Shown here: piece by piece, positions 1-40,455 of the stretch
How the letters are laid out: the number at the start of each line of letters is the position of its first letter
Numbering within the stretch: the first letter of the stretch is position 1
Source of the DNA: Natrinema pallidum DSM 3751
GTDB lineage: Archaea; Halobacteriota; Halobacteria; Halobacteriales; Natrialbaceae
Length of the DNA: 40,455 nt
NCBI RefSeq assembly: GCF_000337615.1
Contig: NZ_AOII01000069.1
Span: forward strand, 23,332 to 63,786
Direction: 5' to 3'
Notes under the pieces: generated by a model
What the model was told of the DNA's origin: nothing
Databases searched by the model: none
What the model saw: the letters and a program-made list of their open reading frames with translations, nothing else
Program-made: the position numbers and the translations under genes

Positions 1-15
1 TGAGAGATATATAAA

Positions 16-750
16 TCAAATAGAGGGTGCTGTTTTCAGCCGTCTCAGTGGCTCAGCCAGGAACTCTATGGGGGTAAACACATGCGTTTCGAGTTTCGAG
101 GAGGCCGTGTAACTCTCGGAGTTCGACTGCACCGAGACGGTCGCAGTAGTAGAATTATCGCCATTCGAGTCGGCGGTATCGTCCGTTTCAACCGACTTGA
201 CGTCTTTGTCAGGGGAAAGCAGCGTCGGGAGCAGCCAGAATCCCCGTTTCGATTGGCTTGGTGTTTCGCCGGACGTTTCAAGCAGTTCGACATCTAGCTC
301 GTACCGGTCGACGTTCTCGTCCGGTTCGAGCGTAACCGTGGTCGTTTCGATCCAACCACCTCGAACCGAGCCCTGCAGTTGAACTCCGTTGTTCACGCGG
401 TCTACGGTCGTCTCTCCTCTCGGAACGACCGGCTCGAAGGTTCGAACTGGAACCGAGTACCGACCGGTTTCGGCCGTCGAGTCCCGCTCGCGCTCGACCT
501 TGACGTGGACTCGATCCCCATCGCGGTCGACGACCTCGTTGCGAACCGTATACTCGACTTCCAGTTCATCTGCCCGTTTCCGGCGGACTTCATACGTTGC
601 GTACGTGCCCGGTTGGATCGGACTTTCAGAAGTTGCAGCGGTGACTGAGGTACTTGCCGTGATGACGGCACCAGCACATCCAAGCCGTTTCAGCACCTTG
701 CGTCGGTTAGTCCTGTACGATCGATCTGGAGCGGAATTGGAGTTGGCCAT
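16..750 (-). CDS. Tat-exported hypothetical protein
   Basis: The predicted 244-residue product opens with a twin-arginine export signal: RR at about residues 16-17, a short hydrophobic stretch and an Ala-rich end near residue 39. It should therefore leave the cell folded. The mature part is rich in Glu, Asp, Thr and Ser, reads like beta-strand sequence, and has a low-complexity Asp/Ser/Asn/Thr stretch near residues 185-205. I recognise no family. I chose the ATG at 750 because a GAGGTGGT Shine-Dalgarno-like sequence lies just upstream at about 755-762; a TTG at 765 in the same frame is less likely. Base composition is lower in GC than the metabolic genes, and the promoter region (766-889) is AT-rich. 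This may be a recently acquired or fast-evolving surface protein, which is inference. Confidence 0.6.
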   Translation of the reverse strand: MANSNSAPDRSYRTNRRKVLKRLGCAGAVITASTSVTAATSESPIQPGTYATYEVRRKRADELEVEYTVRNEVVDRDGDRVHVKVERERDSTAETGRYSVPVRTFEPVVPRGETTVDRVNNGVQLQGSVRGGWIETTTVTLEPDENVDRYELDVELLETSGETPSQSKRGFWLLPTLLSPDKDVKSVETDDTADSNGDNSTTATVSVQSNSESYTASSKLETHVFTPIEFLAEPLRRLKTAPSI

Positions 751-889
751 CAATGACCACCTCAATACGAATGTATCCTTCCTACACTATGTTACTTTCT
801 AACTAATAAAGATAGAATGTTTTATTTTTATGCGTGTCATACTATATGTAGAACTGCCTTTATTTTGGTGAGCGAGATGCCGCAATTCG

Positions 890-2536
890 TCAGACGGCCT
901 TTCGGAACGCACTTTCCACGTGGTCGGCGGCCTTCAGCGCCAGCGCCGCGATCGTCAGCGTCGGGTTCATCGCCCCGCCGGTCGGGAAAACGCTGCTCGA
1001 GGCGATCCAGCAGTTCTCGAGGTCGTGCGTTCGCAGGTCGGGGCCGACGACGCTCTCGGTCGGCTCCGACCCCATCCGGGTCGTCCCCATGTGGTGATAG
1101 GCCGGCCCCGTCCCCTCGGGGCCGACCTGCCAGGTGATCTCCGCACCGAGTTCGTCGAGGATTCGTTCCTGAATCTCGTTGACGCGCTCGATCGTCTCGA
1201 GCGCGCGGTCGCCCACGGTCCAGTGGACGTCGGGCACCGGGTTCCCGTGATCGTCGGTCGTCGAGGGATCGAGCCCGACGTAGCTGTCCTCGCGGGGGAG
1301 CTGTTCGACGAGCCCGCCCATCCCGATGTGGGTGCCGTAGTCCGAGCGGAGCCGCGCGAGCAGGTCGTCGCCCCAGTCGTCGCCGGTCAGCGCCAACTCA
1401 ACGGGCGAGGGGCCGTCGTAGTTGAAGAACTCGAGCTTGAACGGGGCCTGTTCGGCGTCGGCCTCGTCGTAGAACTGGTGGGACTCGCTGGTCAGGAAGC
1501 CGACGTGGTTCTGCCGGGTGGGTTCATCGAGGACCCCGCCGGTGCCCGCGAAGAGGTGGTCCATGAAGTACCGTCCGACGAGCCCGCTCGAGTTGGCCAG
1601 CCCGTCGGGATAGTGGCTCGACTCCGAAAGCAAGAGCAGTCGGGGCGTCTCGACGCCGCCGCAGGCGATGACGAAGGCGTCGGCCGACTGACGGTAGCGG
1701 TCGCCGTCGGGCGTCGCGTAGACGGCCGCCTCGAGCGCGTCGGGGCCGTGTTCGAGTCGCTGGACCGGCGCGCGATCGATCACCGTCGCGCCCTTCCGCT
1801 CGGCGCGCTCGACGTGGACCGTCGCGTCGTACTTCGCGCCCGAGGGACAGACCGGCTGGCAGGTCCCGTAGCCGACGCAGGCGCTGCGGTCGTCGTACCC
1901 CTCCGAATTGCGGGCGTTGGGCACCGAGTGCATCGCGATCTCGAGGTCGTCGCAGGCCTCGGCGAACAGCGAATCGCTGTAGGAGGGTGGGAAGGCCGGC
2001 ATCGGATGGGGCTCCTCCCGGGGCGGCGCGAAGGGATTGTCGTCGGCCCCTGCCACGCCCAGTTCCCGCTCGGCCGCGGCGTAGTAGGGCCGCAGGTCCG
2101 CGTAGTCGATCGGCCAGTCGGCCCCGACGCCGCGGGCGCTTTCGGAAGCGAAGTCGTCCTCGTGGAGCCGCATCACCATCCCCTGCCAGTGCAGTGTCGA
2201 GCCGCCGACGCCGCGGGCGCGGGCGTGGTTCAGCGGGTAGAAGCGCTCGCCGGTGGACTCGTAGGCATCCCGCTCCGGATCGCCATCCCAGACGTCCGGG
2301 CGGTCGTAGGCGGGCCGGATCGCACGTTCCTGTCTGGCGAGCCGATCGTCGGGATCGAACCGCGGCCCGGCCTCGAGAACGACGACCTCACGGCCGGCCC
2401 CGGCGAGGCGGTCCGCGACGATCCCGCCCGCCGGCCCCGCACCGATAACACAGACGTCGGCGTCTTCGACCGGCGTTCGGTCGACGTCGTCGGTCACCGG
2501 CGACGCCGAACCGGCCGGCGGACGGTCCCAACTCAC
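890..2536 (-). CDS. GMC-family FAD oxidoreductase (gluconate-dehydrogenase-like large subunit)
   Basis: This 548-residue flavoprotein carries the N-terminal FAD dinucleotide fold (GAGPAG at about residues 32-37, followed by VVVLEAG) and the GMC C-terminal signature (HHMGTTRMG, then NPTLTIAALALKAA). A Cys-rich stretch near residue 220 (CVGYGTCQPVCPSGAKYD) is typical of the gluconate 2-dehydrogenase / sugar dehydrogenase branch. The enzyme likely oxidises a sugar, sugar acid or alcohol and passes electrons to the respiratory chain; the substrate cannot be read from sequence. It starts with GTG at 2536, overlapping the stop of the upstream subunit by 4 bases, so the two are translationally coupled. 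It has no signal peptide and may be carried across the membrane by its Tat-signalled partner, as known for related dehydrogenases. Confidence 0.88.
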   Translation of the reverse strand: MSWDRPPAGSASPVTDDVDRTPVEDADVCVIGAGPAGGIVADRLAGAGREVVVLEAGPRFDPDDRLARQERAIRPAYDRPDVWDGDPERDAYESTGERFYPLNHARARGVGGSTLHWQGMVMRLHEDDFASESARGVGADWPIDYADLRPYYAAAERELGVAGADDNPFAPPREEPHPMPAFPPSYSDSLFAEACDDLEIAMHSVPNARNSEGYDDRSACVGYGTCQPVCPSGAKYDATVHVERAERKGATVIDRAPVQRLEHGPDALEAAVYATPDGDRYRQSADAFVIACGGVETPRLLLLSESSHYPDGLANSSGLVGRYFMDHLFAGTGGVLDEPTRQNHVGFLTSESHQFYDEADAEQAPFKLEFFNYDGPSPVELALTGDDWGDDLLARLRSDYGTHIGMGGLVEQLPREDSYVGLDPSTTDDHGNPVPDVHWTVGDRALETIERVNEIQERILDELGAEITWQVGPEGTGPAYHHMGTTRMGSEPTESVVGPDLRTHDLENCWIASSSVFPTGGAMNPTLTIAALALKAADHVESAFRKAV

Positions 2537-3051
2537 GCGTTCGGCCCCCGCTGATAGGTCCCGATCCCGCCCGCGTGGCCCTGCGGGTTCTCGAGGCCGA
2601 CCAGTTCGCCGCCGGTCGGCGAAGCGTACAGCGCCAGCAGGAGATCGTTGACGACGTAGTACCGGACCCGTTCGCTCGCCGTTCCCGACGGGTCCTCGTC
2701 GGCGTCGTCGGCCCCCACGTTCCGCAGTACCTGCTCGCGGTCGCCGACCGACAGCGCCGCGAACTCGGCGTCGTACCAGACTCGTGCGTTTCCGTCCAGT
2801 TCCGCCACCGCCTCTTCGAGCCCCGCGACGTGGGCCCGGTCCGCGAGCCGTCCCTCGAGGAAGGCCGTGACGAACGGTTCGATCCCGGACACCTCGCTCG
2901 GGTAGACGACTTCGGCGGCCGCGACCAGCGTCTCGCGGAGCCGATCGGTATCGACCGGCTCCGAGCCGGGCGGGGCGACACAGCCCGCCAACGTCCCCCC
3001 GAGGCCGAGCGCAGACAGCGCGGCGACCGCGTCTCGCCTCGTCAGTTCCAT
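2533..3051 (-). CDS. Gluconate 2-dehydrogenase subunit 3-like Tat lipoprotein
   Basis: The 172-residue product starts with a Tat signal (LTRRDAV, RR at 5-6) and a lipobox (TLAGC, Cys24), so it is predicted to be exported folded and lipid-anchored on the outer face of the membrane. The rest matches the small helical gamma subunit that accompanies GMC dehydrogenases of the gluconate 2-dehydrogenase type: an early VVYPSEVSGIEPFV segment and a C-terminal LYASPTGGELVGLENPQGHAGG segment. It is the first gene of the operon and overlaps the GMC gene by GTGA. Family knowledge says this subunit supplies the export signal and membrane anchoring; no cytochrome c subunit is visible nearby. Expression may respond to metal, given the operator-like repeat just upstream. 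Confidence 0.82.
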   Translation of the reverse strand: MELTRRDAVAALSALGLGGTLAGCVAPPGSEPVDTDRLRETLVAAAEVVYPSEVSGIEPFVTAFLEGRLADRAHVAGLEEAVAELDGNARVWYDAEFAALSVGDREQVLRNVGADDADEDPSGTASERVRYYVVNDLLLALYASPTGGELVGLENPQGHAGGIGTYQRGPNA

Positions 3052-3060
3052 GTGGACGGA

Positions 3061-3084
3061 TTAGGCAGACCTAAACCATATATG
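3061..3084 (-). promoter_or_regulatory. TATA box and DtxR-like inverted repeat for the GMC operon
   Basis: Reading the minus strand toward the ATG at 3051, a TATA-like element (ATATATG, 3078-3084) is followed at once by a perfect inverted repeat: TTAGG (3061-3065), a 4-base spacer, and CCTAA (3070-3074). The repeat sits between the TATA box and the expected transcription start, a classic repressor position. The half-site matches the TTAGG/CCTAA core bound by DtxR/IdeR/SirR-type metal regulators. That assignment is inferred from similarity to the consensus. Confidence 0.5.
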
Positions 3085-3100
3085 CGTTGGAACGGGACGG

Positions 3101-3853
3101 TCAGGCAGTCTCGAGCGGGTCGATCAGCGATGACTCGTCCGTTGCCGGATCGTTGACCGCCGTCGAGACCGGATACGCCCGCATCTCGTCGGCCGGATAC
3201 GGCTCGAGGACCGCCCGGCCGGCCTCGCCCGATAGCCACCGCCGTTCGGCGTCGGGGTCGAGGATCACTGCCATCCGATGATGGAGGTCCGAAATGAGGG
3301 TGTTGGGCTCGGTCGTGATGATCGTAAACGTCTCGAGTGGGCCGCGTTCGCTCCCGTCGTCGACGCCGCCCCCGAAGGCGTCGAGTCCCGTCTGGGTCGT
3401 CTCCGGTTCCCAGCGCTCCCACAATCCTGCCATCGCGAACACCCGTTCGTCCTCGAAGGTGACCCGATAGGGACGTTTCCCATCGTCAGTCTCGACCCAC
3501 TCGTAGAACCCGTCCGCGGGAACGAGACACCGACCCGCCGAAGGCGTGTCGAGCGCTCGCTCGTTCGACTCGCGAGTACACCGCCGTCCCTCATAGGCCT
3601 CCCGAAAGCTCGGCTTCTCGTCGACGGACTCGGCCCGCGCATTGATCAGCCCGCCGCTGTCGTCGTCGGCCCACGACGGGACCAGCCCCCACTCGAGTCG
3701 CTGGAACGTCGCCGGCTCCGCGTCCGTGATCACCGGAAGGTCCTGTCCCGGAGCCATGTTGTACCGCGTCGTGAACTCCGCGTCCCGAAACCGGGCGTCG
3801 AACCGCGCCTCGAGGGCGTCTTCCTCAGCGACGAGCGTATAGCGTCCGCACAT
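3101..3853 (-). CDS. SRAP-domain protein (HMCES/YedK-like abasic-site crosslinker)
   Basis: This 250-residue protein belongs to the SOS-response-associated peptidase family, which shields abasic sites in single-stranded DNA by forming a covalent thiazolidine link through Cys2. All expected residues are visible: the M-C-G-R start (Cys2), the Asn of GGLINARAES (N71), the Glu of ADGFYEW (E118) and the His of DLHHRM (H192). The start is fixed at ATG 3853 because Cys2 must be exposed after Met removal; the frame stays open upstream but would bury it. Two insertions stand out against the usual family length of about 220: roughly 17 residues between REAYEGRRC and CLVPADGF (residues 92-109), ending in a repeated GRC, and a Gly/Asp-rich stretch around 151-173. 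Confidence 0.9.
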   Translation of the reverse strand: MCGRYTLVAEEDALEARFDARFRDAEFTTRYNMAPGQDLPVITDAEPATFQRLEWGLVPSWADDDSGGLINARAESVDEKPSFREAYEGRRCTRESNERALDTPSAGRCLVPADGFYEWVETDDGKRPYRVTFEDERVFAMAGLWERWEPETTQTGLDAFGGGVDDGSERGPLETFTIITTEPNTLISDLHHRMAVILDPDAERRWLSGEAGRAVLEPYPADEMRAYPVSTAVNDPATDESSLIDPLETA

Positions 3854-3989
3854 ACTCGACCGTCGGGCGGCCAGCACAAAGGAACGTCCGGTCGCGGTCG
3901 TCCGGACCGGCCGGGGCTGCCGACGGCTCGAGGAGACCCATCGCTCGCCCACGCGAAATACCGGTTCGGACGACACCCACACACAGTAG

Positions 3990-4187
3990 TATGACGCGCT
4001 TACCTCGAGTCGAGCGACCGGTACGGACCTCGTTACGATACCCGATCCAGGTGACGTTCCCGTCGGGGTCATCGTGGACGACCGGTACGAACTGGTGGTG
4101 TGTCACTACGGCCGGCCGAAACTCGGCGATCCGGATGGCCCCCGCTGCTGGATCGCGGCCGACCCCCCTGTCGACCGCGAGCGGTAA
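3990..4187 (+). pseudogene. Coding-like stretch without a start codon, probably a frameshifted small gene
   Basis: The frame open from 3990 to the TAA at 4185-4187 reads as ordinary haloarchaeal protein with GC-rich third positions, including the segments VGVIVDDRYELVVCHYGRP and GDPDGPRCWIAADPP. It has no ATG. An upstream TAG closes the frame at 3987, and the only usable start is GTG 4068, which would give just 39 residues. An ATG at 3991 lies one frame away with TATA-like bases about 30 bp upstream, so loss of a base near 4016-4020 would account for the arrangement. I do not recognise the family. The opposite strand also has an open frame here, which I judge the weaker candidate. Confidence 0.35.
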
Positions 4188-4253
4188 CACGCTCTTCCGT
4201 ACCTTCCCCTTCGAACGCGATCGGCGACCTGTCGCTCACGACGCTGTTCGCGA

Positions 4254-4281
4254 CGAAAAACGCCAGGACAGGGATTTGAAC
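4254..4281 (-). repeat. Orphan copy of the tRNA-Ser 3' end (att-like direct repeat)
   Basis: Bases 4261-4281 repeat the terminal 21 bases of the tRNA-Ser gene at 4411-4431 exactly and in the same orientation. The identity continues a few bases past the tRNA end apart from one extra A (4254-4260 versus 4405-4410). Integrases of archaeal viruses and islands commonly recombine at tRNA 3' ends and leave this kind of duplicate, so the repeat is best read as an attachment site. Neither integrase nor cargo remains between the copies. Confidence 0.7.
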
Positions 4282-4404
4282 AGTTGCGAGACGATCGGCC
4301 TCACTCCGTTCGGCCGCTGCGACTCGCGTGTTCGAATCCCGTGTGTCGTTTCGTGGGTTTTGATTACTCGCGACGCTACGCGTCGCTCGTAGCAAATAAA
4401 ATCA
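4282..4404. other. Remnant DNA between two att-like repeats
   Basis: These 123 bases separate the two copies of the tRNA-Ser 3' end. They hold a short hairpin (GCGACG and CGTCGC arms around 4369-4384), an AT-rich stretch next to the intact tRNA and a T-loop-like string near 4331. No gene is present. The piece looks like the fused ends of an integrated element whose interior has been deleted. Confidence 0.45.
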
Positions 4405-4410
4405 CGAAAA

Positions 4411-4491
4411 CGCCAGGACAGGGATTTGAACCCTGAATCCCAAAGGGAACACGCTTTCCAGGCGTGCGCCTTACCGTTCGGCCATCCTGGC
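4411..4491 (-). tRNA. tRNA-Ser (anticodon GGA)
   Basis: On the minus strand the gene folds as a class II tRNA of 81 bases. The acceptor stem GCCAGGA (4491-4485) pairs with TCCTGGC (4418-4412), followed by discriminator G at 4411. The anticodon stem is CACGC/GCGTG around the loop CTGGAAA, giving anticodon GGA (codons UCC/UCU). A long variable arm follows, and the T arm contains GGTTCAAATCC. No CCA is encoded and no intron is seen. Its 3' end is duplicated at 4254-4281, so it has probably served as an integration target. Confidence 0.95.
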
Positions 4492-4518
4492 TCGGATTGT
4501 CCTAACCGCGTCTGTCGT

Positions 4519-4782
4519 TTAACCCTTACGAGATCCGTTTCCCGTCCCGCGGTCGGCTGCCCACGCGGCGAGTCGCGGCTCGAGCACGTATGCTCCGGTT
4601 CCCGCACCGAAGCCGACCAGCAGTGCGAGCCCCAGCGCTCGCGTGATCGTCACGAGCGGCTCGACGAGCAGGGCGTAGCCCTGGACGAGCACCAGAAACG
4701 ACAGGCAGCCGATGACGCCCCACAGGGCGACGGATTTGGCCCGGGGATCGAGTCCCATCTTCCCGGCGGGATAGCCGCTCAC
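4519..4782 (-). CDS. Small two-helix membrane protein
   Basis: The product has about 87 residues if it starts at GTG 4782, or 79 if it starts at ATG 4758. Two hydrophobic helices are visible (ALWGVIGCLSFLVLVQGYALL and the following ALGLALLVGFGAGTGAYVL), then a short charged tail ending in GTGNGSRKG. I prefer the GTG because it lies 7 bp after the ridA stop with a GTGAGGG ribosome-binding-like sequence in the overlap region; the ATG remains possible. The gene appears to be the second in an operon with ridA. I do not recognise a named family and can give no function beyond membrane location. Confidence 0.6.
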   Translation of the reverse strand: MSGYPAGKMGLDPRAKSVALWGVIGCLSFLVLVQGYALLVEPLVTITRALGLALLVGFGAGTGAYVLEPRLAAWAADRGTGNGSRKG

Positions 4783-4789
4783 GTCGCCC

Positions 4790-5176
4790 TCACTCGTCTT
4801 CGACGGACGCGATGGCTTCGATCTCGACGCCGACGCCCTTCGGGAGCGCGGCGACCTCGACGGCGCTGCGGGCCGGCGGCTGGTCATCGAAGTAGTCGGC
4901 GTAGGCCTCGTTCATCGCCTCGAAGTCGTCGATATCGCCGAGGAAGACGGTCACTTTGAGAACGTCCTCGTAGCTCGCACCCGCTTCGTCGAGGACGGCG
5001 TCGAGGTTGTAGAGGGCCTGCTCGGTCTGGGTTGCGATCGGTTCGTCGTCGAGCAACTCGCCGTCGGCGGTCATGGGAATCTGACCGGCGGTGAAGACAA
5101 GCGAGTCGTTACTGGTCGCCTGACTGTACGCACCGACTGCAGCAGGAGCATCGTCAGTTTCGATGATTCGTTTCAT
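4790..5176 (-). CDS. ridA: RidA-family enamine/imine deaminase
   Basis: The 128-residue product matches the trimeric RidA (YjgF/YER057c/UK114) family over its full length. Key residues are the AYSQA motif near the N terminus, TAGQIP at 29-34, the substrate-binding Arg of PPARSAVEV (R103) and a conserved C-terminal Glu (E120 in VGVEIEAIA). RidA hydrolyses reactive 2-aminoacrylate and enamine intermediates released by PLP enzymes. Threonine ammonia-lyase, which makes the enamine of 2-ketobutyrate, is encoded immediately upstream on the same strand, so the pairing is functionally coherent. ATG 5176 was chosen because the family begins at MKRIIET; the 30 upstream in-frame codons are not family-like. 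Confidence 0.93.
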   Translation of the reverse strand: MKRIIETDDAPAAVGAYSQATSNDSLVFTAGQIPMTADGELLDDEPIATQTEQALYNLDAVLDEAGASYEDVLKVTVFLGDIDDFEAMNEAYADYFDDQPPARSAVEVAALPKGVGVEIEAIASVEDE

Positions 5177-5266
5177 ACTCGGAGCTTCACACCGAGGTGG
5201 CATAAAAGCGGGCGAAGTCACATTCCCGCCGGTCGGAAAACGGGACGTGTCGCCACCCAGCCACAC

Positions 5267-6478
5267 TCAGGCGAGCACGTCGACCGGGTACCCCGAATCC
5301 CGCAGATCGGCAAGGAAGTTATCGACGTGATCGGGGCCGCGCATCTCGAGTTCGATCTCGACTTCGGTGTCGTTCATCTCGACCTCTCGCGAGGTCCGGT
5401 CGTGGTGGATCGCGTAGATGTTGGCCTGGTGGGCGGTAAAGACGTCCAGGAGGTCCTCGAGCGCGCCCGGCTGATCCTTCAGCACGGTCCGGATCTTCAG
5501 GTAGCGGCCCGTCTCGACGAGACCGCGAACGATGACGTTCGTCAGCGTGTTGAGGTCGATGTTCCCGCCACAGAGCGCGGGGACGATCGTCTCGTCCGCG
5601 TCGTACTGGAACTTCTCGAAGAGAACGGCGGCGAGCGGGACCGCGCCAGCCCCTTCGACGACGGTCTTCGACCGCTCGAGCAGGTAGACCAGGGCGACGG
5701 CGATCTCGGGATCGGAGACGGTGACGACCTCGTCGACGTACTCCTGGATGTGCGGGAACGTCCGCTCGCCGACGCTACGGGTCGCGATGCCGTCGGCGAT
5801 GGTGTCGACGCCGTCGAGGGCGATAGGCTCGCCTTTCTCGAGCGACTTCGCGACGCTCGAGGCACCATCGGCCTGGACGCCGATGACGCGTGTCTCGGGT
5901 TTCTGTTCCTTGATCGCGGTCGCGATGCCGCTGATGAGCCCGCCGCCGCCGATGGGAACGACGACCGTATCGACATCGGGGCAGTCCTCTAGGATCTCGA
6001 GGCCGATCGTCCCCTGCCCGGCCATGACGTACTCGTCGTCGAACGCGTGGACGTACGTTCGGTCCTCCGCGCGTTCGATCTCGTGGGCGCGTTCGGCGGC
6101 TTCGTTGTAGTCCTGTCCGGAGAGGACGACCTCCGCCCCGTAGTTCTTGGTTGCCTTGACCTTCGAGATCGGCGCGTGCTCGGGCATGACGATCTTCGAG
6201 TCGACGCCGGACCGCGTGGCCGCGAGCGCGACGCCCTGTGCGTGGTTGCCCGCGCTCGCGGTGACCACGCCCGCGTCCGTCTGTGCCTCGGAGAGCGTCG
6301 CGATCCGGTTGGTCGCCCCACGGATCTTGAACGAGCCCGTACGCTGGAAGTTCTCCAGTTTGAGGTGGATATCCGCCCCGGTCATCGATGAATAGGTATG
6401 GGAGTGCTCGAGCGGCGTGTGTCGAGATGTCTCCCGGACCCGCTCGCGTGCCTCGAGAATGTCGTCGAGTTGCAGCAT
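5267..6478 (-). CDS. ilvA: Threonine ammonia-lyase (biosynthetic type with ACT domain)
   Basis: This 403-residue PLP enzyme deaminates threonine to 2-ketobutyrate, the first step toward isoleucine. The catalytic lysine lies in SFKIRGA (K51), the phosphate-binding loop is PIGGGGLISG, and the TASAGNHAQGVA segment is typical of the fold. A C-terminal ACT domain (about residue 325 onward, beginning near LKIRTVLKDQPGALEDLLDVF) suggests allosteric control by an amino acid. ATG 6478 is chosen because MLQLDDILEARERV is the usual family start; about 35 upstream codons have no family similarity. ridA lies 90 bp downstream. Serine dehydratase activity cannot be excluded. Confidence 0.93.
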   Translation of the reverse strand: MLQLDDILEARERVRETSRHTPLEHSHTYSSMTGADIHLKLENFQRTGSFKIRGATNRIATLSEAQTDAGVVTASAGNHAQGVALAATRSGVDSKIVMPEHAPISKVKATKNYGAEVVLSGQDYNEAAERAHEIERAEDRTYVHAFDDEYVMAGQGTIGLEILEDCPDVDTVVVPIGGGGLISGIATAIKEQKPETRVIGVQADGASSVAKSLEKGEPIALDGVDTIADGIATRSVGERTFPHIQEYVDEVVTVSDPEIAVALVYLLERSKTVVEGAGAVPLAAVLFEKFQYDADETIVPALCGGNIDLNTLTNVIVRGLVETGRYLKIRTVLKDQPGALEDLLDVFTAHQANIYAIHHDRTSREVEMNDTEVEIELEMRGPDHVDNFLADLRDSGYPVDVLA

Positions 6479-6894
6479 ATGCCTGTCTACTCGGCGTGGG
6501 GTGTAAGGATTACTGTCGGGGATCAGCGGTCCGGCGACGGCCCGCCGATCCGCACAGGGATGTGCCATCGACCTGGATGACACGACAGGGAATACAGGGA
6601 ATGCACGGCGTGTGACGTGCGAATAGAGAAGCGCACCGTGACCATATAAAACTCATGCACCCGGAGCGGAAGTGAAACCGCAAGCAGGCGTCGGGAAGAT
6701 GTCGTCGTCAGACGCGGGACAGACGGGCGTCATTCGAGGGGTCGGATCGAGAAATCGGCCCCGGAACGTAGCCCCTCACACGGCCCCGGAACGGCCCGGT
6801 CGCGTTCGGCGTCGTCGACGGGAGGCGATGGGACCGATCGCAGCGGTGAGACTGACGTGTCGGGACGGAAAGGGCAGCGAAACCGGGGGCAGGT
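6479..6894. other. Intergenic region between ilvA and citrate synthase
   Basis: About 416 bases hold no convincing gene. A TATA-like CCATATAAAAC at about 6641-6651 stands on the plus strand with no good ORF behind it; the open frame from 6672 runs into the citrate synthase gene antisense and has an Arg-rich, non-haloarchaeal composition. The ilvA promoter is probably the AATCCTTAC-like sequence 30-40 bases upstream of 6478 on the minus strand. Confidence 0.4.
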
Positions 6895-8043
6895 TTATCG
6901 CTCCTCGAGCGGAACGAACTCCTGGTCCTGTGGACCGGTGTAGCGGGCGCGCGGACGAATGAGACGGTTGCTGTCCTGGTACTCGAGGACGTGGGCGATC
7001 CAGCCGCCGGCGCGGCTCATGGCGAAGATGGGCGTGTACATGTCGATCGGGATGCCGAGTTGATAGTAGACGGAGCCGGAGTAGAAGTCGACGTTCGGAG
7101 CGATCCCCTTCTCGGTGAGGCCCTTCTCCTCGGAGAGGTACTGTTCGATGGTGGTGGTGTAGTTGTACCACTTGTCCTCGCCGTTTTCGGCGAGTTCCTT
7201 GCTGCGTTCCTGAAGGATCTTCGCGCGAGGGTCCTTGACGTTGTAGACACGGTGGCCGAACCCGGGGATACGACGGCCCTCTTCGGTCGCCTGCTCGACC
7301 CACGCGCGGTGGTCGAGGTCGCTCTCGTCGATCTCGATCAAGACCTCCATGACGTCCTGATTCGCGCCGCCGTGAAGCGGTCCCGAAAGGGCGCTGATGC
7401 CGCCGGTGACGGCACTGTAGATGTCGGCCATCGTCGAGCCGATGACCATCGAGGTAAACGTCGAGGCGTTCAGCCCGTGGTCGGCGTGGAGGATCAGCGC
7501 CTGATCGAAGGTTTCGGCGGCGATCTCGTCGGGCTCCTCGCCGGTCAGCATATAGAGGAAGTTCGCGGCGAGACCCAGATCGGGGTGAGGATCGACGGGG
7601 TCCTCGCCGAGGCGGTAGCGCTCGAAGGCCGCGAGCGCGGTCGGAATCTTGGCCGTGATTCGACGACCCTTCCGGAGCGTCGCCTCGAGATCCTCGGGAT
7701 CGGCGTCGTCTTCGGGTTCGTAGGCCGAGAACATCGAGACTGCGGTCCGGAGCGCGGCCATCGGCTGTTCGTCGGCGTCGGCGAGTTTCTCCATCGTCGC
7801 GAGGACGTCGGCGTCGACCTCGCGTTCGTCCATGAGCGCGTCGGTAAACGGCTCGAGTTCGTCCTCGGTCGGGAGGTGACCGTTCCAGAGCAGATAGAGG
7901 ACTTCCTCGTAGCTCGCGCCGCGAGCGAGGTCCTCGATCGTGTAGCCGCGGTAGATCAGCCGACCGGCATCGCCGTCGATCGAACTGAGCTCCGATTCGG
8001 CAACCAACACACCCTCGAGCCCTTTCTTGAGGTCGTCAGACAT
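6895..8043 (-). CDS. gltA: Citrate synthase
   Basis: The 382-residue enzyme condenses acetyl-CoA and oxaloacetate to citrate at the entry of the TCA cycle. The three catalytic residues are visible: His224 in GPLHGGANQ, His264 in GFGHRVYNV and Asp319 in NVDFYSG. The length fits the short archaeal/Gram-positive type, and the abundance of Asp and Glu fits a cytoplasm with high salt. ATG 8043 was selected because MSDDLKKGLEGV is the standard haloarchaeal start; the 11 upstream residues are hydrophobic and irregular. It stands as a single gene. A 2-methylcitrate synthase role cannot be ruled out, but the sequence is typical of the main enzyme. Confidence 0.95.
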   Translation of the reverse strand: MSDDLKKGLEGVLVAESELSSIDGDAGRLIYRGYTIEDLARGASYEEVLYLLWNGHLPTEDELEPFTDALMDEREVDADVLATMEKLADADEQPMAALRTAVSMFSAYEPEDDADPEDLEATLRKGRRITAKIPTALAAFERYRLGEDPVDPHPDLGLAANFLYMLTGEEPDEIAAETFDQALILHADHGLNASTFTSMVIGSTMADIYSAVTGGISALSGPLHGGANQDVMEVLIEIDESDLDHRAWVEQATEEGRRIPGFGHRVYNVKDPRAKILQERSKELAENGEDKWYNYTTTIEQYLSEEKGLTEKGIAPNVDFYSGSVYYQLGIPIDMYTPIFAMSRAGGWIAHVLEYQDSNRLIRPRARYTGPQDQEFVPLEER

Positions 8044-8417
8044 AGTCAGGAATTTCGGACGCCAATGGAAAAGCATTATCGTTTGCCCGGTGCCGGCGAT
8101 CGATACCGGTGATGTTCGGGTTTGCCGGTTTTACGACTACGGACGAACGCTCGTTTCGTGATCGAACGAACAGACAGTCAGTCGATGACCGGCCGAACGA
8201 CTATAATTGTTTTTCGTTAGGATAGGTGGCCGAAGCCGCATCCGGATCGGTCGGAGACGGCCGCCGCGGACCCCGCCACGGCCGAAAGACCCGAGACGGA
8301 GCCGAGTCACGGCGCGCCCGCCCCGCAGACTCGTCGGCGCTCGTCCGACAGTTCTGGCATGCCCCACGCAGAAACGGAGCCGTCACCGGAGCACTGGGAC
8401 GGCGCGGTCGGTCACCG
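8044..8417. other. Intergenic region between citrate synthase and the Bat-type regulator
   Basis: About 374 bases contain no ORF that looks coding. Short open frames on both strands are Arg-rich shadows. An AT-rich ACTATAATTGTTTTTCG stretch (8200-8216) could be a promoter or a terminator-like tract for the regulator that ends at 8418. Nothing else was seen. Confidence 0.35.
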
Positions 8418-9074
8418 TCAACACCCCTCTGCCTCGAGAATGGCGTCCATCAGCTTCGTCTGGGCGGCCGCCAGATGTTCGGTGAACGTCGACCGCGCGA
8501 CGCCGAGTTCCTCGGCGACATCCGTCGCGTTCGCGCCCTTCGGATAGTCGAAGTAGCCCATCTCGTGGGCCGTTTCGATGATCTCCCGCTGTCTGGTCGT
8601 GAGTTTCTCGCGGTCGACGACGACCGGGTCGGCGGAAACGTCCTCGTGGTCCTGCGTGAGTTCCTCGACGACGACGCCGTCGAAATACGCGCGCAGTTGG
8701 TCGACGATATCGGCGATCTCGGCCAACTCGAGGGTTCGAAAGGAGAGGAGCAACGCCCCGTTCTGGGCGCGAACCGACGAGACCGGCGTTCCCGTTCCCT
8801 CGATGACCTCACAGGCACAGTCGGCGGCGCTGTCGCGCTCGAACCGATAGATCGCTTCTCGGTCGTTGGACTGGACCGGTGTCAGTTCGACGTCGTACTC
8901 CCCCTCGAGCGAGGCGTCCGCGTCGACGCCGAACTCCTCGACGACCGTTCCCTCGGCCGTCGTCTGCGACGACCGGGAAACCGATTCGACCGGGTCCTCA
9001 AGGGAGGCGGAGACATCGGCCACCGGACAGTCCGCCGGTTCGTCGACGACGACCGTTGCACGAAAGCCCGACAT
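8418..9074 (-). CDS. Bat-type helix-turn-helix regulator
   Basis: The 218-residue product has the layout of haloarchaeal bacterio-opsin-activator-like regulators. An N-terminal alpha/beta sensor-like half (about 1-150) is followed by a C-terminal HTH (about 160-215): LTTRQREIIETAHEMGYFDYP, then NATDVAEELGVARSTFTEHL. It lacks the PAS/GAF domains of full-length Bat, so its signal is unknown. It lies alone between citrate synthase and a divergent cold-shock gene. ATG 9074 is preferred (MSGFRATVVVDEP); an in-frame ATG nine codons further up is possible. Targets cannot be deduced from the sequence. Confidence 0.85.
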   Translation of the reverse strand: MSGFRATVVVDEPADCPVADVSASLEDPVESVSRSSQTTAEGTVVEEFGVDADASLEGEYDVELTPVQSNDREAIYRFERDSAADCACEVIEGTGTPVSSVRAQNGALLLSFRTLELAEIADIVDQLRAYFDGVVVEELTQDHEDVSADPVVVDREKLTTRQREIIETAHEMGYFDYPKGANATDVAEELGVARSTFTEHLAAAQTKLMDAILEAEGC

Positions 9075-9282
9075 ACTGGTTTGGACGGCCGCATGCGGCA
9101 TAACTGGAGACGGGAATTCCCGCCGGGTGAAAATTCCACACACCCGCGGACGGCCGGCGAGCATCGCTCGCTTCGGTGCCGCAGCCGACCGACCCGTCAC
9201 AGCGATCGGGGACCGGGTCGACGGTCGTGATACCGTGACCCTCGGAAGTCTTATTCCCCGATCGATCCTACGTTTGTTTGTA

Positions 9283-9477
9283 ATGGCGAAAGGAAGCGTT
9301 GATTTCTTCAACGACACAGGCGGCTACGGTTTCATTGAGACGGACGACGCGGACGACGACGTATTCTTCCACATGGAAGATGTTGGCGGTCCGGATCTCG
9401 AAGAAGGCACAGACATCGAATTCGATATCGAACAGGCCCCCAAGGGGCCGCGCGCGACGAACGTCACGCGCACGTAA
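9283..9477 (+). CDS. cspA: Cold-shock domain protein
   Basis: The 64-residue protein is a single cold-shock OB-fold domain that binds single-stranded nucleic acid, acting as an RNA chaperone. RNP-1 (GGYGFIE, residues 13-19) and RNP-2 (VFFHM, about 27-31) are present, though the family's usual KWFN near the N terminus is here DFFN. The ATG at 9283 starts MAKGSVDFF, with a TATA-like CTTATTC about 30 bases upstream, consistent with a leaderless transcript. A hairpin follows the stop codon. Confidence 0.95.
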   Translation: MAKGSVDFFNDTGGYGFIETDDADDDVFFHMEDVGGPDLEEGTDIEFDIEQAPKGPRATNVTRT

Positions 9478-9488
9478 ATTCAGAAGAA

Positions 9489-9509
9489 CGCGTCGCCCCC
9501 GGTGACGCG
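9489..9509 (+). terminator. Hairpin after the cold-shock gene
   Basis: CGCGTC (9489-9494) and GACGCG (9504-9509) form a short stem 12 bases after the stop codon, followed by a T-richer stretch near 9519-9528. It lies between convergent genes and could end transcription. Confidence 0.4.
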
Positions 9510-9645
9510 ACAGTACCTGTTGATTTTATGCGACGCAGTCATCCACGAGCGGCGTCACCGCTCGGCTCGCCGAGACCAGTCCCAAAGCGGCGAACGCGAC
9601 ACCGAAGAGAGAACGGTCGTGAGAAACGCCAGTCGAGGACCGCGG

Positions 9646-10008
9646 TTAGAGCTTCTGGCCCAGCTTTTCGCGGCTGATATGGACGCCCGTGGGCGTAATG
9701 ATCATCTGATCCTCGCCCTTCCGGACAATGTCGCCGTCGACTTCCTCGGCGACCTGTCGGAGTTCGTCGACGATGTGTTCGACGGTACTATCCTCGGTCC
9801 GCAAGCGCGTGATGTCCGCGATGACGATGTCGCCATCGTAGACAGCGTCTTTGATATCGATCGCATCGGCCTGACTGCCGACCTCCGCGATGTGTACCTG
9901 CATCGCCGCCTCGGCGGAGCCCGTCGAGACGTCCTCGAGGTTCAGTTCCGAGTAGTCCTCGACGGACCGAGACTGGCTGCCGCCGAGAATTTTGCTCATG
10001 AGTCCCAT
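9646..10008 (-). CDS. sepF: Cell division protein SepF
   Basis: The 120-residue product matches archaeal SepF, which anchors FtsZ to the membrane. It has a short amphipathic N-terminal segment (MGLMSKILGG) for membrane binding, a linker, and the SepF core with ADAIDIKDAVYDGDIVIADI and the C-terminal DGDIVRKGEDQMIITPTGV. ATG 10008 gives the full membrane-binding helix. The gene is single and convergent with the cold-shock gene. Archaea of this group lack FtsA, and SepF is the known substitute anchor, so the gene is expected to be important for growth. Confidence 0.93.
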   Translation of the reverse strand: MGLMSKILGGSQSRSVEDYSELNLEDVSTGSAEAAMQVHIAEVGSQADAIDIKDAVYDGDIVIADITRLRTEDSTVEHIVDELRQVAEEVDGDIVRKGEDQMIITPTGVHISREKLGQKL

Positions 10009-10196
10009 TGGCGGTATCCACCGCCGCCGTCAGTATAGTTCTTACGTCAGACACGGTCCCGGCGGCAGGACTGTCCGTGCGGGCGACGGATCGCCCACGT
10101 CTCCGTGGCGGCGAGGAGCCGACCGAAAGCGTCCCGTCGTCCGAGACGAGACTGGTCGTCCATAGCTTTTTCAGCCGCAGACGCCACGCGCAAATT

Positions 10197-10961
10197 ATGA
10201 CGTTCAGCATCTGCGTCCGCGAGGAGTACGAGACCGAGCGCGGTGACCGCCACCGCCGCTTCGGCGTCGCGGTCACGACGCGGTTGCCCGGCGTGGGGAC
10301 GCTGTGTCCGTTCGTCAGCGACAGCGGTGCCGTCGCCACCCAAAGTCTCGTCAACGTCGATCTCGGCGCGCGCGGCATCGAGTACATCGACGACGGATTG
10401 GCCGTCGACGACGCCCTTCAGGCCCTGCTCAACGCCGACGACAGCGCGCCACAGCGCCAACTCCACGGCGTCGACGGCGAGACGACATTCGCCTTTTCCG
10501 GGCGCGAGTGCGTCGACGAGTACGGCCACCGCGAGGGCGACCACTTCACCGTCGCGGGGAACATGCTGACCGGCGACGCCGTTCTCGAGGCGACCGCCGA
10601 GGCCTACGCGGCCAACGCGGTCCACGACGCGACGGACCGCGCGACCGGTCCGCGCGCCGTCACGGCGGATGTCGAGACCGACCCGCTCGCGAAGCGGCTG
10701 ATCGACGCGTTGGCGGCCGGCGACCTCGAGGGCGGGGACAAACGCGAGGAACTGTCGGTCCAGAGCGCGGCGGTGGTCGTCGAGACGACGGAGTCACACG
10801 CCGTCGAGCCGCCGTACAACGATCTGCGACTCGACGCGACCGAGACGCCGATCGCGGCTCTCCGGGAGACCTACGACCTCGCGAAACGGGGCTACAGGGA
10901 CACCCTCGGACGGTACGAGGGTGCGTTTACCGCGGGGTCGCTCGACGAAGTCTCGGAGTGA
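10197..10961 (+). CDS. DUF1028-family protein (Ntn-hydrolase-like fold)
   Basis: The 254-residue product begins MTFSICVREE, matching the DUF1028 family, whose members resemble N-terminal-nucleophile hydrolases. Family-typical segments include RFGVAVTTRLPGVGTLCPF, ATQSLVNVDLG near residue 45 and HFTVAGNMLTG near residue 120. Substrate and pathway are not known. ATG 10197 gives the family start with an AT-rich CAAATT directly in front, consistent with leaderless initiation. It is convergent with the CBS protein, with only 9 bases between their stops. Confidence 0.85.
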   Translation: MTFSICVREEYETERGDRHRRFGVAVTTRLPGVGTLCPFVSDSGAVATQSLVNVDLGARGIEYIDDGLAVDDALQALLNADDSAPQRQLHGVDGETTFAFSGRECVDEYGHREGDHFTVAGNMLTGDAVLEATAEAYAANAVHDATDRATGPRAVTADVETDPLAKRLIDALAAGDLEGGDKREELSVQSAAVVVETTESHAVEPPYNDLRLDATETPIAALRETYDLAKRGYRDTLGRYEGAFTAGSLDEVSE

Positions 10962-10970
10962 CGCCCCGAC

Positions 10971-11420
10971 TCAGTCGACCACAGTGAGTGTCTGCCCCTC
11001 AGTTGCGCCCAAGCGCATCGGCTCGTCCTGCCACTCGATTGTGAGGCGGTGACGCGGCAGGTACGGAGCCAAGGTGTGAACCGAAAGCAGGCCGCGGTAG
11101 ACGCCGTCGCTGACAACGGGGAGGTGTTTGACGCCGTTCGTGCGCATCGTTTCGGCGGCGTCGGCGATCGTCGCAGTCGGCGAAACCGTCGTCACCGGCG
11201 ACGACATGATCACTCGAGTCGCCGGGCGTTCGGCCGTTTCCGCGACCAGTGCGACGATATCCGATTCGGTGACGATGCCGACGACCGACTCGTCCTCGAG
11301 GACGGGGAGCGCGGACACCGGTGGCCGACGGAGGGAGCGGGCCGCTTCGGTCACGGGCGTTTCAGGGGCGATCGGCGGCGGCGAACTGAGGTCGACCGAT
11401 TCGACTGTCGTCTCGATCAT
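10971..11420 (-). CDS. CBS-domain pair protein
   Basis: The 149-residue protein consists of two CBS motifs. The first (about 15-65) contains SALPVLEDESVVGIVTESDI and the second (about 72-125) contains TNGVKHLPVVSDGVYRGLLS. Such pairs bind adenosine nucleotides or SAM and act as energy or metabolite sensors; no catalytic domain is attached. ATG 11420 is taken as the start, and a GTG one codon earlier is equally possible. The ligand and partner are not evident from the sequence or neighbours. Confidence 0.87.
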   Translation of the reverse strand: MIETTVESVDLSSPPPIAPETPVTEAARSLRRPPVSALPVLEDESVVGIVTESDIVALVAETAERPATRVIMSSPVTTVSPTATIADAAETMRTNGVKHLPVVSDGVYRGLLSVHTLAPYLPRHRLTIEWQDEPMRLGATEGQTLTVVD

Positions 11421-11596
11421 CACGGTCTCGTGGTACCACGAATCACTACATAGGCCTAGTGGACAAACGTCTCTTAGGTGCTAGTATTCCTAGCAGTGAC
11501 AAGGGGTGGAACAGTGGTTACTCCGACATTCAAGGCACGTAGCTGCAGTCAACGACCAGTTTTTGGCATTCGTTCCGCTCGCTGCCGCGGTACGGC

Positions 11597-12076
11597 CTAC
11601 CCGGTGAACTCGTAGAGTTCGTCGCCGACGTGGTGTAGCGAGTCGACGACCTTCCCCTCATTCCCGGCCATCTCCGCGCCGTCGACGCGGGCGCGGCCGA
11701 CGGCGAGCACCTTTCCGTGGGACTCCTCGGCGATGACGACCAGATCGTCCGGCGAGATGTCCGCAGTCGCCTCAGTGATCCCCGGCCGCATCACGTCGGC
11801 CCCGTCGCTGACGAACGAGACGGCTCCCGCGTCGACGGTAACAAGCCGTTTCTCGGGTTCGTAGGCGTTCGCCCCGCGGACCGTCAGAAAGAGATCGTCG
11901 CCGAACTCTGCGACCTGTGGCTCGCCGTCGATGAGGACGACCTCCCAGTCGGTGTCCTCGAACTCGACGCGCTCGTAGGCGTCGCCCTCGGGCGAGACGC
12001 CGAGTTGCTCCTCGAGAACGTCCTCGAGATCGGACACCGCATCGCTACGGAGGTGATGTCGGGACTTGACTTGCAT
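11597..12076 (-). CDS. PUA-domain RNA-binding protein
   Basis: This 159-residue protein ends in a PUA domain (about 75-150, VTVDAGAVSFVSDGADVMRPG and DDLVVIAEESHGKVLAVGRA), an RNA-binding fold found in archaeal tRNA-guanine transglycosylases and rRNA/tRNA modification enzymes. The N-terminal half (KSRHHLRSDAVSDLEDVLEE) resembles the small stand-alone archaeal PUA proteins. The RNA target is unknown, with tRNA or rRNA maturation likely from family knowledge. ATG 12076 (MQVKSRHHL) fits the family start. It is transcribed away from the zinc-finger gene at 12214. Confidence 0.87.
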   Translation of the reverse strand: MQVKSRHHLRSDAVSDLEDVLEEQLGVSPEGDAYERVEFEDTDWEVVLIDGEPQVAEFGDDLFLTVRGANAYEPEKRLVTVDAGAVSFVSDGADVMRPGITEATADISPDDLVVIAEESHGKVLAVGRARVDGAEMAGNEGKVVDSLHHVGDELYEFTG

Positions 12077-12213
12077 GTCCGGAGCAACGCGCGGTCCGGA
12101 GTTAAAAGGCGCGTTCCGGGGACCGGTCGCCGGCCGCGAATCGGGACCCCTGGCGGCCAGTACAGGGTGAGCGTGTGATAATCGATAAGTACCCGCATGC
12201 CGTCGGCCCACGC

Positions 12214-12510
12214 ATGTGGCCCTCCAGGACCCGGACGGAGACGGTCACCTGTCTCGCCTGTGGGACCGAGCGGCCCCGCGACGAGGCCCGTGAGTACGAC
12301 AAGCACGGTGACCGCTGGGATCGCGACGGCAAAACCTTCGAACACCTCTGTAAGTCCTGTCACGGTGACCTCTGTCATCACCCTCGCGACGAACTCGAGG
12401 CGCTACTGGTCGACCTCGAGGCCGGCGAGCGAGACCGGGCCGCCTTTCTGACGCGCTATCTCGCGACGGTCGAGGAACGGTACGGCACGCTCGAGGAGCG
12501 GGAGCGGTAA
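12214..12510 (+). CDS. Small zinc-finger protein of unknown function
   Basis: The 98-residue product contains two Cys pairs, CLACG near residue 12 and CKSCHGDLCHH near residue 50, likely to bind one zinc ion. Between them is a conserved-looking AREYDKHGDRWDRDGKTFEHL segment, and a helical C terminus follows (ALLVDLEAGERDRAAFLTRYL). Comparable small proteins are common in haloarchaea, but their function is not established. ATG 12214 lies about 25-30 bases after a GATAAGTA TATA-like element (about 12182-12189), consistent with leaderless expression. The stop lies only 3 bases before the convergent ABC permease stop. Confidence 0.75.
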   Translation: MWPSRTRTETVTCLACGTERPRDEAREYDKHGDRWDRDGKTFEHLCKSCHGDLCHHPRDELEALLVDLEAGERDRAAFLTRYLATVEERYGTLEERER

Positions 12511-12513
12511 TCG

Positions 12514-13305
12514 CTAGAGGTCGGTCGCGACGAACCGCCGGTAGCCGATGAGGGGAGCGAGCACTGCCCACCCCAATAGGACGGCGGCGCTGAACCAGAC
12601 CATGGAGCGATCGGCGTCCGACTCGAGCACGGGCACCAGCAGCCGTTCGTAGGCGAGACTTGGAGAGAGCGCGCCGACGTAGGACGTCCACCACGGTTGG
12701 GTCACTGGTTCTTCGAAGCCGGCCGCGGCGTAGGCAAGCCCGTCGGGCACGAACCGCCAAACGAACAGGAGGAGAAGCAACGCGCCGAAGACGGCGAACG
12801 TCGCCCACGTCTGGGTGCGAACCGTCGCCGAGATGCCGATCGCGATGGCGAGGTACGCGAGCCCCAGACCGGCGCTGGCGAGGAGATAGCCGAGAACGGC
12901 GGTCGTCGGGATCGTGTGTCCGGTGACGAAGACGACGGCGAGGCCGGCGAAGACGCCCGCGAGCAGGGACACGACCAAGATCGCGTATCGGCCGACGTAC
13001 GTCCCGAGGACGATATCGCGTCGGTCGTGTGGCAGCCCGAGCAAAAGCGTCAGCTGGCCGTTCGAACGCCGCCTGACGATCGCGCTCGAGGCGAGCAGCA
13101 GCCCGGCCACCGGCACGAGGAGCACGCTGGGAAGCGCAAAGTAGTCGATGAGGTTGCTGGAACCGGCGTATCCTCGGTCGACCTGCCTGACGTGGAGTTC
13201 GGCGAGGACGGCAAAGATCAGCGCGAAGGTCGCGGCGAGCGCGTACAACTGCCGGTTTCGGATCGCGTCGCCGAGTTCCTTCCGAGCGATCAGCTGCCAG
13301 TTCAT
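12514..13305 (-). CDS. ABC-2 type permease
   Basis: The 263-residue integral membrane protein has about six hydrophobic helices and opens with the ARKELGDAIRNRQLYALA segment typical of NosY/ABC-2 permeases. It should form the membrane part of an exporter with the ATPase encoded just upstream, the genes overlapping by ATGA (13302-13305). The substrate is not evident; relatives carry out drug, lipid or protein export or support copper-enzyme maturation. No substrate-specific accessory gene is present. Confidence 0.87.
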   Translation of the reverse strand: MNWQLIARKELGDAIRNRQLYALAATFALIFAVLAELHVRQVDRGYAGSSNLIDYFALPSVLLVPVAGLLLASSAIVRRRSNGQLTLLLGLPHDRRDIVLGTYVGRYAILVVSLLAGVFAGLAVVFVTGHTIPTTAVLGYLLASAGLGLAYLAIAIGISATVRTQTWATFAVFGALLLLLFVWRFVPDGLAYAAAGFEEPVTQPWWTSYVGALSPSLAYERLLVPVLESDADRSMVWFSAAVLLGWAVLAPLIGYRRFVATDL

Positions 13306-14210
13306 GTCGCCCCCTCCGTGTAGGAGACGAACAGCTCCTCGAGCGACGTCTCACCGGTCGAAAAGTCGCGGATCGTCGCTCCGGCGGCCCGGATCTCGTC
13401 GAGCACCCGGAGTTTCGCGTCGGCGGTACAGCCGACGACGAGGGTGTCGTCGCGTTCGTCGACCGTCGATACTCCATCGAGGGACGCGACGGCGGGCGCG
13501 ACGGCGGCCGGCTCGCCAGTCAGGTCGACGATCAGCTCCGAGCCTGCGTCGGCCGTCTCGCGGAGCCCGTCGATCGTGTCGACGGCGACGAGGTCGCCCG
13601 CGCGGAGGATGGCGACGCGGTCGGCGACCGCCTCGACCTGTGCCAGGATATGACTCGAGAAGAAGACGGTAGTGCCGCGGTCGCGTTCCGTGCGGACGAT
13701 TTCGCGCATGCGTCGGACGCCGTGGGGGTCGAGTCCGGTCGACGGTTCGTCCAAGATCAACACGTCGGGCGACCCGACCAATGCCATCGCGAGCGCGAGG
13801 CGCTGTGTCATCCCCGTCGAGTACGCCGCGGCGGACCGGTCTGCGGCGTCGGCGAGACCGACCCGCTCGAGCAGGGCCCCCGGCTCGTCGTCGGCGTCGG
13901 CCGCCTCGATCGCGTACGCGAGGTGCTGGCGACCGGTCATCGTCTCGAACGGTGCGAAGCCCTCGGGCAGGATACCGACGCGTTCCCGGACGGCGACCGG
14001 GGCTTCGGTGACATCGTGACCGAGCACGTCGACCGAGCCGCTCGAGGGATGCGTGTAGTGGAGCAGGATGTCGATCGTCGTCGACTTGCCGGCACCGTTC
14101 GGCCCCAGGAAGCCGAACACTTCGCCGGACTCGACGGTCATATCGATACCGCGGAGGGCGTGAACGTCGCCGAAGCGCTTGGTAACGTTTTGGAGGGCTA
14201 TCGCAGACAT
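13302..14210 (-). CDS. ABC exporter ATP-binding protein
   Basis: The 302-residue ATPase has Walker A at GPNGAGKS (36-43), the signature YSTGMTQRLALAMAL, Walker B LILDEPSTGLDP and a C-terminal extension ending in the ETSLEELFVSYTEG motif common in CcmA/DrrA-like exporters. It pairs with the overlapping permease. ATG 14210 directly follows a strong TATA/operator region, implying a leaderless, regulated transcript. Confidence 0.92.
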   Translation of the reverse strand: MSAIALQNVTKRFGDVHALRGIDMTVESGEVFGFLGPNGAGKSTTIDILLHYTHPSSGSVDVLGHDVTEAPVAVRERVGILPEGFAPFETMTGRQHLAYAIEAADADDEPGALLERVGLADAADRSAAAYSTGMTQRLALAMALVGSPDVLILDEPSTGLDPHGVRRMREIVRTERDRGTTVFFSSHILAQVEAVADRVAILRAGDLVAVDTIDGLRETADAGSELIVDLTGEPAAVAPAVASLDGVSTVDERDDTLVVGCTADAKLRVLDEIRAAGATIRDFSTGETSLEELFVSYTEGAT

Positions 14211-14215
14211 TTACT

Positions 14216-14246
14216 CCAACAGTATGTTGGATATAAAATATATATT
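14216..14246 (-). promoter_or_regulatory. TATA box and palindromic operator of the ABC exporter operon
   Basis: On the minus strand an AT-only TATA element (about 14231-14246) lies 25-30 bases before the ATG at 14210. Directly after it is a perfect inverted repeat, CCAACA-GTA-TGTTGG (14216-14230), ending 5 bases before the start codon. A protein bound there would block transcription initiation, suggesting repression perhaps relieved by the transported compound. The regulator is not in the window. Confidence 0.6.
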
Positions 14247-14351
14247 CCGGTCGAAGACGCATCGAGCCGCGGTCTCGGCGGGTCGGACGCGTGTGGGCGG
14301 GCGGATTCGCATCCCGACACGACTTTCACTCTTACGCGCGTAGCCCTCGTC

Positions 14352-15650
14352 ATGAGTGACGACGCACAGGCCGACGCCGGAACGGTGGAAGGCCAGGGTC
14401 CCGTCGAGGTCTCGGAGGATCTCGCGCGCCATCTCGAGAACAAGCGCGAGGAACTGTTCGAGAAGTTCGAACTCCGCGACGAGTTCCCGCCCGAGGTTCT
14501 AGAGGAGGCCGAAGCCCGAACGGAGGGTGTGACGGCCGAAATAAGCGACGAGATCGACGAGCGGAAGGACCTGCGCGATCTGACGACGTGGACGACGGAC
14601 CCGATCGACGCCCAGGACTTCGACGACGCGCTTTCGATCGAGGAACGCGACGACGAGTACGTCCTCTGGGTCCACATCGCCGACGTGACCCACTACGTCA
14701 ACCCGGACACGGCGATGTGGGACGAAGCCGTCGAACGGGGCAACACGGTCTATCTCCCCGGGTACACGGTCCACATGCTGCCGCCGGTGCTCGCCGAGAC
14801 GGTCTGTTCGCTGGTCGCCAACGAGGACCGACTCGCCCACACCGTCGAGATGCACCTCGACAAGGAGCATTTGAGCTACGAGAACATCGAGATCTACAAG
14901 TCCGTCATCCAGTCCGACGAACGGCTCACCTACGCGGAGGCCGAAAGCCGTCTCGAAGACCCGGACGCGCCGCTCCACGAGGAGAACAAACTGGTCTACG
15001 ATCTCGCCGAGCAGATGCACGAACAGCGCAAGGAGGACGGGTCGCTCGTCCTGAACCCGAGCCGCGACCGAGCCCACACCATCATCGAGGAGTGCATGCT
15101 AAAGGCCAACAAGGCCGTCACGCACGAACTCATGTGGAACCGCGGCGTCGAGGCCATGTATCGCGTCCACCCCCAGCCCAGCCCCGACGAGTGGTCCGAG
15201 GCGCTGCGCGAGATTCAGGACCTCGACGGGGTTTCGATCCCCGGCAGTACCTGGGACGACCCCCGAAAGGCCGTCAACGCGACGCTTGAGGAAGCGCCGG
15301 GCCGCCAACTGGACAAGATCCAGTGGGCGGTGATGAAGGTCATGCCCCGAGCGCGGTACATGAACGACCCCTTCGGCGGCCACCACGCGCTGAACTTCGA
15401 GATCTACGGCCACTTCACGAGCCCCATCCGCCGGCTCAGCGACCTGATCAACCACTGGATCGTCTACCAGAACGACGTTCCCGAGAACCTGATCGAACTC
15501 TGCGATCGCGCCAGCGACAAGCAGAAAGACGCCGAGCAATGTGAGCGCGAGTACAAGGACTTCCTGCAGGAGGTCGGCCTCGATCCGATGGCGGTCAACA
15601 ACCGCGGGATCGAAGTCGTCGACGAGAGCGAAGCCGAGAAAACGTTGTGA
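14352..15650 (+). CDS. RNB-domain exoribonuclease (RNase II/R family)
   Basis: The 432-residue enzyme is essentially an isolated RNB catalytic domain. The four metal-binding aspartates are present with canonical spacing in TDPIDAQDFDDALS (D83, D89, D91, D92), followed by WVHIADVTHYV and the C-terminal TSPIRRLSDLINHW motif. The cold-shock and S1 RNA-binding domains of bacterial RNase R are absent, as in known haloarchaeal homologues, which degrade RNA 3' to 5' without them. ATG 14352 gives the family start MSDDAQA; the upstream open frame is a shadow of the ABC gene. Transcribed divergently from the exporter. Confidence 0.92.
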   Translation: MSDDAQADAGTVEGQGPVEVSEDLARHLENKREELFEKFELRDEFPPEVLEEAEARTEGVTAEISDEIDERKDLRDLTTWTTDPIDAQDFDDALSIEERDDEYVLWVHIADVTHYVNPDTAMWDEAVERGNTVYLPGYTVHMLPPVLAETVCSLVANEDRLAHTVEMHLDKEHLSYENIEIYKSVIQSDERLTYAEAESRLEDPDAPLHEENKLVYDLAEQMHEQRKEDGSLVLNPSRDRAHTIIEECMLKANKAVTHELMWNRGVEAMYRVHPQPSPDEWSEALREIQDLDGVSIPGSTWDDPRKAVNATLEEAPGRQLDKIQWAVMKVMPRARYMNDPFGGHHALNFEIYGHFTSPIRRLSDLINHWIVYQNDVPENLIELCDRASDKQKDAEQCEREYKDFLQEVGLDPMAVNNRGIEVVDESEAEKTL

Positions 15651-15674
15651 GCGCGGCGCTGGCAGGCAGGCGGT

Positions 15675-15722
15675 ACGGTGGCTGACTGCCACCGTCCGAT
15701 TGAGAGGCCCCGCTCGAGCGGG
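15675..15722. terminator. Two hairpins between convergent genes
   Basis: ACGGTGGC (15675-15682) pairs with GCCACCGT (15688-15695) across a 5-base loop, and CCCGCTCGAGCGGG (15709-15722) is a perfect 14-base palindrome. Both lie between the convergent stops of the ribonuclease and the acetyltransferase, so a bidirectional termination role is likely. No long T tract follows. Confidence 0.45.
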
Positions 15723-16265
15723 CTACTCATCAACCGACACCGATTTCTCGTAGACGTGTTCCTCGAGCCCCGCCGCCAGATCGGACTTTCGGGTCGCGAC
15801 GCGTTCGAACCCCCGGGATTCGTAGAACGAGATGCCGATATCGTTGGCCGCGAGGACGGCTACCCGGAGGCGGTCGAACTCCGCGGCGAACGCCCGCTCG
15901 AGGGCCTCGAGCAACGCGGTTCCGATCCCCTCGCCCCAGTTGGCCGGCCGGATGTAGAGACGAGCGAGAAACGCGACCGACACATCCTCCGGCCAGGGGA
16001 CGGCGTGTGCGAACCCGTAGTAGTCGGGCTCGAACGCGGGGCTGGCGGCCGGCGGGTCCGTCGCGACGAGAAACGCGGCGTCGTCGCGGTCCGTCGCCGT
16101 CGCGATCGACGACTCGAGATCGCCGATCGCGTACCACTCGTCGACGACATCAGCGACCGTTTCGGGACCGATGACGTCGTCGTAGGCGGCGTGCCAACTC
16201 TGGCGTGCGACCCGATGGACGGCCCAGACGTCGTCGACCGTCGCCGGGCGGACGTCTCGACTCAC
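15723..16265 (-). CDS. GNAT-family N-acetyltransferase
   Basis: The 180-residue product has the GNAT fold: N-terminal VRPATVDDVWAVHRVARQSW, a central beta strand leading to the acetyl-CoA loop ARLYIRPANWGEGIGTALL, and the C-terminal NDIGISFYESRGFERV motif. It transfers an acetyl group from acetyl-CoA to an amine that cannot be determined from sequence. GTG 16265 is the only sensible start at the family N terminus. Confidence 0.85.
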   Translation of the reverse strand: MSRDVRPATVDDVWAVHRVARQSWHAAYDDVIGPETVADVVDEWYAIGDLESSIATATDRDDAAFLVATDPPAASPAFEPDYYGFAHAVPWPEDVSVAFLARLYIRPANWGEGIGTALLEALERAFAAEFDRLRVAVLAANDIGISFYESRGFERVATRKSDLAAGLEEHVYEKSVSVDE

Positions 16266-16461
16266 GTCCGGGGGTAGCACGGCGGTCGGTAAAAAGCGGG
16301 GCCCGACCCCACGCGATCCGTTACGGTCGCTGCGCGATGAATTCGAGCCCGACAGACGCGTTCCACGTGGCCTCGAGCGGCTCCACCGACCGGCGGGCCG
16401 TACGGGACCACCGAGACCGCGTCCGGGGACGCTGTCGTCGCCGTCGCACGGCCCGAGCGAC

Positions 16462-17421
16462 CTACCGCGAAATGTCCTCGCCCTGATTTTTGACGACGGT
16501 CTCGACCTCCTCGGCGGTGACGAGCGCGACATCGCCGGGGATCGTCCGCTTGAGCGACGCGGTCGCCGCGGCGTACTCGAGGGCGGTCGGCACGTCGTCG
16601 CCGTTGAGACGACGCGCGATGAACGCGCCGGCGAAGGCGTCGCCGGTGCCGATCGGATCGACGGTCTCGGTGTCGTAGGCGTCGTGGTCGTGGACGACGC
16701 TGTCGTGCCAGCCGACCGCCCCCTCGGAGCCGCGGGTGACGACGACGGTCGTGAAATCGTACTGCGAGCCGAGTTTGTGTGCCAACTGTCGCGGGTCGCC
16801 CTCGAACCCGAGGACCGTTCGCGCGTCGCGGGCGGCGATGATGAGGACATCGATCCCCGGGAACAGCCGCGTCAGCGTCTCCTTGGCCTCGTCGGGTGAC
16901 CAGAGCTTGCGCCGATAGTTGAAATCGAAGGCGGTCGTCGTCCCGCCTTTCCGAGCCGCTTTGAGCAGGTTGAGCGTCGTGTCTCGCAGCGTCGAGGAAA
17001 GCGCGGGCGTGATCCCGGTCGTAAAGAAGACCTGCGCGTCCCGGATTCGATCGAGATCGAACTCGCGGGCCTCCGCCGTCGAGACGGCGGTGTTCTTCCG
17101 GTCGTAGATCACGTTCGTGCCGCGGGGTTTGCCCGCGTGCTCGAGGTAGTAGGTCCCTTGCCGGCCACGGTGGCTCCAGACGACGTCGGTCTCGATCCCG
17201 TGGCCGCGGAGTTCGCCGACGACCCGTCGGCCGAGCGCCGTCTCGGGCACTTTCGACAGCCAGGTCGCCGATGCGCCCAGCCGACTCGCCGCGATGGCGA
17301 CGTTGCTCTCGGCCCCGGCGGCGCGAACCTCGAACTCGTCCGCGTTCTCGAGTCGTTCGTCGCCCGGCGGCGACAGTCGGAGCATCGTCTCGCCGAACGT
17401 AACGATATCGGTCTCGCTCAC
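16462..17421 (-). CDS. kdgK: PfkB-family sugar kinase, probably 2-keto-3-deoxygluconate kinase
   Basis: The 319-residue kinase starts with the PfkB signature TDIVTFGETMLRLSPPG, contains AAGAESNVAIAASRLG and closes with the DPIGTGDAFAGAF anion-hole motif with the catalytic Asp. The N-terminal sequence and length match the KDG kinases of the haloarchaeal semi-phosphorylative Entner-Doudoroff pathway, which phosphorylate 2-keto-3-deoxygluconate. Ribokinase-type alternatives remain possible because PfkB substrates are hard to call. Translation starts at GTG 17421. Confidence 0.82.
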   Translation of the reverse strand: MSETDIVTFGETMLRLSPPGDERLENADEFEVRAAGAESNVAIAASRLGASATWLSKVPETALGRRVVGELRGHGIETDVVWSHRGRQGTYYLEHAGKPRGTNVIYDRKNTAVSTAEAREFDLDRIRDAQVFFTTGITPALSSTLRDTTLNLLKAARKGGTTTAFDFNYRRKLWSPDEAKETLTRLFPGIDVLIIAARDARTVLGFEGDPRQLAHKLGSQYDFTTVVVTRGSEGAVGWHDSVVHDHDAYDTETVDPIGTGDAFAGAFIARRLNGDDVPTALEYAAATASLKRTIPGDVALVTAEEVETVVKNQGEDISR

Positions 17422-17605
17422 GGCTCTTCCCCCCGGATCGATCGGCAGTGAACGGCAGCGTCTCCGTCGGCCATACTCGAGGCGACGGTCGGCGATGGTA
17501 TAAGTTGTGGCGGTTATCGAGTAACGTGTCCCACACGAGGGGGAATTGTTTCACCACCTGTCCCTTCCGAGGACTCGCGCGGACGGATGCCGGGCCGACC
17601 GAAAG

Positions 17606-17613
17606 GCTATACC
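17606..17613 (+). promoter_or_regulatory. TATA box for the small membrane protein
   Basis: GCTATACC preceded by the purine-rich GAAAG (a BRE-like element) lies about 27 bases upstream of ATG 17638, a typical distance for a leaderless haloarchaeal transcript. Confidence 0.5.
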
Positions 17614-17637
17614 ATCGCTGTTCTAACACGTTCACGG

Positions 17638-17865
17638 ATGGTGTCGTCAGACGGACTCAAAGCGTGGTTCGACTACCAACTCCTCTTCATGGGGCTCGCT
17701 ATCGTGTTTATCTGTGTCATGGCAGTGAGCAGCCGACTCGTGGCGTATCTGGGGACGCTTCCGCTCGCAGACCCGACGTTCGCGCTCGCGGTCACGGGAG
17801 GCGGTATCCTCGTGATTTTCCTGCTGGTTGTCCTGGCGGGACTGCTGAACCGAGAACGGCAGTAA
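17638..17865 (+). CDS. Small two-helix membrane protein
   Basis: The 75-residue product has two hydrophobic helices (LLFMGLAIVFICVMAVSS and LAVTGGGILVIFLLVVLAG) and a short basic C terminus NRERQ. I recognise no family. The ATG is supported by an upstream TATA box, and the gene is convergent with rtcA with 16 bases between the stops. Function unknown. Confidence 0.7.
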   Translation: MVSSDGLKAWFDYQLLFMGLAIVFICVMAVSSRLVAYLGTLPLADPTFALAVTGGGILVIFLLVVLAGLLNRERQ

Positions 17866-17881
17866 CCCCAGAACCGACGAA

Positions 17882-18955
17882 CTACGGACCCACGTCCAGC
17901 GACGACGTGACCGACACCACCGCCGTCCCGTCCTCCCGCTCGAGTCCCACGTCGACCCCGAACGCCTCGAGCAGCGTACACCGCGTCTCGACGTGGTCGG
18001 TCACGGCGGGAATCCGCATCCGTCCGCCCGCGAGCGCGAGACAGACGAGCAACTGATCGGCCATGTGTCGATCGACCGGTGCCGCCCCCTCGAGAAAGCG
18101 ATTCGCGGCGTCGGCGGCCTCTTCGCCGACGCGCTCGGCTGGTTTCCCGCGCTCCCCGAGGGCGGAGAAGCCGGCGACGCCGGTCCCATGATCGATGCGG
18201 AGCACCAGCGCGGAGCCGGGCGAGGGACTCGCCGTCGTCGTCTCACAGCGCGTCGTCAGTTCGAGACCGGCCGCCGAGTCCAGTCGCTCGAGCGCGCCTT
18301 CGGCCTGCCGGGACGCGACATCGCGGTCGGCCAGCGATTCCGACTCGGTCGAGGAGATGCGAAGCCCGTCGAGCGGTCCCCGTTCGGTGAGGGTGATCGG
18401 CTCGAGGCGCGAGGGCGCGAGTCGGAGCGTGACCTCGCCGCCGCCGTCGGGATAGAACCCGCGCCGGTCGACCTCGCAGGCGGCTTCGACGCCGAACCGG
18501 CGGATCAAGGGGAGTTTGACGTAGCGGAAATAGTCGAGCGGCGGCGACCACGCCACGTCCGTCCCGCCGGTAACCGTCACCGAGAGCGGGGACTCGAGGA
18601 TCGTCGCCAGCGGCAGGAGGGCGTTGCACAGCAGCGTCGCGCTGCCGGCGGTTCCGATGTCGACGGCGTACGTTCCGCCCTCGAGTCCCCCGTGCCCGGA
18701 ACCATCAGCGGACTCGAGACCCGGATCAAACGCGACCGTCTCCGCACCCAGTTCGGCACCCGCGACGTCAGCCTCACAGAGTTCGGCCATCGTCTCGAGG
18801 ACAGCCAGATGCTGGTGGCGAAGCCCGGGCGTCGAACGGTCACCGCGGACGTGCTCGAGTCGAACCGGCTCGTTCTCCAGGACCGACAGCGCGAGCGCCG
18901 TTCGGAGAAACTGGCCGCCGGCGCTCGAGCCGTCGAGTTCGCGAGAGGTCGTCAT
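17882..18955 (-). CDS. rtcA: RNA 3'-terminal phosphate cyclase
   Basis: The 357-residue enzyme converts RNA 3'-phosphate ends to 2',3'-cyclic phosphate using ATP. The family frame is clear: LDGSSAGGQFLRTALALS at the N terminus, IGTAGSATLLCNALLP near residue 105, RRGFYPDGGGEV near 165 and the catalytic histidine in DRHMADQLL (about 296). The N-terminal glycine motif is altered from the usual GEGGGQ to SSAGGQ. ATG 18955 is the family start. It lies next to the lower-GC pocket carrying the halocin-like gene. Confidence 0.92.
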   Translation of the reverse strand: MTTSRELDGSSAGGQFLRTALALSVLENEPVRLEHVRGDRSTPGLRHQHLAVLETMAELCEADVAGAELGAETVAFDPGLESADGSGHGGLEGGTYAVDIGTAGSATLLCNALLPLATILESPLSVTVTGGTDVAWSPPLDYFRYVKLPLIRRFGVEAACEVDRRGFYPDGGGEVTLRLAPSRLEPITLTERGPLDGLRISSTESESLADRDVASRQAEGALERLDSAAGLELTTRCETTTASPSPGSALVLRIDHGTGVAGFSALGERGKPAERVGEEAADAANRFLEGAAPVDRHMADQLLVCLALAGGRMRIPAVTDHVETRCTLLEAFGVDVGLEREDGTAVVSVTSSLDVGP

Positions 18956-19175
18956 GTGCGGGGATTGGGTCTCAAGTCACCTACTAGTGCCGACGTCGGT
19001 TCGTGTCGCTCGTGGGCCGGTGGGCAACTGTTCATTCGAGCCGAGTATCCGTAAACCGGCTGTAAAATACCTGTGGCTGTGGTAGCCGTTTCAAAGAGGT
19101 TCGTTACAACGACGGGGGTTTCCAATTATCAGCGTCGAAGTACTCTACACAGATCAAAAACATGGATTCGAACCC

Positions 19176-19190
19176 ATTTATTTTAAAATA
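19176..19190 (+). promoter_or_regulatory. AT-rich promoter of the 117-residue membrane protein
   Basis: ATTTATTTTAAAATA lies about 33 bases upstream of ATG 19223. A GAGGTGA Shine-Dalgarno sequence at 19211-19217 adds a short leader, so translation here is leadered rather than leaderless. Confidence 0.5.
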
Positions 19191-19222
19191 GGGGAGAGTA
19201 TACCGGAATAGAGGTGAAAGGT

Positions 19223-19576
19223 ATGGATGAAAACCATCGATCGACTGGTATCACTATCATACTCCTCGGTATTGCGGGTATTGGTATTTTTGCCGTTGGT
19301 CCGTCCGGCGGTTCTAACAAGAGTACCGGAATCGCGGTCAGTACTTTCTTCGTCCTTTGTGGATTGTTCGTCTATTGGGACCCCGATATCGGAGAACTCA
19401 CGTCAGCTAGCTCTTGGGTCAATGGACTGTTTTGGATCGTCGTGGGTGTCGGTATTATCACGTTCGTAGTGATGTTTGAACCGACTCTTCTGTCGGTGAA
19501 AGGAAATGGCATCATCATCGGCATCTTTCTCACCGTAATTGGTGTATATCAGCTGATAGAGCTTCGACGCCAGTGA
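19223..19576 (+). CDS. Four-helix membrane protein in the halocin-like pocket
   Basis: The 117-residue product has about four hydrophobic segments (ITIILLGIAGIGIFAVG, IAVSTFFVLCGLFVYW, LFWIVVGVGIITFVVMF and IIIGIFLTVIGVYQLIEL). Its codon use is visibly less GC-rich than that of the surrounding housekeeping genes. ATG 19223 is chosen over GTG 19214 because GAGGTGA sits 5 bases before it. The gene faces the halocin-C8-like gene across a hairpin. No family recognised. An immunity or accessory role is possible only by association; the two genes are not in one operon. Confidence 0.65.
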   Translation: MDENHRSTGITIILLGIAGIGIFAVGPSGGSNKSTGIAVSTFFVLCGLFVYWDPDIGELTSASSWVNGLFWIVVGVGIITFVVMFEPTLLSVKGNGIIIGIFLTVIGVYQLIELRRQ

Positions 19577-19683
19577 CGTTCTCTCACGAGTGAACTTACG
19601 GAGTCGCCACCACAGACGGAGCCTACGCACGGCAATCCGCGGGATCGCTCTATCCATCCGAAAGTGGTGATACGAGTTCCAGA

Positions 19684-19710
19684 CCGATCGCACAACCATC
19701 GTGCGATCGG
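19684..19710. terminator. Perfect hairpin between convergent genes
   Basis: Ten-base arms CCGATCGCAC (19684-19693) and GTGCGATCGG (19701-19710) enclose a 7-base loop, between the stops of the membrane protein (19576) and the halocin-like gene (19792). A bidirectional terminator is the simplest reading. No T tract adjoins it, so another role is possible. Confidence 0.45.
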
Positions 19711-19791
19711 GTATGCGGTGACTCGCAATGGCTACTATCGATCGGGCCGGCTTGCCCCGGCAGAATAACGACCCGGAGACAATGAGATCAG

Positions 19792-20739
19792 TCAACATGC
19801 ACGCGTTCCGTACGACGAGCAAACTCGCGGACCGCCACACTGGAGGACACACACGAACGCCCCAACGCCGCTCGTGCTAGTCGTACAAACGGGCCCACAG
19901 GTCCTGCAGTCCAGTGCCAAACTGATGATCCAATCTGCACAGCTGGTACACGACGGTCCGCATGGACCAACGAGTTCCGACAGCTCCTTCGCGAGGAACC
20001 CTTCAGCCCAATCAATGATGATCCGTTTAATAGTCGAGCCGACGGCGGCAACCTCGACTTCGTCGACAGGTTCGACGGAAAACCGAGATTCAAACCCAGG
20101 AGTGAGTTCCTGTCGTTTCGAATCAAACGACCCCTGATCGACCGTGATGCGGAAACTCCGGACCCCCGTGTCACTCGTTTCCGCGGCTTCGATACCGACG
20201 TTCGCATGAAATCCATCGACATTGGTCCCAGTGAATACCTGAGCGCTCGCGATCTCACCGTCAACGTCGAGGGCTGACAGCACCAACTCTTCCTCTCGAC
20301 CGGTCGCAGGCCGTCTGAATATAACTCCCTCGTCGCTCCCGAGTAGCGAGCCAGCACCACCGGGGACTGACGGATAGTTCTTCGGAAGTTGCGACCGCTG
20401 ATCAACGTCGAATGCGAACATCGCACCGACTTCGCCGCCATATTTCGCGATGACGAGGGTACCGAAGCCGTACTCCGCTTTCAGCATCGACAGTTCGCCG
20501 TCTTCCCCGATCCGTCGCTTTTCGATGTACTCTGCGTTCGGTAACGACTGTTGATCAATTTCCGACAGTATCTGCTGGACGTGGGGATGTTCTTCGAGTT
20601 TCTTGACTTCGTCCTCGTCGACTGATTCAGCGCTAACTGGCCCAATTAACCCACTGATACCGATACTCGTGCCGATCGCGCTCTTTTTCAGGACCGCTCT
20701 TCGGCTCTGCATACCTGAGTTGGACTCTCGATCAGACAT
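19792..20739 (-). CDS. Halocin C8-like precursor (Tat-exported, ten-cysteine C-terminal domain)
   Basis: The 315-residue precursor has three parts. A Tat signal spans 1 to about 38 (SRRAVLKKSAIGTSIGISG, RR at 13-14, cleavage near PVSAES). A middle domain (about 40-250) has mixed beta/alpha character. A compact C-terminal domain holds ten cysteines at 260, 264, 267, 278, 281, 285, 297, 301, 307 and 315, the last residue being Cys. Halocin C8 precursors have this same plan: Tat signal, immunity domain (HalI) and a stable Cys-rich peptide with ten cysteines at the C terminus, released after export. The assignment rests on architecture and cysteine count. The proteolytic junction is not obvious; a site between about 225 and 258 would release a 57-90-residue peptide. 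ATG 20739 has a strong AT-rich promoter upstream. Confidence 0.82.
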   Translation of the reverse strand: MSDRESNSGMQSRRAVLKKSAIGTSIGISGLIGPVSAESVDEDEVKKLEEHPHVQQILSEIDQQSLPNAEYIEKRRIGEDGELSMLKAEYGFGTLVIAKYGGEVGAMFAFDVDQRSQLPKNYPSVPGGAGSLLGSDEGVIFRRPATGREEELVLSALDVDGEIASAQVFTGTNVDGFHANVGIEAAETSDTGVRSFRITVDQGSFDSKRQELTPGFESRFSVEPVDEVEVAAVGSTIKRIIIDWAEGFLAKELSELVGPCGPSCTSCADWIISLALDCRTCGPVCTTSTSGVGAFVCVLQCGGPRVCSSYGTRAC

Positions 20740-20771
20740 TAATTATCTATCTCTGTAATAAACACAATGCA

Positions 20772-20786
20772 TTATATTATTTTTAA
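20772..20786 (-). promoter_or_regulatory. AT-rich promoter of the halocin-like gene
   Basis: On the minus strand an A/T-only run including TTAAAAATAATATAA lies about 33-47 bases upstream of the ATG at 20739, in the most AT-rich stretch of the window. It fits a strong archaeal TATA element with a short untranslated leader. Confidence 0.5.
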
Positions 20787-20974
20787 GTATTTATATTGGG
20801 ATTAAAATAAGTATCGTGCGCTCCCAGATCGAGATCATTGAAAGGTGGCATCGACGGGACTAGTACGCTCACAACGGCTGCGCTTGCTACTGGTCGCGAA
20901 CCCTCGCAGCAAGTTCGGTTCGGGTCATCGGAGAACTCGAGTGCATCGGAAACTGCCCGATTTGACGGGTGCTA

Positions 20975-23191
20975 CTACTGATGACCCGGATAGTCCCGCT
21001 CGAACCGGTCCTCGAGTTCGCGGTCGTCGAACCGGACGAGTACCGGTCGTCCGTGGGGGCAGGAATAGGGGTTCTCGCAGTCGTCTAACGCGTCCAATAG
21101 GTCGACGATCGACCCCTCCGTCAACGACGTGTTCCCGGTGAGCGACGGGTAGCAGGCCAGATCGCCGAGGAACTCGTCGGCCATCGCGTCGACCGTCTCG
21201 GCACCGGCCTCGCGGTCGCCGTCGACGAACGAGGCGAGCACGTCACGCAACCGCTCTGGCTCGAGCGTCTCCGCGAGCACTGCGGGCACGGTCGTTACGG
21301 CGACCGTGCGGTCGTCGATCCGGTCGGCGTAGAAGCCGAGTCGGGAGAGCGCCTCGTTGTAATGGTCGAAGGCTTCCGCTTCGGCCGCGGTCAACTCGAG
21401 TTCGACCGGTTCGGCAAGCGCCTGCGCAGTCGGGTCGTCCGCGAACGCGGCCTGCAGGCGTTCGTAGTTGACCCGTTCGTCGGCGGCGTGCTGGTCGATC
21501 AGGACGAGGCCGTCGGGGGCTTCACAGACCAGATAGGTGTCGCGGAGTTGACCGAGCACTCGCAGGGTGGGCAGCGAGTCGAACGCGGTCGCCTCGCCCG
21601 TCGCAGTCTCGCCGGTTAGCGTCCGCTGGTCGGTCGTAGCGTCGAACTTGCGCGCCGGACGCGAATCGCGTTCCCGGTCTCGATCCCCGGTCAACTCGGC
21701 GTTTCGCTCCGCATCGGACCGACTCGGGCCGTCTCCCGTTCCGCTCGGCTCGGCTGCAACGTCGCCGTCCGTTTCCGATCCCGACTCGGCGCTTGCCGCC
21801 GTCGCGTTCGTCGCTGGGGTGTCCGTGTGGCTCGAGGCAGCGTGCGGGTCCGCGGAGCGTCCGTCGCCGGGATCGTCCGAGTCGCTCGAGTCGGTCCCGG
21901 ACCCTACGGTCGCGGGCTCACCGGACGGTGGCTGGGTGTCCGGGTCTGCCTCCCCGTCCGAGGCTGTCGATTCGGTTCCGCTGTCGGTCGCTTCCGCGGC
22001 GGTCGACGCCGTCTCGAGACCGGTTTCGAGGGTCGCGGATTCACCGTCGGGTTTCCCGGACGCCGTATCCGTGGTCCCGCGATCACCGGGATCGACTCGT
22101 GCCTCGCCCGGTGCCGACCGGCCGCGGGGTGCGCGGGACCGAAGGAGACCGTGCTCGAGCAGGGCACTCTCGACCGCGGCGTCGACCTGCCGGCGGACCG
22201 CGTCGTCGTCGTCGAAGCGGACCTCCCGTTTGCGCGGGTGGACGTTCACGTCGACCGCGTCGCCGGGCACCGCGAGGAAGAGGGTGACGAAGGGGTACCG
22301 GTCGCCGCCCAGTTGCGTGCCGTATGCCCCCATGATCCCCTCGCGGACGGCGTCAGCGGTCACGGCGCGACCGTTGACGTACGTTGCGAGGTAATCCCGA
22401 CTCGAGCGATTCGTTTCGGGGTGGGAAACGAGGCCGGAAACGGACTCGAGAGGGCCCGGCGGGAGGTCGTCGCCGTCGGCGTCGACGGGGATCATCGACG
22501 AGGCAACCTCGCGGCCGTAGACCGCCAGTACGGCGGCCTGCAGGTCGCCCTGGCCCGTCGTCGAAAACACCTCGCGACCGTCGTGGGTCAGCGTGACCGC
22601 CACGTCCGGGTTCGCGAGGGCGTAGCGGGTGACGACGCGGTTGACGTGGGCGAACTCCGTCGCGGTCGTCTTGAGGAACTTCCGGCGGGCCGGCGTGTTG
22701 TAGAACAGGTCCTCGATCTCGACCGTCGTCCCCGCGGGACAGCCCGTCGGCTCGACGCTGGTCACGTCGCCGCCCTCGTAGACGAGTTCCGTCCCCGCAC
22801 CGTCCCCGCCGCGGGGCCGCGACCGAACGGTCATGCGCGACACCGAGCCGATGGTGTGCAACGCCTCGCCGCGGAAACCAAGCGTGGCGACGCCGGATTC
22901 CAAGTCCTCGAGGCCGTCGATCTTGCTGGTCGTGTGCTCGCGGACGGCCGTCCGGAGGGCGGCCTCGGTCATCCCGTGGCCGTCGTCGGCGACCCGGATC
23001 AGTTCGGTGCCGCCCTCCTCGACGGTGACGTCGACGCTCGAGGCGTCGGCATCTAAGCTGTTCTCGACGAGTTCCTTCACCGCGCTGGCGGGGCGCTCGA
23101 CGACCTCGCCGGCGGCGATGCGGGCGACGGTATCCTCGTCTAACTCGTGGATCTCGGTGGCGTCCTGCGGGGGGGTGTGCTCGTCACTCAT
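20975..23191 (-). CDS. mutL: DNA mismatch repair protein MutL
   Basis: The 738-residue protein has the N-terminal GHKL ATPase (AAGEVVERPASAVKELVENSLDA, DDGHGM and TLGFRGEAL), then an unusually long acidic Ser/Thr/Asp/Glu linker from about residue 350 to 520, then the C-terminal dimerisation and nuclease domain. The metal-binding endonuclease motif DQHA-x2-E-x4-E is intact (DQHAADERVNYE, about 565-576), as is CPHGRP (about 709-714), so this MutL should nick DNA itself. ATG 23191 is the family start. mutS lies 1.8 kb away on the same strand, separated by an SDR gene and a small zinc protein on the other strand. Confidence 0.95.
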   Translation of the reverse strand: MSDEHTPPQDATEIHELDEDTVARIAAGEVVERPASAVKELVENSLDADASSVDVTVEEGGTELIRVADDGHGMTEAALRTAVREHTTSKIDGLEDLESGVATLGFRGEALHTIGSVSRMTVRSRPRGGDGAGTELVYEGGDVTSVEPTGCPAGTTVEIEDLFYNTPARRKFLKTTATEFAHVNRVVTRYALANPDVAVTLTHDGREVFSTTGQGDLQAAVLAVYGREVASSMIPVDADGDDLPPGPLESVSGLVSHPETNRSSRDYLATYVNGRAVTADAVREGIMGAYGTQLGGDRYPFVTLFLAVPGDAVDVNVHPRKREVRFDDDDAVRRQVDAAVESALLEHGLLRSRAPRGRSAPGEARVDPGDRGTTDTASGKPDGESATLETGLETASTAAEATDSGTESTASDGEADPDTQPPSGEPATVGSGTDSSDSDDPGDGRSADPHAASSHTDTPATNATAASAESGSETDGDVAAEPSGTGDGPSRSDAERNAELTGDRDRERDSRPARKFDATTDQRTLTGETATGEATAFDSLPTLRVLGQLRDTYLVCEAPDGLVLIDQHAADERVNYERLQAAFADDPTAQALAEPVELELTAAEAEAFDHYNEALSRLGFYADRIDDRTVAVTTVPAVLAETLEPERLRDVLASFVDGDREAGAETVDAMADEFLGDLACYPSLTGNTSLTEGSIVDLLDALDDCENPYSCPHGRPVLVRFDDRELEDRFERDYPGHQ

Positions 23192-23299
23192 GGTGAGTCG
23201 GCGTCGGTATGGGGATCGCTCCGACGCGCCTGCTGTGTCGGCTACAGGTACAGACGGCGTGTGGTTAGGTCTTACGTCCTGGGCAGTCCCGTCCGGTCG

Positions 23300-24100
23300 T
23301 CAGTCCTCGAGACCGAGGTCCTGGGACATCGAATTGCCGGCGCGGGGAACGCCTTTCACCGTCACCGTCTCGCCGGTCATGAAGGAGGCGGCCGGGCTGG
23401 CAAGAAACTGGACGACATCGGCGATTTCCGCGGCGTGACCGATGCGGCGATCGGGTTCCTCGCGGGGCGGCATGGCCTCGCTGTCGATGCCGAGCGTGTC
23501 GGCGACGCCGGGCGTCTGGATCAGGCCGGGTGCGATGCAGTTGACGCGGATGCCGTCCTCGGCCCACTCCGTGGCGAGGGTTTCGGTCAGGCTGATGATC
23601 GCGGCCTTCGACGCGCCGTAGTGGCTCTCGCCGGGCGCGGCGTGCTGGCCGTTCACGCTCGAGAGGTTGATGATGACGCCGCCGGAGCCCTCGCGCATGA
23701 CCTTGCCGGCGAGTTGCGTACAGTGGACGGTGCTGTTGAGGTTGAGGTCAACGATGGTCTTCCAGCCGTTGGCCGAGATGTCCTCGAACGGCGCGACGAA
23801 CTCCCCGCCGGCGTTGTTCACGAGGATGTCGACGTCGCCGAACTCGTCGACGGTGTCGTCGACGAGAGTCCGGACCTGTTCGCGCTCGCGGACGTTACAC
23901 TCGACGGCGATGGCCTCACCCGTGTCCGCGGCCGCGTTGATTCCCTCGGCGACCGGCCCCACGCGGTCCATCGACCGGGAGCAGATCGACACGTTCGCGC
24001 CGCTCGCTGCGAGCGTCTCCGCGATCGCTTGGCCGATTCCCTGACTCGCACCGGTGACGATCGCGGTCCGTCCCGCCACGTCGAAGTCTGGCTCGTGCAT
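23300..24100 (-). CDS. Short-chain dehydrogenase/reductase
   Basis: The 266-residue SDR has the nucleotide-binding TGASQGIG (16-23), NNAG (95-98), the catalytic Ser in INLSSVNG (about 147) and Tyr161/Lys165 in HYGASKAA. Arg at positions 42 and 46 after the second strand suggests NADP preference. The substrate is unknown; the FabG/glucose-dehydrogenase-like classical group is the best match. Its place between mutL and mutS gives no clue, and a role in repair is unlikely. Confidence 0.88.
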   Translation of the reverse strand: MHEPDFDVAGRTAIVTGASQGIGQAIAETLAASGANVSICSRSMDRVGPVAEGINAAADTGEAIAVECNVREREQVRTLVDDTVDEFGDVDILVNNAGGEFVAPFEDISANGWKTIVDLNLNSTVHCTQLAGKVMREGSGGVIINLSSVNGQHAAPGESHYGASKAAIISLTETLATEWAEDGIRVNCIAPGLIQTPGVADTLGIDSEAMPPREEPDRRIGHAAEIADVVQFLASPAASFMTGETVTVKGVPRAGNSMSQDLGLED

Positions 24101-24344
24101 CGTGCTAACGGGTGTCCCAGCGTCTCAAAATTCTACCGATGGTGGGAACCGCCGTGCTCGACGAGCACCTGGAGGCGACCCTCGAGCCTGACGGACGGGA
24201 GCGGCCGGGCGGGTACCCGGGCAGCGACGGCGTCGGCCGGTCCTACCCGTGGTGCTGGGCTCGGTCCGCGGATCGGTGAAAGGTCTAAGGGCACTCCGAT
24301 GGTCGATACCCCCGTCGAGTTCGGAGACGGAGTGTTCCATCACC

Positions 24345-24539
24345 ATGCACAACTACACCGTCGACGTCCCCGAAAGGGGAGAACGAGGGATTCGAATCGA
24401 ATGCAACGACCACGGTGAATGGGAGGAATTTCAGCCCGGATACCGGACGGTCGCCTTTTACTGCGAGGGCTGCGGGCTCGAGCTCGAAGTCGATCTCCGC
24501 GATTGTTACGACTGGCGCGATCTGGGCGAACTGTGCTAA
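24345..24539 (+). CDS. Small zinc-binding protein
   Basis: The 64-residue product contains Cys20, His22, the pair CEGCG (Cys40, Cys43) and two more cysteines (54 and 64), a pattern fitting one zinc site. Acidic residues dominate, and the ATG opens MHNYTVDVPERGERG. I do not recognise a named family. It runs opposite to its mismatch-repair neighbours and has about 240 bases of upstream region to itself. Function unknown. Confidence 0.7.
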   Translation: MHNYTVDVPERGERGIRIECNDHGEWEEFQPGYRTVAFYCEGCGLELEVDLRDCYDWRDLGELC

Positions 24540-24968
24540 CGTCCCGTTGGCCGACTGTGGACTCGAGACCGACCGCCACGAGTCGCGCCACAGAACTGAA
24601 CCGCGGTTCGTCGACGAGATCCCTCGGTTCACGGCCACTCCTCGCGAGCGCCGTCCCGAAGACCCGTACGGCTCGACCGGAACGACGAGTCTAGCGCAGT
24701 GGGAGCACGGAGGCCGCCGTCGAATCCGTGGTCCGGGGCGGGCGAAGCCCACGACTGACGCACCGAAACCGCAGGCCGACGAGCGGCAGGGCGGCCGACG
24801 CTTCCGGCATCAGCAGTCAGCGTTCACCGGAAACGTGGTGTGTCACTGGGTAGCTACGGTGTCGGGGAGACCGTCCGACGCCGACATCCCTATCCAGGGA
24901 CGCCGCGCCGGTGACGGCACTGACTCGCACTGCAGCGGGTTCGAGCGGCGCACCGCCCTCGCATGCAG
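24540..24968. other. Gene-free stretch between the small zinc protein and mutS
   Basis: About 429 bases hold no credible ORF, RNA gene or repeat that I can see. Open frames reading into this stretch are Arg/Ser-rich shadows of mutS or antisense to the zinc protein. Confidence 0.4.
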
Positions 24969-27662
24969 TCACTCCTCGAGTCGCTCCTGGAGTTCCTGGA
25001 CCGTCGAGACGAGTTCGATCGGCGGCGTCGTGTTCACGTCGAGCGACTCGAGTTCCTCGAGAACGGCTTCGGTCTCGGGATCGATCGATCGCGTCTCGGA
25101 CGCGGCCTCCGGCGGGCCGCCGTCGGTCGACGCCGACCGAGACGGGGTCTGTCCCTGGGCCACCGTTTGCGTCCGCATCGTTCCGCTGCCCAGATCGAAC
25201 GTGGCCTGGACGGGTTCGCTCGATCCGCCGCCCTTCGCCTCGATGGCTTTTTCCTCGCGTAGCCGCTCCAAGACGTCCCTCGAGCGGTCGACGACGGGAT
25301 CGGGAACCCCGGCGAGGTCGGCGACGTGAATCCCGTAGCTGCGATCCGTCGGGCCGTCGCGAACGGTCCGGAGGAAGGTGACCTCGCCGTCGCGTTCGTC
25401 CGCGGCAACGTGGACGTTGGCCACGCGCGGGAGGGTGTCGGCGAGCCCGGTCAGTTCGTGGTAGTGTGTGGCAAAGAGCGTCTTCGCTTTGACCTCGTTG
25501 TGGAGGTACTCGGTCGCGGCCCAGGCGATCGAAATGCCGTCGTAGGTCGCCGTTCCGCGGCCTACCTCGTCCAAAATGACCAGCGATTCCTCGGTCGCGG
25601 TGTGGAGGATGTTCGAGAGTTCGCTCATCTCGACCATAAACGTCGAGCGGCCCTGTGCGAGTTCGTCCAACGCGCCGACGCGGGTGAAGATGCCGTCGAC
25701 CAGCCCGATCTCGGCCCCCTCGGCGGGGACGAAACTGCCGACCTGTGCCAGGAGGACGATACAGGCGACCTGGCGCATATAGGTCGATTTCCCGGACATG
25801 TTGGGCCCGGTAACCACGAGGAAGCCGCGATCCTCGTCCAGCCGCACGTCGTTGGGAACGAACTCCGTCGTCTGCTCGACGACCGGGTGACGGCCCTGGT
25901 CGATCTCGAGGCGGTCGCCTCGATGGAGGTCGGGCTGTACCCAGCGGTTTTCGGCGGCGTGTGTCGCCAGGCTCGCGAGCGCGTCGACCGTCGCCAGCGC
26001 CCGGCCGACGTCTTGCAGCAGTTCGGCCCGCGCGGCGACTTCCTCGCGGAGGTCCGCGAAGAGTTCGTACTCGAGGTCGCCGCGCCGGTCCTCGAGCCGG
26101 AGGATTTCGCGTTCCTTCTCCTCGAGTTCGTCGGTGGTAAAGCGCTTCGAGTTCTTCAGCGTCTTGATCTCCTCGTAGTGGTCGGGGACGCCGTCGGCGG
26201 CGGATTTGCCGACCTGAATGTAGTAGCCGTCGGTCTTGTTCCGGTCGACCGTGACGTGTGAGAGTCCGTACTGGCGCTTCTCGCGATCGGCGAGCGTGTC
26301 GAGCCACTCCCTGATCGCCTCGTGGCGCTCGATCACCTCGTCGAGTTCGTCGTCGTACCCCTGCTGAAGGAGTTCCCCCTGCGTCACCGTCGATGGCGGG
26401 TCCTCGGCGATAGCGTCCGCGAGCGTGTCCCGGAGTTGCCGGGCGGCATCTCGATCCGGTCGGTCGACGATCTCGGAGAGCGGCGAGTCGGCCAGCTCCG
26501 GGTTCGACTCGATCGAGTCGGCCAGCGCGGGTAGCACTGCCAGCGTCTCCCGGACCGCGAGGAGATCCCGCGCGTCGGCGCTGCCGTGGGTCGCCTTCGA
26601 GGCGAGGCGAGCCAGATCGTAAGCCTCGCCGAGCGTCTCCTGAATCTCGTCGCGGGCGAGCGCCGCCGTCGAGAGCGCGGCCACGCTCTCCTGACGGTCC
26701 TCGAGCGTCGCGGGCGAGCGCCGCGGGCGCTGGAGCCACTCCTTCAACAGGCGGCCGCCGGCGCTGGTCTCGGTGTGGTCGATCGTCGCGAACAGCGAGC
26801 CGTCGCGCTCGCCTTGCATCGTCTCGGTCAACTCGAGGTTGCGCTGGGTGGTCGCATCGAGCGTGACGTGGTCGTCGCCGTGGTGGGCCTGAATGCGGGT
26901 CATGGAAGCGAGCACGCCCGCGCCGGTCTCCGCGACGTAGGAGAGGATCGCGCCGGCCGCCGCGATTGTCGGTTCGCCGACCGAGAGTCGGTCGACGGTC
27001 TCGGTGCCGAACTGCTCGCGAACCGTGTGGGCCGCCCGCTTGGGCGCGAACGATTCGGTCTCGTGGAGGGTCAGGGTGGCGTCGATGCGCTCGCGAACGG
27101 TCGTCAGCAGTTCGTCGTCGGTTCGCACGGCCGGTCCCGGCAGGACCTCGACCGGATCGAACCGATAGAGTTCCGTCAGCGCGTCGTCGGCATCGTCGGC
27201 GTCCGCGACGAGGAATCGCCCCGTCGTCACGTCGGCGACGGCGAGTCCGTACCCGGATTCACCGCCGCTCGAGCCATCGGCGCTCCCGCCGTCGACGACC
27301 GCCGCGAGGTACTGGGCGTCGGCGTCGCTGGTCTCGAGGAGCGTCCCGGGGGTCACGACGCGGACGATCTCGCGGGCGTGGCCGGACTCGGTCTCGTACT
27401 GGTCGGCGACGGCGACGCGATAGCCTCGCTCGACGAGGGCCTTGAGATAGGGCGTCAGGTCGTCGAGCGGCACGCCGGCCATGGGATAGGACGAGCCGTG
27501 AGAGGACTTCTGTGACACCTTGAGGTCGAGTTCCTCGCTGACGAGTTCGGCGTCCTCGCCGAAGAACTCGTAGAAGTCGCCACACTGCATCGCCAGTAAA
27601 TCGGCGTCGGTGCCCTCTTTGAGGGAGAAAAACTCTCCGACGATCCCCGTCGCCTCGGTCAT
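24969..27662 (-). CDS. mutS: DNA mismatch repair protein MutS
   Basis: The 897-residue protein is MutS1-type. Its mismatch-binding segment near the N terminus is GDFYEFFGEDAE, carrying the Phe-x-Glu that wedges into mispairs. Connector, lever and clamp regions follow, then the ABC-type ATPase with Walker A GPNMSGKST (about 618-626) and Walker B ILDEVGRGTATYDG. A Ser/Thr/Glu-rich linker precedes a helical C-terminal dimerisation tail (PIELVSTVQELQERLEE). ATG 27662 (MTEATGIVGEFFSL) is the family start. With MutL 1.8 kb away this forms a mismatch-repair locus. Confidence 0.96.
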   Translation of the reverse strand: MTEATGIVGEFFSLKEGTDADLLAMQCGDFYEFFGEDAELVSEELDLKVSQKSSHGSSYPMAGVPLDDLTPYLKALVERGYRVAVADQYETESGHAREIVRVVTPGTLLETSDADAQYLAAVVDGGSADGSSGGESGYGLAVADVTTGRFLVADADDADDALTELYRFDPVEVLPGPAVRTDDELLTTVRERIDATLTLHETESFAPKRAAHTVREQFGTETVDRLSVGEPTIAAAGAILSYVAETGAGVLASMTRIQAHHGDDHVTLDATTQRNLELTETMQGERDGSLFATIDHTETSAGGRLLKEWLQRPRRSPATLEDRQESVAALSTAALARDEIQETLGEAYDLARLASKATHGSADARDLLAVRETLAVLPALADSIESNPELADSPLSEIVDRPDRDAARQLRDTLADAIAEDPPSTVTQGELLQQGYDDELDEVIERHEAIREWLDTLADREKRQYGLSHVTVDRNKTDGYYIQVGKSAADGVPDHYEEIKTLKNSKRFTTDELEEKEREILRLEDRRGDLEYELFADLREEVAARAELLQDVGRALATVDALASLATHAAENRWVQPDLHRGDRLEIDQGRHPVVEQTTEFVPNDVRLDEDRGFLVVTGPNMSGKSTYMRQVACIVLLAQVGSFVPAEGAEIGLVDGIFTRVGALDELAQGRSTFMVEMSELSNILHTATEESLVILDEVGRGTATYDGISIAWAATEYLHNEVKAKTLFATHYHELTGLADTLPRVANVHVAADERDGEVTFLRTVRDGPTDRSYGIHVADLAGVPDPVVDRSRDVLERLREEKAIEAKGGGSSEPVQATFDLGSGTMRTQTVAQGQTPSRSASTDGGPPEAASETRSIDPETEAVLEELESLDVNTTPPIELVSTVQELQERLEE

Positions 27663-27743
27663 ATCCGGAGACTATCCCTCCACCGCAAAAACCCTGCGGG
27701 ATCCACGGTGAACGTAGTCGGTCGGCGACGCTACCGAGCGCGA

Positions 27744-28067
27744 TCAGTACAGTGCCCCGCCCAACGGTACGTCATCGTCGGGCGACACCAACACGGGATA
27801 CCCCTCCTCACTGGGAACGCCGACGGTCAGCGCCTCCGATTTGAACCCCGCGATCCGCACGGAGCCGAGATTCGTCGCACAGAGTACCTGTCGACCCTCG
27901 AGGTCGGCGGCGTCGTAGTGGTGATCCAACTGTGCCGCGGACTGGATCTCCTCGTCGCCGAGGTCGATCCACAGTTTGGTCATCTTCGGCTTCTCGGCCT
28001 CGGGGAACGGTTCGGCCTCGAGTATTTCCCCCACCTCGATCTCGACATCGAACGGGCTCTCGACCAT
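27744..28067 (-). CDS. tRNA-binding (OB-fold, CsaA/MetRS-beta-like) protein
   Basis: The 107-residue product is a single tRNA-binding OB-fold: FDVEIEVGEILEAEPFPEAEKP, then KLWIDLGDEE, LEGRQVLCATNLGSVRIAGFKSE and the C-terminal VPLGGALY. Stand-alone versions act as export chaperones (CsaA) or tRNA-binding factors; which applies here cannot be told. ATG 28067 was chosen from the family start MVESPFDV; seven extra codons upstream are possible. Confidence 0.88.
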   Translation of the reverse strand: MVESPFDVEIEVGEILEAEPFPEAEKPKMTKLWIDLGDEEIQSAAQLDHHYDAADLEGRQVLCATNLGSVRIAGFKSEALTVGVPSEEGYPVLVSPDDDVPLGGALY

Positions 28068-28115
28068 GCTCCGCGGTACCGTTGCCACCGAAAACTAGGT
28101 GTCGATCCGCGGCCG

Positions 28116-28361
28116 TCAGCCGCCGCGGGTGCGGTACCAGACGCGGGCACCGACCGGCGACTCGTCGGCCGCGAGGTCGAGTCGCCGCAGGACGAGGTCC
28201 CGAATCGCGAGGGTCACGACGAGTTCGATCGACTCGCCGTCCTCGGCCGTCACCTCGAAGACGGCGTGGCCGTCCCGCTCGGAGACGGCGGCGATCGTTC
28301 CGACCGACCATCGCTCGAGGTCGTGTGTCGGTTTCCGCGCGTGGATTCTATCGTGGGCCAT
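28116..28361 (-). CDS. Small conserved-looking hypothetical protein
   Basis: The 81-residue protein begins MAHDRIHARKPTHDLERWSV and has a beta-rich core (VGTIAAVSERDGHAVFEVTA, then ESIELVVTLAIRDLVLRRL). No cysteine, membrane segment or signal is present. It lies 48 bases upstream of the tRNA-binding protein gene on the same strand, so the two may share a transcript. I cannot assign a function. Confidence 0.65.
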   Translation of the reverse strand: MAHDRIHARKPTHDLERWSVGTIAAVSERDGHAVFEVTAEDGESIELVVTLAIRDLVLRRLDLAADESPVGARVWYRTRGG

Positions 28362-28444
28362 ACCGGACGAACGGGTGCCGAGGGGGTGAGTCTGGCGGGG
28401 GCAGCGGCTCCGGCTGCCGCCGGGCCGCGCGACCCGGAGACAGG

Positions 28445-29263
28445 TCAGTAGTCCCCGAGGACGCCGAGCCGTCTCGCCCGGCGGGTCGCGTACCGGAAGA
28501 CCGCGTAGCCGAGCGCGAGGTACCCGACGGCGACCGCGAGCAGGACCGCGAGATCGGCCGCCGGGAACTCCCAGAGGCGAACGTTATCGATCATCGTCCG
28601 CTGGAGGAGCGCGCTGCCCTGGGCGAGCGGGAGGAACCGCAGCCAGCCGAGGTCGAACGCGGGTGCGGAGATCAACACGATAAAGCCGAACTGGAGCAGG
28701 TTGAGCCAGTTGCCGACCCGCTTGTAGAGGACGGTCACGCCGCCGGCGGCCAGCCCGAGCCCCAGCACCGAGACGATGCTGCACGTCGCGACGACGACGA
28801 TCGTCCCCACGTTTAACTCGAGACTCCGCCCGGTGAGGAGGAGCATTATCGCAAGCAGTACCGACGAGGTGACGAACGACCGGACGATCTTGGCGAGGCC
28901 CTTCAACAGCGCCACGGGCGCGAAGCCAAACGGCGACATCACGTGGCGCTCGAGGGTCCCCCACTGGACCTCGCTCCCGATGTCGTTCGCGATCGAAGAG
29001 TACGCCCCGACAGAGAGCGACCACAGGAAGTAGCCGACGATGATCCCCTCGATGGAGTCGGTCAGCGCCTGTCCGGCGATCGCCCGACCGCCGTAAAACA
29101 ACAGCCCAAAGAAGAACACCGAGGCGACGAGTCCGCCGATGGCGTTTGCGGGATAGCGAACGAAGATCAGGTACTCGCGGTAGAGGACGGCCCGCGCGAG
29201 ATGTCGGTAGCCGGCCGGTCGCGGCGTTTCGGTCGCGTCCTGTCGACCCGCACCCGCGCTCAT
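28445..29263 (-). CDS. ABC-2 type permease
   Basis: The 272-residue membrane protein has about six helices and the ABC-2 layout: cytoplasmic N terminus LARAVLYREYLIFVRYPANA, then a long hydrophobic core and a basic C-terminal tail. It overlaps the upstream ATPase by ATGA (29260-29263) and should form a two-component exporter with it. Similar pairs export drugs, polysaccharides or lipids; nothing here fixes the substrate. Confidence 0.88.
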   Translation of the reverse strand: MSAGAGRQDATETPRPAGYRHLARAVLYREYLIFVRYPANAIGGLVASVFFFGLLFYGGRAIAGQALTDSIEGIIVGYFLWSLSVGAYSSIANDIGSEVQWGTLERHVMSPFGFAPVALLKGLAKIVRSFVTSSVLLAIMLLLTGRSLELNVGTIVVVATCSIVSVLGLGLAAGGVTVLYKRVGNWLNLLQFGFIVLISAPAFDLGWLRFLPLAQGSALLQRTMIDNVRLWEFPAADLAVLLAVAVGYLALGYAVFRYATRRARRLGVLGDY

Positions 29264-30393
29264 CGGTCACCTCGGTCGCCGCTCGTCAGTTCGACGAAGA
29301 CGTCCTCGAGGTCGGGCTCGACCGTCCGGACGCGCTCGAGGGTCACGCCGTCGCCGCGGAGTGTCGCCAGCAGCTCGTAGAAGCCGTCGCTGTCGGTCAC
29401 GACCTCGATCCGGTGGCCGGCGTCGCGTCGCTCGGCCTCGATCGCGTCGAAGCGCCGTCGGAGCCGCGAGACGAGCGCGGCGTCGATGTCGGCGCTCGTG
29501 ATCCGAACGCAGTGGCGGTCCGTGTCGGAAAGCAAGGCGTCGACGGTGTCGTCCGCGATGATCGCCCCGTCGGACATGATGAGGACGCGATCACAGACCG
29601 TCTCGACGACATCCATATCGTGGCTGCTGAGGACGACGGTGAGGTCCTCCTCTTCGGCGAGGCGTCGCAGTTCCCGCTGGAGCGTCCGGGAACTCTCGAT
29701 GTCCAACCCGAGCGTGGGTTCGTCGAGGAAGACGACCTCGGCACCACCGGCGAGGACGCTCGCCAGCGACACCTTCTGTTTCATCCCCCGGGAGAGATCG
29801 CGGACCGGAACGTTCGCCTTCGCCTCGAGGTCGAGTTGAGCCAGCAGCCGGTCGTGGCGGTCGCGGACCGAGTTCGGGTCGACGCCGCTGATCGTGGCGA
29901 AATAGCGGAGGTTCTCCCGGACGGTCAACCGCCAGTAATCGTTTCGCGCCCCCTCGAGCATCGCGTCGACGGCGCTGTAGGCCGCCCGCGGTCGCTCCCG
30001 GAGGTCGATACCGCGGATCCGGACGCTGCCCGCGTCCGGCACGACCATCCCGAGGAGCGACTTGATGAGGGTCGTCTTGCCGGCACCGTTGGGCCCCAAC
30101 AGGCCCACGATCGAGCCGGTCTCGATGTCGAAGCCGACGTCGTCGACTGCGGTAACCGCCGTCTCGCCGTCTCCGAACCGCTTGGACAGTCCGGTGACGG
30201 AGACGGCGATGTCGCGGTCGTCCGTCGCCGACGGCTCGCTGCTGTCCGGGCGCGTCTCGACCGGCGGCCGCGCCGTCCCGCTCACCCGACCGGTCCCCAC
30301 CGCGTCGTCGTCGGGAGTCGCGCCTGCTTTCTCACTGTACGTAGCCACGGCATCCGGTCCGTTCGTCGGCCCGCTGTTTCCTCGCGCCGTCAC
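29260..30393 (-). CDS. ABC exporter ATP-binding protein with N-terminal extension
   Basis: The 377-residue ATPase has Walker A GPNGAGKT (100-107), the signature LSRGMKQKVSLASVL, Walker B VVFLDEPTLGLD and a C-terminal regulatory region ending LEDVFVELTSG. The first 60 residues are low-complexity, Pro/Thr/Asp-rich and not part of the domain. They may be a real disordered extension from GTG 30393, or the true start may be an internal GTG near residue 32 or 37. It is unrelated in substrate to the exporter at 12.5-14.2 kb as far as can be seen. Confidence 0.87.
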   Translation of the reverse strand: MTARGNSGPTNGPDAVATYSEKAGATPDDDAVGTGRVSGTARPPVETRPDSSEPSATDDRDIAVSVTGLSKRFGDGETAVTAVDDVGFDIETGSIVGLLGPNGAGKTTLIKSLLGMVVPDAGSVRIRGIDLRERPRAAYSAVDAMLEGARNDYWRLTVRENLRYFATISGVDPNSVRDRHDRLLAQLDLEAKANVPVRDLSRGMKQKVSLASVLAGGAEVVFLDEPTLGLDIESSRTLQRELRRLAEEEDLTVVLSSHDMDVVETVCDRVLIMSDGAIIADDTVDALLSDTDRHCVRITSADIDAALVSRLRRRFDAIEAERRDAGHRIEVVTDSDGFYELLATLRGDGVTLERVRTVEPDLEDVFVELTSGDRGDR

Positions 30394-30479
30394 AGTGCTG
30401 GTTTAAGTGACCGAGCTACAAAAACGCGCGGCCGCACCCGCGCTCTGCCTCGAGAGCAGTTCCTGCGTCCGTAGTCCGG

Positions 30480-30489
30480 GATATATTAC
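30480..30489 (+). promoter_or_regulatory. TATA box of the universal stress protein gene
   Basis: GATATATTAC ends about 30 bases before ATG 30519, a standard archaeal core-promoter position. GGGAGGACG between them could serve as a ribosome-binding sequence. Confidence 0.45.
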
Positions 30490-30518
30490 GCTGCCCGTGG
30501 GAGGACGACTCGTCAGCC

Positions 30519-31289
30519 ATGTCAGACCGCGACCATTGCGTGTTGATTCCGGTCGCCATCTTCGAGGGGGAAAGCGTCCCGCAGACGATCGTCGACGCGC
30601 TCGCGTCGATTCCGGTCGTCCTGCTCGGCTATCGCGAACTCCCCGATCAGACCGGAACGGATCAGGCACGCACGCAGTACGGCGACCGCGCCCGGGCCGA
30701 ACTCGAGGAGTTGCGGACGGTCTTCGAGGAGGCGGGCTGTGACGTGACATCGCGACTGGCCTTCACCCACGACCGGCTGGAAACGTTCGAACGGGTCGCC
30801 GTCGACGACTCCTGTGACGCTGTCCTGGTGCTCAATCCGGCACCCGTCCTCGAGACGATACTCGTCGCGGTTCGAAGCGAGGTCAACATCGAGCATATCG
30901 CCCGGTTGCTCGCGACGATCCTCGACGGCACGACCCTCGAACTCACGCTCTTTCACGTTGCGTCGGACGAATCGAAGCGGGCGGCGGGAACGGAACTACT
31001 CGAGACGGCCCGGTCGGAACTGATCGCTGCGGGGGTCGACGGCGGCCGGATCGATAGCGCGGTCGTCGTCGACGATTCGCCCACGGACGCGATCGTCGAG
31101 GCGGCGGCCGACCACGACCTCCTGGTAGCCGGTGAGAGTCGCCCGTCCATCCGTCGAGTCATCTTCCGGGACCGCGCCAAACGACTGGCCCGGCGGACGG
31201 TCGATCCGGTGTTGGTGATTCGCGGCGAGTACCTCGAGCCGGCAGACGGCGGGGACACGGCCGGCGGCTCACAACCGGGACCGAACTGA
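30519..31289 (+). CDS. UspA-like universal stress protein (paralogue 1)
   Basis: The 256-residue protein starts MSDRDHCVLIPVAIFEGESV and carries two Usp-like halves, the second ending in RLARRTVDPVLVIRGEYLEP. The nucleotide-binding G-x2-G-x9-G motif is poorly conserved, so ATP binding is uncertain. A second copy of the same family (31342-32091) lies tail to tail and shares the EGESV and DQARxQYxDRA segments near the N terminus. The partner of that copy is an APC transporter, so a role in transporter regulation or stress response is plausible but inferred. Confidence 0.82.
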   Translation: MSDRDHCVLIPVAIFEGESVPQTIVDALASIPVVLLGYRELPDQTGTDQARTQYGDRARAELEELRTVFEEAGCDVTSRLAFTHDRLETFERVAVDDSCDAVLVLNPAPVLETILVAVRSEVNIEHIARLLATILDGTTLELTLFHVASDESKRAAGTELLETARSELIAAGVDGGRIDSAVVVDDSPTDAIVEAAADHDLLVAGESRPSIRRVIFRDRAKRLARRTVDPVLVIRGEYLEPADGGDTAGGSQPGPN

Positions 31290-31341
31290 CCGGCCGTCTC
31301 GCGGGGGCGAGGGGACTGACCGGCCGACCGGCCCCAGAACC

Positions 31342-32091
31342 TCAGTCCTCGGGTTGCGACGCGCGATCGGCGTCCATCCCCTGCTCACGAGTCGCTGCCG
31401 CGTCGGCGCTCTCCTCGCGGACGACGATCACCGGCCCGACCGCCTCGGCAGCGATGCGCTCGGCCTCCTCGCCGAGGAGGAACGACCGAAGCGACGGGGA
31501 CCGTTCGCCCATGACGATCGCATCGTGGCTCGTCGCAGCCTCGACGAGCGCCTCGAGTGGCGGTTCGTCGACCGCGAGGGTGGTCTCGACATCGAGTCCG
31601 CGTTCGGCGAGGGAGTCGGCAGCCGCCGCGATCGATTCCCGACCGCCGGGTTCGTCGTCGGTTGCCAGAAAGAGCGTGACGCCGATCTCGCGGTCGCCGA
31701 CCAGTTCGGCGACGAACGCGGTGATCCGGTCGACGGCGACGTCGCCGGTCAACGACACGAGGAGACGATCGACCGATCCGGTCGCCCCCGTGATGGCGTA
31801 GGCGTCGGCGGCGGCCTCGTCGGCGACCCGATCGACGGTTCGCTCCCGATCGTGGGTGAACACGAGGCGATGGTCGGCGCTCCCGCCGGCCGCTTCGAAG
31901 GCCTCGACGAGATCGGTGAGGGCGGCGTTTGCACGGTCCTCGTACTGGAGACGAGCCTGGTCCGGCGGCGTCTGCTCCGGAAGGACGTGGTAGCCGAGCA
32001 CGGTCACGTCCATCGTTGCGAGCAGCGTCGGGAGGCCGGTCGAAACCGACTCGCCCTCGAGAATCGCCAGCGGAACCAGCACGCGCGTCAT
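31342..32091 (-). CDS. UspA-like universal stress protein (paralogue 2)
   Basis: The 249-residue protein [16 protein letters not shown] aligns along its length with the convergent paralogue: both share [20 protein letters not shown]-type segments, the FTHDR motif near 100 and a Usp-like C terminus ([15 protein letters not shown]). It overlaps the APC transporter gene upstream by ATGA (32088-32091), so it is translated with it. Usp domains attached to or encoded with amino-acid or cation transporters are common in haloarchaea and probably sense nucleotides to adjust transport. The link is inferred. Confidence 0.84.
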
Positions 32092-33509
32092 TCGACCACC
32101 CCCTTCAGCGTCACGTCACGGCCATAGTAGGCGTACCAGCCGGCGGTTGCGAGCATGATCCCGATGCCGACGAGTTGTGATGTCCGTTGCATGAACCCGA
32201 TCAGGGCGAAGCTCGCGAGCGCGCCGAGTATCGGGACGACGGGATAGCCGGGCACCCGGAAGTCGGGGTCGTACCACGACGGGTCGGCTCGCCGCAGTGC
32301 GAGCAGGGCCACGCAGAGCAGCCCGTACGTGACGAGATGGAGGAACGACGCGACCTCCGCGAGCAGTTCCACGCGGCCGGTCGCGACCAGCACGAGGATC
32401 GGCCCGCCGGCCATCCCCAGCGCGACGTGTGGCGTGCCGTATCGGAGGTTGATATGGCTCGCGCGCTGCGGTAACAGGGCATCCTTCGAGACCGCGTAGA
32501 TGGCTCGAGACGTGCTGAGCACCGATGCGTTGGCGCTTGACATCGTCGCGAGCAGTCCGCCGAAGACGATCGCGACCGCACCGGCCGGACCGAAGTAGTG
32601 GCGGCCGACCTCGACCATCGCCGTTTCGCCGAACGTCGAGAGCCGATCGCTCCCGAACGCACCGGTCGCGACGAAGATCGCCGCGACGTAGAGGACGCCG
32701 ACGACGAGGACGGAGCCGACCATCGCGAGGGGCAGGTTCCGTCCGGGATCGCGTATCTCGCCGGCGACGGTCGCCACCTGCGCGAAGCCGAGATACGAGG
32801 TGAACACGAGCGCCGCGGTCGTCAACACGGGCGTCGTTCCGAACGGCGCGAACTGTTCGGGAGCGGACGGCTCCCCGATGATCCCCAGCGTGTCGAGCCC
32901 GCCGTAGCTGAGAAACACGATCAGGATCGACAGCAGCAACGCAACGATCCCGTTTTGCAGCTTCGCCGCGTTTTCCGTCCCCGTGACGTTCAGCACGGTC
33001 ACGCCAGCGCCGAACAGCAGCGCCAGCGGGATGACGAGGCCGTCGCCCACCGGGACGCCGAGTTCCGCGAGCGTGTCGACGGCGTAGTAGCCGAAGCCGA
33101 CGAGGTAAAACGCCGTCGCGAACACCAGTCCGAACCACAGTGACAGCCCGACGACGGCCCCGGGAAGCGTTCCTAAACCGCGCGAGATGTAGTAGTATCC
33201 GCCGCCGCTTTTGGGCATCGCCGTTGCGAGTTCGGACGCCGGCAGCGCGACCAGGAGGGCGACGAACGCGCCGATCGCGAACGACCCAGCCGCCGCGGGC
33301 CCGGCCCGGCCGGCAGCCAGCCCCGGAAAGACGAAGATACCGGCCCCGATCATCGTCCCGATCCCGATAGCGAGGCCGCCGGTGAGCCCGATCGTTCGCT
33401 CGAGTTCGGCGTCGTCGGTGATCGTCACCTCATCGGTTTCGATCGTCGGCTCGACCCGTGGTGACTCTCCCGCGACGTTGGTCCCACCGGCCGACGACGG
33501 ATCACTCAT
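32088..33509 (-). CDS. APC-family amino acid permease
   Basis: The 473-residue membrane protein has about twelve hydrophobic helices and the APC signature near the start ([20 protein letters not shown]), with FVFPGLAAG after it. It likely imports an amino acid or polyamine with a cation; the substrate is not evident. The N-terminal 40 residues are acidic and cytoplasmic. The coupled downstream Usp gene suggests joint control. ATG 33509 is the only start giving this N terminus. Confidence 0.9.
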
Positions 33510-33604
33510 ATCGGGGGCGTCTCGCGCCTGCCCTATAGCTCTGCTGTCGAATGGTGGTGGCTGGGATCGACCGGTTCGGGAACCGACCCGGATCGTCCGG
33601 TCGT

Positions 33605-34600
33605 CTACCCGGTGAGTTCGTCGGCCAGAAGCCGGAGGCTCTCGTCACCGTCGGCGGCTGCGTCCGGAACCGCGAGCATGACCTCCTCGATGCCGGCGTC
33701 GGCATAGTCGGCGAGCCGCTCGCGTATCTCCGCCGGCGTCCCCGTCGGGGCCGTCTCGAGGTAGCCGGCGAGGAAGAACTCGCGGGGCTCGCTCGGTCCG
33801 TCGTCGGGCAGGAACTCGCTGCGGACGGCCTCGCGCTTGTTTTCGGCGGCTTCGGTCGTCTCGCCGACGAAGACGAACAGTTCGGCGGATTTTCGGATTT
33901 CGTCGTATCGGGCCTCGCTCTCGCAGTGCTCGCGTAAGACTGCGAGTTTCGCCGCGAAGCCCTCGGGCTCGAGGGTGCCGTAGTTCCAGCCGTCGGCCAG
34001 GGCGGCGGTGTAACGCAGCGTAAACGACTCGCCACCGCCGCCGATCCAGATCGGCGGATGGGGCTCTTGCACCGGCTGGGGCTCACAGAACGCCTCGTCG
34101 AGATCGATCTCGAGGTGCTCGCCCTCGTGGCTGTACGTCTCGTTCGTCCAGAGCCCCTGCAGGATCGTGACGGTCTCGGCGAGCCGGCGGAGCCGTTCGG
34201 CCGGCGGCTCCCGGAACTCGTAGCCGAAGCGGTCGTACTCCGCGGCGTACCAGCCGCCGCCGAGGCCGAGCTCGAGGCGGCCGTCGCTGATGTGGTCGAC
34301 CTGCGCCGCCATCTTCGCCAGCAGCGCGGGATGGCGGTAGGACTGGCTCGTGACGAGCGTGCCGAGTCGTACCTGCGCCGTCGCCTCGGCGAGCGCGCTC
34401 AGCGTCGTCCAGGGTTCGTGGACACCGCGTCGCGGGTCGCCGATCCACGACTGGAAGTGATCCTCGAGCCAGACCGCGTCGTAACCGAGCGATTCGGCCT
34501 CGAGTGCGGTCTCCCGAACCGTTCCGATGTCGGTGCCGTACTGCGGCAGGATGAGGCCGACATCGAGGTCGGTCGTGGACCCCGATTCGTCGGCGCTCAT
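33605..34600 (-). CDS. LLM-class oxidoreductase (FMN or F420 dependent)
   Basis: The 331-residue protein has the luciferase-like TIM-barrel pattern: [63 protein letters not shown] and [11 protein letters not shown]. In haloarchaea such enzymes usually use coenzyme F420, so it probably reduces or oxygenates a small molecule that cannot be named. It overlaps the ThiDN gene by ATGA (34597-34600). The co-translation raises the idea of a thiamine-related reaction or salvage step; that is inference. Confidence 0.87.
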
Positions 34601-35958
34601 TCGGCAACCTCTCGGTCGAGCGCCAGCGTTCGATCGGCGAGCGTCCCCGGATCGCCCGCGACGAGTTTGACGAGCGCCTCCTTGCCGACCGCACCGCGGT
34701 CGATGACGGCGACGGGGGGCTCGTCGCGATCGGCGAAGGCCTGCCGGGCACCCCATCCCATCGTGCTGTCCGCCGTCTCCCTGATCTCCGCCGGCTGTCG
34801 GTCGCGGTCGTACTCGGCGACCGGCCACGCGAGGGCCTCGAGCGCGTCCTCGACGGCCGCGTCGAACCGACAGTTGACAGCGAACCGCAGGTCGGGGACG
34901 AACTCCCGCGCCGAGAGGAGGAAGCGAGCGACGTGACTCGAGGCACCGAACCGAACCCCGCGGTTGGGCTGGACACCCGACAGCGTCCGCGTGATCCGGC
35001 CCTCGACGGCGGCGGTCTCGGCGACGGAGTCGGCATACGGCGTCGCCCCGACGACGTTCATCCCGACCTCGGGGACCAGCGTCGATACGTCCGCCTCGAC
35101 GAACCGGTCGACGATCGCCTGGACGTCCTCGGCGGTTCGCTCCCTGGCGGCCTCGTTTCGCAGCGCGACCATGTGGTTGACCGCGCCGTGGCCCTCGCCG
35201 ACATCGTAGTAGTAGCGCACCGCACGCTCGAGGAACTCCGTCGCGCCCTCGACGGCCGTCTCGAGCGGGTCGCCCGTGGCGAGGCGGGCCGCGATCGCCG
35301 AACCAAGCGTACAGCCCGAGCCGTGGGTGGCCTCGGTGCCGACCCGCGGGTGCTCGAACGTGCGGACGGTCTCGTCGGTGACGAGGATGTCCCGAACCGT
35401 CTCGCCGGGGAGGTGGCCGCCCTTGACGAGGACGGCATCGACGCCCGTCTCAAGGATCGCCTCGCCGGCTGCCACTGCGCTCTCGTCGTCGGTGACCGCG
35501 ATGTCCGTCAGCACTTCGGCCTCGTCGGTGTTGGGCGTGGCCAGCGTCGCCCGGCCGAGCAGTTCCTCGTAGGCGCGTTCCGCGTCGGGCTCGAGCAGTC
35601 GATCGCCGGAGGTTGCGACCATCACGGGATCGACGACCAGCGGGAACGGGAACGTCCGTGCGTGCTCGGCGACGGTTTCGATCACGTCGGTCGTCGCGAG
35701 CATGCCCGTCTTCGCCGCGCCGATCGCGAAGTCGTCGGTGACGGCCTCGAGTTGGGCGTCGATCTCGTCGGTCGGGAGGACGTGCGAGGACGAGACGCCG
35801 CGGGTGTTCTGGGCGGTGACGGCGGTGATCGCCGACGTGCCGAAGACACCGTGGGCGGCCATCGTCGCGAGGTCGGCTTGAATTCCCGCGCCGCCGCCGG
35901 AGTCGCTGCCGGCGATCGTCAGCGCGACCGGCCGGCTGTCGGGTGCTGGTGTTCGCAT
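34597..35958 (-). CDS. thiD: ThiDN: hydroxymethylpyrimidine (phosphate) kinase fused to thiamine-phosphate synthase ThiN
   Basis: The 453-residue fusion carries an N-terminal ThiD kinase domain (1 to about 265: TIAGSDSGGGAGIQADL, HGSGCTLGSA near 213) and a C-terminal ThiN domain (about 285-453: VPEVGMNVVGATPYA, VQPNRGVRFGASSHVARFLL). ThiD phosphorylates HMP and HMP-P; ThiN joins HMP-PP with thiazole phosphate to give thiamine phosphate, replacing ThiE in archaea. ATG 35958 is preceded by an AGTATAAG TATA-like element about 25 bases upstream, and no TPP riboswitch is visible in the short leader. Confidence 0.93.
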   Translation of the reverse strand: MRTPAPDSRPVALTIAGSDSGGGAGIQADLATMAAHGVFGTSAITAVTAQNTRGVSSSHVLPTDEIDAQLEAVTDDFAIGAAKTGMLATTDVIETVAEHARTFPFPLVVDPVMVATSGDRLLEPDAERAYEELLGRATLATPNTDEAEVLTDIAVTDDESAVAAGEAILETGVDAVLVKGGHLPGETVRDILVTDETVRTFEHPRVGTEATHGSGCTLGSAIAARLATGDPLETAVEGATEFLERAVRYYYDVGEGHGAVNHMVALRNEAARERTAEDVQAIVDRFVEADVSTLVPEVGMNVVGATPYADSVAETAAVEGRITRTLSGVQPNRGVRFGASSHVARFLLSAREFVPDLRFAVNCRFDAAVEDALEALAWPVAEYDRDRQPAEIRETADSTMGWGARQAFADRDEPPVAVIDRGAVGKEALVKLVAGDPGTLADRTLALDREVAE

Positions 35959-36069
35959 ACGGGATCGTATTCCCGGCTTATACTAAGCGGTGATGGTCAG
36001 CGACGGTGAGGGTCGTCCGCGGTGTGATCGACGCCTCGAGGACGTCCGGTCGTTGAGAACCGCCCGCCA

Positions 36070-36273
36070 TCAGTCGTCGGTGAGTTCGACGAACCCCTGT
36101 TTGTGTTCGATCACGCCCGCGTCGTGGAGCGGCGAAATCGTGCAACTGACGGCCGCCTCGCTGCAGTCGTGTCGGTCCGCGACCGCTCTCTGAGAGCCTT
36201 GTGCGTGTATCGTTCCCCCTCGAGTTCGTCGACGATCGCCGCCTTCTCCCGTTCGAGGTCGCCAGTCGGTCAC
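36070..36273 (-). pseudogene. Frameshifted remnant of a small winged-helix regulator
   Basis: A GTG at 36273 starts V-T-D-W; in the next frame the text reads DLEREKAAIVDELEG (about 36217-36262); and then the original frame resumes as TIHAQGSQRAVADRHDCSEAA and ends LHDAGVIEHKQGFVELTDD before a TGA at 36070-36072. Together the pieces give a typical small winged-helix protein of about 65 residues, but no single frame carries all of it. At least two single-base changes would be needed, so it is probably dead. It lies directly beside the toxin-antitoxin pair. Confidence 0.5.
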
Positions 36274-36403
36274 GGCGGGATACGACCTCGAGACGGGACG
36301 CCTTGCCCGCGGTCGCTCGAGACTGACTCGTCGGCGGACGAGGGGCCAGCGAGTCCCATCGAGATCGGTTTCGAACGACGACACGCGGTCCGGACGGCAG
36401 CGT

Positions 36404-36434
36404 TATGAGTATGGATATGATATGAATATGTATG
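36404..36434 (+). promoter_or_regulatory. TATG repeat array at the antitoxin promoter
   Basis: Six TATG units start at 36404, 36410, 36416, 36421, 36427 and 36431, the last overlapping the antitoxin start codon. The AT-rich array covers the place where transcription and translation begin. Antitoxins of the AbrB/MazE type bind AT-rich repeats at their own promoter, so autoregulation is plausible. A six-codon micro-ORF (ATG 36405, stop 36423-36425) is also embedded here. Confidence 0.45.
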
Positions 36435-36704
36435 GCCGAGTCCGAAACACGGAAAGTCGGCGATCGCGGGCAGGTAACGCTGCCGAAGCGTCTTCGAGAG
36501 GCGTTCGATATCCACGGTGGTGACGAGGTGACGATCCGCGAAGCGGGTGACAAGATCGTCATCGAGAAACCGACGTCGCGGGCGGATCTCGCGGAGGGGT
36601 ATCGACGCCGCGCCGAACACCACCGCGAACTCGCGGACGAGATGGCCGGATCCTCGCGGGAAGCGAACGCCTCACTCGGCGACGCGCCCGGCTGGGAGGA
36701 GTAA
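36432..36704 (+). CDS. AbrB/MazE-family antitoxin
   Basis: The 90-residue product begins with a SpoVT/AbrB swapped-hairpin DNA-binding domain (residues 5-48: TRKVGDRGQVTLPKRLREAF, then GGDEVTIREAGDKIVIEKP). A charged, helical C terminus (about 49-90) is of the kind that wraps around and blocks a MazF toxin. It precedes the PemK/MazF gene by 2 bases and probably represses the pair through the repeats around its start codon. Upstream ATGs in the repeat array are out of frame or closed by a stop, so ATG 36432 is the start. Confidence 0.87.
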   Translation: MAESETRKVGDRGQVTLPKRLREAFDIHGGDEVTIREAGDKIVIEKPTSRADLAEGYRRRAEHHRELADEMAGSSREANASLGDAPGWEE

Positions 36705-36706
36705 CG

Positions 36707-37060
36707 ATGCACGTCCGGCGGGGCGACATCGTCGTCGTCGAACTCGATCCGACGCGCGGCTCCGAACAGCGGGGAACCGGACCCTGTCTCGTCGTCCAGA
36801 ACGACGTCGGCAACGAAAACGCCCCGACGACGATCGTCGTCCCCTTTACCACGTCCTACGGGGGCGAACGCTATCCGTTCGAAGTGCTGATCCCCGCCGA
36901 CGAGTGTGCCCTCCGCGAGGACTCAGTCGCGCTCTGTAGTCAGGTTCGAACCGTCTCGATCGACGACCGGATCACGGACATCGTCGGATCGGTGCCGGCC
37001 GATCGGATGGACGAGGTCGACACCGCGCTCGAGTACAGCCTCGGCTTGCGCGAGGTCTGA
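36707..37060 (+). CDS. PemK/MazF-family toxin (putative mRNA interferase)
   Basis: The 117-residue protein has the MazF fold markers: RRGDIVVVELDPTRGSEQ at the N terminus with the conserved G-S-E-Q loop, PCLVVQNDVGN, and the central IVVPFTTS strand followed by CSQVRTVS. MazF toxins cut single-stranded RNA at short sequences and are held inactive by their antitoxin. The preceding GGGAGGAG (about 36694-36701) is a good Shine-Dalgarno sequence, which suits the tight spacing with the antitoxin gene. No sign of truncation; the pair looks intact. Confidence 0.9.
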   Translation: MHVRRGDIVVVELDPTRGSEQRGTGPCLVVQNDVGNENAPTTIVVPFTTSYGGERYPFEVLIPADECALREDSVALCSQVRTVSIDDRITDIVGSVPADRMDEVDTALEYSLGLREV

Positions 37061-37142
37061 ACGGCGTCTCTCGCGGCGGCACGGACCGTTCGCCTGGGTA
37101 CTCCATAAAATACATTCGTTCCGAAGAACCAACTATCGTCGA

Positions 37143-38345
37143 ATGCCCTCCAGACGCGAGCTACTGGCTGCTCTCGGAGCGACGGGTATCGCGGCCGCCG
37201 CGGGCTGTCTTGGCGGTCCGTCGGTCGATCCCGGAACGGACGAGTCGTACGCGTGGCCGACGGGCGGTGCGGACCCGCGGAACTCGAGAGCGATCCCCGA
37301 CGGCGTCGCGCCGCGCGAGGACCCCACCGTCGACTGGCGCGTCGACCTCGAGTCAGCGGCCGCGGCCGCCGACCCGGTCGTGACCGACGGGACCGTCCTC
37401 GCGACGACCGGAACCGACGTGGTCGCGTTCGATCGGGCGAGCGGGGACCGGCGCTGGTCGATCGACCCGGACAACGAGGCCCACACCTACCGCGGGGCAC
37501 CGACGGTGTACAAGGAGTTGGCATACCTCTCGGAGGTGAACACGGTGGTCGCTCGCGACCTCGAGAGCGGCGAGATCGAGTGGAGCGAGGCGTTCGAGGC
37601 GACCATCGGGCGGGGATCGCTACTGGTCACCGACGACGGGGATAACGGCCGCGTCTTCACCGCCGGCGGCAACGCCCTGCACGCGCTCGACGCCGGGACC
37701 GGCGAGCGACTGTGGGAACAGGAGCTACTGGGAACGCCGGAGTACTCGCTCGCCAAGTACACCGACTACGTCTACGTCGTGACCGACGGCGGCGAGTTGT
37801 ACGCCGTCGACGAGTGGGGAACTGTCCAGTGGCGGCGAACCGTGGAGGCCGGCATCCGGAGCGGCCCGGCGGTGCAGTCACTGGACCACGGCGGGTCCGA
37901 GTGGGGCATCGCCGTCGTCGGCGGCGACGGAACGGTCGTGTACTTCGGGCCGGACGGAGCGCGGAGGTGGGAAGCCGAACTCGGCGGGTTCGGCGACGAC
38001 GGCATCGCCATCGCCCACGGGACGGTACTCGCGCGGTCGGGATCGCGGGTGTTCGCGCTCGATCCGGCCGACGGAAACGTTCGCTGGCGGCTCGATCTCG
38101 GCGAGAGCGCGAGCAATCCACCGATTATCGTCGGCGACACGGTCTACGTCGGCGGCGATCGGCTCCGCGCGATCGATATCGACGGCGGGATCGGGGTTCG
38201 CTCGTACCGAGCCCGCCATCTGCGATTCGAGTACGAGCCCACTGGCGCGGTCGGCTTCGTCACCGCCGCCGACTCGAAGCTGTTCGTAACGACGAACGTC
38301 CGCGGTACCGGGGCCGATACCGCCGAACTGATCGTCCTCTCGTAA
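37143..38345 (+). CDS. PQQ-like beta-propeller Tat lipoprotein
   Basis: The 400-residue product starts MPSRRELLAALGATG with a Tat motif (RR at 4-5) and a lipobox ending at Cys22 (AAAAGC), so it is exported folded and lipid-anchored outside the membrane. The mature part consists of repeated PQQ/YWTD-type blades, for example VVAFDRASGDRRW, VVARDLESGEIEW, LHALDAGTGERLW and VFALDPADGNVRW, consistent with a seven- or eight-bladed propeller. Such domains scaffold protein-protein contacts or hold PQQ; no catalytic residues are identifiable. A TATA-like CATAAAATAC (37105-37114) lies about 30 bases upstream. Confidence 0.88.
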   Translation: MPSRRELLAALGATGIAAAAGCLGGPSVDPGTDESYAWPTGGADPRNSRAIPDGVAPREDPTVDWRVDLESAAAAADPVVTDGTVLATTGTDVVAFDRASGDRRWSIDPDNEAHTYRGAPTVYKELAYLSEVNTVVARDLESGEIEWSEAFEATIGRGSLLVTDDGDNGRVFTAGGNALHALDAGTGERLWEQELLGTPEYSLAKYTDYVYVVTDGGELYAVDEWGTVQWRRTVEAGIRSGPAVQSLDHGGSEWGIAVVGGDGTVVYFGPDGARRWEAELGGFGDDGIAIAHGTVLARSGSRVFALDPADGNVRWRLDLGESASNPPIIVGDTVYVGGDRLRAIDIDGGIGVRSYRARHLRFEYEPTGAVGFVTAADSKLFVTTNVRGTGADTAELIVLS

Positions 38346-39380
38346 TTACGAGCCGTCGCTCGCCGCGGCGGCCAGCTCCGCGTAGGCGTCCCACGACGGG
38401 TCGGCGTTCGGGTGCGCGAGCGGGTCACCGTCGACCAGCACCGCGCCGCCGTCGCCCTCGAGGGACTCGACGCGGCCGATCTCGGCGACCGGCGTCCCCC
38501 GATCCGCGAGCGCCTCGCGGATGTCGGCGACGCCGTCGGGGTCGACCGCGATCAGTAGCGAGCCACAGCTGGTCGCCGCCCAGGGATCGATCTCGAGCGC
38601 CGAACAGACCTCGCGGACGCCGGGGCGCAGCGGGACGGCGTCGCGGTCGATCGCGAACCGGGCGTCGGCCCCGTTGGCCATCTCGTTCAATGCACCGGCG
38701 AGCCCGCCCTCGGTCACGTCGTGCATCGCCCGGACCGGCCCCGCGGCGGCCGCCGTGAGGGCGTCCCGAACGGCATAGACCTCCTCGAGACGGTCCTGTG
38801 CGTCCGCGATTACGCCGTCCGGGAGCGCAAGCTGGTCGCCGAAGAGGGTACTCAGCAGACCGACCGATTCGACGGCGGGGCCGTTCGTCAGGAGTAGCCG
38901 GTCGCCCGGACGGGCACCGTCGGGGCGGACGATATCGTCGTGCTCGCCGACACCCATCGCGGTGGCAGCCCCGACCCACGGATGCGACGGATCGGCGTAG
39001 CGCGCCGTATGCCCCGTTACGACGGCGACCCCGAGATCCGCACACTCCGCGTGGATCGTCTCCCAGACCGTCGCGAACTCGGCGTCGGTCATCGTCTCCG
39101 GGAGGGTAAAACAGATCGAGAGATGCGACGGTGGGACGCCGCTGACGGCCACGTCCGCGAGGACGAGATCGAGGGCGAAGCGCGCCGCTCGCTCGAGGCC
39201 GAGGGCGGGAAGGATCGAGAGGGGGTCGGTCGCAGTGACCAGCGCCCGCTCGCCGATATCGAGGACGCCGAAGTCGACGCCGTGGGTCGGCCCGAGGGAA
39301 ACGTCATCACGGTCGGCACCGAGGTTCGGCGCGATGTGCCGGTCGAAGAACGCGCGGTCGATTTTTCCGAGGTCGCTCAC
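38346..39380 (-). CDS. AIR synthase-related protein (HypE/ThiL/SelD-like)
   Basis: The 344-residue product has the PurM/AIR-synthase fold: an N-terminal segment (GVDFGVLDIGERALVTATDP), LDLVLADVAVSGVPP, then GDRLLLTNGPAVES and MHDVTEGGLAGALNEMANGA in the C-terminal half. The family binds ATP and includes purine, thiamine and hydrogenase-maturation enzymes. Motifs most resemble HypE-like proteins, but no other hydrogenase maturation gene is present, so the substrate is open. GTG 39380 is the start. Its stop codon abuts that of the propeller gene with no gap (TAATTA, 38343-38348). Confidence 0.85.
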   Translation of the reverse strand: MSDLGKIDRAFFDRHIAPNLGADRDDVSLGPTHGVDFGVLDIGERALVTATDPLSILPALGLERAARFALDLVLADVAVSGVPPSHLSICFTLPETMTDAEFATVWETIHAECADLGVAVVTGHTARYADPSHPWVGAATAMGVGEHDDIVRPDGARPGDRLLLTNGPAVESVGLLSTLFGDQLALPDGVIADAQDRLEEVYAVRDALTAAAAGPVRAMHDVTEGGLAGALNEMANGADARFAIDRDAVPLRPGVREVCSALEIDPWAATSCGSLLIAVDPDGVADIREALADRGTPVAEIGRVESLEGDGGAVLVDGDPLAHPNADPSWDAYAELAAAASDGS

Positions 39381-39628
39381 GGCTGACCGATACCAGTCAG
39401 ACGACTTATGCGTACTGGTTCGCCCCCGTAATCGGCATCAGGCGGCGGCACCGGTTTCGATACCTCCCGCCGATTCGGTCCGAGTGAGGGACCCGCACGA
39501 CGTATTTCACCACCAAACAGTGCAGGGTGAAAGACTAATCGGATACGCTCATAAGAAGAGATACTACTCATGATACCTGATATGTTCGGCTCGGTGACCG
39601 GCGGGTCCGCGAGACGGGGGAAGACGGA

Positions 39629-40219
39629 ATGCACGGCATAATTCTGCAGACGCTCCAGTCGTTCGTCGTCGATACCTACGGCGAGGACGCCTGGCTGTCG
39701 ATTCAGGAGGAAGCCGACATCGAAAAACGGGTCTACGTCCCGGTCACGGTCTATCCGGACGGCGATGTCTACGAAATCGCCCGCACTGCCGGCGACCTCA
39801 CCGATCAGAGCCCGCGGACGATCCTCACCCAGTACGGGCAGTGGGTCGTCCCCGCGTTGCTCGAGACCTACGACCTCCATATCGATGACGACTGGGAGGG
39901 GCTCGAACTCATCGCGAACATTCAGCAGTTTCACACCTCGCTACGGACTCGAGACATGACGACGCTGACGACCCCGCGCATTCGGTCGGAGCGGGTCGAC
40001 GGGAACCGCGTCCGGATCACCTACGATTCGGATCGGAAACTCTGTGACGTGGCTCGCGGCGCGATCCAGGGCGTCGCCGACCGCTTCGACGAGGACCTCG
40101 TCGCCGAGGAACGGACCTGCATGCACGAGGGCGACGACGCCTGCGTCTTCGACATTCGGCGGCGAGCGCCCGCCGAGACGGGCACGGCCAACGTACACAG
40201 CGGGGAGACGAATGACTGA
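39629..40219 (+). CDS. H-NOX heme nitric-oxide-binding sensor
   Basis: The 196-residue protein is a stand-alone H-NOX domain (about 1-178) with a short polar tail. The start MHGIILQTLQSFVVDTYGED matches the family. The proximal heme ligand is His102 (QQFHTSL), and the propionate-binding Y-x-S-x-R motif is Y132-D-S134-D-R136. The residue aligned with the distal-pocket Tyr140 of the O2-binding Thermoanaerobacter protein (five after that Arg) is V141, which predicts NO rather than O2 binding. The C terminus includes CMHEGDDACVFDIRR. The stop overlaps the next gene by 8 bases, so it is co-translated with a membrane protein. Confidence 0.9.
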   Translation: MHGIILQTLQSFVVDTYGEDAWLSIQEEADIEKRVYVPVTVYPDGDVYEIARTAGDLTDQSPRTILTQYGQWVVPALLETYDLHIDDDWEGLELIANIQQFHTSLRTRDMTTLTTPRIRSERVDGNRVRITYDSDRKLCDVARGAIQGVADRFDEDLVAEERTCMHEGDDACVFDIRRRAPAETGTANVHSGETND

Positions 40220-40455
40220 GTCCCTCGAGGCGGGCGGGACGAATGACTCGTCGCCGCTCCCCAGGGCGATACAGTCGGACCGGCCGGGCGGCTTCGGCCT
40301 CGCGGCCGCCGCGGCGGGACTGGTCGTCGTCGCCGTCGCGGCGATCGCACTCGGCGGCCCGACCGCGGCCGTCTTCGGGGCCGGCGTCGCCGGCGTCGTC
40401 GCGACGGGCGGCACCGCGGCCGGGATCGCCGCGGCCTCGAACGCCCGAACCGCGC
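40212..40455 (+). CDS. Membrane protein co-translated with H-NOX (partial, cut by window end)
   Basis: Only the first 81 residues are present. A polar N terminus of about 26 residues precedes two Ala/Gly/Val-rich hydrophobic segments (FGLAAAAAGLVVVAVAAIAL and AVFGAGVAGVVATGGTAAG). The ATG overlaps the H-NOX stop by 8 bases, indicating one transcript and translational coupling. In bacteria H-NOX proteins commonly signal through a neighbouring or fused methyl-accepting transducer or histidine kinase, so this could be the membrane part of such a receptor. The HAMP, MCP or kinase domain that would prove it lies outside the window. Confidence 0.6.
   Translation, partial: MTESLEAGGTNDSSPLPRAIQSDRPGGFGLAAAAAGLVVVAVAAIALGGPTAAVFGAGVAGVVATGGTAAGIAAASNARTA

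Follow-up and report, generated by a model that had tools for sequence, protein, structure and literature searches.

A putative halocin-like peptide precursor of Natrinema pallidum and its family of Tat-exported, cysteine-rich haloarchaeal proteins

The stretch of Natrinema pallidum DSM 3751 DNA analysed here (hereafter the window: 40,455 nt of contig NZ_AOII01000069.1, positions 23,332 to 63,786) carries between rtcA and mutL a low-GC insert with two convergent genes, P0001 and P0002 (Table 1). GC content is ~0.66 across the window and 0.56 within P0001, falling to 0.27 in the 100 nt upstream of the gene; the lower GC and AT-rich promoter had been taken at first pass as a sign of acquisition. 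We likewise read the insert as a small acquired cassette; its site is empty in four congeners. The palindrome between the two genes is a dispersed hairpin repeat, with 0-14 copies per Natrinema genome, and is present also in the rtcA-mutL insert of another congener, G004.

Table 1. Features of the rtcA-mutL insert and of the P0001 precursor, in window coordinates.
Feature	Coordinates	Strand	Basis
Low-GC insert between rtcA and mutL, 2,019 nt	18956..20974		rtcA-mutL gap 91-100 nt in four congeners
P0002, small membrane protein of 120 aa with four TM segments, encoded convergently to P0001; candidate immunity/accessory protein	19214..19576	+	3' small multi-TM gene enriched in family
Palindrome GATCGCAC-N7-GTGCGATC between convergent P0001 and P0002	19686..19708		dispersed repeat in 23/29 Natrinema genomes
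Precursor gene P0001, 315 aa, ATG start, stop included	19792..20739	-	23-40% identical homologues in 26/391 haloarchaeal genomes
C-terminal putative disulfide-ladder domain, residues 258-315, ten Cys	19795..19968	-	cysteine parity and co-loss across family
Inferred mature-peptide start and amphipathic helix, residues 232-257	19969..20046	-	alignment to V-x-[ST]-Q junction of relatives; helix 235-256 modelled at low confidence
N-domain of alpha/beta fold, residues 38-231, candidate for self-protection	20047..20628	-	AlphaFold2 pLDDT mostly >85
Predicted helix-loop-helix, residues 42-60, opening the N-domain	20560..20616	-	P0001 model; helices 54-65 and 68-79 in the same position in the model of the HalC8 precursor
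Tat signal region, residues 1-37, SRRAVLKK	20629..20739	-	family-wide RR; Tat model matches 17/27 relatives
AT-rich promoter region, GC 0.27	20740..20839	-	family median 0.335 vs 0.59 for other genes, p 1e-15

The layout of P0001 is the one described in the first-pass annotation. Its Tat signal is borne out by the motif SRRAVLKK with a hydrophobic stretch directly behind it, by two arginines with little or no variation across the family, and by matches of the NCBIfam Tat model to 17 of 27 relatives (the best at 1e-4; P0001 alone scores E 0.28, under the cut-off). A middle domain, put at roughly 210 residues, is present and spans about 190, and the ten-cysteine C-terminal domain ending in cysteine is there as described, its spacings C-x3-C-x2-C and C-x2-C-x3-C correctly given: all ten cysteines (260, 264, 267, 278, 281, 285, 297, 301, 307 and 315) fall within the last 56 residues, and the final residue is one of them. 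This plan is not a product of chance, as it recurs in relatives only 23-40% identical, and the cysteine motif written as a DNA pattern has a single match in the window, while 100 shuffles gave none. A collection-wide scan with a DNA pattern returned mostly chance matches in unrelated bacteria. Searches of the PDB with the structural models of P0001 and the HalC8 precursor gave no match to either, and a search of viral structure models with the P0001 model gave no fold match.

No family in Pfam or NCBIfam recognises P0001. A homology search across the class places homologues in 26 of 391 whole haloarchaeal genomes, from 19 of 86 genera, the last few of these genomes being weak matches (E near 0.005) that may reflect the Tat region only. 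Within the taxonomic family of N. pallidum, about 30 full-length members emerged when 125 genomes were searched by profile. Presence is patchy, extending to only a few of the 29 Natrinema congeners. Every intact relative combines a Tat signal, an N-domain and a C-domain with 8-14 cysteines, which typically reads C-x3-C-x2-C-x(6-10)-C-x2-C-x3-C-x4-[ST]GxGA-x2-C-x2-C-x4-C-x(7-8)-C-x2-C-x2-C. Ahead of it, a junction motif that we noticed after the fact, [VI]-x-[TASPV]-Q, occurs in 12 of 33 P0001-type precursors (expected ~0.5) and in 8 of 25 HalC8-type precursors (expected ~0.8), and this V-x-[ST]-Q-like motif could be a processing site common to both kinds of precursor; P0001 itself lacks the Q. 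Genome G112 holds both a family member split into two frames, i.e. an interrupted copy (L072, 9780-10999), and a local cluster of four family-like precursors and two related genes for 120-aa TM proteins within ~7 kb (L073, 6866-13982).

The cysteines of the C-domain are even in number (8, 10, 12 or 14) in all 39 distinct family members, and they disappear in particular pairs. C6 and C7 are both absent from eight members and singly absent from none (p 1.6e-8); C2 and C11, whose presence was judged by their constant distance to C3 and C10, are likewise co-lost (p 1.2e-7), as are C4 and C9 (p 1.8e-4; one member, L234, lacks C9 alone, probably through an alignment fault), and C5 and C8 are lost together once. 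When cysteine changes were mapped onto a tree computed from the remainder of the sequence, each of the 12 pairwise changes (5 + 2 + 1 + 4) placed the nested partners on one shared branch; any other pair coincided at most once. The remaining pairs, C3-C10 and C1-C12, are assigned by exclusion. Applied to the HalC8 family, the same analysis finds an even count in 42 of 43 members and nested co-loss of C3-C8 (both absent in four, single absence in none; p 8e-6) and C4-C7 (p 0.003). Even counts and loss in fixed, nested pairs imply a nested disulfide ladder, and the peptides of both families resemble hairpins held together by such a ladder.

P0001 is the sole exception to this pairing rule among the 39. 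By spacing it possesses C1-C10 only, and the absence of C11 and C12 leaves C260 and C264 without their usual partners; these two may instead bond to one another. This is a weak point of the P0001 allele, which may be altered or aberrant; the L070 and L081 genes, by comparison, have all 12 cysteines. As P0001 departs from the C1-C12 nesting, its membership of the ladder family is founded on full-length homology to the family alignment (A4), with conserved G93, R143, T146 and E149 and the cysteine core, and we infer its exact disulfides. A C-terminal frameshift was considered and rejected, since the other reading frames, inspected by eye, yield neither C11 nor C12 and restore no usual end.

As in the halocin C8 precursor (ProC8, that is HalI and HalC8), we find in P0001 features of Tat export, an N-domain opening with a predicted helix-loop-helix, and a hydrophobic, ten-cysteine C-terminal peptide domain that ends in cysteine; the families also have in common their nested cysteine co-loss and, in several relatives, a small membrane-protein gene on the 3' side, which the HalC8 gene itself lacks. 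Together with the low-GC insert and AT-rich promoter, these features lend good support to the likeness to the halocin C8 plan that was first proposed from the DNA alone, and P0001 likely works as that precursor does. To judge from the titles of two earlier papers, the helix-loop-helix at the N-terminus of HalI is essential for immunity (Mei et al. 2008, cited in PMC11509114), and HalC8 immunity is conferred through the one gene (Sun 2005, cited in PMC12893001).

A further suggestion of the first-pass annotation, that P0001 might be a divergent member of the halocin C8 family, is not supported. TIGR04449 (halocin_C8_dom) matches HalC8 at 1.1e-16 and matches neither P0001 nor any of its 26 relatives, and a profile-profile comparison of the two families over their full length aligned the Tat regions only. 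The P0001 family differs from HalC8 in its cysteine spacing, in having up to 12-14 cysteines, and in its C-x2-C-x3-C and TGxGA motifs, with no sequence match of either domain. With the Tat region removed, the two helix-loop-helix elements are superposed in the best N-domain alignment, and GxxC...C...C falls at the corresponding site in that of the C-domain. In 100 column shuffles neither score was reached, but the hhalign probability of these alignments is only 1-7% with a reversed control almost as high; for the N-domain it is ~1%, with a helix-loop-helix predicted at the same position in both. Given that TIGR04449 finds no match and neither domain profile a significant one, the P0001 family would seem, by the tests made, to be a separate family of the same kind rather than a divergent branch of halocin C8, with a remote kinship possible.

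HalC8-type precursors occur in 47 of the 391 genomes; the 283-aa precursor of G004 has a C-terminus identical to what we take to be the HalC8 sequence. The N. pallidum genome itself holds three of them, all on the minus strand (L061, 1318-2091; L062, 1546-2337; L063, 1250-2152), of which one scores under the curated cut-off; directly 3' of all three lies a gene for a small multi-TM protein of 65-125 aa.

In the slot that P0001 occupies, G004 carries a different Tat protein of 279 aa with ten cysteines (L262, 2698-3537, + strand), whose nearly palindromic spacing is 3,7,3,2,8,2,2,8,3; it is unrelated to P0001 by profile and has no family match. Such replacement of one precursor by another at a single chromosomal position illustrates the way in which these genes travel. 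The junction upstream of rtcA seems prone to insertion; several congeners (L271-L275) have a low-GC stretch and a gene for a 207-aa membrane protein there.

A recurring companion is the small membrane-protein gene. Within 900 nt on the 3' side, 16 of 39 family members have a small multi-TM ORF, against 24 of 203 background genes (p 5e-5), and on the 5' side 4 of 39; over half of the P0001 relatives have no detectable 3' membrane gene. In the HalC8 family such a gene lies 3' in 10 of 24 cases (p 7e-4). A Pfam and NCBIfam search of the small membrane proteins gave nothing above cut-off. As none of P0002's own weak homologues adjoins a precursor, it is by its position that P0002 becomes a candidate for a dedicated immunity partner.

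Our best explanation, at a probability of roughly two in three, makes P0001 the precursor of an antimicrobial peptide of halocin-like type, from a family separate from halocin C8. In the mechanism that we propose, the Tat system would export P0001 in folded form, and an extracellular protease would cut the linker near residue 232, ahead of the amphipathic helix, to release a hydrophobic C-terminal peptide of up to ~84 residues (8.6 kDa) held by its nested disulfide ladder. The acidic N-domain, with its HalI-like opening, might hold the peptide inactive or shield the producing cell, and the membrane protein P0002 could act as a dedicated immunity partner from its convergent position on the 3' side.

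Several other readings have to be set beside this one. The nearest is that P0001 is after all a true member of the halocin C8 family, with a common ancestor for both domains: the plan and the nested co-loss are the same, both models run in the order beta-helix-helix-beta-beta, and the best profile alignments of both domains fall at equivalent places and above column shuffles. The low hhalign probabilities, the near-equal reversed control, the restriction of full-profile alignment to the Tat region and the silence of TIGR04449 across the family make this rather unlikely in our view. Less probable again is a degraded or truncated, inactive gene whose end after about residue 300 was replaced, two cysteines being lost. 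It would account for P0001 alone of 39 breaking the C2-C11/C1-C12 pattern, and for its last 17 residues, which depart from those of L070, its near relative in the C-domain, and have a pLDDT <50 in the model; against it, the ORF is intact, the cysteine number even and the first seven cysteines conserved, and no other frame, by eye, restores the usual end.

A secreted, disulfide-rich protein with some role other than an antimicrobial one, such as adhesion, signalling or protease inhibition, seems to us about as improbable as a degraded gene. The N-domain has no known fold match, which leaves room for such a role, whereas the patchy cassette inheritance, the exchange with a different Tat/ten-cysteine precursor at one site, the clustering with HalC8-type genes and a 3' membrane gene as in bacteriocin loci all speak for an antimicrobial. 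Tat also exports cofactor proteins, and the CxxC motifs could be taken for those of a metal-binding or iron-sulfur protein; with even counts in 39 of 39 members and loss in fixed pairs, both indicative of disulfides, and no match to a ligand family in Pfam or NCBIfam, we regard this as very improbable. The halocin-like precursor remains our preferred reading, and it can be set against known halocins.

On plasmids the P0001 family has a single match, in pHl5678-1 of Haloferax larsenii NCIM 5678; PMC11509114 gives this strain for halocin HA3. The homologue there, WP_258303652.1, is annotated as hypothetical and has small TM ORFs convergent to it on the 3' side; beyond its VTTQ junction lie 137 aa of 14.5 kDa, and halocins HA1, HA3 and HA4 of H. 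larsenii are reported at 13-14 kDa (PMC11509114). The likeness is drawn from strain and mass, and we consider the plasmid gene a lead to halocin HA3 rather than an identification. Directly 5' of it lies an M48 protease gene and, convergent on the 3' side, a 71-aa TM ORF (L336, 10810-13494), candidates for a processing enzyme and a partner. A halocin C8-like gene with its own 68-aa 3' ORF is found 3.4 kb away on the same plasmid; the halocin C8-like protein of this strain is WP_206536420.1. Halocin H4 of Haloferax mediterranei is likewise made as an exported precursor; it is larger and, to our knowledge, not a cysteine-ladder peptide. Its C-terminal fragment is released by an extracellular serine protease (PMC12893001). 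HFX_0892 (HapP) is also a secreted precursor activated by proteolysis (PMC12893001), its active part being an N-terminal helical fragment, in contrast to what we propose for P0001.

To conclude, few halocins have known genes. The P0001 family, which follows the plan of halocin C8, has no entry in Pfam or NCBIfam and occurs in ~7% of the sampled haloarchaeal genomes, offers a ready list of candidates. Makarova et al. (mBio 10:e00715-19, 2019) reportedly expanded the halocin C8 group and predicted analogous archaeocins, and their lists may already contain the P0001 family. The nested pairing deduced from co-loss amounts to a specific disulfide map, open to checking, for this family and for halocin C8, on whose disulfide bonding we know of no publication; for HalC8 it predicts C1-C10, C2-C9, C3-C8, C4-C7 and C5-C6. 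The nested topology that the two share is the most interesting and testable result. A bolder reading, which we hold slightly less likely than not, is that Tat-exported halocins form a second large class in haloarchaea, barely if at all related in sequence to halocin C8: hairpins with a fully nested ladder of 4-6 disulfides in the HalC8 topology, which would be carried as exchangeable cassettes with dedicated small membrane immunity proteins and would include halocins not yet sequenced, such as those of H. larsenii.
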